Assembly: GCF_000172975.1 (NCBI RefSeq)
Contig: NZ_ABTR02000001.1
Span: forward strand, 248,001 to 312,000
Direction: 5' to 3'
From: Dethiosulfovibrio peptidovorans DSM 11002
GTDB lineage: Bacteria > Synergistota > Synergistia > Synergistales > Dethiosulfovibrionaceae
Length of the DNA stretch: 64,000 nt
Positions 1 to 64,000 of the stretch are shown here, in pieces (position 1 is the first letter of the stretch; each line of letters begins with the position of its first letter). Position numbers and translations under genes: made by a program. The notes beneath the pieces were generated by a model. The model searched no databases and was not told the origin of the DNA. It was given only the letters and a program-made list of their open reading frames with translations.

Positions 1-1745
1 CAGCTCCTCCGGGCCGCCATTATGGGCACCGAGTCCAGAAGCAATCGAACGTCCTCGTAGGCCCTGTTGCGGCTTCCCGGAAGTATGAGAACCCTGTCTC
101 CCTCGGAAGGCCAGGAGAAGTCGTCCTCTTCATTATCCCCTATAAGGTCCATTATTGGATTGCCCTGGAAGCGAGCGGACACGCCGGCTTTAGAAAGATC
201 CTCGGCAGTCTCCTCGTCTCTGGTCCAGACGGTCCTGGCCCGTCCTCTAAGGAGGGCTCTCTCCGCCATCCAGTGGCCGTGAAGGTAGTTGGTCTTGGCC
301 GTGGCAATCAAAAGGGGAGACAGCCCCTGCCCCCACAGAGTATGAAGCAACAGATAAACGTCACCGACGCACAGGGGGGTGCGAATGCAGCCGCTCCTTT
401 TCCTCCATGCCTTCAGTTGTCTTCGGATATGGCCGAACAGCCCGGAGCGGACGTCGATAAGCAGATCCGCGATACGGTATTTTATGACTCCTCCCGTCGG
501 GGTCACCGAAGGTGACGAACCGACCTTTATTCCCCTCTGCAGGTATTGCTCTCCCTTTCCTACCAGGGGAAAGCCTGTGACCTCCGCCACAGGAAAAGCT
601 TCCTCTATCTTTCGAGCCAGAAGGGAGGCCATGGCGTCCTCGCCGTATCCGTTGGAGGCCACCACTACCTTCGGCCTGAGTCCGTCGGTCACGGCCCTCC
701 AGAAACGGTCTTCGTCCTCCACCTCGGTCTCCAAAAAGGGGACCATGAGTGGAAAGGGCGGCTTCCAGCCCCTGGGTAGGTTGTAGACGTCCTTTTCCGT
801 ACAGGCCACCCCGAAGGCTCCAGACAACCTATAGATCCTTTCGATCCTTTTCAAGTCCTCCGAGGTATATCTGTGATGGTCTTTGAAACGGACTTCCTCT
901 ATAACCTCCACTCCCTGCCCTGACAGGGTGGAGAGAAAGCTTCGGGGATTGCCTATGGCGGAAAAGGCGACCACGGTCCTCCCAGACGGTTTTTGCACCC
1001 CTTCGAACTCAGAGCCGTTCCAGAGGCACCAGCGTTCTATCCTCAGAGAGGATCTGAAAATCTTTCGTCTAGGGACCACTCGACACAGCCGGTCGTAGAG
1101 CCTTTGAACCGCCTCGGGAGAGACTTGGTCCACCTTTGTCATCACCACTATGTGGGCCCGTCTCAGGCTTTCCACCGGCTCCCTGAGAATACCCCCCGGG
1201 ACCAGCCTGCCGTTGCCGAACGGACAGGCTGCGTCGACCAGGACGACGTCCAGATCCCGCCCCAGTTTTCTGTGCTGGAAGCCATCGTCGGCCACCACGA
1301 TCTGAACCCCTCTTTTGCTCAGGGCCCTGATGTCTCCGAATCGATCCCTGGACACTGCCACGAAGATCCCCGGAAGTCTGTTGGACAACAGAAGAGGCTC
1401 ATCTCCTACCCGATTTCTATCGGCTTTGCCGCCTCTGAAAACGTGGGGGCCCTCGGTGCTTCCTCCGTATCCTCGACTGACTATCCCCGGTCTGAGACCT
1501 CTTTTCGATAGTCCCCTGGTGATCATCTCGACGAAGGGAGTTTTATTCGTTCCTCCGAGGGTTACGTTTCCCACGCTTATAACAGGAAGAGGCGGTTCCT
1601 TGGAGTGAGATATTCCCCTATCGAAGGCCCAGTTTCTAGACCTGACGAAGAGAGAGGCCAGCCAGCCCAACGGAGCCAGGCACATCCAGGGAGAAAGTTT
1701 TTTCTCTCCCTTGGCGTGGGCCAGATAGCTTTTGAAAAGCACCAT
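1..1745 (-). CDS. lpxK: Tetraacyldisaccharide 4'-kinase fused to an LpxB-related glycosyltransferase-like domain (3' end beyond window)
   Basis: Translating the minus strand from the ATG at 1745 gives 581 codons without a stop, running off the left edge. Residues 1-355 are LpxK, which phosphorylates the 4' position of the lipid A disaccharide at the inner face of the inner membrane. Visible are a hydrophobic N-terminal segment (about 20-35), a P-loop VGNVTLGGTNKTP (58-70), VADDGFQHRKL (151-161) and KDHHRYTSEDL (288-298). From about residue 358 a second domain begins with VVVASNGYGED, followed by WTRDEETAEDL (507-517), GNPIMD (528-533) and LPGSRN (555-560). These are marks of the LpxB-related family found in cyanobacteria and others. 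The ATG overlaps the msbA stop as ATGA. The P-loop has Asn where LpxK usually has Gly. The LpxK part is secure; the job of the second domain is unknown. Confidence 0.88.
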   Translation of the reverse strand, partial: MVLFKSYLAHAKGEKKLSPWMCLAPLGWLASLFVRSRNWAFDRGISHSKEPPLPVISVGNVTLGGTNKTPFVEMITRGLSKRGLRPGIVSRGYGGSTEGPHVFRGGKADRNRVGDEPLLLSNRLPGIFVAVSRDRFGDIRALSKRGVQIVVADDGFQHRKLGRDLDVVLVDAACPFGNGRLVPGGILREPVESLRRAHIVVMTKVDQVSPEAVQRLYDRLCRVVPRRKIFRSSLRIERWCLWNGSEFEGVQKPSGRTVVAFSAIGNPRSFLSTLSGQGVEVIEEVRFKDHHRYTSEDLKRIERIYRLSGAFGVACTEKDVYNLPRGWKPPFPLMVPFLETEVEDEDRFWRAVTDGLRPKVVVASNGYGEDAMASLLARKIEEAFPVAEVTGFPLVGKGEQYLQRGIKVGSSPSVTPTGGVIKYRIADLLIDVRSGLFGHIRRQLKAWRKRSGCIRTPLCVGDVYLLLHTLWGQGLSPLLIATAKTNYLHGHWMAERALLRGRARTVWTRDEETAEDLSKAGVSARFQGNPIMDLIGDNEEDDFSWPSEGDRVLILPGSRNRAYEDVRLLLDSVPIMAARRS

Positions 1746-3487
1746 CACCGCCGATCTCCGTGCTGTATGGCGTAGAGCCTGCTGTAGGGTCCGTCGGAGA
1801 TGGAGAGTTCCGAATGGGTTCCCTCCTCTACGATAACCCCGTCCTTCAGAAACAATATCCTGTCGGCCCCTCTTATGGTGGAGAGTCTGTGGGCTATTAC
1901 GAAGGAGGTCCGCCCCTCCATGGCCCTGTCCATAGCCTTCTGAATGGCCTGTTCCACCTGGGCGTCGAGGGAGGATGTGGCCTCGTCCATTATGAGTATC
2001 CTCGGATCCCTCACTATGGCCCTGGCTATGGCGACCCTCTGTCTCTGCCCTCCGCTAAGGGTAACTCCCCTCTCGCCGATCTCCGAGTCGTATCCCGATG
2101 GGAGGGATTCTATGAACTCCGATATGCCAGCTATCTCGGCGGCCTTCACTATCTCCTCATCCGTCGCGTCGTCGTAGCCGTAGGAGATGTTGTAACGGAA
2201 GGTCCCCTTCATGAGGATCGGATCCTGGGGGACCACGCCGATCTGACGGCGCAGGGAGGTAAGGTCCAGCGATCTGACGTCGTGTCCGTCTATCTCCACC
2301 GAACCCTTCTCGGGATCGTAGAAACGCTGTATGAGGTCAACCATGGTGGACTTTCCGGAGCCGGTGGATCCCACCACAGCGACGGTCTCTCCGGGTTTCA
2401 CCGAAAAGGAAATGCCCCTAAGGACCCACTCATCGTCGTAGCGGAACCAGAGGTCCCTGAAATTCACAGCCCCCTTGACGGGGCTGAGAACGACGGGGTT
2501 TTCGGGCTCTTCCACCCTTTCCCTGTTGTCCAGAAGCTCGAAAATCCTCTCAGCCGATGCCAGACCGTGCTGAAGCTGGCTTATAACCCTCGTTAGAACC
2601 GTCACAGGATGGGCCATAAAGCCAAGATATCCCAGGAAGGCGATGAGGTCGCCGGGTGTCATCTCGCCGTCCACGACGGACCGGCCTCCCAGCCAGAAGA
2701 TGGCGGCCAAAGCGGCTATTAGGAGGACCTCGACAGCGCCGGACAGAATCGCGTTGACCTGGGTTCCTCTCATGAGGGCCTTGAAGTTGGCCATGTTCTG
2801 ACGCTCGAAGCGCAGTCGTTCCTGTTCCTCGGTGGCAAAGGCCCTAACTATCCGGATCGCCGACAGGGCTTCCTCCGCCAGAGCGGAAAGACCGGCCAGG
2901 TTCTCCTGGATGTCGTGCCCCACCTTTCTGAGCTTTTTAGAGGCCCTATCTATCACCCACACCGTGAGGGGAAGCACGGCAAAGGTCACTAAGGTAAGCC
3001 GCCAGTTTATGTATACCAAAAATCCGAGCATCCCCAAGGTCGTAACTCCCTGAACGATCAGATCCACCACGGCGTTGGTAACGGTGGACTGTAACACGGT
3101 AGCGTCGTTGGTAACCCGGGATATCAGCTCTCCCACCCTATGACCGTTTATGTACTTGAGTGACATATACTGAGAGGCCATGTAGGCCTGAAGTCGAAGA
3201 TCCAGCACCACCCTCTGGCCAACCCAGGTCATGAGGTATTTCTGACCGTAGGACGCCACGCCCTTCACCACGTAGACGGCGACCAAAGTCACCGCGATAA
3301 CGTTGAGCATGAACAGATCCTTCCTTATGAGGACGTCGTCCACCACGTTTTTCATTAGCCAAGGGGGAACGACTGCACATCCGGACACCACGAACATGCA
3401 GAAAAGAGCCGACGCTATGCGTTTGGTGTAGGGCTTTGCGTAGGAGAGCACTCTAAGGTAGATCTCCATGGAACGGGACGGCTTCAT
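1745..3487 (-). CDS. msbA: Lipid A export ABC transporter, fused permease/ATPase (MsbA-type)
   Basis: A 580-residue half-transporter. An N-terminal six-helix membrane domain spans about residues 20-300. A nucleotide-binding domain follows, with Walker A GSTGSGKST (373-381), signature LSGGQ (477-481) and Walker B ILIMDEA (497-503). As a homodimer this family flips lipid-linked substrates across the inner membrane. The position between lipid A synthesis genes and lpxK supports lipid A-core as substrate. It starts 5 bases after the preceding stop and overlaps the next gene by 4 bases, so translation is probably coupled. A general multidrug exporter of the same family cannot be excluded from sequence alone, but the context argues against it. 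Confidence 0.93.
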   Translation of the reverse strand: MKPSRSMEIYLRVLSYAKPYTKRIASALFCMFVVSGCAVVPPWLMKNVVDDVLIRKDLFMLNVIAVTLVAVYVVKGVASYGQKYLMTWVGQRVVLDLRLQAYMASQYMSLKYINGHRVGELISRVTNDATVLQSTVTNAVVDLIVQGVTTLGMLGFLVYINWRLTLVTFAVLPLTVWVIDRASKKLRKVGHDIQENLAGLSALAEEALSAIRIVRAFATEEQERLRFERQNMANFKALMRGTQVNAILSGAVEVLLIAALAAIFWLGGRSVVDGEMTPGDLIAFLGYLGFMAHPVTVLTRVISQLQHGLASAERIFELLDNRERVEEPENPVVLSPVKGAVNFRDLWFRYDDEWVLRGISFSVKPGETVAVVGSTGSGKSTMVDLIQRFYDPEKGSVEIDGHDVRSLDLTSLRRQIGVVPQDPILMKGTFRYNISYGYDDATDEEIVKAAEIAGISEFIESLPSGYDSEIGERGVTLSGGQRQRVAIARAIVRDPRILIMDEATSSLDAQVEQAIQKAMDRAMEGRTSFVIAHRLSTIRGADRILFLKDGVIVEEGTHSELSISDGPYSRLYAIQHGDRR

Positions 3488-3492
3488 ATCGG

Positions 3493-4590
3493 CTATACCA
3501 ACCTTTCGATCAAATCGCAGAAGACGGAAGAAGGCGATTTTGCCTTACCTCTCAGTTTTTCCAGACGGACCCTCTGTTTCCTCAGCTTGACCTCGTCGGT
3601 CAAGATATTCGCCACGGCGTCGGCCAATTGGGCCGGAGATATATCCCCTACCAGCTCGGGCATTATCTCCTCTTCCGCCAGACGATTGGGCCAGGCGACA
3701 AAGCCTCTCTTTCGGGCAGCGTGACGAAGGACTTTTTCCTTGAGAGAGGCTCCTCCTGGCAGAGAGAAAAACCACCCTCTGAACCCGCTAATGGGAATTG
3801 ACCTCAGAAAATCGAAGGGAATGGCCACTATAGATGGGACCGTCCGATCGAGAAGCTCCAGGGTGTTGGTGCCGGGCTGGGTAACGGCCAGGTCCACATC
3901 GTCCAAGGCCGCTCCTGTAGCTCCCGTGAAGGGGTTCAGACCGGCTTTCCTCCAACTCTCGACTTCCTCCGGACGAGAGAAGGGGGACAACATGGATGCC
4001 ACCTGTATGTCCAGTTTATCGACCAAAGAAGGAACCATCTCGGACAGATAGCTCATGGCAACGTTCCTTATCCAGGGTCGGCTTCCGGGGAAAAGGAGAA
4101 CTCTTTTCCTCCTCCCATCCCGCCACGGAGTGGGGGTCTCAGGGTCCATCCTGAGTCCGTCTGAGACCAGGTCTCCCACAACCTGAACCGACTTTCCCAT
4201 AGATCGGGCCATAGATTCGAAAGCGGTAGCCTTAAGATCACACCTGTCCAGCCCCTTCTTGTAGCCGTAGGAATAACAGGCCAAGGGGACCCTATGAAAG
4301 GCCGCCATGGCACGACCGAACATCAGATCCCCTCCAAGCTGTATCACCACGTCGCATCGGTCATGGAAAAGTTTCCCGAAGGAACCTATAGGGTCGGACG
4401 GCCCTGTAACGACGTCGATCCCCTCTATAGATAAGGCCACTTCCCTCTCTCGGCCTGTCGCGAAGGGACACCTCAGAAGATGAAGATGGATCTTCCATCC
4501 TCTCTGGGACATCTCTCGGGCTAGTGGTCTGCACCATCCCCACAGTTCGCCGGGACCGTTGGCGAGCAAAGCAGCGGTCGGGGAGCTCAC
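3493..4590 (-). CDS. LpxB-related GT-B glycosyltransferase-like protein
   Basis: A protein of about 365 residues. The GTG at 4590 is chosen because it overlaps the lpxB stop as GTGA and because the conserved-looking N-terminus ALLANGPGELWGW starts just after it. A longer reading to 4740 would overlap lpxB by 154 bases. The layout mirrors LpxB at each expected place: an N-terminal NGPGE loop, QLGGDLMFGRAM and CYSYGY, VVGDLVSDGL where LpxB has GHPMVD, LLFPGSRPW where LpxB has LLPGSR, and TQPGTNTLELL near the nucleotide-sugar site. It is therefore a divergent paralogue of the lipid A disaccharide synthase fold. No signal peptide or membrane segment is evident. Substrate unknown; it could add a sugar to the lipid A or inner core. 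Confidence 0.75.
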   Translation of the reverse strand: MSSPTAALLANGPGELWGWCRPLAREMSQRGWKIHLHLLRCPFATGREREVALSIEGIDVVTGPSDPIGSFGKLFHDRCDVVIQLGGDLMFGRAMAAFHRVPLACYSYGYKKGLDRCDLKATAFESMARSMGKSVQVVGDLVSDGLRMDPETPTPWRDGRRKRVLLFPGSRPWIRNVAMSYLSEMVPSLVDKLDIQVASMLSPFSRPEEVESWRKAGLNPFTGATGAALDDVDLAVTQPGTNTLELLDRTVPSIVAIPFDFLRSIPISGFRGWFFSLPGGASLKEKVLRHAARKRGFVAWPNRLAEEEIMPELVGDISPAQLADAVANILTDEVKLRKQRVRLEKLRGKAKSPSSVFCDLIERLV

Positions 4591-5675
4591 AGCCTCGATA
4601 TCCTCTCGGCCCAGAAATCGGCCGCCCCGGTCGAGCCCATCATCGAACGACACCTTTCCAGATCCCCATGGACCCGACGGCGAATACTCCGGTTGGAACG
4701 GTATGATACGAGGGATGAGAGTATCTCCGAACTTTTGCACCTATCCTGTAACAGCTCGGGATAGACCTTCCTACGGACCATGACGTTCGGTATCGACACG
4801 AAGGGAAGGCGTATGAAATTATCGTATATGAACCATTCCAGACTTCCGGCCCGGTACAGGACGGTCATGAACCTATCGGACATCATAGCCTCGACCGCCA
4901 CTGTGCCACTGGCTCCAGCGGCCATGCCGCATCTTCTGAGAAGATCTCTCGCCTCTCCCCGGTAAAGCCCGAATTTTCCTACTTCCTCCAAGACCGAATC
5001 GCGAGAGGATCGAGAGAGCCCCGGCGCCAGGGAGAAGACGGGCTTCAGTCCTAGGTCTTCGAGTCGCCTGGCCAGAGACACCAAAATCGGCATAAGCCGA
5101 CGGATCTCCGAATCTCTGCTTCCGGGAAGCAACGCCACCGAGTCCGGCTCCGAAGGGGGAACCGGAGGGGGGAAGGTATCCACCATAGGATGGCCTATCC
5201 AAGCGGAGGAGACGCCGTTGCGAACCAGATGGCTGTGTTCGAATTCGAAAAGAGGCAGATTGAGGTCGAAAAGCTCTCTAAGATGAATTACCCGTCTTTT
5301 CCGCCAGGCCCATACTGTGGGGGGAGACAGGTAAACCACCGGTCCGGAATAACCGCTTTTACGAAGCCGCCTCACCATGGGAATATGGAAGTCCGGGCTG
5401 TCCACCACGACGACCGCCTCGGGTTTCCTGAGACATATCTCCCTGACGATGCGGTCGGCCAGTCTATACAGTCTGGGCAAAGCCGCCAATGCCTCGGATA
5501 AGCCCATTATGTGAAGCTCCGAGCTTTTCCATAGGGGTTCAACCCCGGACGCTGCCCCCTGTTCCCCTACCATGCCCCAAAGCGGACGGGTATATCCCGA
5601 TTTTCTCAGGGCTCCGGCCAGAGAGGAGAGCAGGATGTCTCCCGAGACCTCTCCGCAGCTCAGGAAGATGGACAC
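4587..5675 (-). CDS. lpxB: Lipid-A-disaccharide synthase
   Basis: A 362-residue LpxB, the family B glycosyltransferase that joins UDP-2,3-diacylglucosamine to lipid X and makes the tetra-acylated disaccharide phosphate at the inner membrane. Diagnostic segments are CGEVSGD (7-13), SPPTVWAWRKRR (117-128), GHPMVD (161-166) and LLPGSRDSEI (182-191). The start lies 16 bases inside the end of lpxI and the stop overlaps the next gene by 4 bases. Length matches the family (about 360-385). This copy is the canonical one among the three LpxB-family units here, so it is the likely disaccharide synthase. Confidence 0.96.
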   Translation of the reverse strand: MSIFLSCGEVSGDILLSSLAGALRKSGYTRPLWGMVGEQGAASGVEPLWKSSELHIMGLSEALAALPRLYRLADRIVREICLRKPEAVVVVDSPDFHIPMVRRLRKSGYSGPVVYLSPPTVWAWRKRRVIHLRELFDLNLPLFEFEHSHLVRNGVSSAWIGHPMVDTFPPPVPPSEPDSVALLPGSRDSEIRRLMPILVSLARRLEDLGLKPVFSLAPGLSRSSRDSVLEEVGKFGLYRGEARDLLRRCGMAAGASGTVAVEAMMSDRFMTVLYRAGSLEWFIYDNFIRLPFVSIPNVMVRRKVYPELLQDRCKSSEILSSLVSYRSNRSIRRRVHGDLERCRSMMGSTGAADFWAERISRL

Positions 5676-6487
5676 GATGCTACCCCTATCACCGATATCC
5701 CGAGCCTAGAGGCCGCCTCGGACAGTTTCTCACGGTCCATTATCAAGACGTTTCCCGCCTCGACGGCCAGACAAGACAGACCGGACTCCGACATGGAGTC
5801 TAGGGTTTTCGTCCCCACCACCGGAATATCGTATCTACGGTCCTGATCGGCCCTCATCCCCTTGACAAGGACGCCGGCACCGGATATATCTCCGGCTCTT
5901 TTGACCGTTTCGTCCGTTCCCTCCATGGCCTCCACCGCGACGACCGACCTACGACAGACCACCAGCGACTGGCCGAAGGACAGAGGCAACAGACGTCCGA
6001 GGACGGCTCTGCCGTAGTCTACGTCGACAAGATCGGAGGAAGAAGGCTCCGGGCCGGCGATACGCCCCTCTGGGGCTATCATGTCGGGAAGGATGGAGTC
6101 GTAGCCGAGCACCGATATGCCCAGCTTCTCTACACGATCTATTACAGCCCCCAGAAGAGCATGGTCGTTTCTGTCGTCCAGACCAGCAACTATCCCTTTT
6201 ATCTCACTGTCGGCGGAGTCGTCATAGATTACGGTTTTGGAGACGTAACCGGCCAGTAGGAGCCTCTTTATCCGACGAAAAACGAGGCTCCCGAAGATCT
6301 TTACCAGGTTGATCTCCTTCACCGGTATGACCGACACGCCATACGCCTCTATATCCTGCCAGTCGGGCCGGATGGCATAGACCACCGGAGTCTCTCCGGA
6401 GGCGACCAGGTTTTTCAATATGACCAAAGGCAGGTCGCCCTCTCCGGCCACAAGGGCCAGTTTGCCTTTTTTCGAAGAGGTCCTCAT
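5660..6487 (-). CDS. lpxI: UDP-2,3-diacylglucosamine pyrophosphatase LpxI
   Basis: A 275-residue LpxI (DUF1009) protein, which hydrolyses UDP-2,3-diacylglucosamine to lipid X and UMP. It replaces the unrelated LpxH of gamma-proteobacteria. The start is placed at the ATG at 6487, which overlaps the upstream permease stop as ATGA. The N-terminal segment LALVAGEGDLPLVILKNL and the C-terminal segments GAGVLVKGMRADQDRRYDIP and TLDSMSESGLSCLAVEAG match the family. A longer in-frame reading to 6757 lies inside the permease gene and is rejected. The neighbour lpxB uses its product. No LpxH-like gene is present in the window. Confidence 0.93.
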   Translation of the reverse strand: MRTSSKKGKLALVAGEGDLPLVILKNLVASGETPVVYAIRPDWQDIEAYGVSVIPVKEINLVKIFGSLVFRRIKRLLLAGYVSKTVIYDDSADSEIKGIVAGLDDRNDHALLGAVIDRVEKLGISVLGYDSILPDMIAPEGRIAGPEPSSSDLVDVDYGRAVLGRLLPLSFGQSLVVCRRSVVAVEAMEGTDETVKRAGDISGAGVLVKGMRADQDRRYDIPVVGTKTLDSMSESGLSCLAVEAGNVLIMDREKLSEAASRLGISVIGVASCPSS

Positions 6488-7581
6488 CGGTTGGCCCTCA
6501 AGGTCAACAGTCCTCCGAAACCGAGAAACACCACGTTGGCCAGCCAGGCAGCGACAAGAGGAGGAATGTGTCCGCTCTCTCCAAGAGCCCGGCCCATGGA
6601 CATGACCACGTAGTAGGCAAAGACTATCAGAACGCTGAGTCCAAAACCGACCCCCATGCCGCCCCGTCTTTGAGGCCGGACACCCAAAGCCGCTCCTATG
6701 AGGGCGAGCACCAGGCTGGCCCAAGGTATGGCTATATGGAGGTGGTAGGACACCCACAGAGGGATCAAGTTGGCTCCCTGGGCTTTCATTATCTCTATGT
6801 GTTCCCTCAGTTGAGACAGACTCATCTCATCTGGCTTAAGAGATGAACGGGCCACCTGGGCAGGTGTTAGATTGAGAGGGAGTCTCTGCTCCTTGAAGCC
6901 GAACAGAAAGCCCACCTTTCCCTCTTTATCCACGGAAAAGGCTTTCCCGTCCGAGAGGGTCCATACCCCGTCGCTCCAGTTTCCTTCGTCGGCGGTGGTT
7001 ATCCTGCTCAGCCGTCCGTCGTCGAACTCCTGTACAAGGACGTTTTCCATGGAACCCTTTCTCGTCCTGAGTCTTCCCACATATATAACCCTGTTGAGCT
7101 TGCCGCCGCTCTCGTCCTTCAGAAACATCCTCTCCCTCAGGAGGGTGGGCTTCTGCTTTACCACGTCGTACATCAGGATGTTCTCGGCGGCCCGATTGGC
7201 GATAGGAACCACCGTCTCGTTCATAAAGAAGGCAGAGATTGCGACCAGCGAGGCTCCCAGCAGGACCGGTCGAGCGATCCTTTGAAAGGATATGCCCGAC
7301 GCCTTCAGGGCCACTATCTCGCTGTTGGAGGACAGACGTCCGAAGGAGAGCAATGTAGACAGGAGACAGGACATAGGAAGGGTCAGCACCACCACCGACG
7401 GCAGTTTATATACGAAAAGTTTGAGCACCGTGGACAGGGAGACGCCCTTTTCGATGAGCATATCGGCTATCTTGAAGAGCAGGTCCCCTGCCACCAATAT
7501 CACGGTGAAGGTCAACACCCCGAACAGAAAGGAGCTTCCCAGCTCCTTCAGTATGAACCTGTCCAGTATCCTTGGTTTCAA
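6484..7581 (-). CDS. lptG: LptF/LptG-family LPS export permease
   Basis: A 365-residue YjgP/YjgQ-type protein. Three hydrophobic segments lie near the N-terminus (about 13-35, 57-78, 101-125), then a periplasmic beta-jellyroll-like region of about 150 residues, then three C-terminal helices (about 275-360). This is the membrane half of the ABC machine that extracts LPS from the inner membrane and feeds the periplasmic bridge. LptF and LptG usually form a heterodimer; only one copy is in the window, so its partner is elsewhere or it acts as a homodimer. The start codon is a TTG at 7581 overlapping the kdsC stop (TTGA). F versus G cannot be told apart here. Confidence 0.88.
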   Translation of the reverse strand: MKPRILDRFILKELGSSFLFGVLTFTVILVAGDLLFKIADMLIEKGVSLSTVLKLFVYKLPSVVVLTLPMSCLLSTLLSFGRLSSNSEIVALKASGISFQRIARPVLLGASLVAISAFFMNETVVPIANRAAENILMYDVVKQKPTLLRERMFLKDESGGKLNRVIYVGRLRTRKGSMENVLVQEFDDGRLSRITTADEGNWSDGVWTLSDGKAFSVDKEGKVGFLFGFKEQRLPLNLTPAQVARSSLKPDEMSLSQLREHIEIMKAQGANLIPLWVSYHLHIAIPWASLVLALIGAALGVRPQRRGGMGVGFGLSVLIVFAYYVVMSMGRALGESGHIPPLVAAWLANVVFLGFGGLLTLRANR

Positions 7582-8051
7582 CGCAGTCCCTCCGCTATCA
7601 GGCGATCCACGACCTCCCGTATGGCCCCTCTGCCTCCCGGGGCCGAGGTTATCCAGTCGGCTACGGCCTTGGTCTTAGAGGTGCCGTCGGCTACGACGAT
7701 TCCCATACCGGACCATGCTAGACAGTCGATATCGTTGAGGTCGTCGCCTACGTAAACCACCTGGTCTTCTGTGATGCCCATGGATTCGGCCAGGACCTTA
7801 AGGTCGCCGATTTTATCGGACGAACCGTTGTATACGTAGGTCACGCCGAGCTCCGAGGCTCTCAGTTCAGTGGCCTTGGAATACCGACCGCTAATGAGAG
7901 CCACCGCTCCGCCTCTTCTCATAAAGTTCACGATGGCCATGCCGTCCTTGACGTCGTATCTCTTGGTCTCCTTACCGTCGGCGGATATGTAGATGCCTCC
8001 GTCGGTCAGAGTACCGTCTACGTCCATGGCTAGAAGTTCGATCATCCTCAT
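7578..8051 (-). CDS. kdsC: 3-deoxy-D-manno-octulosonate 8-phosphate phosphatase
   Basis: A 157-residue HAD-superfamily phosphatase of the KdsC type, which dephosphorylates Kdo-8-phosphate to Kdo for the LPS inner core. The nucleophile loop DVDGT is at residues 10-14, LISGR gives motif II, and VGDDLND with DWITSAPGGRGAIREVVD forms the C-terminal signature. The ATG at 8051 is chosen because it overlaps the lpxA stop as ATGA; an in-frame codon at 8069 would lie inside lpxA. KdsA and KdsB are not in the window. Confidence 0.93.
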   Translation of the reverse strand: MRMIELLAMDVDGTLTDGGIYISADGKETKRYDVKDGMAIVNFMRRGGAVALISGRYSKATELRASELGVTYVYNGSSDKIGDLKVLAESMGITEDQVVYVGDDLNDIDCLAWSGMGIVVADGTSKTKAVADWITSAPGGRGAIREVVDRLIAEGLR

Positions 8052-8836
8052 CGCCGAGCCCAGGGACATAGTCCTCTTTTACCGGCATCGATAAAGTCTA
8101 GCATATCGCCTATGAGAGGGTCGTCTCCCATCTGTTCCCTCAAGAGTGCGGTGGCCTCCCTGGTGGTCAGACCAGACCTGTAGAGGGTTCTGTAGGCTCT
8201 TTTTATGCCTAACCTCTGTCCCGAGGTGAAACCGGCCCTTCTAAGGCCGACTACGTTCAGGCCGTAGACCTTGGCCGGATGCCCATCCACCATGGCGTAG
8301 TGAGGTACGTCCTTGACCACCTTGGACGCCCCACCCACCATACAGTATTTGCCTACCGAGACGAACTGATGCAGCCCGGAGAGCCCGCTCATGACGGTCC
8401 CGTCTCCAAGGGAGGAGTAGCCGGAAAGTCCGGATTTGTTGGCTACCGTGACGTCCTTGCCGACTCGAACGTTGTGTGCCACGTGGACCCCCTCCATCAG
8501 CATGGACCTGTCGCCTACTACGGTCTCGTTACCCTCTCCGGAAGCTCTATTGACGGTCACTGCTTCCCGAAGGACGACTTCGTCGCCTATCCTTACCCAG
8601 GACTCCTCTCCCTTAAAGTCGTGGTCCTGAGGTTCTCCACCCAAGACGGAATTCTCCCATATGCGGCAGTCGACTCCTATGGACACGAAGTTCATGACTC
8701 GGACGAAAGCGCCCAGTACCGTTCCGGAACCGATGGAGACTTTCCCGTCTATCACGGAATAGGGTCCGATTACCACGTTCTCCCCTATCTCGGCCTCCGG
8801 CGATACTATGGCTGTAGCGTGTATTTTGACCGACAC
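8048..8836 (-). CDS. lpxA: UDP-N-acetylglucosamine acyltransferase
   Basis: A 262-residue LpxA, the first enzyme of lipid A synthesis. It transfers an R-3-hydroxyacyl chain from ACP to the 3-OH of UDP-GlcNAc. The protein is built of left-handed beta-helix hexapeptide repeats across about residues 5-185, with the catalytic histidine region GVHVAHNVRVG (His 118 and His 121) and a helical C-terminus. It begins with GTG at 8836, preceded by GGAG, seven bases after fabZ. The length is that of the family. The lpxA-fabZ neighbourhood is common because both use hydroxyacyl-ACP. Confidence 0.96.
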   Translation of the reverse strand: MSVKIHATAIVSPEAEIGENVVIGPYSVIDGKVSIGSGTVLGAFVRVMNFVSIGVDCRIWENSVLGGEPQDHDFKGEESWVRIGDEVVLREAVTVNRASGEGNETVVGDRSMLMEGVHVAHNVRVGKDVTVANKSGLSGYSSLGDGTVMSGLSGLHQFVSVGKYCMVGGASKVVKDVPHYAMVDGHPAKVYGLNVVGLRRAGFTSGQRLGIKRAYRTLYRSGLTTREATALLREQMGDDPLIGDMLDFIDAGKRGLCPWARR

Positions 8837-8843
8837 GATGGGG

Positions 8844-9284
8844 TTACTCCAACCTGTCGTCCACTACGAATCCGAGCTCGGCCTCTGCGACCACATCGCC
8901 TCCGACCTTTGCCACGGTGGACACCTTGCCTACCTTACCCCTAAGGCGTGTCAGGGTAGCGGTGGTTATCAGCTGATCTCCGGGCCTTACGGGGCGACGG
9001 AAACGGGCCTTGACCACCGACGTAAGGTATACCACCTTGCCCTCGAACTCGGGCTTTGAAAGCAGAACCACTGCTCCAGTCTGTCCCATGGCCTCGATTA
9101 TGAGAACTCCGGGCATGACCGGCTCCCCGGGGAAATGGCCCATGAAGAAGGGCTCGTTTATCGTCACGTTCTTGAGGCCGACCACCCGCTCGAGGTCTGA
9201 CTCCAATATGCGGTCAACCAAAAGGAAGGGGTAACGATGGGGAAGGAACTCCATTATCTTGTTGATGTCGAACATAACGATCAA
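8844..9284 (-). CDS. fabZ: 3-hydroxyacyl-ACP dehydratase FabZ
   Basis: A 146-residue hot-dog-fold dehydratase of type II fatty acid synthesis that removes water from R-3-hydroxyacyl-ACP. The motif PHRYPFLLVD (15-24), the catalytic histidine in GHFPG (His 50) and the glutamate in LIIEAM (Glu 64) are in place. The ATG at 9284 overlaps the lpxC stop as ATGA; a second ATG at 9275 is an alternative start. It competes with LpxA and LpxD for hydroxyacyl-ACP, so co-transcription can balance phospholipid against lipid A. Confidence 0.96.
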   Translation of the reverse strand: MIVMFDINKIMEFLPHRYPFLLVDRILESDLERVVGLKNVTINEPFFMGHFPGEPVMPGVLIIEAMGQTGAVVLLSKPEFEGKVVYLTSVVKARFRRPVRPGDQLITTATLTRLRGKVGKVSTVAKVGGDVVAEAELGFVVDDRLE

Positions 9285-10114
9285 TCCTCCGATATTCTTC
9301 TTTTAGCTATCTCTTTTACCAGTCTCTGATGCATGGAATGGCCGGCTTTAATGGCTATGACGTGGGCGGCAAGGGGCCGACCGAGCAAAACCAGGTCTCC
9401 CAATAGGTCCAGTATCTTATGGCGAACGAACTCGTCCTCGAATCGAAGTCCGCCCTTGGCCAGGACTTTCCGTCCGTCCACCACCATGGCGTTTTCCAGC
9501 GAGCCTCCCAGTGAGAGTCCATTTTTTCTAAGGGTCTCGACGTCCTCCATCATGGCGAAGGTTCGACATGATGCTATCCGGTCGATAAAATTATCACGGC
9601 TAAGGTCCGTAGAGAGGCATTGAGTTCCTATGGCAGTGCCGGGATAGTCTACGACGTAGGTCACCCTCAATCCATCGTAGGGCAGTGCCACCATCGATCT
9701 TCCCGAGGATCGATCGTCTACCGCTACGGGACTGTCCAGCCTGACTGGGTCGAGAAATCCATCTTCAGTCAACCCGGCCCCCGAAAGGGAATCAGCAAAG
9801 GACGATGCGCAACCGTCCATGGCCGGGACTTCTCCTCCGACGACATCCACGGCGACCTCGTCCAGCCCCAATCCGGCAATGGCTCCGAACAGGTGCTCCA
9901 CCGTCCGGATCTTGTAGCCGTCGGGCAAAGTAAGCACGGTCCCTCTTCCGTCGCCGTCCCACTCAAGACGATCTAGTGGAATGAGAGATCCGTCTCGATA
10001 GAGGTTTATCCCCTTTTTGCCGGATGGGAATACCCGAGCAGAACAGTCCACGCCGGAATGGAGACCTACCCCTCGGAAAAGGACCTCTCGATCGAGAAGA
10101 TACCTGGGAAACAC
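9281..10114 (-). CDS. lpxC: UDP-3-O-acyl-N-acetylglucosamine deacetylase
   Basis: A 277-residue LpxC, the zinc deacetylase that commits substrate to lipid A. Zinc ligands are visible as His 74 (in RTVEHLFGA) and His 232 with Asp 236 (in VRHKILDLLGD). The preceding Glu 73 and His 259 (in KAGHSMH) fit the acid-base residues. The start is GTG at 10114 with an upstream GGAGG at about nine bases, one base past the lpxD stop. Slightly shorter than the enterobacterial enzyme, which is normal outside proteobacteria. Confidence 0.96.
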   Translation of the reverse strand: MFPRYLLDREVLFRGVGLHSGVDCSARVFPSGKKGINLYRDGSLIPLDRLEWDGDGRGTVLTLPDGYKIRTVEHLFGAIAGLGLDEVAVDVVGGEVPAMDGCASSFADSLSGAGLTEDGFLDPVRLDSPVAVDDRSSGRSMVALPYDGLRVTYVVDYPGTAIGTQCLSTDLSRDNFIDRIASCRTFAMMEDVETLRKNGLSLGGSLENAMVVDGRKVLAKGGLRFEDEFVRHKILDLLGDLVLLGRPLAAHVIAIKAGHSMHQRLVKEIAKRRISED

Positions 10115-10115
10115 G

Positions 10116-11132
10116 TCAACTATCCTCCGATAGAAGCCGCTCCAGACGCTTCACCCTGTCGAAGAGATCCCCTATTCTAGCGACGTAAGCATCCTGTCGG
10201 AGCTTCGAACGGTGATTCCTGGCGGGGAAACCGGAGACGAGAGAACCGGAGGGGAGGTCTTTGGTGACCCCTCCCAGGGCGGCGACAATAGAGTCCGACC
10301 CTACCCTGGTATGGTCCTGCACCCCGGACCGGGCCGCCATAACGACCCTGTCCTCCAGGACGGCGCTTCCTGCTATTCCCACCTGAGCGGCCAATAGACA
10401 GTCTTTACCGATAAAAGCGTTGTGCCCTATCTGTATGTGGTTGTCTATTTTTGTTCCCTCGCCTATGACCGTATCTCCGATGGTGCCTCTGTCGATGGAG
10501 GTGTTGGCCCCTATCTCGACATCGTCGCAGATCCGAACTCCACCTATCTGTGGAACCTTGACGACCCGGCGCCCCTCGGAGGCAGGTATATGTCCGAAGC
10601 CGTCCGCTCCTATGACGACGTTGCCGTGAATAAGGGCCCTTTTGCCGATGGAACATCCCTGATATATAACGACACCTGGCTCTATCACCGAGTCCTCGCC
10701 GATGGAGACTCCCCTCCCCACGAAAACGTTCGCTCTGAGAACCGCCCCGGCCGACACCGAGGTCCCTTCGGACAGAACGCAGAGAGGTCCTATGGAGGCG
10801 TTTTCGTCCACGTGGGCGGATCGATGGATCACAGCCGAGGGGTCTATTCCCGCCTGAACGGTCGCTTTTTCCTGAAAAAGCCCTAGCAGGACGGCCATGG
10901 CCAGTCGTGGTTCCCGAACGGAGATGCCTCTTCTGCCGTCGGAAAACACCTCTTCTTTACCGACTATCGACACCCCGCCGGGGATATCCTTCAATACCTT
11001 TCCGTCCAGGACCACCACTATGCTGTCCCCGGAGGCACCCTCCGGGGTGGAGACTCTGCCGATCAGGACATCCCCGTTTCCTATACATCGGCCCTCCAGT
11101 ATCTCGGAAAGCTGACTCAGACTGTAAGACAT
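10116..11132 (-). CDS. lpxD: UDP-3-O-acylglucosamine N-acyltransferase
   Basis: A protein of about 338 residues. LpxD adds the second hydroxyacyl chain at the 2-amino group of the LpxC product. A short N-terminal uridine-binding domain (MSYSLSQLSEILEG onward) is followed by hexapeptide repeats over about residues 90-290, with HGNVVIGADGFGHIP containing the expected catalytic histidine, and a C-terminal helix. The ATG at 11132 is preferred because GAGGAGAG lies just upstream and the family begins there; an in-frame codon at 11192 would run into the preceding gene. The order lpxD-lpxC-fabZ-lpxA follows the exported-protein gene. Confidence 0.94.
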   Translation of the reverse strand: MSYSLSQLSEILEGRCIGNGDVLIGRVSTPEGASGDSIVVVLDGKVLKDIPGGVSIVGKEEVFSDGRRGISVREPRLAMAVLLGLFQEKATVQAGIDPSAVIHRSAHVDENASIGPLCVLSEGTSVSAGAVLRANVFVGRGVSIGEDSVIEPGVVIYQGCSIGKRALIHGNVVIGADGFGHIPASEGRRVVKVPQIGGVRICDDVEIGANTSIDRGTIGDTVIGEGTKIDNHIQIGHNAFIGKDCLLAAQVGIAGSAVLEDRVVMAARSGVQDHTRVGSDSIVAALGGVTKDLPSGSLVSGFPARNHRSKLRQDAYVARIGDLFDRVKRLERLLSEDS

Positions 11133-11161
11133 ATAAAGCTCTCTCCTCTCGACGACCGATC

Positions 11162-12466
11162 CTAGAGATCTCCTACGGCACGAAGACTCCACCGGTCGTC
11201 GTAACTATCGTCGTAATTGATTTCCACCGAGACGACCTGGTTTATCCTGTATCCCAGGGCCAGCTGGCTTTCGTCGTTCTCGCTGTAACGGCACCAGAAA
11301 TAAGGTCCCTTTCTGTTTCCCCTAACCCACAATCTATACCAAAGTTCGTCGTCGGGATCGACGTATTCGACGCCTATCCAGACCGGATCGACCAGACCCC
11401 ATCTAAGGCCCATGCGGCTCTCGAGACTCCAGTTTTCCAGGTCGACCAGGAATTCTCCGTAAAGCTCTGACTCCCAGCGGGGGACCAGCTTGACGAAACG
11501 GCCCAGATGAAGCCCCAGTTCGGGAGATCTGCCGTTTGCACCGGCCTGAGCGGCCAGCCAGGCCCTGAGGACGTAGCGACGGCTCTCCACCAATGCGTCC
11601 ACCTTGGTTATCTGACTGGGAACCACCGATAGGCTGACGTCGGACCTGGAGTTGGAGACGGTGTTTCTCTTCTCTATCATGGCTTTGGCCCATAGGTCCA
11701 AGGCTTCGCCGTGAGATTCGATCCACGATACGGGAAGCCCCATCACAGGAGAAAGATCCTTCAGCAAAGACTCTTTCAGCCTATCCATGAGTATGTTGGG
11801 CAACGTCCCGGAATATATGGCCGGATCCGTGGCCAAAACATAGGGAGGCTCGGGAGTGACGGTCAACTCGAGGAGAACTCCGCCATCCTTAAGTCGGACG
11901 ACGGCGCCACCTCTCCAGCCGGGCATTCTATCTTCCATAACGGATCGAAGCTCCGCCCTGAAGGCATCGTCTCCCCAAGTCAGTGCCTGATAGGGCACGC
12001 CGGACAGTTTACCCAACATCTCCAATTTGACCGATTGGAGATCGTCTGCCATCCACAGAGAGAAGGGTTCCTTCAGCTCCGGCGATAGGAACTCGACCTG
12101 CCAGGAAAGGACCTTTTTGGCCGACAGGATTATGGACGGATTGCTCCGCCCGTTTTTTACGACTTCGACGTCGTAACCGTTGAAAAGCCGGCCGGAGACG
12201 AGTCCAAGGGTATCCACCGCCCGTGAGCGGGACAGTCCGCTTCTAGAAAGCTCGGACCATACGGCATCCACCGCCCTCTCCGCCGCGGCGGAGATCCATA
12301 GCGGTGCGCCGGAGACCTTTATCTCGGATCCCAACGCAGGCAAGACCGAGGACGAAAAAAGGAGGGCCAGGGCGACAGTGACGGCCGCCACAGCCCCCCT
12401 AAGGCCCTTCTCTCGACCTCGATCAGAAAATTTCGCCAAACCCGAAGTGGAACTGCGAATCGTCAT
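11162..12466 (-). CDS. Exported protein of unknown function downstream of bamA
   Basis: I do not recognise this protein of up to 434 residues. A basic stretch followed by a hydrophobic run (about residues 25-45, AAVTVALALLFSSSVLPALG) is a signal peptide. The mature part begins with a mixed helical region. The last 100 residues are rich in alternating aromatic and charged residues (for example YRLWVRGNRKGPYFWCRY), which suggests beta strands of an outer-membrane barrel. The start is uncertain: the ATG at 12466 overlaps bamA by 44 bases, and a TTG at 12439 or an internal GTG would also keep the signal peptide. Position directly between bamA and lpxD suggests an envelope role, which is inference. 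Confidence 0.7.
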   Translation of the reverse strand: MTIRSSTSGLAKFSDRGREKGLRGAVAAVTVALALLFSSSVLPALGSEIKVSGAPLWISAAAERAVDAVWSELSRSGLSRSRAVDTLGLVSGRLFNGYDVEVVKNGRSNPSIILSAKKVLSWQVEFLSPELKEPFSLWMADDLQSVKLEMLGKLSGVPYQALTWGDDAFRAELRSVMEDRMPGWRGGAVVRLKDGGVLLELTVTPEPPYVLATDPAIYSGTLPNILMDRLKESLLKDLSPVMGLPVSWIESHGEALDLWAKAMIEKRNTVSNSRSDVSLSVVPSQITKVDALVESRRYVLRAWLAAQAGANGRSPELGLHLGRFVKLVPRWESELYGEFLVDLENWSLESRMGLRWGLVDPVWIGVEYVDPDDELWYRLWVRGNRKGPYFWCRYSENDESQLALGYRINQVVSVEINYDDSYDDRWSLRAVGDL

Positions 12467-14156
12467 CGCCGTTCGCGTAATCCAGACGCAGGTTGCCCAG
12501 AGGGGTGTTGACCCTCACCCCGAAACCGTAGTCGTCTATCATGTCGGAGAAGCTCATCTCGGTGTTTCCTATATCGTAGAACAGTACGAAGGAGAAGGCC
12601 TCCTCTATGGGAACGTGGAGCTCGAAGTTACCGAGAAGCATTTCCTCTCCCTTGAACTGGCCCGATTCGTACCCCCTCAGGGTGGTAGAACCGCCCATTT
12701 CGTAGCGCTCCATCCAGGGGATGGAACCGCTGGAGGAACCGGCCTTGATCCTGGCAGCTATGTACACCGGGTTGTCTTTCTTGACGTTTATGTCGACCAG
12801 ATCCTCTACGTCCTTGATGGGAAGAAAGGCCTTGCCCTCGAACCAATATTTGGTGAAGGACCAGTCTCCGCCAAGAAGCTCCATGGCGTGCTCGACCGCG
12901 ATGATCTCGATATCGCCCTTTCTGTAGCTGAGGTAGGGATCCAGGTTGTTTCTGGATACCTTTCCCTCCGCGGAGAAGGTGGTGCCGCTAGTGCCGCCGT
13001 TAGCGGTGGCATCGTCAAAATCAGACCTGGAGCCGCTCTTGAAGTCTACTTCACTGTCGTGCCAGTCGAGCGTGACGAACCAGCTGAGCTTATCGTCGCC
13101 CTTGAACTTCTTTCCAGCTCCGATATAGCCGCCCTTGCGCTTTTCGTCGTATTCGAAGAGCTCTACGTCGGTGGCGATGCTGTTGTCCCAGTAGGATCTG
13201 TCCTCGTACTCCCTGCTATAAACGCCTATCTTCCAGGCGTAGGTTTTATCGTCCATGTAGTTGTCGGAGAGACTGGCCCAGTACCCCTCGTAATCTCCGG
13301 CTTCGAAGCCCACGTCCAGGTTCACGCCCCGGCCCGCCAGGTTGGAGTCGCCGTAGGAAACACCGCCTCCCCAGCCGCTGCTGGAACCGTGGCTGATAGA
13401 AAAGGTTACCCTGCCGGTCTTCTGTTCCTTAACGGTAAGGATGAGGTCCATGTCTCCCGATCCGTCCTCGGAGGGTTCAAAACCTACGCTGACATCCTCG
13501 AAATAGCCGAGCGCCCTTATCTTGTTGAGGGAGTGTCGAAGCCTGATGGAGTTAAACAGGTCGCCCTCCTCTACATCGATGACCCGACGGACGACGTAGG
13601 TCTTGGTCTTTCTGTTGCCCTGAATGACGATCTCTCCGATTCGGGGCTCCAGTATGTAGACCTTGACTATGCCGCCCTCGACCTGAACGTCCTCGATACG
13701 CATCATGACGTAACCGTCTTCCTGAAACTTGTCCCTTATCCTCTGAAGGTCGTGGCGGAAAAAGACCCGGTTGAAGACCGTTCCAGGAGTGGTGAATACC
13801 TGCTTCATCAGGTCTTCTTCGCTGTAGACGGTATTACCTACGAACTCGACCTTTTCGACCACGGGGTTCTCGGTTACCACATAGGTGACAGCCGCCCCTC
13901 CGTTATATGGGTCTATCTTGGCATCCACATAGGAAAAAAATCCCAGGCCGTAGATGGCCTCTATGTCCTTCTTGAGGACATCCTGATCCAGGGGCTCTCC
14001 TATCTCTGTCTGTACGACCCCGAGAATATGCTGGGAGACGACCTCCTCGTTTCCCTGAACGTCTATCATGGTGACCACTGGCGCAGCGGTGGCTACCGAA
14101 AAAAACGCAGTTACCAGTCCTATGGCTAAAAGCAAAGATACCGACGGTCGCCTCAC
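12423..14156 (-). CDS. bamA: Outer-membrane protein assembly factor BamA
   Basis: A 577-residue Omp85 protein that inserts beta-barrel proteins into the outer membrane. A signal peptide (1-24, ending ATAA) is followed by three POTRA domains (about 27-98, 99-175, 176-255) and a barrel over roughly 265-577 that ends in phenylalanine, the usual outer-membrane signature. Proteobacterial BamA has five POTRA domains and about 800 residues, so this is a short form. GTG start at 14156 with GGAGAGG upstream. Its position at the head of the lipid A genes links the two halves of outer-membrane building. Confidence 0.93.
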   Translation of the reverse strand: MRRPSVSLLLAIGLVTAFFSVATAAPVVTMIDVQGNEEVVSQHILGVVQTEIGEPLDQDVLKKDIEAIYGLGFFSYVDAKIDPYNGGAAVTYVVTENPVVEKVEFVGNTVYSEEDLMKQVFTTPGTVFNRVFFRHDLQRIRDKFQEDGYVMMRIEDVQVEGGIVKVYILEPRIGEIVIQGNRKTKTYVVRRVIDVEEGDLFNSIRLRHSLNKIRALGYFEDVSVGFEPSEDGSGDMDLILTVKEQKTGRVTFSISHGSSSGWGGGVSYGDSNLAGRGVNLDVGFEAGDYEGYWASLSDNYMDDKTYAWKIGVYSREYEDRSYWDNSIATDVELFEYDEKRKGGYIGAGKKFKGDDKLSWFVTLDWHDSEVDFKSGSRSDFDDATANGGTSGTTFSAEGKVSRNNLDPYLSYRKGDIEIIAVEHAMELLGGDWSFTKYWFEGKAFLPIKDVEDLVDINVKKDNPVYIAARIKAGSSSGSIPWMERYEMGGSTTLRGYESGQFKGEEMLLGNFELHVPIEEAFSFVLFYDIGNTEMSFSDMIDDYGFGVRVNTPLGNLRLDYANGDDDSQFHFGFGEIF

Positions 14157-14188
14157 AAGACCCTCTCCTTCCGGATATTAGTTCATCT

Positions 14189-14776
14189 CTATTCCAACAG
14201 GACGGGACCGTCGTCGGTCCTCAGTGCCCTCTGTCCAATTTTCATAAGCTCTATAAATTGATCCAACGGAACCTCGCCTTCGAAAACCCCGTCTTTTACC
14301 GATCTCCCTGTTTTTTCGACCTTTACGGCCCTCATGGAGACCCGATCCGGCTGGTTCTTCCGAATCGCAGGGACCTCCGGAGCCCGTTCCGGGACGTTCG
14401 CACTGCTGAGGTTTTTTCTCAACATAAGCAGCATTTCCCTCTCGTCTCTAGTGACCAGCTCCAGGAGGGCTTTCTGGTCCTCCCATGCGAGGGAGGATCT
14501 CACGGCCCTGCGGACTGGCTCCGGCATCGAGACGGGAAAGGCCGCCACCAAGACGAAAACGGCCGCGGCGACCGAGGCACCTATGGACCGGGAGATTCGG
14601 CGAGTTCGCACCTTGGATCTGCTGCCGTCCACGATGGACCAAAGCTCTCTCCTAGCCGTCTCCAGCTCCGCCGAGGCACATTCCATATCGGCCAACGCGT
14701 TTTCCCAAGAACGAGACTTACATGCCACCAGACAACGTTCCAACCATCGTTGAACTTTTTTTATCTTTCCGTCCAT
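14189..14776 (-). CDS. Single-pass membrane protein, possible anti-sigma factor
   Basis: A 195-residue protein of unknown family. It has about 62 charged N-terminal residues, a positive patch (RSKVRTRRISR), one membrane helix at about 65-81 (IGASVAAAVFVLVAAF) and about 110 further residues expected outside the membrane. The ATG at 14776 is chosen for its GGGAGG site; an in-frame TTG at 14794 is less likely. It lies 52 bases downstream of a small sigma factor gene, and a cytoplasmic domain plus one helix plus periplasmic domain is the usual build of anti-sigma factors. That function is inference; no zinc-finger motif is evident. Confidence 0.65.
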   Translation of the reverse strand: MDGKIKKVQRWLERCLVACKSRSWENALADMECASAELETARRELWSIVDGSRSKVRTRRISRSIGASVAAAVFVLVAAFPVSMPEPVRRAVRSSLAWEDQKALLELVTRDEREMLLMLRKNLSSANVPERAPEVPAIRKNQPDRVSMRAVKVEKTGRSVKDGVFEGEVPLDQFIELMKIGQRALRTDDGPVLLE

Positions 14777-14828
14777 AAGAGGACCCTCCCGCAAAATAAG
14801 GTATCATCCTACGTAAAAGTATCCCCGA

Positions 14829-15398
14829 TCAGCCCCTAGAAGTGGCATCCTTCGGAGTAAGCCACGATTTCAGCCAGCCTAAGGCCTTTCTCCTGAGTCT
14901 GTAGACGTGGCTGACGTCTATATTCTCCTCCATTGCCACATCCTTGGCATTGCGGCCCTCCATTATCAGATCGGACAGTATCCTGGCCTCTCTCTCCGGC
15001 AGGTGTCTCAGTCCGTCCTTTAGATCCAATACGGCGTCTATAGTCTCCGACGACATTGGGTCCCGAAGTTCCTCGTCGAAGCTATCCATGGGGAGGGGGG
15101 CCTTGGCCTCCTTCCTCTGGAGATAGTTCAACATCTGACCTCTTATTCTGTAGTAACCGTAGGTTGTGAAACGGAAACCTCTGGACGGGTCGAAGCTGTC
15201 TATTCCCTTTATGAGGGCCATCATTCCCTCTTGGATCAGGTCGGGGTATATGTCTCCACCGACGTTGAACTTCTTGGCGATCCAGAAGACCAAGGGACGA
15301 TAGGCCAATATTAGATCTTCCCTTGCGGAGGGATCTCCGTCCTCTAGGGACGACCAAAGCCGTCGTTCTTCCTCTTCGGCTAGACGGTTTCCCTCCAT
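14829..15398 (-). CDS. RNA polymerase sigma factor of the sigma-70 family
   Basis: A 189-residue sigma factor. Region 2 covers about 27-96, with DLIQEGMMALIKGIDSFDP and a core-binding/-10 segment around FRFTTYGYYRIRGQML. A short acidic linker follows, and region 4 with a helix-turn-helix lies at about 125-180 (LPEREARILSDLI, NAKDVAMEENIDVSHVYRLR). It lacks region 1.1 and a full region 3, like small alternative factors of the SigH or ECF size class. It sits between a phosphatase gene and the membrane protein that may be its anti-sigma factor, just before bamA. Target promoters cannot be read from the window. Confidence 0.85.
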   Translation of the reverse strand: MEGNRLAEEEERRLWSSLEDGDPSAREDLILAYRPLVFWIAKKFNVGGDIYPDLIQEGMMALIKGIDSFDPSRGFRFTTYGYYRIRGQMLNYLQRKEAKAPLPMDSFDEELRDPMSSETIDAVLDLKDGLRHLPEREARILSDLIMEGRNAKDVAMEENIDVSHVYRLRRKALGWLKSWLTPKDATSRG

Positions 15399-15418
15399 AG
15401 CGACGCCCCCTTTTCTAA

Positions 15419-15466
15419 ATAGTCCCGAAGGTTATTTTACCAGCTAAGAGGGAAAAAGGGGACTAT
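15419..15466. repeat. Spaced inverted repeat upstream of the sigma factor gene
   Basis: The arms ATAGTCCC (15419-15426) and GGGACTAT (15459-15466) are perfect inverted copies separated by 32 bases. They fill most of the 68-base gap between the phosphatase stop and the sigma factor start. There is no U-run after the second arm, so a terminator is not obvious. It could be an operator or a weak hairpin. Confidence 0.4.
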
Positions 15467-16114
15467 CTAAAAGGACAAAGGAAGCTTTGTCCCTACCTCC
15501 ACAACTTGATGAAGGCTGTCGTTGAAGAACATCAGAGAGGGGCTTCCTCTCCAGAAAGAGACTCCCACCATGGCGCAGTTATCCAGACGGAAACGCCAGA
15601 CGGAGGAGTCGGGCAGCGAAAAGAGGGAGGCCACGATCGCTCGAATCAGCCCTCCGTGGGTTACGGCCATCACCCTCTCTGCGTCGCAGGACAGAACCCT
15701 GGAGACCACCCGTTTTGCCCTTTCTCGAACCTTCTCGAAAGGCTCGCCTCCCGGGGGAGTCCATGAACCGGGATCATTCCGCCAGCCCTCGTAGTCGTCG
15801 GAATAGGCATCCATGACCTCGCCTACAGACATGCCTTCCCAGGCTCCGAAGGAGATCTCCCTCAGGTCGTCCATAACGGAGAGTTCCGGCCCACCTTGCC
15901 ACCTTTCGGAGACTATCTCGGCGGTTCTGAAGGCCCTTAGGAGCGGACTTACGAGACACACGTCGGGAACCCATTCGTTCAATCTGTCGGCGGTCTTTTC
16001 CGCCTGGAGCTCTCCCGTTTCGTTGAGAGGTATATCCATGGAGCCCTGGTATTTAAAGGCGACGTTCCAGTCCGTCTGGCCGTGGCGCAGGAGAAGAAGT
16101 TTTTTTTCGTCCAC
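15467..16114 (-). CDS. Histidine phosphatase family protein (phosphoglycerate mutase-like)
   Basis: A protein of about 215 residues from a GTG at 16114, preceded by AAAGGAGA. The N-terminal LLLRHGQTDWN holds the catalytic RHG histidine, DLREISFGAWEGM carries the second conserved segment and VTHGGLIRAI the second histidine. This branch includes alpha-ribazole phosphatase (CobC), acid phosphatases and phosphoglycerate mutase-like enzymes; the substrate cannot be read from sequence. An in-frame extension to 16240 would translate through the tRNA-Thr gene and is rejected. It stands alone after the tRNA terminator, with no cobalamin gene nearby. Confidence 0.85.
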   Translation of the reverse strand: MDEKKLLLLRHGQTDWNVAFKYQGSMDIPLNETGELQAEKTADRLNEWVPDVCLVSPLLRAFRTAEIVSERWQGGPELSVMDDLREISFGAWEGMSVGEVMDAYSDDYEGWRNDPGSWTPPGGEPFEKVRERAKRVVSRVLSCDAERVMAVTHGGLIRAIVASLFSLPDSSVWRFRLDNCAMVGVSFWRGSPSLMFFNDSLHQVVEVGTKLPLSF

Positions 16115-16137
16115 CAAGAAATCTCCTTTCGAGAGAT

Positions 16138-16162
16138 AAAAAAAAGGCCCCCGGTCGAGGCC
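16138..16162 (-). terminator. Intrinsic terminator of the tRNA operon
   Basis: On the minus strand the sequence reads GGCCTC-loop-GGGGCC followed by eight T residues. It begins 17 bases after the encoded CCA of tRNA-Thr, so it ends the Lys-Glu-Thr transcript before the phosphatase gene. Confidence 0.82.
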
Positions 16163-16179
16163 GAGAACCCTGAGATCAC

Positions 16180-16255
16180 TGGAGCCGGTGTGCAGATTTG
16201 AACTGCAGACCTGCGCATTACGAGTGCGCTGCTCTACCAACTGAGCTACACCGGC
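16180..16255 (-). tRNA. tRNA-Thr (anticodon CGT)
   Basis: A 76-base cloverleaf: acceptor GCCGGTG pairs with CACCGGC, discriminator T and an encoded CCA. The anticodon stem is GCGCA/TGCGC around loop CTCGTAA, giving anticodon CGT for the ACG codon. It is the last of three tRNAs in one transcript. Confidence 0.96.
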
Positions 16256-16262
16256 CAGAAAA

Positions 16263-16338
16263 TGGCGGTCCCAGCGGGATTTGAACCCGCGTCGCCGCCG
16301 TGAAAGGGCGGTGTCCTAGACCCCTGGACGATGGGACC
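16263..16338 (-). tRNA. tRNA-Glu (anticodon TTC)
   Basis: A 76-base gene with acceptor GGTCCCA/TGGGACC, discriminator G and encoded CCA. The anticodon arm CCGCC-CTTTCAC-GGCGG gives TTC. It lies 7 bases from tRNA-Thr and 3 bases from tRNA-Lys. Confidence 0.96.
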
Positions 16339-16341
16339 GCT

Positions 16342-16417
16342 TGGTGAGCCGTGTGGGATTCGAACCCACGACACCCGGATTAAAAGTCCGGTGCTCTGCC
16401 AACTGAGCTAACGGCTC
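16342..16417 (-). tRNA. tRNA-Lys (anticodon TTT)
   Basis: A 76-base gene with acceptor GAGCCGT/ACGGCTC, discriminator A and encoded CCA. The anticodon arm CCGGA-CTTTTAA-TCCGG gives TTT. It is first in the tRNA operon, 26 bases downstream of the -10 box. Confidence 0.96.
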
Positions 16418-16442
16418 TTCTGCATTCCGGGAACGCTTGGGT

Positions 16443-16471
16443 ATCTTACTGTCTCAGTCCAAGGTTGTCAA
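16443..16471 (-). promoter_or_regulatory. Sigma-70 type promoter of the tRNA operon
   Basis: On the minus strand TTGACA (16471-16466), a 17-base spacer and TAAGAT (16448-16443). The -35 box contains the TGA stop codon of the preceding DUF501-like gene, so the two units are packed with no spare DNA. The expected start is about seven bases after the -10, roughly 18 bases before tRNA-Lys. Confidence 0.8.
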
Positions 16472-17037
16472 GTGTCTGCCCTGTTTAAAAGACATCTTCC
16501 GTCGGGACAACAGATATCGGGGATATTATCCCTCAGCCACTCCGCTCCGGGGTGACGTCCTAAAGCCAGCCAAGACGCGACCTGAAGGTGAAGGCACTTC
16601 ACGGTCGGACGACTGGCCGGTACGTAGCGGATGCCTCCGACTCCTCCAGATCTGATAACCTCCCAGATATGCCTTCGGTGCAACCTCAGGAAGCGTCTTT
16701 CCTCAAAAGAAAGGAGACTAAGACGGAGAATCCTGTGCTCAAGCTGAAAATCCCGCCAACCTTCCCTCCGTGGCAGGAGAAAATCCTCCAGGGAGGAAAC
16801 TCCTCCCTGTGACTCCAGGGTCCCTAGGGATCGAGCCAACCATGGACAGGACAACCAGAAGGTGGTAGGAAACGGAAATCCCTTCCTAAGAGGGAAACAT
16901 CTCAGGACCTGAGAGGCACCCCAACGGCAACGACGAGCTACGCCGACGATAAAAGCCGGATCGAAATGCCTCCCTCCCATCTGACGAGAAATTATGTCGA
17001 TATCCCGCTTACTGGGCGAAGGGCCTCTTCCGGTCAT
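16468..17037 (-). CDS. DUF501-like protein
   Basis: A 189-residue protein. The segment around RCRWGASQVLRCFPL, then PFPTTFWLSCP and a following LESQGGV resemble the DUF501 family, known in actinobacteria and synergistetes and often found near cell-division or housekeeping genes; its biochemical role is not established. The C-terminal part has WLALGRHPGAEWLRDNI and two cysteines in ICCPDGRC. The ATG at 17037 follows the S1-domain gene stop by five bases, so the two are probably co-transcribed. The family call is from memory of the motif. Confidence 0.6.
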   Translation of the reverse strand: MTGRGPSPSKRDIDIISRQMGGRHFDPAFIVGVARRCRWGASQVLRCFPLRKGFPFPTTFWLSCPWLARSLGTLESQGGVSSLEDFLLPRREGWRDFQLEHRILRLSLLSFEERRFLRLHRRHIWEVIRSGGVGGIRYVPASRPTVKCLHLQVASWLALGRHPGAEWLRDNIPDICCPDGRCLLNRADT

Positions 17038-17042
17038 GAAAT

Positions 17043-17525
17043 CTAACGTCCGCCCTTCTTTCGTCCACCTCTTCCGCTCGACTTGGCACTGTTCAAGGTG
17101 GCTATCTTCTCCTCGCTTTTCTTGAGGAAACTAGAGAGCTTTCTCTCGAAATCCTCTTCCGGAGTCTTCGGGGCCGAGTTCTCCCTGGAGAAACCTCCGG
17201 ACGGTCCTCCGCCCGATCCGCCTGGTTTGCGGAAAGGAGGTCTGCTGGGGCGTGCGGGAGGCTCGGACATGGCCTTGATCGACAGATCGATACGCCCTTT
17301 GTCGTCGATCTTGATGACCTTTGCTGTGATTTCCTGCTCCGCCGAAACCACGTCGGACACGTTTTTGATAAAATTGTGAGACAGCTGAGATATATGAACC
17401 ATGGCCCTCTGTCCTGTGGACAGACGGACGAAAGCTCCATAAGGCATAACCTGCTCAACCACTCCGGTGACCACGTCTCCCGGGCTTACCGAACTGTTCT
17501 CTTTGAGATTTTTCTTTTCTTCCAT
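17043..17525 (-). CDS. S1-domain RNA-binding protein
   Basis: A 160-residue protein with one S1 domain at about 14-86 (PGDVVTGVVEQVMPYGAFV through GRIDLSIKAM) and a long Pro/Gly/Arg-rich, then charged, tail. This is the build of the YugI/general stress protein 13 and YabR group of small S1 proteins, which bind RNA or ribosomes. The ATG at 17525 is preferred because AAGGGG lies just upstream; the in-frame codon at 17561 has no better site. Cytoplasmic; the RNA target is unknown. Confidence 0.85.
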   Translation of the reverse strand: MEEKKNLKENSSVSPGDVVTGVVEQVMPYGAFVRLSTGQRAMVHISQLSHNFIKNVSDVVSAEQEITAKVIKIDDKGRIDLSIKAMSEPPARPSRPPFRKPGGSGGGPSGGFSRENSAPKTPEEDFERKLSSFLKKSEEKIATLNSAKSSGRGGRKKGGR

Positions 17526-17551
17526 TGCGTTCCCCTTGGGGTCTCCTTTCG

Positions 17552-17586
17552 TATTTCTCATAATAATATAGGTAATCTATATCAAA
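17552..17586 (-). promoter_or_regulatory. Possible promoter ahead of the S1-domain gene
   Basis: TTGATA, 17 bases, then TATGAG on the minus strand, in the 56-base gap between the last flagellar-cluster gene and the S1-domain gene. Both boxes match the sigma-70 consensus only in part. It would separate the flagellar operon from the housekeeping genes that follow. Confidence 0.35.
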
Positions 17587-18154
17587 TCCATCTCCACGCC
17601 AGAGGAGGTCTCTTTCCGGGATCGGAGACGAGACACAACATCTGAGAGGAACTTCCTTGACAGGATGAATTATACCAGATATAGAGATCACCGCTCTCTT
17701 TCTCCAGCACACTTTTTACGAGGCAGTCCTTGATTATAGGATAATAGACGGCTATGAGATCTTTCCGCCGGTCGCCGCGAAGCCAATGGACCCTGTTTCT
17801 TCGGGACGAAGGCATTCTGGCTATTACGGCTAGACCGCTTCTTGCCTCGGTTCTTTCGATCCTAAGGTCAATGGTACCGACCGAGACGTCGAAGGAGAGG
17901 GAGGTTTTCCCTCCCCTGGCCTTGGGAGGCGAAATGAACAGATCCAGTTTTTTACCCTTAGCCCTCAAGCCCCTCCATTGAGCACACCGCGAGACGGTGA
18001 GCTTGACCGGAGATCTGAGAGGATGAACCTCCACGGATCTGGCAGCGGACGAGACGGCCACCTTGCGGGGCCCCTCGGGCAAGACAGCCCTGTGGATCGA
18101 CACCCTGGACAGAAACAGCCTTTTCAGACCGCTTTTTACGGAATCGAGATCCAT
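17582..18154 (-). CDS. Unknown protein, last gene of the flagellar cluster
   Basis: I do not recognise this basic 190-residue protein. It begins MDLDSVKSGLKRLFLSR, has a central beta-rich stretch (KLDLFISPPK, SLSFDVSVGTIDLRIE) and ends in a tryptophan- and cysteine-containing tail (YIWYNSSCQG). There is no signal peptide or membrane helix. It starts five bases after the preceding unknown gene, with a TGAGGG site two bases before the ATG, so it is translated as part of the same transcript. Its place at the end of the motility operon suggests an accessory flagellar or motility-regulating role; that is inference. Confidence 0.65.
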   Translation of the reverse strand: MDLDSVKSGLKRLFLSRVSIHRAVLPEGPRKVAVSSAARSVEVHPLRSPVKLTVSRCAQWRGLRAKGKKLDLFISPPKARGGKTSLSFDVSVGTIDLRIERTEARSGLAVIARMPSSRRNRVHWLRGDRRKDLIAVYYPIIKDCLVKSVLEKESGDLYIWYNSSCQGSSSQMLCLVSDPGKRPPLAWRWI

Positions 18155-18159
18155 TACCC

Positions 18160-18690
18160 TCAGTCCAGAGCTTCCACTGCTTTGGATATCCGATTGAATG
18201 GCTCCAGAAGCTCCATCGTCGAGGATAGGTTAACCAAGAGAGAGACCACCTTATCCAGCACCTCCGCTTTTTCGACGGTGACGCGATAGGGTGGTCCCAT
18301 CAGATCGGTCTGAACCAAGAAGGTGTTCTCCTCCGGCATGGGGACTGTAGCCCCGGGGCTGTCCAATGGGGCTCTGGAGGTGGAGTCGATCGACGCGGAC
18401 AAAGACTTGGACATACGAACCAACGGGAGGAGAACTCGACGATCCTCGCACACCCATATATCGGGTTTTTCCTCCACCGCCTCCAGAAGACTTCCCAGGA
18501 TAACGTCCTCCTGAATATACACGTCTAACGCTTCGCCGTAGAGGACCCTCTCCAATTTGGTAGGCGACACCGGATCGGTATACCTGAAGTCCAAGGGTAT
18601 ACCTCTGTCGTCCACCACCAGCAGAGCCCCACTAAAAACGTCTCCGTCGGCCTCTACCCTGACGTAGCCTATGCTGGATCTATCAGGCAT
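18160..18690 (-). CDS. Unknown cytoplasmic protein in the flagellar cluster
   Basis: An unrecognised protein of about 176 residues from the ATG at 18690, which overlaps the stop of the upstream small gene by 8 bases. Earlier in-frame codons (18729, 18801) would overlap it more. The clearest segment is the N-terminal SIGYVRVEADGDVFSGALLV, followed by DDRGIPLDFRYTDPVSPTKLE. A Ser/Pro-rich linker leads to a C-terminal segment with PPYRVTVEKAEVLDKVVSLL. No membrane helix or signal peptide. Neighbours are the small charged protein upstream and the basic protein downstream; the three probably travel together. Confidence 0.65.
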   Translation of the reverse strand: MPDRSSIGYVRVEADGDVFSGALLVVDDRGIPLDFRYTDPVSPTKLERVLYGEALDVYIQEDVILGSLLEAVEEKPDIWVCEDRRVLLPLVRMSKSLSASIDSTSRAPLDSPGATVPMPEENTFLVQTDLMGPPYRVTVEKAEVLDKVVSLLVNLSSTMELLEPFNRISKAVEALD

Positions 18691-18982
18691 AGAATTCGAA
18701 TCCCCCGCTTTTTTCCGATTCGTCCCCATCGTCGTCTCGGAATCTTCTTTTACCTCCGCCGCCCCGTCTTCCGTTTTTTCCGGCGTCTCTGTCGCCGACA
18801 CCGGGCCGCTGGGACTCGGCCGACTCTTCCCCGGTCTGGACGGAGGTGTTTTTATGTTCGGCTTCTTCCACCGCCGCCTCGGACTGAAGGGCCTGCTGGG
18901 CCGAGGATGACGGGTCCTTATGGTTCTGAGCGTTTTGTTCCATCTTCCAGAAAGACAGTTGATGGTCTATAGGATGTATCAT
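18683..18982 (-). CDS. Small charged protein downstream of the FapA gene
   Basis: A 99-residue hydrophilic protein. The first 20 residues (MIHPIDHQLSFWKMEQNAQN) look conserved in style, and the rest is low-complexity, rich in Glu, Ser, Gly, Arg and Asp (for example RRGGGGKRRF). The ATG lies 12 bases after AAGGAGG. Small proteins with a similar start occur after sigma-28 and DUF342 genes in some clostridial flagellar operons, as far as I recall; that comparison was not run. Likely disordered and possibly an adaptor or chaperone. Whether it is translated depends on the long spacing to the ribosome site. Confidence 0.55.
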   Translation of the reverse strand: MIHPIDHQLSFWKMEQNAQNHKDPSSSAQQALQSEAAVEEAEHKNTSVQTGEESAESQRPGVGDRDAGKNGRRGGGGKRRFRDDDGDESEKSGGFEFYA

Positions 18983-19009
18983 CTCGGCATACGACCTCCT
19001 TCGGTCTCT

Positions 19010-20590
19010 CTACGGATCATAGGGCAGGGGTTTAAGCTCCCCGCCGTCATATCGGAAGGTGATGAACCGCATCTCTTCCCTCACAAGATAGGTTATCCCC
19101 CTCATGGTTATGGACACACCAGGATAGCATGTCTCCTTGACGTTCACTTTCGGATCGGATCTGCTTCTCTCTATCTTTAACTCAACTTCCTCCAGCTCCT
19201 TGGTCCAACCGTCTATCAGGGAACGAAGCTGAAAACTTCCTTTTGTGAGCTTGAGCATTATGGTCCTTTTTTCCATGTCCAGTTTTCCTGCCTTCTCAAT
19301 TTTTTTCAAGAAGGCTATGTTGGTATCTATCTGGCTTAGTTTTTTCTTGTTTTCCTCTATAAGAGAGCCTAATTCGTTCTTTCTATTGGCCAAATCGGGT
19401 GAAACACCTACGTGAACCTCGGTCTTCGTTCCCATATGGCTGCCCAGGGTGACACAGCTGACCGATATTCCGGCCTGGACCTTGCCGCCTACGATCTGTC
19501 CCTTGCCTCCCCTGCTCCCGGCGATAACGGATCTTCCCGCCGATACGTTGCTGTGCATGATGGCGTCTTTGACCTGAAGATTTTCGTCCACGTGGATGGT
19601 CGCTTTGTCTATATAACCGGCGGTGAGGGACCCCCCACTTCGGATGTGCCCTTTGTTTCCTCCGGAAACCCCTATTTTTATTTCCAGATCCCCGTCGTTC
19701 TCTATGATCGCTCCCTCGACGACGCCTCCGATTGAGACATTTCCGGAGGTCTTTATCTCGAATCCGTCCCTGACAGCACCTTTTACGTCTACTGATCCAA
19801 TGAAGTGGACGTTTCCGACGCTGTAATCCACGTCGCCGGGAACCACGTATATCGGCAGAACGTCCAGCACGCTGCCCCTGAAGACTAGGTGTCCGTCTTG
19901 ATCCGCGTAGAGGGTGGTGCCGTCCTCCGATAGCCTAGTTCCATGACCGGCCGGAAGTTTGCGGTCTTTGCCGTTTTTAGCCTTCACCGTTTTTCCGAAC
20001 ACGTTGATGCCGTTTTGTCCGTCGGTCTGAGGTATGCGGGTAGCAAGAACCTGATCCTTATGGACTATGGTGACTGAGGAAAGCTCCTTAAGGTCCACCT
20101 TTCCTCCCTCGTTTGTCTCTAAAGGGCGGCTGCTTCCGAACTCGACTACGTACTCGACCTCGGCGTTACGGCCGTCGATTGCCGGATCGCCTCGGGCGAC
20201 GTCGACCCACTGGTCCGATATATGCCCGTCGATTATGGACTGTAGAGCAGATTCGTCTATTCCGTAGATGACGTTCTTGGTCTCCAGAGCATTTTTGAGA
20301 TCCGACACCTCAGGCCACGGGGCGTCTCCTTCAGGAGGTTCCACGGAGATCTTGGCGATCATCGAGTCTCTGGATATCTCGACCTTTATCTTGGCATCTT
20401 TTCTCGCCTCTCCTTGAGCGATTCTGGTCTTCTTGCCCGGGGTCTCCAGAGCCTTTTCCACCGCGTCGGCTTCGAAGTTGGAGATCCTCTCTCTGGTCAA
20501 GAAATCCAACACCTCGGCTAGGGAGACCCCTTCTTCGACCGAGAGATAAACTCCCTCTTCGTTTTTCTCTATTGTGAGTCGCTCAGACAT
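19010..20590 (-). CDS. DUF342 / FapA family protein
   Basis: A 526-residue member of the flagellar assembly protein A (DUF342) family. After an N-terminal KH-like/mixed region (1-130), a central right-handed beta-helix region (about 190-380) shows repeated GSVDVKGAV, GNVSIGGVV and GSLTAGYI units. A C-terminal coiled coil follows (ANRKNELGSLIEENKKKLSQ), then a short beta tail. Members of the family influence the polar placement or regulation of flagella and are often next to fliA. ATG at 20590 with GGAGG upstream. It lies 38 bases after fliA. Confidence 0.88.
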   Translation of the reverse strand: MSERLTIEKNEEGVYLSVEEGVSLAEVLDFLTRERISNFEADAVEKALETPGKKTRIAQGEARKDAKIKVEISRDSMIAKISVEPPEGDAPWPEVSDLKNALETKNVIYGIDESALQSIIDGHISDQWVDVARGDPAIDGRNAEVEYVVEFGSSRPLETNEGGKVDLKELSSVTIVHKDQVLATRIPQTDGQNGINVFGKTVKAKNGKDRKLPAGHGTRLSEDGTTLYADQDGHLVFRGSVLDVLPIYVVPGDVDYSVGNVHFIGSVDVKGAVRDGFEIKTSGNVSIGGVVEGAIIENDGDLEIKIGVSGGNKGHIRSGGSLTAGYIDKATIHVDENLQVKDAIMHSNVSAGRSVIAGSRGGKGQIVGGKVQAGISVSCVTLGSHMGTKTEVHVGVSPDLANRKNELGSLIEENKKKLSQIDTNIAFLKKIEKAGKLDMEKRTIMLKLTKGSFQLRSLIDGWTKELEEVELKIERSRSDPKVNVKETCYPGVSITMRGITYLVREEMRFITFRYDGGELKPLPYDP

Positions 20591-20628
20591 GGTACACCTC
20601 CATATCGAATCGTGGACGGACCTTCAAA

Positions 20629-21375
20629 TCAGCTGTGAACCGAAAGTCTAGCCTTTAAGGAGACGATGGCCTTTCCGTGTATCTGAGAGACCCTCGACTC
20701 GGTGACACCGAGGACAAGCCCTATCTCCTTAAGGGTCATTTCCTCCAGATAGTACATGGAAAGCACCAGACGCTCCCTCTCGGAGAGACGATTCAATGCT
20801 CCCACCACCAGATCTCTCTCCTCCCGGTTCTCCAGAAACTCCTGAGCGGAGGCTCCTGTATAGGACAGCAGATCCCCTTTTTGAACGTCCCCTTCGTCCA
20901 GGGACATGACCTCGTCCAGTGAAACAACGTATCCTCTCGACGCCAGGCTAAGCATCTCCCGGTAGGTTTTGTCGTCCACGTCCATCTCCCTCTTGAGGGA
21001 TTCGTCGTCGGGGGTTATTCCCTGAATCATAAGCCGTTCTGTGGCCCTCTCCAGACGTTGCAGTTTTTCCCTACCGGTCCTGGAAAACCAATCGCATTTT
21101 CTCAGTTCGTCCAGTACCGCTCCCCTTATTCTGGGAACGGCGAAGGTCTGGAAGGAAAAGCCTCTCTCTATCTCGAATCTGTCTATAGCGTCCAAAAGGC
21201 CCATCAATCCAAAACTTATGAGGTCCTCATAGTCCAACCCCGGAGGAGGGGTAACTGTCATTCGTGCCACGACGTACTTGACGAGAGGAATATAGCGGCT
21301 TACTATCTCGTCTTTCTCGGAGGGATTCGACCGGTACCTCTGCCACAGGGCCTCGTCCTCTTTGGATGGTGGCAT
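20629..21375 (-). CDS. fliA: Flagellar sigma factor FliA (sigma-28)
   Basis: A 248-residue sigma factor of the FliA/SigD group. Region 2 has DYEDLISFGLMGLLDAIDRF and FSFQTFAVPRIRGAVLDELR, region 3 lies at about 105-160, and region 4 contains LSERERLVLSMYY and EIGLVLGVTESRVSQIHGKA. It directs RNA polymerase to late flagellar genes such as flagellin. The order cheC-cheD-fliA is the same as cheC-cheD-sigD in Bacillus subtilis. Its anti-sigma factor FlgM is not in the window. ATG at 21375 after a GGGGG site. Confidence 0.95.
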   Translation of the reverse strand: MPPSKEDEALWQRYRSNPSEKDEIVSRYIPLVKYVVARMTVTPPPGLDYEDLISFGLMGLLDAIDRFEIERGFSFQTFAVPRIRGAVLDELRKCDWFSRTGREKLQRLERATERLMIQGITPDDESLKREMDVDDKTYREMLSLASRGYVVSLDEVMSLDEGDVQKGDLLSYTGASAQEFLENREERDLVVGALNRLSERERLVLSMYYLEEMTLKEIGLVLGVTESRVSQIHGKAIVSLKARLSVHS

Positions 21376-21429
21376 GGAATTATCCCCCTCTCGAAATCCA
21401 CCGAAAGATAAGCTCGGTACGAAACTATA

Positions 21430-21918
21430 TTATATCCCCTGTTTGCCTGTGCCCAGGGTCTTGACGACCAATATCCAGTCATCCGTAGAAAATTCTACGC
21501 TCCGACCTTTGTTTCCTCCAGTGTCCGAGCCCACAAGTTTTATTCCCGCCGACTTCAGGTTCTTCTCGGTCTCCTCGGCGTTTCTAGTCCCCACCGCAAG
21601 AAACCCCGACTTTGACCCAGGGACATTGAACATCTGGGATCCACCGGCCATCTTAGCCTTCAAACGGTCTTTTTTGGCCCCGGCCTTCAACACCATGTCG
21701 ATGAGGGTGGGAACGGCTGTGTCGGCGAACTTTCCCGGCTTCGGAGTGTCCTTGTCCTTTCTGCTCTCAGGCAGCATTATGTGAGCCATGGCGGCCACCT
21801 TGGCTGTCTCGTCGTAGAGAACCAGGCCGATGCAGGACCCAAGGCCGAGGGAGATGAGCTTGCCGGGATGTTTAACAAGGACTGTGTCGGCCATTCCGAC
21901 ATGTTGCCCTTTTTCCAT
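21430..21918 (-). CDS. cheD: Chemoreceptor glutamine deamidase CheD
   Basis: A 162-residue CheD, which deamidates glutamines on chemoreceptors and, in Bacillus-type systems, binds CheC to raise its phosphatase activity. The catalytic cysteine is in LGLGSCIGLVLYD and the histidine in MAHIMLP; GGSQMF and VGTRNAEET match the family. The ATG at 21918 overlaps the cheC stop (TGATG), so the pair is translationally coupled, fitting the CheC-CheD complex. Confidence 0.94.
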   Translation of the reverse strand: MEKGQHVGMADTVLVKHPGKLISLGLGSCIGLVLYDETAKVAAMAHIMLPESRKDKDTPKPGKFADTAVPTLIDMVLKAGAKKDRLKAKMAGGSQMFNVPGSKSGFLAVGTRNAEETEKNLKSAGIKLVGSDTGGNKGRSVEFSTDDWILVVKTLGTGKQGI

Positions 21919-22544
21919 CAAAGCACCCCCAGTTTGGAGAGAAGGATCTCGAGAGCTCCGGGATCGGGGACCATCATTATGTTCCCCTTGATGTCCGTCC
22001 CCTCTTGGTCCAGCTTCAATGTCGTGTTGACCAGAAGAGCCAGTTCACCGGACTGGGCAAAGATGGAGGCGACGAACTCCAGTATGGCCCCCAGCATATC
22101 ATGGGCTACTCCTGGCACCGAAATCGAGATCGACTCAGATCCTATCATCCGGCTAACCGCATTCAGGAAGGAACTCAGAATTATGTTTCCGAGCTCGCTG
22201 AGGGCACTGTCTCTCATCTCCGGGGGAAAGTCCCTCCCATCCGTGTTCATCCTGGAGATGAACATGGCATCCACCATCCCCTGGGCGGCCTCCTCATCCT
22301 GTATAAAGATGAGATTACATGGGAAGGTTCCCTCTCCATGAGTGTAGACAGCGGCAACAAAATCCTCGGGGGGGCCGAAACGTTCGGACACCTCGTAAAT
22401 CGACACTAGCTCTACGTCGGGGACCCCCATGACGACCGGTTTACCCAACATCTCGGATAACGCAGTCGCGGCGTTTCCCGCCCCTATATTTACCACTTCT
22501 CTTATGGCATCAAGATGCAACGGACTGAAATCGTTATACTCCAT
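21918..22544 (-). CDS. cheC: CheY-P phosphatase CheC
   Basis: A 208-residue CheC. Two active-site segments are visible: DAIREVVNIGAGNAATAL near residue 20 and SALSELGNIILSSFLNAV near 120. Each has the Glu and Asn spaced as in the phosphatase sites of this family. It removes phosphate from CheY and is activated by CheD. It starts 15 bases after cheA; no cheW lies between them. Confidence 0.94.
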   Translation of the reverse strand: MEYNDFSPLHLDAIREVVNIGAGNAATALSEMLGKPVVMGVPDVELVSIYEVSERFGPPEDFVAAVYTHGEGTFPCNLIFIQDEEAAQGMVDAMFISRMNTDGRDFPPEMRDSALSELGNIILSSFLNAVSRMIGSESISISVPGVAHDMLGAILEFVASIFAQSGELALLVNTTLKLDQEGTDIKGNIMMVPDPGALEILLSKLGVL

Positions 22545-22559
22545 TGTCCCTATCTACTC

Positions 22560-24572
22560 CTAAGCCCTTACTTTAAGGGAAGCCACGTCCAGTATAAGAG
22601 CGACGTTGCCATCTCCCAAGATGGTGGCTCCGGCTATTCCCTTTATTTTGGACAAAAGCCTTCCAAGCGATTTAATCACTATTTCCTGCTGACCCACCAA
22701 GGCGTCCACTACAAAGCCGATCTTGTTTCTACCGGCCCTGACCACCACCACGGGATACTCGTTTCTCTCCTCGTCATCTCTTACCGCGTCGAGGGTGGAC
22801 GCCAGATCTCCCAGGGTGAGGACCTCTCCTCTGAGCAGAGTAACAGGGCGACCGTGCATTCTCTTCATGTCCTCTTCACGTACCAGGATGGTTTCGTCCA
22901 CGTTCTCCAGAGGTATGGCGTAGGTCTCGTTTCCGACCCGAACCAACAAGGCAAGAACTATAGCCAAGGTGAGGGGGAGCCTTATGTAGACGTTGGTGCC
23001 CTCTCCGACTTTCGAACGGACCTCGAACTGGCCTCCCAAGGCCTCGACTTTGCGTTTGACCGCGTCCATACCGACCCCTCTGCCGGAAAGGTCTGTAACC
23101 TCTTTGGCCATGCTGAATCCCGGAAGGAAGACAAATTGGATTATCTCGTCGTCAGACATCTCCGCCAACGCCTCTTCAGTGACCATTCCGCGTTCTACCG
23201 CTTTTTTGCCGACCGCCACAGGGTCTATGCCCTTTCCGTCGTCGGCCACCTCTATTATGACGCTGTTGCCTTCCTGATAGGCAGCGATGCGTATGGTTCC
23301 CTGAGCGGGCTTACCGGCGGTCTTTCTGATCTCCGGGATCTCCACCCCGTGATCGACGGAGTTTCTTATGAGGTGGACCATGGGGTCGCCTATCTCGTCG
23401 ATGACGGTTCGATCCAGCTCCGTTTCCTGTCCCTCTATCACGAGCTCGACGTCCTTGCCGAGATTCTTGGAGATATCCCTTATGAGCCTGGGGAAACGAT
23501 CGAAGATGAAGGAAACCGGGACCATGCGAAGCTTGGTGACAAGCTCCTGGATGTCGCCGGAGATTCTACCCAGTTGAGAGAGGGGCTCGTCGAACTCCCT
23601 CAGCTTGGACTCGAGAACCAGACGTTCTATTCGGGCTTTCCCTATTACCAGCTCGCCTACCAGATTCATCAGGCTGTCCAGACGACCTATGTCAACCCTC
23701 ACGGTCTGAGACGTTTTCTTGGCCTTCGGGGCCTTCTTAGTTTTGGGAGCTTCATCCGCCTGCTTAGCTTGGGCGGGCGCTGCGGCGGCCTTAGCGGGTT
23801 TTTCATCGGAGACCGCGACCTCCTCAGATGTTTCCCCTTTCTCCACCTCCCAGGGCAGGACCTCGGTCTCGACCACTTCGCTGACGGACATTACCGCATT
23901 TTTAACGACGTCCGCCTCGTCCTTGGTTCCTATATACACGATGAAAGAGTGATCGAACTGTTCCTTTTCCAGATCGTCGACGGAGGGATCGCATTTCACG
24001 ATCTCTCCCATCTCCTCAAGGCGACTTACCACCATATATGCCCTGGCGGCTTTCAGAAGACACTCTTGATCCAGGAGCACTTTAACCTTGTAGACAGCCA
24101 GCCCCATCTTGGTAGCGTCTACAAGCCATTCCTTTTCCTGATCAGAAAGCTCCGATTCCTCCGTGCCTTTTTCCACCGAAGAGGGCTCTACGTTTTCCTC
24201 CCTCAGCTGGGCTACCAGGGAGGATATATCGGTGTCCTGATCGGTTCCTCCGTCCCTGATCGCATCAACCATGGACTGCATGAGGTCGAGGCTCTGAAAA
24301 AGATGGTCTATATCGTCGTCGGTTAGATCTTCGTCGCCGCTTCGGACCTTGGAGAAACGGTCCTCCAACGCATGGGTGAGCTCGGCCATATGCTTAAAAC
24401 CCATCGTGGCGGACATACCCTTCAGAGTGTGAGCCGTCCTGAATATCTCGTCTATCGTGTCGCGACTGCGACGGTCCTGCTCGACCGCCAATATAAGCTC
24501 GTTAAGTTGCTGGAGGTTATCGGTCGCCTCGTCGAGGTAGGCTCCCAGGTACTGGCTCATATCGGTAGACAT
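22560..24572 (-). CDS. cheA: Chemotaxis histidine kinase CheA
   Basis: A 670-residue CheA. P1 carries the phosphorylated histidine His 48 in RTAHTLKGMS. A P2-like region with response-regulator binding character lies at about 160-255, followed by an Ala/Lys-rich linker. P3 dimerisation and the P4 kinase come next (NSVDHGVE as N-box, DDGKGID as G1, DLSGRGVGMD as G2), then P5, the CheW-like regulatory domain, at about 525-670. It couples receptor state to CheY and CheB phosphorylation. It lies between cheB and cheC as in Bacillus, but cheW is missing from its usual place after cheA. Confidence 0.97.
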   Translation of the reverse strand: MSTDMSQYLGAYLDEATDNLQQLNELILAVEQDRRSRDTIDEIFRTAHTLKGMSATMGFKHMAELTHALEDRFSKVRSGDEDLTDDDIDHLFQSLDLMQSMVDAIRDGGTDQDTDISSLVAQLREENVEPSSVEKGTEESELSDQEKEWLVDATKMGLAVYKVKVLLDQECLLKAARAYMVVSRLEEMGEIVKCDPSVDDLEKEQFDHSFIVYIGTKDEADVVKNAVMSVSEVVETEVLPWEVEKGETSEEVAVSDEKPAKAAAAPAQAKQADEAPKTKKAPKAKKTSQTVRVDIGRLDSLMNLVGELVIGKARIERLVLESKLREFDEPLSQLGRISGDIQELVTKLRMVPVSFIFDRFPRLIRDISKNLGKDVELVIEGQETELDRTVIDEIGDPMVHLIRNSVDHGVEIPEIRKTAGKPAQGTIRIAAYQEGNSVIIEVADDGKGIDPVAVGKKAVERGMVTEEALAEMSDDEIIQFVFLPGFSMAKEVTDLSGRGVGMDAVKRKVEALGGQFEVRSKVGEGTNVYIRLPLTLAIVLALLVRVGNETYAIPLENVDETILVREEDMKRMHGRPVTLLRGEVLTLGDLASTLDAVRDDEERNEYPVVVVRAGRNKIGFVVDALVGQQEIVIKSLGRLLSKIKGIAGATILGDGNVALILDVASLKVRA

Positions 24573-24587
24573 GTCCTATCATCTCCT

Positions 24588-25664
24588 CTATCGATTTTCT
24601 CTCACGAAGCGGTCCAAGGCCGGCGCTATTTTATGCAACGGCAACTGCTCGTTGACCACGCCTGCTTCCATAGCCGCCCTGGGCATACCGTAGACCACGC
24701 AGGTTTCCGGGGATTCTCCAAAAACGTATGCTCCCATGGACGATAGGACCTGAGCTCCATCCGTACCGTCTCTGCCCATTCCGGTAAGGATGACGGCTAC
24801 TACGTTTCCTCCAAGTATATCGGCCACGCTGAGGAACATCACGTTGGCCGACGGCTTTACCGACAAAACAGGAGGTGCGTCGGACAGACCGATCGAAAGA
24901 TTGCCGGCTCCTCCCTTCAGAATCATATGATAACCGCCTGGAGCTATGACCGCCAGACCAGGTCTGAGGATCGTGTTCTCCTGTCCCTCGACCACGTTTA
25001 TACTGGATAGATCGTTAAGTCTGGTCGCAAAGGAAGCGGTAAAACCTCTGGGCATATGCTGAGCCACTATTATGGGAAGCGGAAAATCAGAGGGCAGGGC
25101 GGTCAACAAACGTTGAAGCGCCTGAGGACCTCCGGTAGAAGATGCTATACAGACGAGTTTCGGATGCATCCCGGGAACCGGAGGTTTGACGGTGGCCTGA
25201 CGCTTCAAAGACGACAATGGAGGTGTCGTCTTTTTCAAAAAGGGCTTACCTGGTACGGCAGATCTGGCGAAAGCAGCCCCCAAAACCTTTTGTTTGAGTT
25301 CGTCTCCAACGTCCCTCATGTCCAAAGATATGGTGCCGGACGGCTTCGCCACGAAATCTACGGCACCAAGAGCGAGGGCCTGCATGGTGACAGAGGCTCC
25401 CTCTCTGGTCAGACTGCTCACCATTATTACCGGCATGGGGAAACGATCCATGATCTCCTTTAGGGTCTCCAGGCCGTTCTTTCTCGGCATCTCCACGTCA
25501 AGAGTAACCACGTCGGGGCTGTATCGCTCTATTTTCTCCAGAGCGTCTACACCGTCTCGTGCCTTGGCTATAACGGTTATACCCGGCGTCTCCTCCAAAA
25601 TATCCCCGAGAATCTTCCTCATGAAAGAGGAATCGTCCACGACCAGGACTTTTATGTTTTTCAC
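24588..25664 (-). CDS. cheB: Chemotaxis methylesterase/deamidase response regulator CheB
   Basis: A 358-residue two-domain protein. The receiver domain (1-120) has Asp 10/11 and the phosphorylation site Asp 56 in VTLDVEMPRKNGLE. The C-terminal methylesterase has the serine in ASSTGGPQAL, the histidine in AQHMPRGFT and the aspartate in GMGRDGTDG. It removes methyl groups from chemoreceptors when phosphorylated by CheA. GTG start at 25664 after GGGAGGG. The opposing methyltransferase CheR is not in the window. Confidence 0.96.
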   Translation of the reverse strand: MKNIKVLVVDDSSFMRKILGDILEETPGITVIAKARDGVDALEKIERYSPDVVTLDVEMPRKNGLETLKEIMDRFPMPVIMVSSLTREGASVTMQALALGAVDFVAKPSGTISLDMRDVGDELKQKVLGAAFARSAVPGKPFLKKTTPPLSSLKRQATVKPPVPGMHPKLVCIASSTGGPQALQRLLTALPSDFPLPIIVAQHMPRGFTASFATRLNDLSSINVVEGQENTILRPGLAVIAPGGYHMILKGGAGNLSIGLSDAPPVLSVKPSANVMFLSVADILGGNVVAVILTGMGRDGTDGAQVLSSMGAYVFGESPETCVVYGMPRAAMEAGVVNEQLPLHKIAPALDRFVRENR

Positions 25665-25682
25665 CGGATCACCCTCCCCTCG

Positions 25683-26360
25683 TCAGCGCCCATCCCTCCT
25701 GGACGCCAGTTCTTTTTCTCGAATAAAGCGGCCCAAGGATTTCTCCAGAGTAGCAGGAAGAAAATCGAAGGCCAGGGCCAACTCGGTAACGTCATGTTCT
25801 TCTATGTATCGTACCACGACTAGCCGACAGGAGAGATAGGATGCCACATCATCTAAAGGCAATTTCAGCATAAATCTGGACATATCTCTGAAGGAAGAGG
25901 AACAGTTCCCCTTCAACGAAAGCCTAACGCCACCCAGACTGACATCCTTGGCGACCCCGTCGATCCATCCATGGTGGCTGTCCAGAAAAAAACCGAGAGG
26001 AGCTACCTCGACGTTCAGCATACAGGGGACCCTTACGAAGCGACGTCTCTGAAGGTTCTGCACCTCGCCGGAGACCTTCACCACCAACAGGACGATGGCT
26101 CCCTCCCTGACTGTGCCCAGGACGGAACCGTTCACTTTATAGACGCTTTTATCGGAGCTCAGAGAAAGCTTAAGCTCCACCCCGCGATACATAGGCAGCA
26201 GACCACCTCCGAGGAAAGGATGGGAGAGTTTCCATACGTCCTCATAACCGTCCTCCAAGCGAGATGGATACTGCCCTTTATAGAGCCCGGCAACTATGGA
26301 TATGTCCACTTTGGAGCCTATCAGTTGAGGATCTTTATCTAAAAGGGTCTTCGCTTCCAT
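25683..26360 (-). CDS. YcgR-like PilZ-domain flagellar brake protein
   Basis: A 225-residue protein with an N-terminal YcgR-type domain (about 10-100) and a C-terminal PilZ domain. The PilZ cyclic-di-GMP site is complete: RRRFVRVP at about 105-112 and DVSLGGVRL about 40 residues later. Such proteins slow or bias the flagellar motor when cyclic di-GMP is high. ATG at 26360 with GGGGG six bases upstream; ten bases after flhG, within the operon. Bacillus has a related gene (YpfA/DgrA) outside its fla operon. Confidence 0.9.
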   Translation of the reverse strand: MEAKTLLDKDPQLIGSKVDISIVAGLYKGQYPSRLEDGYEDVWKLSHPFLGGGLLPMYRGVELKLSLSSDKSVYKVNGSVLGTVREGAIVLLVVKVSGEVQNLQRRRFVRVPCMLNVEVAPLGFFLDSHHGWIDGVAKDVSLGGVRLSLKGNCSSSFRDMSRFMLKLPLDDVASYLSCRLVVVRYIEEHDVTELALAFDFLPATLEKSLGRFIREKELASRRDGR

Positions 26361-26370
26361 GCTCTACCCC

Positions 26371-27309
26371 CTATCTATCCCGACCGACTCCGAGGCTTCT
26401 GGCAAGCTTGAAGAACAGTGACTTAACGCCCCGCCCCGGATCGAAAGATCTATCTTCTCCACCTTCGGACATAAGGGTCCTGGCGATTCTACGGAAACAT
26501 TCGGACGCATCCGAACGAGGAGCGAATCTTATCAGAGGTTTCCTGGCCCGCACCGAGTCAGACAGTCTGCTATCGGTCAAGACATATCCGGAGTAGCCCA
26601 GGTCCACCCTGAGAAACTGACTGGCAGCGAAACGCATACGCCCGGCCACGGATCGGGCTTCCTCCTCGGAGGAGACCATATTGACCAGCACTCGAACGTC
26701 CAGTTTTCCAACCGTTCCGAACACCAAGGATTTCAGGAGTCCGTACGCATCCCTTATGGACGTGGGCTCCGGCGTAGTAACAAGTATAACCGTATCGGCA
26801 GAAAGAGCGAAGGATATCATGTTTCTGTGGATACCCGCCCCTGTATCGACCACCATGATATCCGCGAAGGACTCCAGCTCAGCCAAGGCGTTTATCAAGG
26901 CCGACTGGGCAGATTCATCCAGGTTGGCCAGTTCCTCTATGCCGGTTCCTCCAGGTATCAAGGAGACGCCGTCTCCAACATCGCACAGGATCTCGTCAAG
27001 AGACCTCTCCCCCCTTACCAGGTGGATCAGGTTATAAGGAGCCTGGACACCCATAAGGATATCTACGTTGGCCAATCCGAGATCCCCGTCCAGAAGAGCC
27101 ACATTGTGCCCCATCTCTCCCAGAGCCAGGGCCAGATTGACGGAGATATTGCTCTTTCCGACGCCGCCCTTTCCTCCTACGACAGCTATGGAACGTAGAA
27201 AACCGGGCCGTCTGATGTTTTTTTTCTCCTCCGATATGGAAGCGACCATACGCCTCAGGTCGGAGGCTTGGTCGGTCACGGAAGCTTTGCGATCAATCAC
27301 CGTATCCAC
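26371..27309 (-). CDS. flhG: MinD-like flagellar number regulator FlhG
   Basis: A 312-residue ParA/MinD ATPase. The deviant P-loop GGKGGVGKSN is near residue 50, followed by LLDGDLGLANVDI and VVDTGAGI. FlhG (YlxH, FleN) limits flagellar number and works with FlhF at the site of basal-body assembly. The GTG at 27309 overlaps flhF by 17 bases; a second in-frame GTG at 27300 has a better-spaced purine site and may be the true start. It lies directly after flhF as in most flagellates. Confidence 0.93.
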   Translation of the reverse strand: MDTVIDRKASVTDQASDLRRMVASISEEKKNIRRPGFLRSIAVVGGKGGVGKSNISVNLALALGEMGHNVALLDGDLGLANVDILMGVQAPYNLIHLVRGERSLDEILCDVGDGVSLIPGGTGIEELANLDESAQSALINALAELESFADIMVVDTGAGIHRNMISFALSADTVILVTTPEPTSIRDAYGLLKSLVFGTVGKLDVRVLVNMVSSEEEARSVAGRMRFAASQFLRVDLGYSGYVLTDSRLSDSVRARKPLIRFAPRSDASECFRRIARTLMSEGGEDRSFDPGRGVKSLFFKLARSLGVGRDR

Positions 27310-28636
27310 CGCCTAATGCCATATTAACGATACGATCCGTAGAGGCCACCTCTATATCGTTGGGGACGTTCTGACCTACGGTCAGAAAAGATATGGGAAT
27401 ATCGAAGTTGAGGGCTATCTCCAGCACCGGTCCCAGAGTAAGGGTCTCGTCCAGCTTCGTAAATATGAGGTGAGATATAGGCATATTCCCCATCCTCTCT
27501 ATGACGTCGAGCATGTCCCTGTATTTGGAACTGGCTGAGATGACGAGGTGGACGCTCTCGGGAGCGAAAGCCTCGTAAAGCTCCTTGGCCTCGTCCAGCC
27601 TGCGAGAGTCCCTCTGGCTTCTCCCGGCAGTGTCAAGCAGAATAAGCTCCACATCCCTCTTCTCCCTGATTCCCTTGAGATCCTGAGGGTCGAAGATCAC
27701 CTCGACGGGCACGCCAAGAATCTTGGCGTAGGTCCTGAGTTGCTCGACCGCCGCTATACGATAGGTATCGGCGGTAGCAAGGAGGACCTTTCGGTCTTCC
27801 CACAGGGAATTGGCCGCCGCCAGCTTGGCTATGGTGGTGGTTTTGCCAACCCCGGTGGGACCTATAAACATCACCCTGGATCCGCCCAGCGCGCTTATGA
27901 CGTCCCGAAAGGGTGCCCTTATGGATTCCTTCAACCAATCCTTAAAGGATAAATCGTCCAGAGAACCTCTGTAGCGTTCTAGGAGAGCGTCCACGAAGGA
28001 TTCGGTCATATCTATCTCCAGCAACATATGACGCCAACGCTCCCGACAATCGTCCATGGATGAAGGCGCCAATCTCGGCTCAGGAGGCTTCTCTGTCCCA
28101 CCGTCGGACACGGAAGCCCTATCCAGCCGTTCAAGTACGGAGGATAATGTACGCTGAATTCTCTCCACGTCATCGGAGAGATTTTTGTTATCCCTTTCCT
28201 CTACGGAATTAGGACCCTTTCCATAGGCCTGGGCGACCTTCTCTCTAGAGACGGAAGGACGGGAGGCTGTGGCCACAGGCGAAGACAGTTCAACCCTGTC
28301 CTCCCTTTCTCCGACGGGAGTGTCGTCTGTCTCCTTTTTGCCAGACGATCTTCCTTCCGAAGGAACGACAGGAAAACTGTCCCTTTTCCCCTCCAGCAGC
28401 TGCTGAAAGGCCCGAACCCTATCTCCTATAGGCTCTTCCTTCTTTTTGGGCTCGTCTTCCTCCAGGATACCTGCCGTCACGACCAGGGCGGGCTTTCCGA
28501 ACAACCCCAGGAAGCCCCCCTTGTTGACCGGGCGGGTAGAAAGCACCACAGCATCTCTGCCCAGTCGATCGGCAGCGATCCTGATGGCCTCGGCATCGTC
28601 TTTAGCCTCAAAGGTGATCTGTTGGACAACCCTCAT
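27293..28636 (-). CDS. flhF: SRP-type GTPase FlhF
   Basis: A 447-residue signal-recognition-particle-type GTPase. An N-terminal basic B domain and a long charged, probably flexible linker lead to the NG domain from about residue 200. It contains the P-loop IGPTGVGKTTT, the LLDTAGRS motif and TKLDET. FlhF marks the cell position where the first flagellar parts assemble. It follows flhA by three bases and overlaps flhG. Confidence 0.95.
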   Translation of the reverse strand: MRVVQQITFEAKDDAEAIRIAADRLGRDAVVLSTRPVNKGGFLGLFGKPALVVTAGILEEDEPKKKEEPIGDRVRAFQQLLEGKRDSFPVVPSEGRSSGKKETDDTPVGEREDRVELSSPVATASRPSVSREKVAQAYGKGPNSVEERDNKNLSDDVERIQRTLSSVLERLDRASVSDGGTEKPPEPRLAPSSMDDCRERWRHMLLEIDMTESFVDALLERYRGSLDDLSFKDWLKESIRAPFRDVISALGGSRVMFIGPTGVGKTTTIAKLAAANSLWEDRKVLLATADTYRIAAVEQLRTYAKILGVPVEVIFDPQDLKGIREKRDVELILLDTAGRSQRDSRRLDEAKELYEAFAPESVHLVISASSKYRDMLDVIERMGNMPISHLIFTKLDETLTLGPVLEIALNFDIPISFLTVGQNVPNDIEVASTDRIVNMALGGGYGD

Positions 28637-28639
28637 TCT

Positions 28640-30748
28640 CTACTCCACCATCCCCAACGACTTGATATCTATACCATGGCTTATTTCATTATAAGACACC
28701 ACGAACAGACCGGGCAACGAGGATTCCAGAACTCGACGGACAACAAGCCTGACGTCGGGACTCACAAGCAGGATGGGAGAGAATCCCTGAAGCATGGCCT
28801 CCTCGGACTTGGCCGACACGGAGGTAATCAGCTTGGAAATCTCCCTGGAATCCATGTTGAGACGCCATCCCTTGGCAAGATCGCCCTCCAAGGCGTCCCT
28901 TATCTTCTGTTCCCAGGTAGGGGAAAGGGTGGACACGGTTATGACGTCGTTCTCCTTGAGCCTCAAAGAGATTATACGGGCCAGGCTCTCCCTCACCCTC
29001 TCGGTAAGATAGTCCACCGAGGTAGAGAGCCTTCCGTAATCGGTCAAGGTCTCGAAAATGGTCACCAGATCCCTGATAGGGATATGCTCCGCAACCAGGT
29101 TCTGAAGGACTTTCTGGATGTCCCCAAGGCCGAGAACGCTGAGCATTTCCTCGATAACGGCGGAATTGCTCTCCTTGACCATGTCGGTAAGTTTCTGGAC
29201 CTCCTGTCTGGTTATGAGATCGGCACCGTGAGACTTTATGACCTCCGACAGATGGGTGGCCAGCACGGAAGGAGCGTCCACGACGGTGTAGCCGCTGGCC
29301 TCCGCTTTGTCCCGAAGCTCCGGAGATATCCAGAGGGCCGGAAGACCAAAGGCGGGCTCTGTGGTGGGAACACCTACGACCTCCTCAGTGACGTTTCCAG
29401 TGTCCATGGCGAGATAGTGTTCCGGCATGAGATCTCCCTGACCCTCCAGAGCTCCCTTGACCCTTATGAGATACTCTGAGGGTTTCAGCTGAATGTTGTC
29501 CCTTATCCTGATGGACGGGACCACCAGCCCCATGTCCATGGCCATCTGCTTCCTTATGGTACTGATACGGTCCAGCATGTCCCCTCCCTGAGCGGGATCG
29601 ACAAGAGGGATCACCGCATAGCCTATCTCCATTTCCATGGGGTCCACTGCCAGAAGTTTCATGACATCTTCCGGGGAGGTGGGAGTCTGAGAGGTCGGGT
29701 GGTCTCCCTCTCCTCCTGCAGGAGAGGCTCCCTTGCCCTTCCCCCCCACCCCGGGCTCGCCGGACAGACCTTCCTGGGTCTTAGCTTCTCGGTAGACCCC
29801 ATAGGCCATGAATCCAAGGAACACCCCGAGGAACATGAAGGGGAAAGTAGGAAGACCTGGCACCATGGCGAAGGCAAATAGCAGGGCGGTACCTATCATC
29901 AGAGGTCTGGGATATCTTATAAAGGACGAGAACACGTCCCGACCAAGGTTCGAGTCACCGGCGGCTCTGGTGACGATTATGCCGGTAGCGGTGGAAAATA
30001 GCAGAGCCGGTATCTGAGACACCAACCCGTCTCCAACCGTTAGGAGACTGTAGACACCTGCCGCCTGACCGAGGGACAATCCGCGCTGAAACACACCGAT
30101 GGCCAGCCCCCCGAGAATGTTTATTATGGTTATGATCAGACCGGCGATGGCATCTCCTTTGACGAACTTGGAGGCACCGTCCATCGATCCGTAGAAATCC
30201 GCCTCCCTCTGGATATCCCTTCGTCTTTCCTTTGCGCCAAGTTCGTCTATCAAACCGGCGTTTAGGTCGGCGTCTATGGCCATCTGTTTTCCCGGCATGG
30301 CGTCCAGTGTAAACCTGGCTGCGACCTCGGCGACTCGTTCAGCCCCCTTAGTTATGACGAGAAACTGAATTATGACCAATATTAGGAAGACCACCGCTCC
30401 GACGACGTAGTTTCCTCCGACAACGAAATTGCCGAAAGAGGAGATAATGTTCCCCGCGTTACCTCTAAGCAATATCAACCGGGTGGTGGATACGTTCAGT
30501 GCCAACCGGAAAAGGGTTACTATTAGCAAGATGGAAGGAAACGACGATATCTCGAGAGCTCTGTTGACGTAGAAGGTCACCAGAAGGACCACCACGCCGA
30601 AGGTTATGTTCAGGGTCAGGAGGATATCCAACAGCCAGGTGGGCAGAGGTATGATCATCATGACCACGACCAAAACCATCAGGGCCGCCACGCCTACATC
30701 TGCAAAGCGAAGCATCCTCTCTACCATAGTCATCCGTTCCTCTGCCAT
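28640..30748 (-). CDS. flhA: Flagellar export gate protein FlhA
   Basis: A protein of about 702 residues. Eight predicted membrane helices fill about 15-320, including the conserved FHIPEP-type region near KGAERVAEVAARFTLDAMPG and MAIDADLNAGLI. The large cytoplasmic domain (about 345-700) docks chaperone-substrate complexes. It forms the nonameric ring of the type III export gate and helps use the proton motive force. ATG at 30748; a GTG two codons earlier (30754) is an alternative. It sits between flhB and flhF as in Bacillus. Confidence 0.96.
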   Translation of the reverse strand: MAEERMTMVERMLRFADVGVAALMVLVVVMMIIPLPTWLLDILLTLNITFGVVVLLVTFYVNRALEISSFPSILLIVTLFRLALNVSTTRLILLRGNAGNIISSFGNFVVGGNYVVGAVVFLILVIIQFLVITKGAERVAEVAARFTLDAMPGKQMAIDADLNAGLIDELGAKERRRDIQREADFYGSMDGASKFVKGDAIAGLIITIINILGGLAIGVFQRGLSLGQAAGVYSLLTVGDGLVSQIPALLFSTATGIIVTRAAGDSNLGRDVFSSFIRYPRPLMIGTALLFAFAMVPGLPTFPFMFLGVFLGFMAYGVYREAKTQEGLSGEPGVGGKGKGASPAGGEGDHPTSQTPTSPEDVMKLLAVDPMEMEIGYAVIPLVDPAQGGDMLDRISTIRKQMAMDMGLVVPSIRIRDNIQLKPSEYLIRVKGALEGQGDLMPEHYLAMDTGNVTEEVVGVPTTEPAFGLPALWISPELRDKAEASGYTVVDAPSVLATHLSEVIKSHGADLITRQEVQKLTDMVKESNSAVIEEMLSVLGLGDIQKVLQNLVAEHIPIRDLVTIFETLTDYGRLSTSVDYLTERVRESLARIISLRLKENDVITVSTLSPTWEQKIRDALEGDLAKGWRLNMDSREISKLITSVSAKSEEAMLQGFSPILLVSPDVRLVVRRVLESSLPGLFVVSYNEISHGIDIKSLGMVE

Positions 30749-30832
30749 ACTCACGCATCCTCTCGTTTTGCATCAGATGATGAATTCGATATTCCAGAAC
30801 TTTACCAGAAACCAAGGGACCCTTCCAGAGAA

Positions 30833-31927
30833 CTAAGACCTCTTTTTACCGATCCCATAGACGAAGGCCAGTACCTCCGCCACAGATTTGTACAGCGTCT
30901 CGGGGATGGATTCGCCGACCTCCACGGAATCGTGGAGAGCCCAGGCCAGAGGCTTGTTTTCCACCACCGGCACGTCGTTTTCCTCGGCGATCTCTCTGAT
31001 TCTCCGCGCCAGTAACCCTTTTCCCTTGGCCAGAACCACCGGAGCGTCCATCTTTTCTCTATCGTATTGAAGGGCTATGGCCAATGTCGTCGGGTTGGTT
31101 ATGACCACGTCCGCCTGAGGAACGTCGGCCATCATCCTCTGCTTAGCCATCTCCCTCTGTTTCTGGCGGATCTTCTGTTTGATCTGAGGATCCCCTTCCA
31201 TCTGTTTGTATTCTTCTTTTATCTCCTGTTTGCTCATCTTTATGTTCTTCTCGAACTCCCATTTTTGGTAGGACCAGTCGAAGATCGCTATGACCAAAAG
31301 CAAAAAGGTCATCTTTACGCACAACAGCCATATTCGCCACAGCAAGAGGGACACGGCAGGACCGATGGGGTATCTTACGGCCATCACCATATCGGCGAGA
31401 TCCCCTCTCAGAGCGGAATAGAGAACTATAGCCAGTATAAGGGCCTTGAGGATCCCCTTTACCATCTCTACCAAGGACCTTAGGGATATGACCTTCTTGA
31501 GCCCCGATATAGGGTTGAACCTGTTCATCTTAGGGATCAGCGGCTTAGATGTCATAACGAAGCCGACCTGAGCCACAGAGACGAAAAAGGCGGCGAGAAA
31601 ACAGCCCACCACCATAGGGACTATGGCCAGACCGTAGGCCGATATGGACCTCATCGTCAGAGAGTGGAACCACCCGGTCCGCCCCAAGGTTCCATCTCCG
31701 ATAAAGAACAAGCACTCCCGGATAAAGGACAGTATAACGTCGAAGATCCACCCTCCGAACAGAATTACGGCTATTAAACCGGCTATTATGACAGCAGAGG
31801 CCCCCAGGTCCTGGCTCTTGGCGACTCGCCCCTCCTCCCGTTCCTTACGCCTCTTTCTGGGAGTGGCAGGTTCGGTCTTCTCTTCGGCGAAAAACTGGAG
31901 CCGAAACGATTTAAATATTAACGCCAT
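30833..31927 (-). CDS. flhB: Flagellar export switch protein FlhB, with NPTT in place of NPTH
   Basis: A 364-residue FlhB. An N-terminal FFAEEKTEPATPRKRRKERE segment leads to four membrane helices (about 35-220) and then the cytoplasmic domain. In most FlhB proteins this domain cleaves itself inside NPTH, switching export from hook to filament subunits. Here the motif reads NPTT (31085-31096), so the conserved histidine is replaced; the asparagine and proline are kept. The rest of the domain (YDREKMDAPVVLAKGKGL, PLAWALHDSVEVGESIP) is normal. The start is the ATG at 31927, overlapping fliR by 10 bases; a longer reading to 32176 lies inside fliR. Confidence 0.95.
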   Translation of the reverse strand: MALIFKSFRLQFFAEEKTEPATPRKRRKEREEGRVAKSQDLGASAVIIAGLIAVILFGGWIFDVILSFIRECLFFIGDGTLGRTGWFHSLTMRSISAYGLAIVPMVVGCFLAAFFVSVAQVGFVMTSKPLIPKMNRFNPISGLKKVISLRSLVEMVKGILKALILAIVLYSALRGDLADMVMAVRYPIGPAVSLLLWRIWLLCVKMTFLLLVIAIFDWSYQKWEFEKNIKMSKQEIKEEYKQMEGDPQIKQKIRQKQREMAKQRMMADVPQADVVITNPTTLAIALQYDREKMDAPVVLAKGKGLLARRIREIAEENDVPVVENKPLAWALHDSVEVGESIPETLYKSVAEVLAFVYGIGKKRS

Positions 31928-32700
31928 ACCGCCAGACTTCCCAAAGCCGCTCGAAGGTAGGGCTCTATCTGATCGTGCATTATGTCCACCGTCATGGGCA
32001 GGACGACCATGAGCAGAAAAAGTCCCAGACCTATTTTCAGGGGCAAGCCCAATATGAAGACGTTCATCTGGGGAACGGTACGAGCCAGGAAACCAAGACC
32101 GATATCCGCCAGAAGCAGAGCCCCGTAAAACGGGATGGCAAACTTGAATGCCATGACGAAGAGCTTTCCGAGCCATTCCGCCAACCCCAGATCGGACGAC
32201 ACGGCCAGCCCCATCTCTCCGAGGGGTAAAAGCCTGAAACTCTCCATCAACGCTCGGACGAGAAGTATATGGCCGTTCCAGTAGAGAAAAAACCAGAGGC
32301 CGATAAGGATCTGAAGCTGTCCTATTATGGAGTCCTGACTCTGGGATATGGGGTCCAACACGCTGACCATGGCCAACCCCATACGGGTACCTATCATCCG
32401 TCCCGCTATCTGAAGGGCATAGAACGGAGCGGAGGCCAAGAAGGCTATGGAGGCCCCTACGAGAAGCTCCCGGAGCGCGGCGAGCAAAAAGGGAAGGACC
32501 CCGGAAAACAGGACCTCGGGGAGACCCCCACCCAGCTGAGGAACGGTTATAAGGGCGAAGAAGAAGGACAGAAAGTAAAGACAGGGGATGGGAAACGAAG
32601 AGGCCAGAAAGACAGGAGCGGTAAAAATGATCCCGAGAAACCGGATCGATACGAGCATATATAGAGGAACAACGCGGAAAAGGGCGTTTAAATCCATCAT
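31918..32700 (-). CDS. fliR: Flagellar export protein FliR
   Basis: A hydrophobic protein of about 260 residues with six predicted helices, beginning MMDLNALFRVVPLYMLVSIR. It forms the export gate core with FliP and FliQ. The start at 32700 overlaps the fliQ stop as ATGA, and the second ATG at 32697 is equally possible. Family segments include ELLVGASIAFLASAPFYALQ and the C-terminal GLPLKIGLGLFLLMVVLP. Confidence 0.95.
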   Translation of the reverse strand: MMDLNALFRVVPLYMLVSIRFLGIIFTAPVFLASSFPIPCLYFLSFFFALITVPQLGGGLPEVLFSGVLPFLLAALRELLVGASIAFLASAPFYALQIAGRMIGTRMGLAMVSVLDPISQSQDSIIGQLQILIGLWFFLYWNGHILLVRALMESFRLLPLGEMGLAVSSDLGLAEWLGKLFVMAFKFAIPFYGALLLADIGLGFLARTVPQMNVFILGLPLKIGLGLFLLMVVLPMTVDIMHDQIEPYLRAALGSLAVWR

Positions 32701-32966
32701 CTTACAAAACGATCCAGCTGTCCTAGAAGGTCCACGGCCAGCTTTCTGACCACCCCGAAGATCCATGGTCCCATGACCACGAGAGCCCCCATTATGGCGA
32801 TTATCTTGGGGACGAAGGAAAGAGTCTGCTCCTGAATGGATGTGGCGGTCTGGAGGATACCGACGATAAGTCCCACCACCATGGCGACGATAAGTATGGG
32901 CAAAGAGGCCATCAAAGAAACCTTGATCGCCTCCATCAACATATCGCTGACGCTGAAGGCTTCCAT
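32697..32966 (-). CDS. fliQ: Flagellar export protein FliQ
   Basis: An 89-residue protein with two membrane helices (about 17-40 and 53-75) joined by a short loop with TATSIQEQTLSFVPKI, the family signature. Four copies pack around FliP and FliR in the export gate. The length is typical. It starts 22 bases after fliP. Confidence 0.96.
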   Translation of the reverse strand: MEAFSVSDMLMEAIKVSLMASLPILIVAMVVGLIVGILQTATSIQEQTLSFVPKIIAIMGALVVMGPWIFGVVRKLAVDLLGQLDRFVR

Positions 32967-32988
32967 CTCTAAGACCTCCCTCTAGACA

Positions 32989-33759
32989 TCACTGGAAACT
33001 CCTGATAAGGCTGACAACCACCAGATTCCATCCGTCGGCCATAACGAAAAGCAGCACCTTGAAAGGTAAGGAAATCATCATGGGAGGGAGCATTATCATA
33101 CCCATGCTCATCAGGACGCTGGATATTATCATGTCCACCACTATGAAAGGAACGTATATCACTATCCCCATCTGAAAGGCGGATTTCAGCTCGCTGAGCA
33201 TGTAGGCGGGAAGAAGGACCTTGTTGGGGATATCGTCGGCACTGGAAGGCCTCTCCAACCCAGACATAGAGACCATAAGGGACAGTTCTTCCTCCCTCGT
33301 CTGGCTCAACATGAACCGGCGTAGAGGAGTCGTGACATTTTCCAGCGCCTCCATCGAACCGATACGACCCTCCATGTAGGGAGAGAGCCCCTGGCTGTAC
33401 ATCACGTCCCAGGTAGGGGCCATTATGAAGAGAGACAGAAAGAGTGCCAGGGTTACTATGACCTGGTTGGGCGGAGTCTGCTGGAGTCCCAGGGCGTTTC
33501 GGACGAATCCCAGGACTACCAAAACCCTGGTGAAAGAGGTTACCATGAGGAGTATCGCAGGGGCCACGCTCAGGACGGTCAACAGAGCCACTATCTGGAG
33601 CGAGGTGGAGACATCCTGAGGAGATGTCGCCCCCTCTACCGCGATCCTCAAGGCCGGCACGGGAAGTTCCGGTTGATTCGGCTGGGCCGAAGCACCCCCG
33701 CACGACAGAAAGAAGACCGACAGACTAATGAGGATCGCTATTTTCAGGTTCAGCTTCAT
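32989..33759 (-). CDS. fliP: Flagellar export protein FliP
   Basis: A 256-residue FliP with a cleavable-looking signal segment (about 5-25, IAILISLSVFFLSCGGASA). Four helices follow, with RNALGLQQTPPNQVIVTLAL and the C-terminal GMIMLPPMMISLPFKVLLFV, both diagnostic. Five FliP subunits form the channel of the export gate. The ATG at 33759 is chosen for the GGAG site seven bases upstream; it overlaps fliO by 35 bases. Confidence 0.95.
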   Translation of the reverse strand: MKLNLKIAILISLSVFFLSCGGASAQPNQPELPVPALRIAVEGATSPQDVSTSLQIVALLTVLSVAPAILLMVTSFTRVLVVLGFVRNALGLQQTPPNQVIVTLALFLSLFIMAPTWDVMYSQGLSPYMEGRIGSMEALENVTTPLRRFMLSQTREEELSLMVSMSGLERPSSADDIPNKVLLPAYMLSELKSAFQMGIVIYVPFIVVDMIISSVLMSMGMIMLPPMMISLPFKVLLFVMADGWNLVVVSLIRSFQ

Positions 33760-34105
33760 CGAACTTCTCCCATACATCAGCAGGATATCGCCGAAGCAAC
33801 GATATACCCTCCTTGCTTTCCGCCAAGAGGAGTACGTCGGTTCCGCAGCGCACCACATAAAGAACGCCTCTGCCCAAGGACAGAGACGTCAGGACCTCCA
33901 GCCCGTTCCTAGAGGACCTCACGCGCTTCGGCCCCCAACGGACGAGGAGAAAGCCGACGCCTCCTAGAAGGGCGACGGCTAGGATCATCTTTGTCAGATA
34001 AGACTCGATCGAAGACGACGCATCGGCCCAGGCCGGCCCGCAGAGAAAGCATACGAACAGAGACAAAGAAAAAACCGACGCAACGAGAATAGATCTTCCG
34101 CGCAA
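33725..34105 (-). CDS. fliO: Flagellar biosynthesis protein FliO
   Basis: A protein of about 126 residues: signal segment (about 5-27), one membrane helix (about 40-57, ILAVALLGGVGFLLVRW) and a small cytoplasmic domain with LEVLTSLSLGRGVLYVVRCG, typical of FliO. It assists assembly of the FliP ring. The reading frame offers only a TTG at 34105 with a weak GAAG site, so expression may be low or coupled to cheY. Identity rests on build and position before fliP. Confidence 0.85.
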   Translation of the reverse strand: MRGRSILVASVFSLSLFVCFLCGPAWADASSSIESYLTKMILAVALLGGVGFLLVRWGPKRVRSSRNGLEVLTSLSLGRGVLYVVRCGTDVLLLAESKEGISLLRRYPADVWEKFDEAEPENSDPH

Positions 34106-34115
34106 GGGACTTCGA

Positions 34116-34475
34116 TCAGCCCAATACCTTGGACAAAGCGTCTACCACGCGGTCAGGCTGGAAAGGCTTGACGATAAAGTCCTTGGCTCCGGCTTGGATC
34201 GCCTCTATTACCATGGACTGCTGTCCCATGGCACTGACCATGACGACCTTACAGCCGGGATTGACGGCCTTTATGGCCTTGACCGCCTCTATTCCGTTCA
34301 TCTCAGGCATAGTGATATCCATCGTGACGATATCGGGATTGAGGTCTTTGTACATGGAAATCGCTACCTGACCGTTTTCCGCCTCTCCTACTACCTCGAA
34401 ACCGTTTTTCGTGAGAATATCCTTCAACATCATCCTCATGAAAGCGGCGTCATCGACAATAAGGACTGTAGCCAT
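34116..34475 (-). CDS. cheY: Chemotaxis response regulator CheY
   Basis: A 119-residue single receiver domain. The acidic pocket (Asp 8/9), phosphorylation site Asp 53 in VTMDITMPEMNG, and the Ser and Lys of later motifs (VMVSAMGQ, FIVKPF) are all present. Phosphorylated by CheA, it binds FliM or FliY at the switch. It lies between fliY and fliO, the same position as in Bacillus. ATG at 34475 with AGGAGG upstream. Confidence 0.96.
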   Translation of the reverse strand: MATVLIVDDAAFMRMMLKDILTKNGFEVVGEAENGQVAISMYKDLNPDIVTMDITMPEMNGIEAVKAIKAVNPGCKVVMVSAMGQQSMVIEAIQAGAKDFIVKPFQPDRVVDALSKVLG

Positions 34476-34513
34476 AATGCCCCTCCTGTTCGTCTATTCA
34501 AGTCATTTTCAGA

Positions 34514-35668
34514 TCAAGATCCGATCGACTGGATTTTCTCTCCCACGTTCAATATCTCCGTGACCCTTACACCGAAGTTTTCGTCGATCACGACGACCTC
34601 TCCCTTAGCGATCAACTTTCCGTTAACTAAAACATCTACAGGCTCTCCTGCCATCTTGTCCAATTCTATCACGGAACCGGGAGCAAATGACAGAACCTCG
34701 CCTACGCTCTTTCTAGTTCTTCCCAACTCCACCGTTACCCGGACGGGAATATCGGCTATGAGACCGATATTCGAGGGCAGCGAAGAATCGACGGCGGCAG
34801 GCTGAAGCGGGGAAAACTGAGCGGGACGGACGTCGACCGGAGGCGACGCCTCTCCCGAGGGAGGCTGAGACATCCCTGCCCCACCGCCTCCGGAAGGCCG
34901 AGGAGCTTGCTGCTGAGCTGGTCTCTGAGGCGGTGCTTCCGTCGGGCTTCCCTGAGAGGGCTGAGAGGCAGAAGGAGCAGGAACCTCCTGCTCTCCAATC
35001 AAAGCATCGGCAAAGGCAGAAGCGTGAACCGATGGAACGGAGATAAAGCTTTTGAAACTGTCCAGCCCCTCTATGGTAACCTCCATGGAAATGTACCAAA
35101 CGGGGACATCGCTCTCCATGTTAGGGAAAAGCAGCCAATCGTCCTCGGTAACCTCCGAGGCGGGATCGGTGGGGATGGCCTTTCGTCCCTTGAGCTTTCC
35201 ACTGAGGGATGTCATGGCGGAACCTACCACTTGGCTGAGCCCCTCCTGAGCGGCGTTGACGAACAGCTCGTTCGCCTCATCGGGAAGGTCCTTGCCCTCG
35301 CCTCCCATCATGAGATCGGCCAGGAGAACAACTCCTCCCTCGTTCATCACGACCGATACGGGAGCATCGTCAAAACCATCGCAACGGACGGAAAATAGCA
35401 GGTTTCGATTTCCTCCGATGGACCCCACCACATCGGACTGACCCTTTTCGCCTATCTCGGAGATCTGAACGGAGACTTCCCGTCCGGCCAACATACCTAT
35501 GACCCCGGTCGTGGCGTCGGAGAACATTCCGGCTAAATCCTCCAGAGCCTCGAGCTGGGCCTGGGTCAGACCGGGGGAGTCACCTCCCCCGCCGTCGTCG
35601 GAGCCTCCGGCCAAAGAGCCCTCCAACAGGGCGTTTATCTCGTCTTGACTGAGCAGTTCGTCAGACAT
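34514..35668 (-). CDS. fliY: Flagellar switch phosphatase FliY (CheC-like plus FliN domains)
   Basis: A 384-residue fused protein. It opens with a CheY-P binding peptide, LSQDEINALLEG (residues 6-17). A CheC-like domain lies at about 35-225, and includes EANELFVNAAQEGLSQVVGS. A Pro/Gln/Ala-rich linker runs over about 230-300. The C-terminal FliN domain (about 305-384, with LIADIPVRVTVELGRT) builds the C-ring. Such fusions dephosphorylate CheY-P at the motor. It starts two bases after fliM. Confidence 0.95.
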   Translation of the reverse strand: MSDELLSQDEINALLEGSLAGGSDDGGGGDSPGLTQAQLEALEDLAGMFSDATTGVIGMLAGREVSVQISEIGEKGQSDVVGSIGGNRNLLFSVRCDGFDDAPVSVVMNEGGVVLLADLMMGGEGKDLPDEANELFVNAAQEGLSQVVGSAMTSLSGKLKGRKAIPTDPASEVTEDDWLLFPNMESDVPVWYISMEVTIEGLDSFKSFISVPSVHASAFADALIGEQEVPAPSASQPSQGSPTEAPPQRPAQQQAPRPSGGGGAGMSQPPSGEASPPVDVRPAQFSPLQPAAVDSSLPSNIGLIADIPVRVTVELGRTRKSVGEVLSFAPGSVIELDKMAGEPVDVLVNGKLIAKGEVVVIDENFGVRVTEILNVGEKIQSIGS

Positions 35669-35670
35669 GA

Positions 35671-36675
35671 TTACTCCTCCTCTTCCTCGCTCGAGCCGTC
35701 GTCCGCCACCTCGAGAACCTCCACGGAATAACGTCCGTCAACGGTTCCCGGACGTCCGGTAAACTTGATCCTGCTCCCGACTCGAACCCTGACGGGATCG
35801 TCCAACATCGAATCCAACCGAATAACGTCGCCGACTCGAAGCCTCATGACGTCGAACAGGGATAAAACCGTGTCGCCTAACTCCAGATGGACCGGAACCT
35901 TCACCGTTCCCAGACTTGCGGTAAGAAATCCTCTATGATCCTGGTCCTTGTTCTTGCCGGTGGACGCGAACCAGATCTGAGAGCTGAGCTTGTCCATAAC
36001 CGGTTCCATGACGAAATAGGGTATACATAAGCTGACCATACCCTCCACGTCGCCGATGCTGACCCTCAAAGTCACCAGCAAAACCATATCAGTGCCGGGG
36101 CAGATCTGTACGAAGAAGGGGTTGCTCTCCATGCTATCGAAACGGAAGCGAACGTCTATGACGGTGCTCCAGCTGTCCTCGAGGAGCTCCAGCATCCTCA
36201 TGAAAACCCGTTCTATAACGGTGGACTCTATATCGGTCAAATCCCTTGGCTTTCCGAAAACCTCTCCCTTTCCGCCCAGCAACCGATCGATTATGGCGAA
36301 AACCAGGTTGGGATTCATCTCCACCACGGCATTGCCCTCAAGAGGATACATCTCCAGAACTCCCATTACGGTGGGCTGAACCATGGAGCGCACGAACTCC
36401 TCGTAGGCGACCTGATCCACCGATGCGACCTCGCAGGTCACTATGGACCGGACCATGGTCGACAGGCTGGTGGTGAGCTGTCTGCTGAAGGACTCGTGGA
36501 TCATCTGGATAGCCCTGAGCTGGTCCTTGCTGAACTTATCGGGACGACGGAAATCGTAACCCTTGACGTTCTTTTCCGCCGAAGCCTGAGATATCTCCTC
36601 GAAATCGACCTCTCCGCTGGTAAGGACGTCCAATAGGGAGTCTATCTCCGATTGAGACAGTACGTCGGGAGTCAC
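35671..36675 (-). CDS. fliM: Flagellar motor switch protein FliM
   Basis: A 334-residue FliM. The N-terminal LSQSEIDSLLDVL (6-18) is the CheY-P docking helix. The middle domain (about 45-230) carries the FliG contact region around EMYPLEGNAVVEMNP, and the C-terminal FliN-like domain (about 245-320) has VKVPVHLELGDTVLSL. The C-ring uses it to reverse rotation. GTG start at 36675 behind GGTGG. An acidic tail of Glu residues ends the protein. Confidence 0.96.
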   Translation of the reverse strand: MTPDVLSQSEIDSLLDVLTSGEVDFEEISQASAEKNVKGYDFRRPDKFSKDQLRAIQMIHESFSRQLTTSLSTMVRSIVTCEVASVDQVAYEEFVRSMVQPTVMGVLEMYPLEGNAVVEMNPNLVFAIIDRLLGGKGEVFGKPRDLTDIESTVIERVFMRMLELLEDSWSTVIDVRFRFDSMESNPFFVQICPGTDMVLLVTLRVSIGDVEGMVSLCIPYFVMEPVMDKLSSQIWFASTGKNKDQDHRGFLTASLGTVKVPVHLELGDTVLSLFDVMRLRVGDVIRLDSMLDDPVRVRVGSRIKFTGRPGTVDGRYSVEVLEVADDGSSEEEEE

Positions 36676-36712
36676 CGGATCTCACCACCTTTCAAGCATA
36701 ACGGCCCACGGA

Positions 36713-37168
36713 CTACTGAGTGACGAACTTTCTGAAAAGAACCCTTCTTACCGCGACCTTGCCATCCACCGACGGCAATATGGCGTTGATGCGGCGCCTC
36801 ATGTCGTCGCTGAGCTCCATGATTCCCTCTGCACTCCTGAAATCGTCGACGATGTGGTCCTTCACCGTAAGGAGAACTTCGTTTCTGATGTGGCTTCTCC
36901 AGCCCCCATCGGTCAAGATAGCCTCCGCCTTGGTGCCGGACGCCTCAAGGGCCAGCTCGAAGTTTACCAGATGGGGCTCTTTGTCCGCCAGGTTTACGAC
37001 GAAATCGCCAAAATCGACTATGGGGCCGGGACGTTCAAGATCCTTTGAGACCCCGGTAACGCTCCGCTCCTCGGCACCGAAACGAAGACCCATGAAATAA
37101 CCTCCCCCGGCACCCAGGGCGAGGGCGATCAAGGCTATGACCGCTATCAATAAAATCCTCTTGAGCAT
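36713..37168 (-). CDS. fliL: Flagellar basal body-associated protein FliL
   Basis: A 151-residue protein with one N-terminal membrane helix (about 4-24, ILLIAVIALIALALGAGGGY) and a periplasmic stomatin-like domain with VDFGDFVVNLAD and a C-terminal VRRVLFRKFVTQ. FliL surrounds and stabilises the stator. The ATG at 37168 is clear from the GGAGG six bases upstream; a longer reading to 37195 overlaps motB. Position between motB and fliM is usual. Confidence 0.95.
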   Translation of the reverse strand: MLKRILLIAVIALIALALGAGGGYFMGLRFGAEERSVTGVSKDLERPGPIVDFGDFVVNLADKEPHLVNFELALEASGTKAEAILTDGGWRSHIRNEVLLTVKDHIVDDFRSAEGIMELSDDMRRRINAILPSVDGKVAVRRVLFRKFVTQ

Positions 37169-37191
37169 ATAGACCTCCTTCTCCCCCGCCG

Positions 37192-37914
37192 TCACTGCTT
37201 AGGGTACTTAGAGAGAATAACCAGGTCCACCCGTCTATTTCTGGACCTGTTTTCATCGCTGTCGTTTGGTACCACTGGGCGGAAAGGACCGTAGCCTACC
37301 GCCTGCACTATCGAAGGGGAGATTCCGGCGGCATCCACCAGATAGGAGGCCACTATAGCGGCCCTTATGGCGGAAAGCCCCCAGTTGTCCCTGTAGGGAC
37401 CGCCTCTAAGAGGCCGGTCGTCGGTGTGTCCCTCCACCGCCAGAGCGGGAATCCTTCCTTTAAGGAACTCACCCAACTTGGCAAGCAGGCGCTTGCCCTC
37501 GGGACGTATATCGACCCCTCCCAGAGGGAACAGAAGCTGATCCGACAGAGACACGGTTACGCCTCTTTGGTCAACTATCACCGATACATCCTGCTCCATC
37601 TCCTGATCCTTTAAAAAGGAACGAAGCTCCCTGTCCACCTGGAACGTGGATTGGGTCTGGCGACGTTCCTCTCCGGCGTCGTAACCGGAGGAACCTCCGT
37701 AGGGCAAGGGGTCCTCCTGAAGGGATTTACCTCCGTCCAAAACCCCCAAAGCACCCTGGAAGGAGACCATCATCTTCTTGAACTTCTCCACATCTATGGA
37801 CGAAAAAGCGAAAAGCAGGACGAAGAAGGTAAGGAGCAAAGTCATCATATCGCCGTAGGTCGCAAGCCATCCGGCACCGCCTTTTTCCTCTTTCCGCCTC
37901 TTTTTCCTCACCAT
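37192..37914 (-). CDS. motB: Flagellar stator protein MotB (sodium-type features)
   Basis: A 240-residue MotB. One membrane helix (about 17-40) carries the ion-binding aspartate in LATYGDMMTLLLTFFVLL. A plug/linker follows, then an OmpA-like peptidoglycan-binding domain (about 115-235) with VEGHTDDRPL and NRSRNRRVDLVIL. The residues around the aspartate look more like PomB and MotS (sodium) than the proton-type YADFMTAMMAFF, so a sodium motor is likely; that is inference. It overlaps or abuts motA and fliL. Confidence 0.95.
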   Translation of the reverse strand: MVRKKRRKEEKGGAGWLATYGDMMTLLLTFFVLLFAFSSIDVEKFKKMMVSFQGALGVLDGGKSLQEDPLPYGGSSGYDAGEERRQTQSTFQVDRELRSFLKDQEMEQDVSVIVDQRGVTVSLSDQLLFPLGGVDIRPEGKRLLAKLGEFLKGRIPALAVEGHTDDRPLRGGPYRDNWGLSAIRAAIVASYLVDAAGISPSIVQAVGYGPFRPVVPNDSDENRSRNRRVDLVILSKYPKQ

Positions 37915-37917
37915 GGG

Positions 37918-38712
37918 CTATTCCTCTCCGCCCTTTTCGTTATCGTGCCGTTCCTCAAGCTCTTTCCGCTGCTCCGGAGGGAGGAATACCTTGAGCTTTT
38001 CCTCCACTATTCTAGGGTTCTCTCCGGCCTGAATAGCCAGGACTCCCTCGACCATGAGTTCTCTGACCACCGTTTCCTCCGAGGATCTGGCCGCCAGCTT
38101 GGCCGATGTAGGCAAAGCGAAGATATTGGCCATAAAGGAACCGTAAAAGGTCGTTATGAGAGCGACAGCCATTCCTGGCCCGAGAGAGCCCGGGTCGTCC
38201 AGGTTTCTGAGCATGGCTATGAGACCTATGAGGGTTCCCAACATACCGAAAGCGGGGAACAGCTCTCCCATGGTGTCGAACATGCCTTTGTTGGATGCGT
38301 GTCGCTCCTCCAAAACGCTGATCTCCGTGTCGAGGATAGCCTTGACCAACTCGGGATCGGTTCCGTCCACGACGAGCTGAATGGACTTGGCCAGGAACTC
38401 GTCGTCCAGCTCGGAGGCGTCGGCTTCAAGAGCCAGCAGCCCTTCTCGTCTGGCCTTCTCGGCAAAGCTGACTATGGTCTGTACCAAAGAGACCAGATCG
38501 GGAGTCTGGGAGAAAAAGGCGATTCTGGTGATCTTTCCCAGTTTTTTGATGCGATCCATCGGGTTCGCCATTATCACGGCACCCATGGTTCCGCCTATGG
38601 TTATCAACATGGACGGCAGGTTCACGAAGGCGGCGGCCTCACCTCCGGCCACTATGCCTCCCACGACCAATATCAAAGAAAGAGAAAGTCCGATAATTGT
38701 CGCCAGATCCAC
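37918..38712 (-). CDS. motA: Flagellar stator protein MotA
   Basis: A 264-residue MotA/PomA with four membrane helices (about 3-22, 30-52, 150-170, 183-205) and a cytoplasmic loop containing the charged residues that contact FliG (RREGLLALEADASEL). The segment LFPAFGMLGTLIGLIAML is the family signature. Five copies surround two MotB in the stator. GTG start at 38712 after GGAGG. Length is close to PomA, consistent with the sodium reading of MotB. Confidence 0.95.
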   Translation of the reverse strand: MDLATIIGLSLSLILVVGGIVAGGEAAAFVNLPSMLITIGGTMGAVIMANPMDRIKKLGKITRIAFFSQTPDLVSLVQTIVSFAEKARREGLLALEADASELDDEFLAKSIQLVVDGTDPELVKAILDTEISVLEERHASNKGMFDTMGELFPAFGMLGTLIGLIAMLRNLDDPGSLGPGMAVALITTFYGSFMANIFALPTSAKLAARSSEETVVRELMVEGVLAIQAGENPRIVEEKLKVFLPPEQRKELEERHDNEKGGEE

Positions 38713-38774
38713 GGTCAGGCCTCCATTTTTTTCAGATAGTCGAGTGTCGCTTCAATGATAAACCGACGACACCG

Positions 38775-38972
38775 CTACGTCAAAGAGGGCGGCAGCCCTC
38801 GTTTGGCCCGATAGGCCGCCGCCCTTTCCATTATCTCGCCGGGAGTTTCCTTCACTACGTAACGGTGGCCGTTCAGCAAGGTGACCACCGTGTCGGGATT
38901 GGCCTCCACGGTTTCTATGAGGTCGGCGTTCAGGACGAACACCGAGCCGTTCAGTCTGGTTACCTCTATCAC
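38775..38972 (-). CDS. flbD: FlbD/SwrD family flagellar protein
   Basis: A 65-residue protein beginning MIEVTRLNGSVFVLNADLIE, then TVVTLLNGHRYVVKET, both hallmarks of the FlbD (SwrD) family, found right after flgE in Gram-positive flagellar operons. In Bacillus the homologue increases motor power by promoting stator function, and here too it lies between flgE and motA, which fits that role. Cytoplasmic; no membrane segment. Confidence 0.92.
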   Translation of the reverse strand: MIEVTRLNGSVFVLNADLIETVEANPDTVVTLLNGHRYVVKETPGEIMERAAAYRAKRGLPPSLT

Positions 38973-39009
38973 CTTAAACGCCTCCGACCTTCACCTTACC
39001 TCGAAAAAA

Positions 39010-41637
39010 CTATCTCTTGAGGTTCAGAAGCTCCTCCAGAACGGAATCGCTGGTGGTGATGACCCTGGCGCTGGCCTGGAAACCTCTCTGGGTGGTTATA
39101 AGATCGGTGAACTCCTCGGTTATGTCGACGTTGCTGTACTCGAGAGAGCTTCCTGCTATGGTTCCCGCTCCTTCGACCATGGCGTTGACGATGGACGGAT
39201 CGCCGGAGTTTATCGATTTGGAGAAACAGGTGTTACCGGTTTTCACCAGCCCCTGGGGGTTGGCGAACATGGCAAGGGCCATCTTGTAGAGACCTCGATT
39301 CTGACCGTTGTCGTAGATCCCCACTATCGTTCCATCGTTGGAGACGGAGAAATCCTCCAATATCCCCATACTGTAACCGTTCTGAGTATAGGGTTTTGTG
39401 GTGAAGGCCGATCCGTACTGGGTAACTCCCTCTATCTCCTCTTTATCGAAAGACTTGCCGGAGAAGTCCAACACCACGTCGGCATCGTCGGCCCCTATGG
39501 CGGAGAAGCCTATGGAGATGGTGTTCTCGCCGCCAGAGAGCAGCTTACCCTCGGAGGAAAACCTTATGACTCCCTTGTTGTCCGAGAGTTTGAGCTCCGG
39601 TTCGTCCGGCAGGAAGGCCTCCCAGCTCCAGGCGTTGCTACCTACCTTTTTCCAGACAACCTCGAGGGTATGCTCGTTGCCGAGACTGTCATATATGGTG
39701 CCTTTGCCCTCGTGGACGCTGTCGGATCCCTCCCTTATCGAAGAGACGGGATCTCCACCGTCGGTTCCGTCGTAGGTGAAGATCAGCTTGGACGAATCGG
39801 TGGGAGAGGGCTTGATAGTGACATTCGCCCCGCCAGCGAAGCTGGAGGCAAACGTAGCCCCGGCACCACTAGCACTTGAATACTCGGAAGTAGCGGGAGC
39901 AAAGGTAACATCGCCAGCAGTGAGATCCATGTTAAAAGCCGTCATAACCCCCATATCGTTAGGTCCCCAGAGGGTAACAGTATCTCCATAATTACCGACG
40001 GTACCATCGCTGCTACTGTAATCGACCAGATATTGAGCTCCGTTTATCTCGGTGGTCTGGAAGTTGAAATCGCTGTAGGTCCATGTAGTCTTGCCTGTGT
40101 CCTCGTTCACGAGGGACAAAATCCCCTTCTCCGGGTTATAGACAACTTCGTGATCCTGAGCAATCACCGCAGTATCATCATCGGGATCCGAAGCAGATAA
40201 AGAAACGGTATCAGGACTCGGTTGAAGGATGACGTTACCGTCCTCGGAGACCCCTTTAAATGCCAGGTTTATCGTAGTACTTCCACCAATAACGCTATCG
40301 GCTAAGTCAAGTGTAATAAAATCGGAAATAGTAGTTCCCTCTTGAAATCTATAGGTTATATCAGCGGTAGCAGAGGTTCCATCTGTCGAAGTTACCGTGT
40401 AAGCAGGGGTAACGGTCGTATCTCCCTCTTTATTGACCCCGCTGTTGCTGGTGGCTGGTCCTATTATGGGGCTGACGTTACCCCGGAAGTTGAGGGCCTT
40501 GCCGGAGCTGTCTATCTCCAGGAAGAGGCTTACGGGATCGGGAAACTGGCTGTCCTCGCCGGTGGTCATCTTGAGGGTCGAGTCCGGGTCGAAGAGGCCG
40601 TCCTCGGTCTTGAGCACGTTCCACTGGAAGTAGTCTACCTGAGAATCACCGGAAGACTCCTCCTTTCCCTCTCCCCAGAGCCGCACCTGGGCCTTGTTGC
40701 CTATCTCGGTTATCTCCGCCAGATAGGTGTGGGTGGTTCCGGTGCTGTCGTCTATGCTTACGGCCTGATAGTTCATGTATGCGCTCATGGGGATGGAGGT
40801 TCCGTCTATGGAAAGCTCTCCCTTGGCGGCGTCGTAGTTTACGGTGTGGCCGGATGACCCCACAAGCTCCAGCTTGGGATAGTAGGTGGATTCGTCGTGG
40901 CTGCTCTGCTGCACTCCCTCAAAGCTGAAACGGAGGGTCTCGACGCTACCGTCGGCTTCGTTCTCCAGCCTTATGTTTATGAAGTCCGATACGTCCTCGC
41001 CTTCCGCCACGCTGATGGTGTACTCAGAGCCGAGTATCTCCGAGGAGAACTTGACCCCGTCGGGTATGCCGAGAGGAAGATAGGGATCCACCCGACTGTC
41101 CAGGTTGCACCTGTAGCCAACGGTCGAGGTGGCCTTGGCCTCCATTTTTCTACCTATGGGTATGTTTATGTCGCTGAGCTCCGAGCCGGTGGAGATCACT
41201 CCGTCCTCGTCAACGGTCATCTCGTTGCCCTGAACCCTGTAGCCGGTTCCGGACATGGCAAGGTCGGAGTTCGAGTCCAGCACGAACTGACCGGCCCTGG
41301 TGTAGAGGTTTTCTGCTCCGTTTCTTACGACGTAATACCCCTCGCCCTGGATGGCCATGTCTGTCCTGTTGCCGGTCTGGGACACGGTTCCCTGAGTGTG
41401 TATCGTCTCTATTCCGGCCACCTGAACACCTAAGCCTACCTGCTTTGCGTTGACCCCTCCCACGTTTCCGTCGGGAGCCATCGCTCCTCTCTCGGTCTGA
41501 GAGAGAAGGTCCTGAAATACCACGGTGGACTTCTTGAATCCAACGGTATTTACGTTGGCGATGTTGTTACCCACCACGTCCAGTCTTTTCTGGTGCGCCT
41601 TGGCACCGCTTACTCCGGTCAAGAGAGACCTCAACAT
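39010..41637 (-). CDS. flgE: Flagellar hook protein FlgE, enlarged by a duplicated domain
   Basis: An 875-residue hook protein, about twice the length of the enterobacterial one. The N-terminal D0 domain (DVVGNNIANVNTVGFKKS, 20-37), the D1 segment LYTRAGQFVLD and the C-terminal D0 (SNVDITEEFTDLITTQRGFQ) are conserved. The middle holds two domains that resemble each other: about 205-322 and 426-558. Shared marks are an EG..(V/I)SDFI start, an L.F.GV strand, a (V)NYD.AKGELS / VYNPEKGILS strand and a final (V)RLWG/TLWG. The second copy has lower G+C and different codon choice. ATG at 41637 after AAAGGAGG. Confidence 0.95.
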   Translation of the reverse strand: MLRSLLTGVSGAKAHQKRLDVVGNNIANVNTVGFKKSTVVFQDLLSQTERGAMAPDGNVGGVNAKQVGLGVQVAGIETIHTQGTVSQTGNRTDMAIQGEGYYVVRNGAENLYTRAGQFVLDSNSDLAMSGTGYRVQGNEMTVDEDGVISTGSELSDINIPIGRKMEAKATSTVGYRCNLDSRVDPYLPLGIPDGVKFSSEILGSEYTISVAEGEDVSDFINIRLENEADGSVETLRFSFEGVQQSSHDESTYYPKLELVGSSGHTVNYDAAKGELSIDGTSIPMSAYMNYQAVSIDDSTGTTHTYLAEITEIGNKAQVRLWGEGKEESSGDSQVDYFQWNVLKTEDGLFDPDSTLKMTTGEDSQFPDPVSLFLEIDSSGKALNFRGNVSPIIGPATSNSGVNKEGDTTVTPAYTVTSTDGTSATADITYRFQEGTTISDFITLDLADSVIGGSTTINLAFKGVSEDGNVILQPSPDTVSLSASDPDDDTAVIAQDHEVVYNPEKGILSLVNEDTGKTTWTYSDFNFQTTEINGAQYLVDYSSSDGTVGNYGDTVTLWGPNDMGVMTAFNMDLTAGDVTFAPATSEYSSASGAGATFASSFAGGANVTIKPSPTDSSKLIFTYDGTDGGDPVSSIREGSDSVHEGKGTIYDSLGNEHTLEVVWKKVGSNAWSWEAFLPDEPELKLSDNKGVIRFSSEGKLLSGGENTISIGFSAIGADDADVVLDFSGKSFDKEEIEGVTQYGSAFTTKPYTQNGYSMGILEDFSVSNDGTIVGIYDNGQNRGLYKMALAMFANPQGLVKTGNTCFSKSINSGDPSIVNAMVEGAGTIAGSSLEYSNVDITEEFTDLITTQRGFQASARVITTSDSVLEELLNLKR
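39964..40440 (-). other. Low-G+C segment inside flgE
   Basis: By hand count, 40141-40380 has 108 G or C in 240 bases (45%), while 40501-40560, also in flgE, has 37 in 60 (62%). The segment encodes the second copy of the duplicated hook domain and the stretch before it. Codons such as GTA, ACA, GCA and TCA are more frequent than in the flanks. It looks like a replaced or acquired surface domain. Confidence 0.6.
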
Positions 41638-41755
41638 AGAAAACGACCTCCTTTAAACTTTTGAGAGATCGGCAGTCCGTTGCCTGGCTCTCCATCCCGC
41701 CTTCCATGGTGGGGCTTCAATTCCGTCATCTTACAGAAACTCATTGCCGTATGTT

Positions 41756-42208
41756 TCAAGCGCTTTCCGTTCCCGGAAGGGCCACGGAGATTATTCTGCT
41801 TATGTCTGCCTCGGAACCGTCGGTCATCTTCAGTACGACCGATCCGTTTTCATGGGATATGGACTGGACTATACCCGTCTTTTCCTCCGTCAGCTGGTTG
41901 CCCTGGTCGTCCTGATAGGCATGAGAGTAGGTTACCTCGAACCCTATGTAGCTCACGGCGTTTCCGAGCTGTAGAGAGAGCATCTCCTCCATGCTGCTAT
42001 TCATGTTCATGAGCTGTTCAACCGTGGTGAACTGGGAGAACTGGGCCGCCATTTCGTTGGTGTCCATGGGCTCCAGAGGATCCTGGTTTTTCAGCTGTTC
42101 TATGTAGAGCTTGAGAAAGTCGTCCTTGTCCATGGCGCTTTTTATCTCCCTCGACTGACCGGCGGTGTAGCTGGAGGACGCCGAGGAATAGGGGTTTACC
42201 GTAGTCAT
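41756..42208 (-). CDS. flgD: Hook cap protein FlgD
   Basis: A 150-residue FlgD. The N-terminal segment MDKDDFLKLYIEQLKNQDPL and EMAAQFSQFTTVEQLMNM form the conserved cap domain. The C-terminal part (about 85-150) is short and lacks the full Ig-like region of enterobacterial FlgD, as in Gram-positive forms. It caps the growing hook and is shed when the hook is complete. It follows fliK and precedes flgE by 118 bases, a gap in which I see only the flgE ribosome site AAAGGAGG. Confidence 0.94.
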   Translation of the reverse strand: MTTVNPYSSASSSYTAGQSREIKSAMDKDDFLKLYIEQLKNQDPLEPMDTNEMAAQFSQFTTVEQLMNMNSSMEEMLSLQLGNAVSYIGFEVTYSHAYQDDQGNQLTEEKTGIVQSISHENGSVVLKMTDGSEADISRIISVALPGTESA

Positions 42209-42236
42209 AGCGTATCCGACCTCCCTGCCTAAGTTT

Positions 42237-44654
42237 TTAGGCGTACCACTGGAGCATCCCTCGCTCCAGGTCTATCCGGGCTACAGTCACTATAGACTCC
42301 TCCGGAACATCGTCGTCCTCATCTGTCCTTCCTCTTCTGCCCTTGACGGACTGTATCGAGTCTCTCCAGGGAGAACGTCTGTCGTCTCCCTGACGAACGT
42401 CGACGTTTACCGACGAGGCGCTGATTCCCTGCTGGGCCAGCATGTCCTGGAGAAGGGGTATCTGAGGCTTTATCATGTCCCTGACCTGGACGCTGTCGAC
42501 CTTGAAAGAGGCCTCCATCCCCGACGGGGTTACGTGAACCTCCACCTCTACTCTGCCCAAGGCAGGAGGGTCGACCACTATGGAGGCTCTCTGGGTGCCG
42601 TCCGAAGCGACCTGCCTCACCACCTGTGCCAATCCCTGGGGCAAAATTTCAGGACCTCTGCCCGGGAGGGGAACGTTGCGTGTAGCCGTTTGAACGTTGG
42701 TTCCGGCAGTTCGAGAGCTGCCAGGGCCGTTCAGTTCCCCGGCTGAGCGCAGCGATGGATCGACTCCCTGATCCTTACCTGTGTCCTCTTTGCCGTAGGA
42801 TCTCATGTCGTTTTGGGCGATAGGTTCCTTTTCGTTTTTATCGGTCGACTTCGAGATACCCTCTGAATTTTTTTCGGCGATTTCAGCCTCGTCCTGTACC
42901 ATCGGCAGAGAGTTTTCTTCGTCTTTTTTGACGTACGATAGCTGATCCTTCCGGTCGGAGTCCTCAGGAGACCAGCTGGAGGCAAACAGTGCGTTCGGAC
43001 CGGCGTTTTTTTCCGTCTCCGGCTTTTGCGACTCCGTGTCGATCGTGACGACATCTTTCGACGTATCCGAAGGGGCATCGGTCGACTTCGGCTTCGAAGC
43101 TGCCTCCGGAGACCGCTGAACCGGCTCGGCGGTCTTTGCGGCAACATCTCCATCGACCCAAGTCCGGACTGTTCCGGAGGTGTTTTTTTCCGGCTTCGCA
43201 ATCTCGGAAGCCACGGCCTGGGGCCCCTGCGTTTCTGGCCCTGCCGGAGGTGCTACGTCGGCCCTTTTAGATGTTGCCGTCTCGAATCCGGTATCGCTGG
43301 AAGTCCAAGTTCCCGGTTGTTCCATGGATACGACCTCAGCTTTACCCGAACCGAGAGGCGATCCAGCTGAAACTGTAGCTCCCTCCGCCTTCCTTGAGAC
43401 GGTTCCGTCGACTTTTGGATTTTCCCTCTGGCTCTGGACCGAAATCTCTGGTTTCTCGGCTACGACGGAGGAAGCGTAACCACCGTCTGCCGCTTTTTCT
43501 GTACGTGCAGCCTTAACGGTCTCATAAGCCACCGTCTCGGAAGCCACGGTCTGGGTAGACTGCGTTTCTGGCCCTGCCGGAGGTGCTACGTCGGCCCTTT
43601 TAAGTGTTGCCATCTCGAATCCGGCATCGCTGGAGGTCCCAGTTCCTGATTGTTGCCTAGATACGACCTCCGTTTTACCCGAACCGAGAGGCGATCCAGC
43701 TGAAACGGTAGCGCCCTCCGTCTTCCTTGAGACGGTTCCATCGACTTTTGGATTTCCCCTCTGGCTCTGGACCGAAATCTCTGGTTTCTCGGCTACGACG
43801 GAGGAAGCGTAACCACCGTCTGCCGCTTTAAAGAAAGAGAAAACTTGAGTTCGGGGCTCCGCTGTTTCCGGAGCTACGGTCTGAGACGTTACGGTTTCAG
43901 AACTTACCTTGCCATCGACCAGAGTCCGGACTGCGCCGGAGGTGGCTTCTTCCAGCTTGGCAGTTTCGGAGACCACTTCCTTGGTGCCCTGCGTTTCTGC
44001 TCCTGCCGGAGGTGCTACGTCGGGCTGACTTTGAACCGCACCGAAAGAGGGTCCTTCCACTTTTGAAGTTTCCATCAAGGCTTGGACTGGAGCCATTGGC
44101 TTCGCCGTTTCCGTAGTCTCTACCTGGTGGGGTTGCTTTTCGGACGGAACGTCGGCCTTCGACACGGACAGGTCTAGGTCTATTTTCGGAATGCTCTTTA
44201 AGGGACCGAGAGGGCCTATGAGGTCGTTTAAAAGGGCGTCCACGTTTTCCAAGACGAAGGCGTCGTCCTTCTCGCCATCCAGAACCTCTTCTGTGGCACC
44301 ATCCGAAGCTACCTGGGAAACAGAAGGTTCCGCCTGGGTTATGACCAGGGAACCGACGTTTTTTCCGGTGGGGTCGACGAAGGACGGTATGTTTAGGCGG
44401 TTTTCCCCTCTGGAGTAGGAGTCCAGTTGACCTACTACCTCCGACACGGAGGCGGCGGTCGATCCGACGTCTTCGCCGCCGGGTTTCATCGACGGTATCG
44501 AGTCCTCTCGATATAGAAGCTCCTCGAACTTGCCGGTGTCTTCCGACGAGGAGTTTTTCGTCACACCGAAAGAAAGGACCTCCGACTTGACGGAGCTTTT
44601 CGGAGGATCGCCTCTTTTGGATGACTGAAACAGGTTTTCGGCACCGATAAGCAT
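42237..44654 (-). CDS. fliK: Hook-length control protein FliK, enlarged by repeats
   Basis: A protein of about 805 residues. The last 150 residues hold the FliK_C domain (RASIVVDPPALGRVEVEVHV, then MKASFKV-like strands and QQGISASSVNVDVRQG), which contacts FlhB to switch export specificity. The long N-terminal part acts as a ruler in known FliK proteins. Here it is low-complexity and contains repeated blocks, so the ruler is unusually long. The ATG at 44654 has GGTGA upstream; a GTG at 44666 is an alternative. It lies between the MotE-like gene and flgD. Confidence 0.9.
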   Translation of the reverse strand: MLIGAENLFQSSKRGDPPKSSVKSEVLSFGVTKNSSSEDTGKFEELLYREDSIPSMKPGGEDVGSTAASVSEVVGQLDSYSRGENRLNIPSFVDPTGKNVGSLVITQAEPSVSQVASDGATEEVLDGEKDDAFVLENVDALLNDLIGPLGPLKSIPKIDLDLSVSKADVPSEKQPHQVETTETAKPMAPVQALMETSKVEGPSFGAVQSQPDVAPPAGAETQGTKEVVSETAKLEEATSGAVRTLVDGKVSSETVTSQTVAPETAEPRTQVFSFFKAADGGYASSVVAEKPEISVQSQRGNPKVDGTVSRKTEGATVSAGSPLGSGKTEVVSRQQSGTGTSSDAGFEMATLKRADVAPPAGPETQSTQTVASETVAYETVKAARTEKAADGGYASSVVAEKPEISVQSQRENPKVDGTVSRKAEGATVSAGSPLGSGKAEVVSMEQPGTWTSSDTGFETATSKRADVAPPAGPETQGPQAVASEIAKPEKNTSGTVRTWVDGDVAAKTAEPVQRSPEAASKPKSTDAPSDTSKDVVTIDTESQKPETEKNAGPNALFASSWSPEDSDRKDQLSYVKKDEENSLPMVQDEAEIAEKNSEGISKSTDKNEKEPIAQNDMRSYGKEDTGKDQGVDPSLRSAGELNGPGSSRTAGTNVQTATRNVPLPGRGPEILPQGLAQVVRQVASDGTQRASIVVDPPALGRVEVEVHVTPSGMEASFKVDSVQVRDMIKPQIPLLQDMLAQQGISASSVNVDVRQGDDRRSPWRDSIQSVKGRRGRTDEDDDVPEESIVTVARIDLERGMLQWYA
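43203..43829 (-). repeat. Tandem duplication within fliK, period 333 bases
   Basis: Two blocks of about 294 bases (roughly 43203-43496 and 43536-43829) are near-identical and lie 333 bases (111 codons) apart. Both encode the order GGYASSVVAEKPEISVQSQR, NPKVDGTVSRK, EGATVSAGSPLGSGK and RADVAPPAGPETQ. A shorter third copy of the DVAPPAG block lies 429 bases (143 codons) further, at 44003. All offsets are multiples of three, so the reading frame is kept. Confidence 0.88.
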
Positions 44655-44666
44655 AGCCTGATTCAC

Positions 44667-45338
44667 CTACCGTTTCTTCGAGGCCAGCTGTTCCGTCAGC
44701 CACGCCGCTTTCGCCGCGTCCATGCGGCCAAGTATCTTAGCACTGTCGTCTTCGGGTAGAGCCCTCAGTATTTTAACCGCCAGAGACGGGTCCAAGCTCT
44801 CTACTATCTTTGCCGCTCTACGGGCCGATATCTCCTGATAGGTGCGAACTACTCTCTCGAAATCGGCTTTTTCGATCTCCGAAAGCTCTTTCTCCGATTC
44901 GGGTTTCTGGTCCATGGAGGCTATCCGAGCCTCGGCTAACTCCAGGCTGTCTTTCCTGGCGGAGAGGTCCGAGGAGAGGGCTTTCAGCCTTCGTTCCATT
45001 TCGTCCAGCGAGAGTTCTTTTTCAGTCAGACGGTCCTCCCAAAGGCGAAGTTCGTACCGCCGTCTTTCCTCCACCGTCATGGTGTAGACCTCCGGAACGT
45101 CCATAAGGTCCGAGAGCTGATCTCCCACGTAGGGAAGTTTGGGCACTATGGAATACAAAAGAGGCCTGGCGTCCCAGACCCCGCTGAACTGAAGCCCTAT
45201 AGCCGCTCCGGCCACCCCTACGAGGAGGAATAACAGGAGCATGAGTCTGCGAAGTCCTTTCGACTCGGGTTTCTTCTTTTCTTTACGCTTTCCTTTTCCC
45301 TCGTCTATGGGATCCTGTACGTTTCTATCTTCAGCCAT
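44667..45338 (-). CDS. MotE-like membrane protein with MgtE_N-type C-terminus
   Basis: A 223-residue protein: basic N-terminus, one membrane helix (about 30-50, LMLLLFLLVGVAGAAIGLQF), a coiled coil (about 90-170, rich in Glu, Leu, Arg) and a C-terminal MgtE_N/FliG-like bundle (ARRAAKIVESLDPSLAVKIL, LPEDDSAKILGRMD). This is the build of MotE, a periplasmic chaperone of the stator in epsilon-proteobacteria, and of the FlaE/YlxF proteins found between fliJ and fliK in Gram-positives. The position fits the second group. The stator role is inference. Confidence 0.78.
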   Translation of the reverse strand: MAEDRNVQDPIDEGKGKRKEKKKPESKGLRRLMLLLFLLVGVAGAAIGLQFSGVWDARPLLYSIVPKLPYVGDQLSDLMDVPEVYTMTVEERRRYELRLWEDRLTEKELSLDEMERRLKALSSDLSARKDSLELAEARIASMDQKPESEKELSEIEKADFERVVRTYQEISARRAAKIVESLDPSLAVKILRALPEDDSAKILGRMDAAKAAWLTEQLASKKR

Positions 45339-45350
45339 ATCGGACCTCCG

Positions 45351-45962
45351 TTATCCTCTGTAGAGTCCCAACACCTTGCGGACGTAGTTTTCCGTCTCCC
45401 TGAAGGGCGGTATTCCTCCGTAGGAATCGACCCTTCCGGGACCTGCGTTGTAGGCTGCGAGGGTTTTCTCGAGGTCTCCATTATATTTCTCGGACAACCG
45501 AGACAGATACTTGACGCCGCCCTCGATGTTCTGAACGGGGTCGTCCGGGTCGACACCAAGCATTTTAGCGGTGCCCGGCATGAGCTGCATGAGCCCTACG
45601 GCCCCTTTCGGGGAGATCGCATCGGGACGCCAGGCCGATTCCACCGAGATAACCGAGTGGACGAGTCTTTCGTCGACGCCGTAGCGTCGGGCTATGGCGG
45701 AAGCGGTGTCTTTGAAGGAGTCTCCCGAGGAGGCGACCATGCTTCTGACTATGCTTCCGGCCCCGGAGAGCCCGTCGTCTCGAAGGTTCGAGCTTTCCTT
45801 GTCCTTCGACTCGACCGCCTTATTGCCCTCCGCTTCCTTTAGGGCGGAATCGAAGTCGACCGATGAAGGAGGCGTCTCGATTCCCATCTTACGGCGGAGG
45901 TGACCTATACGCTCCATCACCTCCCGGATTCCCTGAAAGTCCGGTCCCGATATGTGTCTCAT
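45351..45962 (-). CDS. Lytic transglycosylase (SLT domain) in the flagellar operon
   Basis: A 203-residue protein whose C-terminal half (about 95-203) is a type 1 lytic transglycosylase domain: catalytic glutamate in ISVESAW, then PKGAVGLMQLMPGTAK and LAAYNAGPGRV. The N-terminal part is charged and has no clear signal peptide. Such an enzyme could open peptidoglycan for the rod or hook; FlgJ is not in the window. It lies between fliJ and the MotE-like gene. Confidence 0.88.
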   Translation of the reverse strand: MRHISGPDFQGIREVMERIGHLRRKMGIETPPSSVDFDSALKEAEGNKAVESKDKESSNLRDDGLSGAGSIVRSMVASSGDSFKDTASAIARRYGVDERLVHSVISVESAWRPDAISPKGAVGLMQLMPGTAKMLGVDPDDPVQNIEGGVKYLSRLSEKYNGDLEKTLAAYNAGPGRVDSYGGIPPFRETENYVRKVLGLYRG

Positions 45963-45983
45963 CTTCAGCCCCCCTGGACGAGC

Positions 45984-46433
45984 TCAGTTTTTTCCTCTGC
46001 GATTGTGGAGCATCCCGGCGATCTCGTCTACGGCCATCTGCTCTTTTCTCAGACATTCCTTTTCCCACTGAAGCTCCATCTGCAAAAGGTAGGTCTCCAC
46101 TTTACGGACGTCCCTGTGTTTCTCCAGCAAAACGGCCTCTACTGCCTCCATCTTTTTTCTCAACCTCAGGACCTTTACTATTCCCTCTTTTATTCGGTCC
46201 TCCGTTCGTGAGATGTCCTCGCTTCCGATACGAAGACCCTCTATGGTCACGTTTCCGCTGGCTATGTTCTCGAACCGGCGCATATATTCAAGCTTTTCGT
46301 CTCTTAGTTCTCTGAGATGGCCCAGAAAGGCCTCTTCCTGTCTCTTAAGATCAGCCAGTTCTTTTCTGACCAGGTCTCTCGCCGTTTCCTTGGCCTTAAG
46401 GATTTTCCGGAATCGATCTATTCTGTCCTTCAA
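45984..46433 (-). CDS. fliJ: Flagellar export chaperone FliJ
   Basis: A 149-residue protein that is almost entirely heptad-patterned coiled coil (for example RFRKILKAKETARDLVRKEL at the N-terminus), the build of FliJ, which sits in the centre of the FliI hexamer and recycles chaperones. It starts with TTG at 46433, overlapping the fliI stop as TTGA. Identity depends on build, size and position after fliI. Confidence 0.86.
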   Translation of the reverse strand: MKDRIDRFRKILKAKETARDLVRKELADLKRQEEAFLGHLRELRDEKLEYMRRFENIASGNVTIEGLRIGSEDISRTEDRIKEGIVKVLRLRKKMEAVEAVLLEKHRDVRKVETYLLQMELQWEKECLRKEQMAVDEIAGMLHNRRGKN

Positions 46434-47776
46434 CGACCGGTCATCCCCTTAGAGGCTATGGATGAGATTATTCCCACCGTTTCCTCGAAGGAGGAGGCTT
46501 CGCCGATTCCCTGACGAAGAAAGGCTTCTACATCTCCCAAGTTGTCCAGGGCCCAGTCCGCTCGGGGATTGGATCCCTTATGGTAGGCTCCTATGGCGAT
46601 AAGGTCCTCCGCCTCAGCGTATCTGGCCAGTACTTCCCTGATCCTTCCGGCTCCGTCAAGGTGTACTTTGTCGACTATGGAGGGCATGACTCGGCTGACG
46701 CTGTTGAGAATGTCTATGCAGGGATAGAAGTTTCTGGCCGCTATCTTTCGGGAGAGGACAACGTGTCCGTCTAAAATGCCCCTGACCGAGTCGGCCACTG
46801 GCTCGTTCATGTCGTCTCCCTCCACCAAAACGGTGTATATGCCGGTTATGCTTCCCCTGGTTCCCGCACCGGCTCTCTCCAGTAGTCTGGGAAGGAGGGC
46901 GAACACCGAGGGGGTGTAGCCTCTGGTAGCGGGAGGTTCCCCCACAGCCAGTCCGACCTCCCTCTGGGCGTAGGCCACCCTGGTGACCGAGTCCATCATC
47001 AAGAGCACGTCTTTGCCCTGATCCCTGAAATACTCGGCAACAGCCGTGGCGGTAAAGGCCGCTTTGAGTCTGACGAGTGGAGGCTGGTCCGAGGTCGCCA
47101 CGACTAGGACCGATCTCTTTAGTCCTTCCGGCCCCAGATCTCTCTCTATGAATTCCCGAACCTCTCGACCACGCTCTCCGACCAGGCCTATCACGTTTAT
47201 CTCCGCCTCGGTGTTTCGGGCCATCATACCTAGAAGGGTGCTTTTTCCGACTCCAGAACCGGAGAAGATACCTATTCGCTGCCCCCTGCCGAGGGTCAGA
47301 ACTCCGTCGACCGCCCTGACCCCTACCGGCAGCGGTTCCGATATGTTCTGTCTTCTCAGGGGATGGGGAGGGGTTGCGTAGAGAGGGTAGAATTCACTGG
47401 AACCGACCGGACCTTTTTCGTCCATAGGGCGTCCCAGTCCGTCGAGTATCCTTCCCAACAGTCCGGAACCTACGTTGACCCCCAGAGGACGACCCATGGA
47501 TACGACCTCGCATCCCGGACCTATGTCTCGCAGCTCTCCGAGGGGCATAAGAAGGACCCGATCGTCTCGAAACCCCACGACTTCGGCTTCCAGATTTTTT
47601 CGTCCCTTTCTGAACCTTATGTCGCAGAGATCGCCGACCCGGACATCCGGCCCCTTGGACTCGACCACAAGTCCGACGACTTTCGTGACCCGTCCGTTGA
47701 CCCTGACCAGGTCCCTCTGAGATAGCCTGGAATCCAGTGAGTCCAGAAGGTGTCTGAAATCAACGGTCTTCGTCAT
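46430..47776 (-). CDS. fliI: Flagellum-specific ATPase FliI
   Basis: A 448-residue F1-beta-like ATPase of type III export. Walker A is FSGSGVGKST near residue 170 and Walker B LLMMDSVTRVAYAQRE near 250; EPPATRGYTPSVFALLPRL is the family signature. It unfolds or delivers substrates at the export gate together with FliH and FliJ. It overlaps fliH by 17 bases. Confidence 0.97.
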   Translation of the reverse strand: MTKTVDFRHLLDSLDSRLSQRDLVRVNGRVTKVVGLVVESKGPDVRVGDLCDIRFRKGRKNLEAEVVGFRDDRVLLMPLGELRDIGPGCEVVSMGRPLGVNVGSGLLGRILDGLGRPMDEKGPVGSSEFYPLYATPPHPLRRQNISEPLPVGVRAVDGVLTLGRGQRIGIFSGSGVGKSTLLGMMARNTEAEINVIGLVGERGREVREFIERDLGPEGLKRSVLVVATSDQPPLVRLKAAFTATAVAEYFRDQGKDVLLMMDSVTRVAYAQREVGLAVGEPPATRGYTPSVFALLPRLLERAGAGTRGSITGIYTVLVEGDDMNEPVADSVRGILDGHVVLSRKIAARNFYPCIDILNSVSRVMPSIVDKVHLDGAGRIREVLARYAEAEDLIAIGAYHKGSNPRADWALDNLGDVEAFLRQGIGEASSFEETVGIISSIASKGMTGR

Positions 47777-48623
47777 TGGACATTCCCTCCATCAGGACTC
47801 CCTCTACCTCCACTCCGATCTGCTCCAACTGAGTGCGCCATCTGGCATCGTATATGCCGAGGCCGGTCTCGACTATGCAGCTTCCCTTGTCGACCTCGTC
47901 GTCGGCCATGAACTCTATGTTGCGGATCCCTCGGACAAGGTCTCCGAAGTTGCCCCGTTGGGACTCTATCAGATCCAGATCGTCCGGGTTCAGGTAGACC
48001 CTGAGGTCCTCTTTTTCGCTGGCTCTGGACAAAAGTCCTTTGAGAAGACGAAGAGCCGCCTCCTGATCGAAGGCAACCTCTCGGATCAGAAGACGAGACA
48101 ACACCTTTTGCCAAAGTCGTACCAGGCGATAGGGGTTTGCCGCGAGAAGCTCCTCCAGGTTGGTCTGTATCTGCTTGTGGACTCCGTTGAGGAGGTCGAT
48201 GGTTCCGGATAGTTTTTGCTCCATCTCGGACCTTATCTTCGCTTCGAGCTCCTCTCTGCCCTCAGTGAGACCTTTTTCTCGCCCCTCGGAAAAACCCTTG
48301 GTCCTGCCTTCTTCGCAGGCCTTTTTACCGTCTTCCTCGACCTTGGCTCGAAGTTCGGCAATCTCCCTCTGCCTTGCAGCCTCTTTTTCATCGCATTGGG
48401 CTTTGAGAGATCGCAGACTCTCCTCGGAGGCACGAAGACGATCCTCTAGGTTCTCGCAGGAGGATCGCCAACGTTCCACCTCCTCTTTTAGGAGCCCCAC
48501 CTCTCCGATGTTCTCCGATTCAACCTCGGAGTTTTCAGGTTCTACAGGAGCCATCCCTATCCGGACCGCCTCCGGCACGAGCCGAGCGGCACGGATAAGA
48601 CGGCGACGAGAAGAATCAGACAA
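47760..48623 (-). CDS. fliH: FliI regulator FliH
   Basis: A 287-residue protein with a long Glu/Arg-rich coiled coil (about 35-140) and a C-terminal V-ATPase-E-like domain (about 160-280, with LVRLWQKVLSRLLIREVAFD and KGSCIVETGLGIYDARWRTQ). FliH anchors FliI to the C-ring and restrains it. It begins with TTG at 48623, overlapping the end of fliG by eight bases, with GGAGG nine bases before. Position between fliG and fliI confirms the call. Confidence 0.92.
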   Translation of the reverse strand: MSDSSRRRLIRAARLVPEAVRIGMAPVEPENSEVESENIGEVGLLKEEVERWRSSCENLEDRLRASEESLRSLKAQCDEKEAARQREIAELRAKVEEDGKKACEEGRTKGFSEGREKGLTEGREELEAKIRSEMEQKLSGTIDLLNGVHKQIQTNLEELLAANPYRLVRLWQKVLSRLLIREVAFDQEAALRLLKGLLSRASEKEDLRVYLNPDDLDLIESQRGNFGDLVRGIRNIEFMADDEVDKGSCIVETGLGIYDARWRTQLEQIGVEVEGVLMEGMSNDEDR

Positions 48624-49635
48624 TCAGTTCTTCCTCCCCGCCTCTGGCTATGACTATCTCTCCGGCGTCCTCCAGAGCACGGACGACGTTGACGATCTTC
48701 TGCTGGGCCTCCTCCACATCCCTCACACGGACGGGGCCCATGTACTGCATGTCCTCTGTGAGCATATCGGCCGCTCTCTGAGACATGTTCTTGGTGAACT
48801 TGGTCTTTAGATCCTCCGTAGCACCCTTGAGTGCAAGGCCAAGGTCCTTCATCTCCACCTCGCGGAGTACCCTCTGGATTGAGCGGTCGTCCAGTCCGGA
48901 GATGTCCTCGAAGACGAACAGACGGCGTTTGATCTCCTCCGCCAGTTCCGGATCGTTTTCCTCCAGGTTCTCCATGATGTTTCTCTCCGTTCCGCGGTCG
49001 ACACGGTTGATGATCTCCACCACCGAGTCGATGCCCCCTGCCATGGTGAAGTCCTGGCCGATGATGGTGCTGAACTTCCTCTCCAACACTCTCTCCACCT
49101 CCCGGAGGACCTCCGGAGTTATACGGTCCATCTTGGCGACCCTTTTGGTGACCTCGGCCTGCATGCTGGCAGAGAGTCGGCCTATTACGGCAGCCGCCTG
49201 TTCCGGAGTTAGGTAGGACAAAATGAGAGCTATCGTCTGAGGATGCTCGCCCTGTATGAAGCTTATCAACTGCTGAGGATCGCTGTGGCGCATAAAGTCG
49301 AAGGGTCGGACCTGAAGACTGGCTGTGATCCTGGTGAGAAGGCTTTGAGCCCTTTCGGGTCCGAGGGCTTTTTCGAGGACCTCCCTGGCATAGTCGACGC
49401 CGCCCTGGGCCATGTATTCACGGGCCAGTATGATTTCCTGGGCATCCTTCAGGACGGCCAGCCTCTGTTCGGAGGAGATCTTCCTGAGGTTGGCTATTTC
49501 CAGCGTAAGTACCTCTATGCTGGTCTCGTCCAGGTTTTTATAGGTTTTGGCGGCAACTTCGTTGCCAAGGGTAACCATGAGAATGGCTCCTTTTTGCTTC
49601 CCCTTAAGCTGCCTGGAGGACATTTCCTTCGCCAT
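48616..49635 (-). CDS. fliG: Flagellar motor switch protein FliG
   Basis: A 339-residue FliG with N (binds FliF), middle (GEHPQTIALILSYLTPEQAA) and C-terminal domains. The C-terminal torque helix segment RSIQRVLREVEMKDLGLALK carries the charged residues facing MotA. The length is that of the family. It forms the top ring of the C-ring. ATG at 49635, 22 bases after fliF. Confidence 0.97.
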   Translation of the reverse strand: MAKEMSSRQLKGKQKGAILMVTLGNEVAAKTYKNLDETSIEVLTLEIANLRKISSEQRLAVLKDAQEIILAREYMAQGGVDYAREVLEKALGPERAQSLLTRITASLQVRPFDFMRHSDPQQLISFIQGEHPQTIALILSYLTPEQAAAVIGRLSASMQAEVTKRVAKMDRITPEVLREVERVLERKFSTIIGQDFTMAGGIDSVVEIINRVDRGTERNIMENLEENDPELAEEIKRRLFVFEDISGLDDRSIQRVLREVEMKDLGLALKGATEDLKTKFTKNMSQRAADMLTEDMQYMGPVRVRDVEEAQQKIVNVVRALEDAGEIVIARGGEEELIV

Positions 49636-49657
49636 GTTCAGACACCCTTTCGATCGA

Positions 49658-51229
49658 TCAGTCCTCGACTATCCATTCGCGAATAAAAGCCGCAAATTCT
49701 TCCGGATTGTTCAGCGCATAGTTCCGGATCTGCTCCTCCAGGACGGCAAGCTCTCCCTGGGCTTCCATGGCCCCCGGAGAGGATAGGAGGTCCTGAAGGC
49801 TGGGGACCTGTCCGGCATCCTCGGCCCTCCTGGCGGCATCGAGAGACTTTCTTCGACGGCGCCTGCGATACCACATGAACAGGGCGAGGGCCAGAAGTAT
49901 AAGCAGAATTCCAAGCAAAGTGACGGCGGCGACTATCTTCTGCCGTCTCTCCGCTGCCAGCTGTTCGGCCATTCGGTCCGCCAATGTCGTGGAGAATTTC
50001 ATCGACTGGATAGCGATCTGATCTCCTCTGCCGGAGTCGAGGCCGATGGCGGGGGCCACCAAGGCCCGAATGTCCTCAAGCTGTTCCTCCGAGAGGTCGC
50101 CGTCCACCAGGACCGAGGCGGTTAGACGCCTTATGGAACCGGGGGTCTCGACGTTTTCCGATTCGTGAGTCGTTATCTCGTAGTTGGTTACCGTGTCCGT
50201 CTTGTTGTATTCGCCTACGCCACCTGCACCTGTGTCTATGGCATAACCGGGGATATTGGTGGTGGTTCCAGGAGCTCCTCCGGTCGGGCCACCGGGGCCG
50301 ACGTAGCTCTCCTCTGTGTTCTGTTCGCTTCGGACCACTCCCTTGCCGGTGGGACCGGGAATATACTGGGTGGAGGCGTTTCTCTTCTTGTCCAGGTCGA
50401 GGTCGACCTTTATGCGGACAACCACGCTGCCTGGGCCGAAGACCCGTTCCAGCATGGCCCGGACTTTACGCTCCATCTCCTTTTCCTGCTGTCTCTCCAG
50501 TTCCCTCTGGACCGATGATACGGTTCGCCCTGCTCCGTCGGAATAGATGAACATGTCGTCCTCTATGAGGTCCGACAATACGTTGCCATCGGTATCCACA
50601 ACCGTCACATCGTCCGGCTGGAGCCCCTCCACGCTGTGGCTGACGAGATGGACGATCGCCTTTATCTGCTCCGGGTTTATCGAGGCTCCCTGATGTATCC
50701 GGACAAGGACAGAGGCTGTGGCTGGCTGCTGCTGCTCCAGGAAAAGGTGGGGCTGAGGAATCACGATGTTTATCTTTGCGTATTCAACGCTGTCTATCTG
50801 GGCCACCGTTCTGGCCAATTCGCCTTCCAGCGCCCTGACGTAGGTTATCTTCTGCTGGAATTCGCTCATGCCCATCTGGACATCGTCGAAGATTTCGTAT
50901 CCCTTGACACCGCCTTTGGGCAACCCCGCTCTGGCCAGTTCAAGACGAACCTCGTATACGTGCTCTTCCGGAAGAAGTATGGCATTCGCTCCGGGATCGA
51001 GTCTGTAGGGGATCTTGTTTTCCTTGAGATAGGCCACTATGGAGGCCTCGTCCTGGATCTCCAGTCCAGAGAACAGAGGCTCCCAGGATTCCCGACCGGA
51101 TAGGACGACAAGGGCTATCAGGCCAAAGAACACAAGCGACACTATTCCCACCAGAGTGGCCTTCTGCCACCTCTGGAGGGACGACCAGAGAAGCCCTATT
51201 TTATTTTTTATCTCTGAAAGACGTTCCAT
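49658..51229 (-). CDS. fliF: Flagellar MS-ring protein FliF
   Basis: A 523-residue FliF with two membrane helices (about 25-44 and 433-453). Between them lie the ring-building modules (KGGVKGYEIFDDVQMGMSEF, EGELARTVAQIDSVEYAKI), and the C-terminal cytoplasmic tail ends in NPEEFAAFIREWIVED, which binds FliG. It is the first structure of the basal body. It follows fliE by nine bases. Confidence 0.97.
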   Translation of the reverse strand: MERLSEIKNKIGLLWSSLQRWQKATLVGIVSLVFFGLIALVVLSGRESWEPLFSGLEIQDEASIVAYLKENKIPYRLDPGANAILLPEEHVYEVRLELARAGLPKGGVKGYEIFDDVQMGMSEFQQKITYVRALEGELARTVAQIDSVEYAKINIVIPQPHLFLEQQQPATASVLVRIHQGASINPEQIKAIVHLVSHSVEGLQPDDVTVVDTDGNVLSDLIEDDMFIYSDGAGRTVSSVQRELERQQEKEMERKVRAMLERVFGPGSVVVRIKVDLDLDKKRNASTQYIPGPTGKGVVRSEQNTEESYVGPGGPTGGAPGTTTNIPGYAIDTGAGGVGEYNKTDTVTNYEITTHESENVETPGSIRRLTASVLVDGDLSEEQLEDIRALVAPAIGLDSGRGDQIAIQSMKFSTTLADRMAEQLAAERRQKIVAAVTLLGILLILLALALFMWYRRRRRRKSLDAARRAEDAGQVPSLQDLLSSPGAMEAQGELAVLEEQIRNYALNNPEEFAAFIREWIVED

Positions 51230-51238
51230 ATCAATCTA

Positions 51239-51544
51239 TCATACTGCCATTCTGCTCAGTTGCTGATAGGCATCGACCAGTTTATCCCTGACCCGGACCA
51301 ACAGCTGAAAGGCCAGAGATGCCTTTTCTACCGAGAGAGTGACCTCCGAGACGTCGTCGACGTCGCCCAGCGATAGCCTCTGAACCATGGCATTCGAGTC
51401 CATCTGAAGCTCGTTCACTCCGACAACCGCTTCCTTAAGCGAATCCTCGAAGGAACGTGCCGGAGCGGCGACTTCTGGGCTTTTGAAGACGTTACCTACG
51501 TCACTGCCATGCATTTTGGAAAAATCTATGCGAATGCCGTCCAC
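51239..51544 (-). CDS. fliE: MS-ring/rod adaptor FliE
   Basis: A 101-residue helical protein with SFEDSLKEAVVGVNELQMDS and the C-terminal LAFQLLVRVRDKLVDAYQQL, typical of FliE, which joins the rod to the MS ring. GTG start at 51544 with GAGGAGGAG upstream. In Bacillus fliE directly follows flgC; here about 3 kb of other genes separate them. Confidence 0.94.
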   Translation of the reverse strand: MDGIRIDFSKMHGSDVGNVFKSPEVAAPARSFEDSLKEAVVGVNELQMDSNAMVQRLSLGDVDDVSEVTLSVEKASLAFQLLVRVRDKLVDAYQQLSRMAV

Positions 51545-51604
51545 GATTCACACTCCTCCTCAAATCTGAAAAAATCCAACTGGTCCATTCTACCATGAGA
51601 GTAA

Positions 51605-51645
51605 CTAGACTCTAGGTAATCCAGTCCCTTACTGCCTTAATTATA
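51605..51645 (-). promoter_or_regulatory. Candidate control region upstream of fliE
   Basis: The 173-base gap between the upstream gene and fliE holds the upstream terminator, a minus-strand TATAAT (51645-51640) without a good -35 box, and a perfect odd palindrome CTAGACTCTAG (51605-51615), 61 bases before the fliE start codon. Together they suggest that the large fli operon has its own start point here. The regulator is unknown. Confidence 0.4.
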
Positions 51646-51674
51646 GTAGGTCTTTAGCCTCATAGGTAGAGATG

Positions 51675-51698
51675 AAAAAAGCCGCCAAGAAGGCGGCT
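51675..51698 (-). terminator. Intrinsic terminator after the OB-fold gene
   Basis: On the minus strand AGCCGCC-TTCTT-GGCGGCT followed by T residues. It lies about 20 bases after the stop of the small OB-fold gene and ends the transglycosylase-htpG-OB unit before fliE. Confidence 0.85.
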
Positions 51699-51717
51699 AC
51701 AAAGCACAAAAGGGATA

Positions 51718-52023
51718 TCAAAGCTGATTGAGAACCTGGACTTTTTTAACCAGTACGTAGATTCGACCGCTTCCCAAAGAAGACCTGAGCTCTCCAGCAA
51801 CCCATATGGGGGTGTTCTCCTCCTGAGCTTCCAGCCATCGGATTATCTCGGGATCGAAGGCCCTCATCCTGAGATAGTCGACCCTGTCGCTTCCGTCCAT
51901 GTCGCGGTATTCCCTCTTCAGGGAGAATTCGAAATAAGAACCCAGCCGGTTCTCTCCTCTTGTGTCCCCCTTTACAAAGTGGAGAACCCCCGAAAGGTAT
52001 ATGTCGTTGACTAATCTTTCCAT
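51718..52023 (-). CDS. Small single-strand-binding-like OB-fold protein
   Basis: A 101-residue protein with the strand pattern of an SSB OB fold: IYLSGVLHF, SYFEFSLKREYRD, VDYLRMRAFDPEI, TPIWVAGELRSS and IYVLVKKVQVL. It lacks the acidic C-terminal tail of replicative SSB and is shorter, so it is a divergent or specialised member (PriB-like in size). It has GAGGAGG upstream and ends 20 bases before a terminator. Why it sits after htpG inside the flagellar cluster is not clear. Confidence 0.7.
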   Translation of the reverse strand: MERLVNDIYLSGVLHFVKGDTRGENRLGSYFEFSLKREYRDMDGSDRVDYLRMRAFDPEIIRWLEAQEENTPIWVAGELRSSLGSGRIYVLVKKVQVLNQL

Positions 52024-52136
52024 CCCTTTTCCTCCTCGAAATTCGTCGTGACTAGCTTATATTTTCGCCCTTCGGCGTCCTCTTCTTAAGACCAAGATAT
52101 CACACAAAGGGTGTCGTGGGCAAATGGAAACCCCGG

Positions 52137-54011
52137 TTACTTCAGGGCCTTCTCCATGACGACGCTCAACTGACGGCCGAACTCGGCAGGATCCTTTAAG
52201 GTTCCTCCTTCAGCCAGTACGGCCTGTCCGTATAGCACGGAACAAAACGGTCGAAGCGATTCTTCGTCGCCCTTCTCCAACATGGAGGCCATACTCTTGA
52301 GAACGCGATGACCCGGGTTGATCTCAAGCACCCTTTTTACATCTGGAACCTCCTGCCCCATGGCCTTCATGATCCTCTCCATCTGTGGGGTAATGTCGTC
52401 CTCGTCGCCGACGAGACAGGCAGGAGAGGACGTTAGCCGAGAGGAGACCCTGACGTCTTTTATCTCCTCTTTAAGGCTGTCTTTGATGAAGTCGAGCAGT
52501 CCTCCCAGATCTTTCCTGGCTTCGTCGTTTTCCTCGTCGACCGCAATCTTGGCCACGGAGCGAAGCTCCTTGTCACGGAACGATGCTCCCTGGACCCACA
52601 TTTCGTCCACAGGGTCGGCAAGAAGAAGCACCTCCTCACCCCTCTCCAAAAGCGATTCAATGTGAGGAGATTTTCTTAGAACCTCGACGGATGGTCCGGT
52701 TATGTAATGGATGACGTCCTGTCCTTCGGGCATACGGTCTACGTATTCGTCCAACGTAGTGAGTCTTTCCGAATCGGTGGAGGAGAAAAGACAGAGCTTC
52801 TTGACGGTCTCCTCCTCTCCTTCGCCCTGGATCAACCCTTCCTTGAGGACCACACCGAACTCGTCCCAAAACTTGAGATACTTCTCTCGATCTTCCTTGA
52901 GCATCTTTTTCAGGGTCTGAAGGGTCTTTCTCGCCACGCTTTTACGGATCAGCCTGACCTGCCGATCCTGCTGGAGAATCTCCCTGGATATATTGAGGGA
53001 GAGGTCTTCCGAGTCAACTACTCCCTTGACGAAACGAAGGTAGCCCGGCAGGATCTCGTCGCAGTCGTCCATGATGAAGACCCTTTTTACGTAGAGATCG
53101 ATCCCCTTTCGTCCCTCCCTCATGAACATGTCGTAAGGGGCTTTGGGGGGGATGAACAGTATGCCGTGCATCTCGTTTACACCCTCGGTGGAGAAGACTA
53201 TCCTCGCTAGAGGATCCTGCCAGTCGTGGGCGACGTGACGGTAGAACTGTCGGTATTCCTCGTCTGTGACCTCGTCCTCCTGACGCATCCAGAGGGCTTT
53301 CATGGAGTTCAAGGTCTCGTCCTCCAGCACCTTGCCGTTGTCGTCCTTGGGTTTCTCGACCTGCATTTTTATGGGATAGGAGACGAAGTCCGAGTAGGTC
53401 CGAACTATCTCACGGATAACCCATTCGGAGGTGTAGTCCTTCATTCCGTTTTCCGGATCGGATTCTTTTAGATGAAGGGTGACAGTGGTTCCCGGTATGG
53501 GGCGATCCGCCTCCTCTAGCGTGTAGGTTCCGTCTCCGGATGATTCCCAACGCCAGGCCTTCTCGGATCCGGCCTTTCGAGTTAGAAGAGTTACCCTGTC
53601 GGCCACCATAAAGGCGGAGTAGAATCCGACTCCGAACTGGCCTATGAGCATCTCGGCGGCGTCGCCTTCCCGTTTTTCCTTCAGCCTATCCAGAAATTCC
53701 TTCGTTCCAGATTTAGCTATGGTACCGATGTAGGACACGATTTCGTCTTTGTCCATCCCTATTCCGTTGTCCGATACGGACAGGTTGCGGTCCTGCTCGT
53801 CCCTGACTATGCGGATGAAGGGATCCTTGGCATATTCGCTAAGGCCGTGGTCCGTCAGAGATTCCAGGTGAAGCTTGTCCAGCGCATCAGATGCGTTGGA
53901 GATGAGCTCTCGCAAAAAAATGTCCTTGTTCGAGTAAACCGAGTAGATCATCATGTCCAGTATCTGCTTGGCCTCGGTCTCAAAACTGTGGGTCTCTTTT
54001 ACGGTACTCAT
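52137..54011 (-). CDS. htpG: Chaperone HtpG (Hsp90)
   Basis: A 624-residue bacterial Hsp90. The GHKL ATPase domain shows LISNASDALDKL, SDNGIGMDKDEI and GQFGVGFYSAFMVADRV; the middle and C-terminal dimer domains are complete. It remodels client proteins in an ATP-dependent cycle. AAGGAGG precedes the ATG at 54011. It lies between a lytic transglycosylase gene and the OB-fold gene, inside what is otherwise a flagellar operon. Confidence 0.97.
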   Translation of the reverse strand: MSTVKETHSFETEAKQILDMMIYSVYSNKDIFLRELISNASDALDKLHLESLTDHGLSEYAKDPFIRIVRDEQDRNLSVSDNGIGMDKDEIVSYIGTIAKSGTKEFLDRLKEKREGDAAEMLIGQFGVGFYSAFMVADRVTLLTRKAGSEKAWRWESSGDGTYTLEEADRPIPGTTVTLHLKESDPENGMKDYTSEWVIREIVRTYSDFVSYPIKMQVEKPKDDNGKVLEDETLNSMKALWMRQEDEVTDEEYRQFYRHVAHDWQDPLARIVFSTEGVNEMHGILFIPPKAPYDMFMREGRKGIDLYVKRVFIMDDCDEILPGYLRFVKGVVDSEDLSLNISREILQQDRQVRLIRKSVARKTLQTLKKMLKEDREKYLKFWDEFGVVLKEGLIQGEGEEETVKKLCLFSSTDSERLTTLDEYVDRMPEGQDVIHYITGPSVEVLRKSPHIESLLERGEEVLLLADPVDEMWVQGASFRDKELRSVAKIAVDEENDEARKDLGGLLDFIKDSLKEEIKDVRVSSRLTSSPACLVGDEDDITPQMERIMKAMGQEVPDVKRVLEINPGHRVLKSMASMLEKGDEESLRPFCSVLYGQAVLAEGGTLKDPAEFGRQLSVVMEKALK

Positions 54012-54043
54012 CCCGATTTCCTCCTTATTGCGTAATTAGCCTT

Positions 54044-54679
54044 TTATTTAGAGACTGCGGCGGCGTTCCTCCGCATGGTCCCCCTATATGACATTATCTT
54101 CGAGACATATCTGCTGCTGTTGGCACCGAGATACCTGTGCAGGGCTTTCTCAACGTTGCCTCCTGTGCTCTTGAGATAGTTGGAGAATATCCAGGTACCG
54201 ACCAGTATGTTGTTCCTGGGAGACATCAGGCTTTCGGTGTTCTTTATCCATGGGAAGGTTTGAGCTATTGACTTACGATGAACCTTCCAGTATATCTGCA
54301 TAAGTCCGTAGGCGTAGCGAGATCTTGCTCTGGGACGGACCCTGGATTCCTTGACTATCATTCCGGCGATCAAAGCAGGGTCGTTTATCCCGTATTTATC
54401 GCAGGCCTCTATTACGTAACCGGCATATTCCAGCGCCTTCGCCCAGGATACCTCGCCGTTGTAGTGTCTGAAGCCCTTCGCTATGGCTCTACGAAGCCCT
54501 TCCTTCGAGGAAGCCTCTTTCTCCCGAGTCTTGAACTGAGAGGATGAACGATACTGCTCTCTTATGTATTCGTCCAGAGCCTTGGCTTTTTCCATGTGGG
54601 ACATCGCCCATCCCGCAGTCGATGAATACAGAAGGACGCAAAGGACCACTAAGACGGCCGATCTTATTCGATGGATCAT
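54044..54679 (-). CDS. Exported lytic transglycosylase-like protein
   Basis: A protein of about 211 residues from the ATG at 54679, preceded by GGAGAG. It has a signal peptide (about 1-24, AVLVVLCVLLYSSTAGWA), a charged helical spacer and a C-terminal SLT-type domain with the catalytic glutamate in IVKESRVRP and YAYGLMQIY. It probably cleaves peptidoglycan in the periplasm, and could clear space for the rod, because flgB and flgC lie directly upstream. No FlgJ-type rod-cap part is seen. Confidence 0.85.
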   Translation of the reverse strand: MIHRIRSAVLVVLCVLLYSSTAGWAMSHMEKAKALDEYIREQYRSSSQFKTREKEASSKEGLRRAIAKGFRHYNGEVSWAKALEYAGYVIEACDKYGINDPALIAGMIVKESRVRPRARSRYAYGLMQIYWKVHRKSIAQTFPWIKNTESLMSPRNNILVGTWIFSNYLKSTGGNVEKALHRYLGANSSRYVSKIMSYRGTMRRNAAAVSK

Positions 54680-54757
54680 ACATATCACTCTCCGTGTTTT
54701 TTGATATTTCCAAGGGTTTGATTTTACAGGACCTTTTCCTAAGGGGCAAGAGAAGAG

Positions 54758-54781
54758 GAGAGGCCCCTAAAGGGGCCCCTC
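54758..54781 (-). terminator. Possible terminator after flgC
   Basis: A ten-pair hairpin (GAGGGGCCCC-TTTA-GGGGCCTCTC on the minus strand) lies 14 bases after the flgC stop. It is followed by a pyrimidine-rich stretch but no run of T, so termination may be partial. Confidence 0.5.
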
Positions 54782-54795
54782 CGAAGAGTCCATAG

Positions 54796-55218
54796 TCATC
54801 CCTTGAGAATATCAAGAGCGCCGGTCCACATGCTTTTGGCCGAGGTGGTGACGGCCAGGTTGGCCTCGTAGGCCCTGCTGGCCACCATCATATCCGCCAT
54901 TTCCCTGACCACGCTGACGTTGGGCATGGCTACATAGCCTTCCTGGTCTGCGTCGGGATGGTCGGGCTGATAGACCAGCCTGGGAGCGGTGGTGGTGTCT
55001 TTGGCAATCTCGACCACCTTTACTCCGCCCTTGACCTTGCCATCTTCTCCGATCTCGTCCAGTATCTGCTGGAACACCGGAACTCTCCTGACGTAAGGCC
55101 CTCCTTCCGGCGTTCTGGAAGAGTTGACGTTGGCCAGGTTCTGAGAGATGGTGTCCATCCAGAGTCTATGGGCGGTAAGCGAGCTGGCAGCTACGTCTAT
55201 CGACTTGAAAACTCTCAT
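54796..55218 (-). CDS. flgC: Flagellar rod protein FlgC
   Basis: A 140-residue proximal rod protein with the D0 segments AHRLWMDTISQNLANVNSSR (N-terminal) and MMVASRAYEANLAVTTSAKS (C-terminal), which pair as coiled coils. ATG at 55218, ten bases after flgB. The rod also needs FlgF and FlgG, which are not in the window. Confidence 0.96.
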   Translation of the reverse strand: MRVFKSIDVAASSLTAHRLWMDTISQNLANVNSSRTPEGGPYVRRVPVFQQILDEIGEDGKVKGGVKVVEIAKDTTTAPRLVYQPDHPDADQEGYVAMPNVSVVREMADMMVASRAYEANLAVTTSAKSMWTGALDILKG

Positions 55219-55228
55219 TTTATCTCTC

Positions 55229-55624
55229 CTATCCTCCCATGGCCGTCTTGTAACCCGATACTTTTTTGGAAACCAGGCGGGTCATGGCTTCGTAGCCCAT
55301 CTTGGTCTCAGCCAGTTTTGCCATCTCGATCTCGGGGTCGACGTTGTTCCTGTCCAGCCGATAGAGTTGATCGGGAATTCTGTCCTCTCTGGGAGTTACC
55401 TCCTCAACCGATCTGGCGTGGGTCGTCATGTGTTTCGGGTCGGTGGTCGCCATGGGCAGTCTCTTAGGCCCGTTGACGATATCGTCCAGCTGATCCTCGA
55501 AGGAGACCTCCCTCCTGGCATAGCCGGGAGTGTTGGCGTTGGCCAGGTTTTGGCCTACGGAACGAAATCTATGAGCCAGCCCCTGAAGATCCTTTTCCAT
55601 CACCTTCCAGGTTAGATCGAACAC
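55229..55624 (-). CDS. flgB: Flagellar rod protein FlgB
   Basis: A 131-residue rod protein with FRSVGQNLANANTPGYARRE near the N-terminus and a conserved C-terminal helix (MAKLAETKMGYEAMTRLVSK). GTG start at 55624 with GGAGG upstream, 19 bases after codY, the same codY-flgB junction as in Bacillus. Confidence 0.96.
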   Translation of the reverse strand: MFDLTWKVMEKDLQGLAHRFRSVGQNLANANTPGYARREVSFEDQLDDIVNGPKRLPMATTDPKHMTTHARSVEEVTPREDRIPDQLYRLDRNNVDPEIEMAKLAETKMGYEAMTRLVSKKVSGYKTAMGG

Positions 55625-55643
55625 GATACCACCTCCGTTTGTT

Positions 55644-56465
55644 TTACACTCCGATTTCCATCCCTAGCTCCTCTATGAAGAGGGGACTCAATATCTTGAT
55701 GAAGGTGCCTTTCATACCGAGGCTCCTGCTCTCTATTATACCGGCACTTTCTAGTTTTCGCAGGGCATTTACTATAACGCTTCTGGTAACTCCGACTCTA
55801 TCTGCCACCTTGCTGGCTATTACGACACCCTCGAAGGCGTTGAGCTCCTTGATTATGTGTTTTATCGACTCCACCTCGGAGTAGGAGAGAGCCCTCATGG
55901 CCATCTGAACGACCAGTCGCTCCCTGGCACGCTCCTCGATTATCTTGGTCCTCTCGTGGAGGATCTCTATACCGACCAGAGTGGCGAGATATTCGGCCAG
56001 AACGAAGTCCTTGGTCCTGAAGGTCTCGGCGAAGCGGACCAGCATCAGGGTTCCCAGTCTCTCGGCCGCACCATATATGGGAACGAAGAGAGCGTCCTTC
56101 TCCGGCTCGGAGCTCTTCTCCTCAGGGTCGTCGAACATATAGGCGTCGGACTTGCTCATGAGGCTTTCCCTCTGTTGGTTGAGCCGCTCGATGAAACTCT
56201 CCGGCATATAGCCGGTCTCCAGGAAGGACGCTATGGCCTCGGAATGGTACTCGCTGACCCAGGAATGCCCCAGTATCTGGCCGTCTCGACTCAGGATGTA
56301 TACGTTCGCGGTGGAGAACTCCCCTAAAAGCCTGGCCAACTTGCTGTAGTCCGGCTTGGTCCCCTCTCTGCGACTCTGAAGAGCCCTTCCGACCAATCTG
56401 GTCTTTTCGAGCAGATCCTGCATCTCTTCGGAGTTAGAGACTATGTTATCGTTTACCTTTTCCAT
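55644..56465 (-). CDS. codY: GTP- and branched-chain amino acid-sensing regulator CodY
   Basis: A 273-residue CodY. The N-terminal GAF domain senses branched-chain amino acids (about 1-155); the C-terminal winged helix-turn-helix has IASKVADRVGVTRSVIVNAL and ESRSLGMKGTFIKIL, close to Firmicutes CodY. It represses genes when nutrients are plentiful. It is the fourth gene of codV-codW-codX-codY, as in Bacillus, here in a cell with lipid A genes. ATG at 56465 after GGAGGG. No clear CodY box was found in the window. Confidence 0.95.
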   Translation of the reverse strand: MEKVNDNIVSNSEEMQDLLEKTRLVGRALQSRREGTKPDYSKLARLLGEFSTANVYILSRDGQILGHSWVSEYHSEAIASFLETGYMPESFIERLNQQRESLMSKSDAYMFDDPEEKSSEPEKDALFVPIYGAAERLGTLMLVRFAETFRTKDFVLAEYLATLVGIEILHERTKIIEERARERLVVQMAMRALSYSEVESIKHIIKELNAFEGVVIASKVADRVGVTRSVIVNALRKLESAGIIESRSLGMKGTFIKILSPLFIEELGMEIGV

Positions 56466-56525
56466 TCAAAAACCCTCCTTAAATTATTGCCGTTCAAAAA
56501 CGGAGCTACGCCGGACGCATGAGGC

Positions 56526-57950
56526 TTAAAGTAGATAACGTCTGACGTCGCTGTCTTTCACCAGTGGTTCCAGACGATCTTTTACGAAAGATCCATCTAC
56601 GGTGAAGGTCTCTCCCTTGCGTTCGGGGGCCTCGAAACTTATATCCTCCAGGAGCTGTTCGACCATTGTGTGAAGTCGCCTGGCTCCGATGTTTTCCATC
56701 TCCAGGTTCATCCTCTCGGCCAGGGAGGCGATCTCTCGGACTCCCTCGTCCTCGAAGACAAGATAGACTTCCTCCGTCTTCAGGAGGGCTTCGTATTGTT
56801 CTATGAGGCTATGCTTGGGCTCGGTAAGTATCCTGGCCAGCTGGGCTTTATCAAGAGCCTCCAGCTCCACCCTTATGGGGAACCGGCCCTGAAGCTCCGG
56901 CACCAAATCGGACGGTTTGCTCTGATGAAAGGCCCCGGCGGCTATGAAGAGAACGTGATCGGTGGATACCTGGCCGTGTTTCGTCTGGACGGTGCATCCC
57001 TCCACGACGGGAAGCAGGTCTCTCTGCACCCCGTCTCGACTGACGTCATGCCCCCCTCCACCGCTCCCCTTGGAGACTATTTTGTCTATCTCGTCGACGA
57101 AAATTATTCCCTCTTCCTGGGCTTTTTCCATCCCCATTCTGGTAGCGGCCTCCACGTCTATGAGCTTCTCCGCTTCCTCGTTCTGGAGGACTCTTAGGGC
57201 ATCTTTTACCTTCATCGTCTTTCGCTTTTTTTTCTTGGGCATCAGGCCACCCAGCATCTCGCCGAGGTTTATGCCCATCTCGTCCATTCCTGCTCCACCC
57301 ATTATGGGAATTCCCATCTGGGGAGATTCCTGGATCTCTATCTCGACCTCGCGGTCGTCCAGTTTCCCCTGGGCAAGCAGGTCCAGAAGCTTGGAACGGG
57401 TGGACTGACGCATTCTGTCTTCTTCGGGCGTCTCCTGCTCCTCTTCCTGTGAGTCGTCCTCTCCGCTCATTCCCTTGATGACGCTCATGAAGGTGGGCAT
57501 GCCTCCGGAACGAGTTTTTTTGCCGGGAACCAGGAAGTCGACCACTCTATCCCGGGCTCTTTCCATGGCGGGAGTCTGAACGTCCTCGAGCATCCTCTTT
57601 TTGACCATCTGGATGGCAGTCTCCACCAGGTCTCGGACCATGGACTCGACGTCCCGTCCAACGTATCCGACCTCGGTGAATTTGGTAGCCTCCACCTTGA
57701 CGAAGGGCGCGTTTACCAGCTCGGCCAATCGCCTGGCGATCTCAGTTTTCCCGACTCCGGTAGGGCCTACCATGAGTATGTTCTTAGGAGCGACTTCCTT
57801 GGCCAGTTCGGGATCGAGCATCCTTCTACGAAAACGGTTCCTAAGGGCTATGGCCACCGCCCTTTTGGCTTTATCCTGACCGACTATGTAGCGGTCCAGG
57901 TAGCTGACTATTGCGGAAGGGACCAAGGTGGATCCGTCTTCTACGAACAT
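56526..57950 (-). CDS. hslU: HslU/CodX ATPase of the HslUV protease
   Basis: A 474-residue AAA+ unfoldase. Walker A GPTGVGKTE is near residue 66 and Walker B IIFVDEIDKI near 295; an inserted I domain (about 110-240) carries acidic repeats, and the C-terminus ends in RRYLL, which docks into HslV. It unfolds substrates for HslV. Its ATG overlaps the hslV stop by one base (TAATG). Confidence 0.97.
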   Translation of the reverse strand: MFVEDGSTLVPSAIVSYLDRYIVGQDKAKRAVAIALRNRFRRRMLDPELAKEVAPKNILMVGPTGVGKTEIARRLAELVNAPFVKVEATKFTEVGYVGRDVESMVRDLVETAIQMVKKRMLEDVQTPAMERARDRVVDFLVPGKKTRSGGMPTFMSVIKGMSGEDDSQEEEQETPEEDRMRQSTRSKLLDLLAQGKLDDREVEIEIQESPQMGIPIMGGAGMDEMGINLGEMLGGLMPKKKKRKTMKVKDALRVLQNEEAEKLIDVEAATRMGMEKAQEEGIIFVDEIDKIVSKGSGGGGHDVSRDGVQRDLLPVVEGCTVQTKHGQVSTDHVLFIAAGAFHQSKPSDLVPELQGRFPIRVELEALDKAQLARILTEPKHSLIEQYEALLKTEEVYLVFEDEGVREIASLAERMNLEMENIGARRLHTMVEQLLEDISFEAPERKGETFTVDGSFVKDRLEPLVKDSDVRRYLL

Positions 57951-58477
57951 TACAGCACCTCCATGGAAATCACGTCATCGGTATAAATGCAGATGCTGGA
58001 GGCTATCTCGAGAGACTTTCTGGCTATTTTATCTGCATCCCAGCCGCTGCATTCCATATAGGCCCTGGCGGCCGCGAGGGCGTAGGCCGATCCGGATCCG
58101 ATGGCAGCCGCGTCATGCTCCGGCTCTATGATGTCGCCGGCTCCGGACAGGAGTATAGTGTGGGACCTGTCTGCGACCAACATCATGGCCTCCAGACGGC
58201 GAAGCATACGATCAGTACGCCACTGTTTGCCCAGCTCGACGGCGGCTCTCATAAGGTTTCCTCCATGTTCCTCAAGCTTTTTCTCGAAAAGCTCGAGCAA
58301 TGTCATGGCATCGGCGGTGGAGCCGGCAAAGCCGGCCAACACTGTTCCGCCGTGAAGACGACGGACCTTTACCGTGTTGGATTTTATTATCTGGTTTCCC
58401 AAGGTCATCTGGCCGTCTCCGGCCATGGCGACCTTGTCTCCCTGCCTGACGCAGAGAATAGTAGTTCCTTCGAACAT
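57950..58477 (-). CDS. hslV: HslV/CodW peptidase of the HslUV protease
   Basis: A 175-residue proteasome-like peptidase. The mature N-terminal threonine is expected at Thr 5 ([10 protein letters not shown]), and [11 protein letters not shown] and [12 protein letters not shown] match the family. Bacillus CodW uses serine at this position; this copy keeps threonine. It sits between xerC and hslU with no real gap, so the pair is made in step. Confidence 0.96.
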
Positions 58478-59365
58478 TTAAGCGTCACCTCCAGCCCTAG
58501 GATGGGCCGATTCATAGCTCTTCTTTAGATGCTGAGCGGTTATCCTGAGGTATCTCTGGGTGGTCGTGAGATGTTCATGCCCCAGGAGTTCCTGTACCAC
58601 CCTCAGGGAGGCTCCTCCCTCGAGCAGATGGGTGGCGAAACTGTGTCTCAACGAATGGGGGGTAACCCCATTTACTCCTGCCTTGGCTGCAGCGGCCACG
58701 ACTACCCTGTGGACCGTTCGAACCGTCAGGCAGCCCCTTTTTTTACCTGGGAAAACGTATTCGTCTCCCGGCATGGACAGGGCCCTGAGTCCCGTAAGTG
58801 CCCTCTGAGCCATGGATCCAAAGGGAACCGCTCTTTCCTTGGAGCCCTTTCCCATGACCTTAAGCCACCGTTCCTCTATCTCCACGTCCTCCCAACGAAC
58901 CGAGACGACCTCAGCTACCCTGAGGCCGCATCCGTACAGCAGCTCTATCAGAGCACCGTTTCGCAAGCCCTGTTCGTCGTCATCGTAGGCACAGTCGATC
59001 ATCCTGGAGACCTGTTCGACCGACATCGCCCGAGGAAGGCGATCGGATCTTCTAGGACCTCTGACCCTGCCGGAAGGGTCCTTCTCTATGACTCTCTCCT
59101 CGAACAGGTACTTCATAAGGCTTTTTATGGCGGACAGTTTTCGTCCCACCGACGCAGGAGCGAAACCGTAGCCGGAAAGGGACCTTACGAAGGCCCTAAT
59201 CTCTCCGGTGGCTATGTCGGACACGTCCGAAACGCCCTGTGTCTCCAGGAATTCGGCGAATTGCGCCAAATCGACTCCGTAATTTGTAATCGTATGCTCT
59301 GATAGACCTGATGTGTTCATACGATCTAGAAATCCGTCTATAGCGGAATATATCTGAAGACTCAT
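58478..59365 (-). CDS. xerC: Tyrosine recombinase XerC/CodV
   Basis: A 295-residue integrase-family recombinase. Catalytic residues are Arg 149 (YGCGLRVAE), His 237 and Arg 240 (TPHSLRHSFATHLLEGG), His 263 (LLGHEHLTTTQRY) and Tyr 272. XerC with XerD resolves chromosome dimers at dif. It is the first gene of the codVWXY-fla series, directly after a terminator and a 55-base leader. No clear promoter boxes were found there, and the ribosome site GAGGAG is unusually far (16 bases) from the ATG. Confidence 0.93.
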   Translation of the reverse strand: MSLQIYSAIDGFLDRMNTSGLSEHTITNYGVDLAQFAEFLETQGVSDVSDIATGEIRAFVRSLSGYGFAPASVGRKLSAIKSLMKYLFEERVIEKDPSGRVRGPRRSDRLPRAMSVEQVSRMIDCAYDDDEQGLRNGALIELLYGCGLRVAEVVSVRWEDVEIEERWLKVMGKGSKERAVPFGSMAQRALTGLRALSMPGDEYVFPGKKRGCLTVRTVHRVVVAAAAKAGVNGVTPHSLRHSFATHLLEGGASLRVVQELLGHEHLTTTQRYLRITAQHLKKSYESAHPRAGGDA

Positions 59366-59420
59366 TTGGTTATTCTACCATCTCCTCGAAGAAACAACAC
59401 CAACTTTTCAAAAGACACAG

Positions 59421-59443
59421 AAAAAGAGGGCTCTTGCCCTCTT
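59421..59443 (-). terminator. Intrinsic terminator of the topA-trmFO operon
   Basis: On the minus strand AAGAGGGC-AAGA-GCCCTCTT followed by T residues. It is about 105 bases after the trmFO stop and 55 bases before xerC. The spacer 59444-59547 holds nothing else that I recognise. Confidence 0.85.
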
Positions 59444-59547
59444 CCATAGATCCAAGGGATCCGTTTAATGGCATAAAAGGATACCACAAAACAGCACAAT
59501 TGGAAATATTGCCCTTAAAAATCCATCAGGTGGAACTAAATCGGTAT

Positions 59548-60891
59548 CTACTCCTCGGACCAGAGTTTTTTCCACCTGGTATCGGAAAGAAAATCGTCCA
59601 TACGGTCTCGGGCCCTGAGAGCTACTCTACGGCATCGCTCGGGCTTCAGCTTTATTCTCTCCCCCAGCGAGGGAAATATGCCCAAATTGACGTTGGTAGG
59701 CTGAAAACGCTTCACAGTGTCGTCGGAAAGTCGATTCAGCAAGGCGCCTATGGCGGTCTCCACAGGCCATTCCGGGAGGGGCAGCTCCATATCGGACGAC
59801 AGGAGATTTAGCGCCGCGACCATGCCCATGGCAACGCTCTCGACATACCCCTCCACCCCGGATATCTGTCCTGCAAGGTAGATATCCTCTGCACCGCCTC
59901 TGAAACGAAGATGTCCGTCCAGGACCTTGGGAGCGTTGACGTATATGTTTCTATGCATGACTCCCTTGCGGACGAACTCCACGTTTTCCAGCCCGGGGAT
60001 GAGCCGGAAGACTCTGTCCTGCTCCCCCCACTTCAGGTTGGTCTGGAAACCGACTATGTTGTAGACCGAACCGTCTCTATTGTCCTGTCTGAGTTGGACC
60101 ACCGCGAAGAAACGCTCTCCCGTAACGGGATGCTCCAGTCCTACCGGACGCAAAGGGCCGAAACACAGGGTATCGGGGCCCCTTTCCGCCAGGGCCTCTA
60201 CGGGCATGCACCCCTCGAAGTACTTTATCTTGCTCTCGAAGTCGTGACGGGGGGCTCTCTCCGCCTCCAGGAGGGCTTTATGGAAAACACGATACTGTTC
60301 CTCGTTCATAGGACAGTTTATATAGTCTCCGCCCTCTTCCTCGGAGTATCTGTCTTTTCTGTAGGCTATGGTCATGTCTATGGTGTCAGACAAAACCAGA
60401 GGCGCTACGGCATCGTAGAAGAAGAGGGACTCTTCTCCTGCCAGCTCTCCTATGGATCTAGCCAAGGGCTCGGAGGTGAGGGGACCGGTGGCCAATATCG
60501 CCGGGCCCTCCGGAACTTCTTCGACCTCCCGTCGTTCCACCTGAATTAGCGGATGAGACAGAAGTCTATCCGTCACAGAAGCTGCGAACCCCTCTCTGTC
60601 GACCGCAAGGGCCTTTCCAGCCGGAACGGAGTTCTCGTCGGCGACCTTCATGATCAGGCTGCCCAAGGCCCTAAGCTCGGATTTAAGTATGCCTGCCGGA
60701 GTCGTTTCGGTGTCCCCACCCAGGGAGTTGCTGCACACCAGCTCGGCGAAAAGGTCGGTCTTATGGGCTGGAGATGAAACCTTAGGCCGCATCTCAACGA
60801 GAGTGACGTTAACCCCCCTCTCCGCGATCTGCCAGGCCGCCTCGGATCCGGCCAAACCGGCACCGACGACAGTTATTCTTTTAGACATCAT
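59548..60891 (-). CDS. trmFO: tRNA (uracil-5-)-methyltransferase TrmFO
   Basis: A 447-residue FAD- and folate-dependent enzyme that methylates U54 of tRNA. It has VVGAGLAGSEAAW near the N-terminus for FAD binding and GGDTETTPAGILKSELRALG, a hallmark of the family. The start overlaps the topA stop as ATGA; the order topA-trmFO-codV is the Bacillus order. A second ATG at 60888 is equally possible. Confidence 0.96.
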   Translation of the reverse strand: MMSKRITVVGAGLAGSEAAWQIAERGVNVTLVEMRPKVSSPAHKTDLFAELVCSNSLGGDTETTPAGILKSELRALGSLIMKVADENSVPAGKALAVDREGFAASVTDRLLSHPLIQVERREVEEVPEGPAILATGPLTSEPLARSIGELAGEESLFFYDAVAPLVLSDTIDMTIAYRKDRYSEEEGGDYINCPMNEEQYRVFHKALLEAERAPRHDFESKIKYFEGCMPVEALAERGPDTLCFGPLRPVGLEHPVTGERFFAVVQLRQDNRDGSVYNIVGFQTNLKWGEQDRVFRLIPGLENVEFVRKGVMHRNIYVNAPKVLDGHLRFRGGAEDIYLAGQISGVEGYVESVAMGMVAALNLLSSDMELPLPEWPVETAIGALLNRLSDDTVKRFQPTNVNLGIFPSLGERIKLKPERCRRVALRARDRMDDFLSDTRWKKLWSEE

Positions 60892-63017
60892 TCGACACCC
60901 TTATGGCCGCATTGGGTGCATACGGGGGTGCGAGATCTGCCCTTGTACTCCATGAGTCCCCCGCATTCGGGACATCTCTCGACGGCTGGTTTATTCCAGG
61001 ATACGAAATCGCAGTCGGGGTATCTGGAACAGCCGTAGAAGTTCCTTCCCTTCTTGCTCTTTCTCTGAACCACCTCTCCGCCCTTCTCGGAGCCACATTT
61101 AGGACAGGGAACCCCGATTTTCTTCAGGATAGGCCTGGTGTACTTGCATTCCGGATAGCCGCTGCAGGCTATGAATTCGCCGAAACGTCCTCTTTTCTTC
61201 ACCAGAGGCTTGCCACATTCGGGACAGTCCTCACCGATGAATTCCGGCGGAGGCGGCGGAACCTTTGGGGCCTTTTCCGCCTCGGCGATGGCCCTCGTAA
61301 AGGGTTCCCAGAACTGAGATACGACGTCTACCCAGTCTCTCTCGTTTTCCTCCACCAGATCCAGAGATTCCTCCATGGTGGCGGTGAACCCGGTGTTGAC
61401 TATAGGCGATACGCTGTCACCGTCGAAATGATCGAGGAGAAAATCGTCCACCGATCGTCCCAGAGCGGTGGGGACCAGGTGCTTTTCGTCGTCTTTCTCG
61501 ACGTAGGCCCTGTCGTAAAGGGTTTCGACTATGGATGCGTAGGTGGATGGCCTTCCGACTCCTTCGTCCTCCAGGGTCTTTATGAGGCTTGCCTCGGTGA
61601 AACGTGCGGGGGGCTTTGTCTCTTTTCTCTCCTGGTCCACTCCGTCGACTGAGAGGGTCTCGCCTTCGACGGCGGGAGACACTATGTCGTCTTTGGTCTC
61701 TATGGGCCAGACGGCACCCCACCCCTCGAAACGAACGACCGCTCCCTTCTGTCTGAGACCGTAGGGTCCCGAGGCGGCCTCAACCGTAGAGTTATCTATC
61801 TTGGCAGGAGTCATCTGACAGGCCACGGTTCGACGCCATATGAGGTCGTAGAGACGATACTGCTCCGGGGTAAGCTCCGATTTTATATCCTCCGGCTTCA
61901 GGGATATGTCGGTGGGACGGATGGCCTCGTGAGCGTCCTGAGACCTTCCTTTAGAGGAAAAGACGTTTGCCTTTTCCGGAAGGTAATTTTTACCCCATCC
62001 CTTGGAGATCAGATCCCTTATGGAGCCGATGGCCTCGGGAGCCAATCTGAGACTGTCGGTTCTCATGTAGGTTATAAGACCTGTAAGCCCTCTGCCATGT
62101 ATGTTTATGCCTTCGAACAGAGATTGGGCCACCCTCATGGCCCGACGAGGGGAGAAACCAAGTCTCCTTGCGGCCTCCTGCTGTAGGGTGCTGGTCTTCA
62201 AGGGGGCGGGAGCCTTTCTGCGTCCCTCTCTGGTGGTAAAGGAGGTGACTGTTATGCCCTCTCTCTTTACCGTCTCGACTATCTCCTGGGCTTTTTCGGC
62301 ACTGTCTATCTTCATGGGACGGCCCTTGACCATGAGGGTCTTTCCGTCTTTTTTCTCTACTTTCAGATGGTAGCGACGGCCGTCCTCCGAGCTTCCGTCA
62401 ACCTCCACTATCCAGTAGGGCTGAGGCTCGAAGGTCTCTATCTCCTTCTCTCTACGGCAGAGTATGGTCAAGGCCACAGACTGTACCCTTCCGGCGGAAA
62501 GGCCGTATCTTATCTTCTTCCACAGAAGCGGGCTTAGGGTGTAGCCGACCAGACGGTCCAGTACCCTTCTGGCCTGCTGGGCGTTGACCTTGGCCATGTC
62601 GATAGGCTCCGGATCGTCCAGGGCCTGAACCACCGCGTCCTTCGTTATCTGATGGACCCTTATGCGACATTCCGAGTCGGGTTCTATGTCCATCAGACCG
62701 GCCAGGTGCCAGGCTATGGCCTCTCCCTCTCTATCGGGGTCGGAGGCCAAGAGTACCTTGCGACTCTTGGAAGCCAGGGAGACCAGTTCCTTCTTGATCT
62801 TGGCCTTTCCCTTGACCAATATGTATTCCGGCTGAAAGTTGGAGTCAACGTCTATGGCCAGGCGGCTTTTAGGAAGGTCCATTATGTGCCCCACGCTGGC
62901 CTTGACGGTGTAGCCCGGACCTAACATCTTAGTGAGGGTTTTCGCCTTCGTGGGAGACTCTACCACCACCAGCACCGTTCCGGTTTCGCTTTTAGTTTTT
63001 TTCTTCGCTTTAGCCAT
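60888..63017 (-). CDS. topA: DNA topoisomerase I
   Basis: A 709-residue type IA topoisomerase that relaxes negative supercoils. The TOPRIM domain has VVVESPTKAKTL and ASDPDREGEAIAWHLAG; the active-site tyrosine is in GLITYMRTDSLRLAPE. Three C-terminal zinc-ribbon units carry CPECGKPL, CPKCGSE and CPECGGLM. ATG at 63017 behind GGAGG. Confidence 0.97.
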   Translation of the reverse strand: MAKAKKKTKSETGTVLVVVESPTKAKTLTKMLGPGYTVKASVGHIMDLPKSRLAIDVDSNFQPEYILVKGKAKIKKELVSLASKSRKVLLASDPDREGEAIAWHLAGLMDIEPDSECRIRVHQITKDAVVQALDDPEPIDMAKVNAQQARRVLDRLVGYTLSPLLWKKIRYGLSAGRVQSVALTILCRREKEIETFEPQPYWIVEVDGSSEDGRRYHLKVEKKDGKTLMVKGRPMKIDSAEKAQEIVETVKREGITVTSFTTREGRRKAPAPLKTSTLQQEAARRLGFSPRRAMRVAQSLFEGINIHGRGLTGLITYMRTDSLRLAPEAIGSIRDLISKGWGKNYLPEKANVFSSKGRSQDAHEAIRPTDISLKPEDIKSELTPEQYRLYDLIWRRTVACQMTPAKIDNSTVEAASGPYGLRQKGAVVRFEGWGAVWPIETKDDIVSPAVEGETLSVDGVDQERKETKPPARFTEASLIKTLEDEGVGRPSTYASIVETLYDRAYVEKDDEKHLVPTALGRSVDDFLLDHFDGDSVSPIVNTGFTATMEESLDLVEENERDWVDVVSQFWEPFTRAIAEAEKAPKVPPPPPEFIGEDCPECGKPLVKKRGRFGEFIACSGYPECKYTRPILKKIGVPCPKCGSEKGGEVVQRKSKKGRNFYGCSRYPDCDFVSWNKPAVERCPECGGLMEYKGRSRTPVCTQCGHKGVE

Positions 63018-63032
63018 CCGTCGCCTCCTCTC

Positions 63033-63302
63033 TCAACAGATCCAGGAAGGGGCCCCGTCGTTTTTACGGATGGCCCATTCGGGTCCGTGACATATGTCTA
63101 TGAAAAAAGTATCCACGAATGCGCTGAATATCTCGGCGTCGACGGGACGATGATGACTTCTGCCGAAAGCTACCGCCTCATCGATGGCTTTTTCAACGAC
63201 CTCGGAAGGGACGTCTTTACAGGCAAGATAGCGATAGACCATGGTCTGAGCGTCCATATCCAAGAACCACCGTTCTACGTCGTGTAGCGTTCTAGTCACT
63301 GG
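63033..63302 (-). CDS. Small unknown protein upstream of topA
   Basis: An 89-residue protein, not recognised, from the ATG at 63302 with GAGG five bases upstream. It is mostly helical and acidic (for example DVERWFLDMDAQTMVYRYL), with a cysteine-containing end. An in-frame extension to 63407 would pass through the promoter and is rejected. It is the first gene after a strong promoter and is probably co-transcribed with topA, 15 bases downstream. Confidence 0.72.
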   Translation of the reverse strand, partial: PVTRTLHDVERWFLDMDAQTMVYRYLACKDVPSEVVEKAIDEAVAFGRSHHRPVDAEIFSAFVDTFFIDICHGPEWAIRKNDGAPSWIC

Positions 63303-63340
63303 CATCAATTCCTCGCTTGAAAATATATGAAACGACCGAC

Positions 63341-63368
63341 ATTGTACCCTCACCGGCGGAGTTGTCAA
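63341..63368 (-). promoter_or_regulatory. Sigma-70 promoter of the small gene-topA-trmFO operon
   Basis: On the minus strand TTGACA (63368-63363), a 16-base spacer and TACAAT (63346-63341). The two boxes match the consensus at 11 of 12 positions. The leader before the first ATG is about 30 bases. Confidence 0.85.
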
Positions 63369-63381
63369 CCGAAAGACGTCA

Positions 63382-63425
63382 AAATCGAGGGCGAGTGTCT
63401 CCCGCAACGGAAGCCTCGCCCTCGA
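63382..63425 (-). terminator. Intrinsic terminator after phosphoenolpyruvate synthase
   Basis: A ten-pair stem, CGAGGGCGAG against CTCGCCCTCG, around a loop that can itself pair in part, followed by ATTTTG on the minus strand. It lies 23 bases after the ppsA stop and 13 bases before the topA promoter. Confidence 0.78.
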
Positions 63426-63447
63426 TCTTATATAGACTATTCAAAGC

Positions 63448-64000
63448 CTAGCGGTCAAGCCCTGTCAATCCTCTTATTCCGTTCAATATGAGTCTCTGCT
63501 CTACTCCGGCGACCAGTTTCCTGGTGTAGGCCACCGTGTCAGGATTGACGCTCATGCTATCTATGCCGGACCTAACGAGGAACTCGGCGAAGTCGGGATA
63601 GAGGGATGGACCCTGACCACAGATGGAACAGGTGATACCGTGGCGATGGGCCGCCTCTATCAGTGTCTTTATCGCCCTGGTAACGGAGATATTCCTCTCG
63701 TCGAAGTACCCCATAGTGTTCAGTATACCCGAGTCCCTGTCGACCCCCATGACCAGCTGGGTGAGGTCGTTGCTGCCTATGCTGAAGCCGTCCACCATCT
63801 GGGCGAACTCGTCGGCTGCGAAGACTACCGCTGGGACCTCGGCCATGATCCAGAGCTTGAACGACTTGTTTCGGACGAGCCCCTCGGAGGCCAATATTTC
63901 CTTGACCCTCTCCAGCTCCCAGGTAGTCCGGACGAAGGGAAGCATGACCCAGACGTTTATGAGGCCGTATTCGTCTCTTACCTTCTTGATGGCACGACAC
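63448..64000 (-). CDS. ppsA: Phosphoenolpyruvate synthase, C-terminal part (5' end beyond window)
   Basis: The minus strand is open from 64000 and continues beyond the edge; about 184 residues are seen. [40 protein letters not shown], the active-site cysteine in [13 protein letters not shown] and [15 protein letters not shown] belong to the PEP-binding TIM barrel. The spacing around the cysteine fits phosphoenolpyruvate synthase better than pyruvate phosphate dikinase. It makes PEP from pyruvate, ATP and water for gluconeogenesis, which suits a peptide-fermenting organism. The start is outside the window. Confidence 0.9.

Follow-up and report, generated by a model that had tools for sequence, protein, structure and literature searches.

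The window, a 64,000-nucleotide stretch of the Dethiosulfovibrio peptidovorans DSM 11002 genome, carries a flhB gene in which the autocleavage motif, usually NPTH, reads NPTT, together with the genes of the hook-length protein FliK and of the hook protein FlgE (Table 1). The four motif residues are encoded by AACCCGACGACA (AAC CCG ACG ACA, Asn-Pro-Thr-Thr). The preliminary description of this DNA had placed and read the motif exactly, was right in stating that FlhB is cut between the Asn and the Pro, and is borne out by the ACA codon of Thr281 in its claim that the His is replaced by Thr. The C-terminal half of the protein is predicted to begin at Pro279 because the second chain of the solved, cleaved homologues begins at the same Pro.

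Table 1. Positions of the flhB, flgE and fliK features within the 64,000-nucleotide window.
Feature	Position	Strand	Description and basis
flhB	30833..31927	minus	364 aa, flagellar export-gate switch protein; TIGR00328 389.1 bits, full-length PF01312
NPTT autocleavage motif, Asn278-Pro279-Thr280-Thr281	31085..31096	minus	sequence; predicted cut Asn278/Pro279
Thr281 codon ACA, place of the usual His	31085..31087	minus	sequence
Predicted FlhB-CC half, Pro279 to C-terminus	30836..31093	minus	inferred from motif position and cleaved solved homologues
flgE	39010..41637	minus	hook protein, 875 aa; Flg_bb_rod, FlgE_D2 and Flg_bbr_C domains
fliK	42237..44666	minus	hook-length protein, switch partner, 809 aa; Flg_hook domain at residues 684-762

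The TIGR00328 score lies above the cut-off of this NCBI equivalog model (349.25), and the Pfam family PF01312 is matched with 423.3 bits (cut-off 24.4) over all 335 positions of its profile (1-335). The FliR-FlhB fusion model NF009411 (339 bits, under the cut-off of 739) and the SctU injectisome model TIGR01404 (318 bits, under the cut-off of 358) were both rejected for this protein. The literal four-letter NPTH signature is absent from it, as Thr occupies place 4. The genome (2,576,359 bases in 3 contigs) contains one full-length FlhB and one small paralogue resembling the C-terminal half, FlhB-C. The start of flhB is overlapped by 10 bases (window 31918-31927) by a frame that, from its position, we take to be fliR-like.

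Two further observations concern the hook genes. In FlgE, the D1 and D2 domains are separated by long stretches without a domain match. Internal direct repeats are present in fliK (window 43150-44023), comprising two copies of 295 nt with 92% identity, spaced 333 nt, as well as three copies of a 112-nt unit, and these repeats are a possible source of change in ruler length.

Structure of the NPTT-bearing domain

A model of the FlhB cytoplasmic domain built with 109 aligned sequences presents a mean pLDDT of 88.1; omitting the alignment gave a poor model (pLDDT 48.8), which was not used. In model numbering, one β-strand extends over residues 65-69 and ends in Asn, while the next comprises residues 73-78, such that the NPTT turn is predicted to lie between β1 and β2. 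The top Foldseek matches of the domain model are the solved domains of FlhB, YscU and EscU, the best being Shewanella FlhB (PDB code 6z0w; E-value of 4.2e-12). The LARxLY helix, conserved in the family and located under the motif loop, reads LAWALH here (window 30932-30952, FlhB residues 326-332), and in the alignment its Arg is exchanged for Trp in 74/124 Synergistota rows and in 1/155 outside rows among the matches listed. The rest of the domain had been called normal, which holds for its fold and family and fails for this helix.

Residues at the fourth place of the motif

NPTT was found in all seven genomes of the genus, with the Thr codons ACA, ACT and ACC. Since the seven genomes agree in NPTT and differ in the Thr codons, the residue has been retained through drift of its codon, and to judge from these genomes Thr is the fixed form at place 4 in the genus. 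No His codon occurs there, which confirms NPTT as real. The same uniformity with varied codons refutes the reading that NPTT is a sequencing or assembly error, a reading for which no support was found and to which we give practically no credence.

Matches to PF01312 were obtained in 134 of 185 Synergistota genomes, and the motif could be read in 123; the other 11 were dropped because their motif region was unreadable (paralogue only, or fragment). Place 4 is occupied by His in 66 of the 123 genomes and by Thr (32), Arg (14), Met (6), Gln (2), Phe (2) or Leu (1) in the remaining 57, and members lacking the His are present in 32 of 39 genera. NPTT is thus a common form within the Synergistota. 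Place 3 is variable as well, with NPVM (4 genomes, one family), NPVF, NPVH and NPSH all occurring in the phylum. In family f11 (L078, L089, L059 and L104) all four FlhBs read NPVM, both places being altered, and a genome that is probably Aminomonas paucivorans (G121:C1, locus L027), a species described without flagella, still encodes NPTH. Variation at place 3 is already visible in the PDB, which holds solved FlhBs with NPEH, presumably including that of Vibrio.

Two samples were drawn from outside the phylum. The first was retrieved with a DNA pattern lying ~35-40 codons upstream of the motif and comprises at least 116 named loci, mainly from Bacillota and Proteobacteria. Among the matches listed, 115 of 116 FlhB/SctU loci have His at place 4, the sole other form being NPTE in an Acidobacteria MAG. 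Because 115 of these 116 listed proteins keep it, the His is under selection in the lineages dominated by Bacillota and Proteobacteria. The second sample consists of FlhBs from genomes labelled “same domain”, represented by the best-scoring 40 of the 88 genomes with a match, a selection whose bias, if any, is towards His; here His was found in 27 proteins, and the 13 others contain Arg (4), Glu (3), Phe (3), Ser (1), Leu (1) or Thr (1). The motifs of L126 and L260, both missed by the pattern reading of the rows, were read by eye. Across the whole alignment, H, T, R, M, F, E, Q, L and S occur at place 4, and Asn-Pro is present in 281/281 sequences (Synergistota, the best 40 of 88, and the outside loci among the matches listed). 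On these counts, the common phyla almost always have His at place 4, whereas several deep lineages vary there.

The comparison of FlhB across many synergistetes that the preliminary description had proposed therefore reveals a His absent from 57/123 genomes and an Asn-Pro pair that is never lost. The Thr had been presented as a peculiarity of this cell, a view left unsupported by these genomes and by the 13/40 non-His FlhBs of other deep lineages. Given the same proteins, we do not count His at place 4 as a defining character of FlhB.

The history of the exchange was followed in two trees that omit three short fragments from Synergistota and a single short row from outside the phylum, and that retain the motif column (one column among more than 300). 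In the maximum-likelihood tree of 121 Synergistota FlhBs, parsimony requires no fewer than 11 transitions between His and non-His and 20 residue changes; in a tree of 275 FlhBs, with outside rows among the matches listed, the corresponding values are at least 22 and 33. These reconstructions indicate that the exchange of His is recurrent and not one old event. In raw counts that ignore kinship, the residue 26 positions after the Asn is Asp in 49/68 His rows vs 7/56 non-His rows of the Synergistota, and in 100/141 vs 0/14 rows elsewhere (among the matches listed). This covariation was rejected, as it disappears in an independent-pairs test (median p of 1 in Synergistota and 0.5 overall, with few differing pairs). 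The residue following the motif likewise showed no association with the His state (median p of 1 in the 275-FlhB tree, with few differing pairs), and no FlhB marker that follows the His change was found by this test, in which few pairs differ, after correction for kinship.

Probable cleavage and switching by the NPTT protein

In homologues, cutting proceeds by Asn cyclisation in the β1-β2 turn, after which the PTH loop flips, leaving its side chains exposed (PMC2615192), and in flagellar FlhB this loop is described as flexible (PMC3640470). Substitutions in Xanthomonas HrcU separate the four residues, N264A blocking cleavage and P265A nearly so, whereas the T266A and H267A proteins do undergo cleavage, leave more uncut protein and complement only partially (PMC3040844). 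Place 4 is thus not neutral in the HrcU system, given the surplus of uncut H267A protein and its partial complementation. The PDB entries of EscU H265A (3bzx) and T264A (3bzv) include a C-terminal chain of 83 residues whose alignment starts at the Pro, as in native EscU (3bzl), and from these chain lengths we read EscU H265A as cleaved in its crystal. Entries of N262A, N262D and P263A comprise a 137-residue uncut chain, the P263A entry 3c03 holding both kinds. It has been shown by others, in homologues, that cutting requires Asn and Pro and does not strictly require His.

The NPTT protein is very probably an ordinary FlhB that cleaves itself and, with FliK, switches export, its place 4 having no part in catalysis. 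Asn278 would attack its own main chain by Asn cyclisation and break the Asn278-Pro279 bond in the β1-β2 turn; the two halves would stay associated and, jointly with FliK, change export from hook to filament proteins. The fourth residue, presumed non-catalytic, would lie at the exposed tip of the P-T-x loop as it flips, a position that may accept many residues and at which they have often been exchanged for one another. The type strain SEBR 4207T is reported to be motile via lateral flagella (PMC3035263), an observation on the strain that is not experimentally tied to the NPTT allele; as the strain is flagellated and motile, hook-to-filament switching evidently happens in it. In Salmonella it is established that filament protein is normally not exportable before the switch. 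Since a filament needs the switch and the only full FlhB of this flagellated strain is the NPTT form, these data speak for a working switch. The free variation of place 4 across the phylum and several others likewise makes it most likely that this is a working, near-ordinary variant and not an altered switch. The open literature searched yielded no cleavage assay of any FlhB that naturally lacks the His.

A different view is that loss of the His slows self-cleavage and shifts the timing of the hook-to-filament transition, the long FliK ruler and the large hook being tuned to the delay. The 809 residues of FliK and the 875 of FlgE agree with it, as does the larger uncleaved fraction and partial complementation of HrcU H267A (PMC3040844). 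Against it stand the many independent origins of non-His forms (at least 11 changes in Synergistota and at least 22 overall) and the lack of any FlhB marker that follows the change when kinship is considered, few pairs differing, and we judge this adaptation unlikely. The earlier suggestion that cleavage rate or switching may differ is accordingly retained for a small change in rate, which HrcU H267A makes possible (PMC3040844), and is opposed, as regards an altered switch, by the flagella and motility of the strain.

Cleavage might also be dispensable if a paralogue of the FlhX/YlqH type supplied the C-terminal half already cut. Such a paralogue does exist in this genome (L002, C1:318960-319232, outside the window); it comprises 91 aa without an NPxx motif, and its PF01312 match starts at position 262. 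In Xanthomonas the fragment HrcU 265-357 is functional in trans, and the same source (PMC3040844) cites a comparable result for Helicobacter pylori. Furthermore, the five genomes of families f2, f7 and f10 that lack the paralogue all have His. The paralogue is present, however, in 111 of the 123 Synergistota genomes with a readable FlhB, comprising 57/66 His and 54/57 non-His genomes, and so does not track the His change; for want of any such association it was rejected as a substitute for cleavage. Where it is missing from non-His genomes (three cases), the assemblies are incomplete or contaminated. In other lineages (best 40 of 88, tallied by eye) a single PF01312 match was found in 4/13 non-His and 8/27 His genomes, and the invariance of Asn-Pro in non-His proteins is unexpected if cleavage is dispensable. 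Replacement of cleavage by the paralogue thus appears very improbable.

Near the paralogue lie a frame resembling fliK, whose Flg_hook match of 26.3 bits falls below the cut-off of 29.8, and RNase HII, UPF0102 and Mg-chelatase/ComM-like genes, a neighbourhood that we take to resemble the Bacillus ylqG-ylqH locus near rnhB. G013, G016, G061 and similar Synergistota contain the small paralogue and have no full FlhB match, as if the paralogue had outlived the flagellum in them.

Taken as a near-ordinary FlhB, the NPTT protein most likely cleaves and switches at most somewhat more slowly than usual, and for the D. peptidovorans genome this means that the flagellar switch is probably normal. The aligned proteins portray the motif as NP followed by a tail that varies; Asn-Pro alone is fixed, and the His has been exchanged many times in flagellated lineages. 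NPTH is called strictly conserved in one account (PMC2615192) and conserved in all known members in another (PMC4875606), and no description of natural non-His FlhB motifs was found in the open literature searched, the Chlamydia homologue included. The novelty is nevertheless modest, this being a variant of a known protein. More tentatively, and with some doubt, place 4 in the Synergistota and other deep lineages may have been freed from the constraint that fixes the His elsewhere, a constraint of contact with FliK or substrate on the flipped PTx loop and not of catalysis. If so, switch timing is possibly altered, and the natural NPTT, NPTR, NPTM, NPTE and NPVF forms constitute a ready-made panel in which cleavage chemistry can be told apart from switch recognition. 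Such natural variants make it possible to study the role of the His after cleavage, a question that models of the switch have long left unanswered.

Comparison with known systems

The protein of the window and Salmonella FlhB (NPTH, cut at Asn269-Pro270) belong to the same family and length class and share the Asn-Pro in the β1-β2 turn as well as their role; they differ at place 4, which is His in Salmonella and Thr here. EscU H265A (3bzx) and HrcU H267A resemble it in having a place 4 without His, the EscU chain beginning at the Pro and HrcU being cleaved. This contrasts with the present case in that both carry an engineered Ala in injectisome proteins, while the window FlhB has a natural Thr in a flagellar one. 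Within the Synergistota, Thermanaerovibrio velox, motile by lateral flagella (PMC3910556), also possesses an FlhB with an altered motif tail, although in its NPVH place 3 is changed and the His is kept, in contrast to the NPTT described here.
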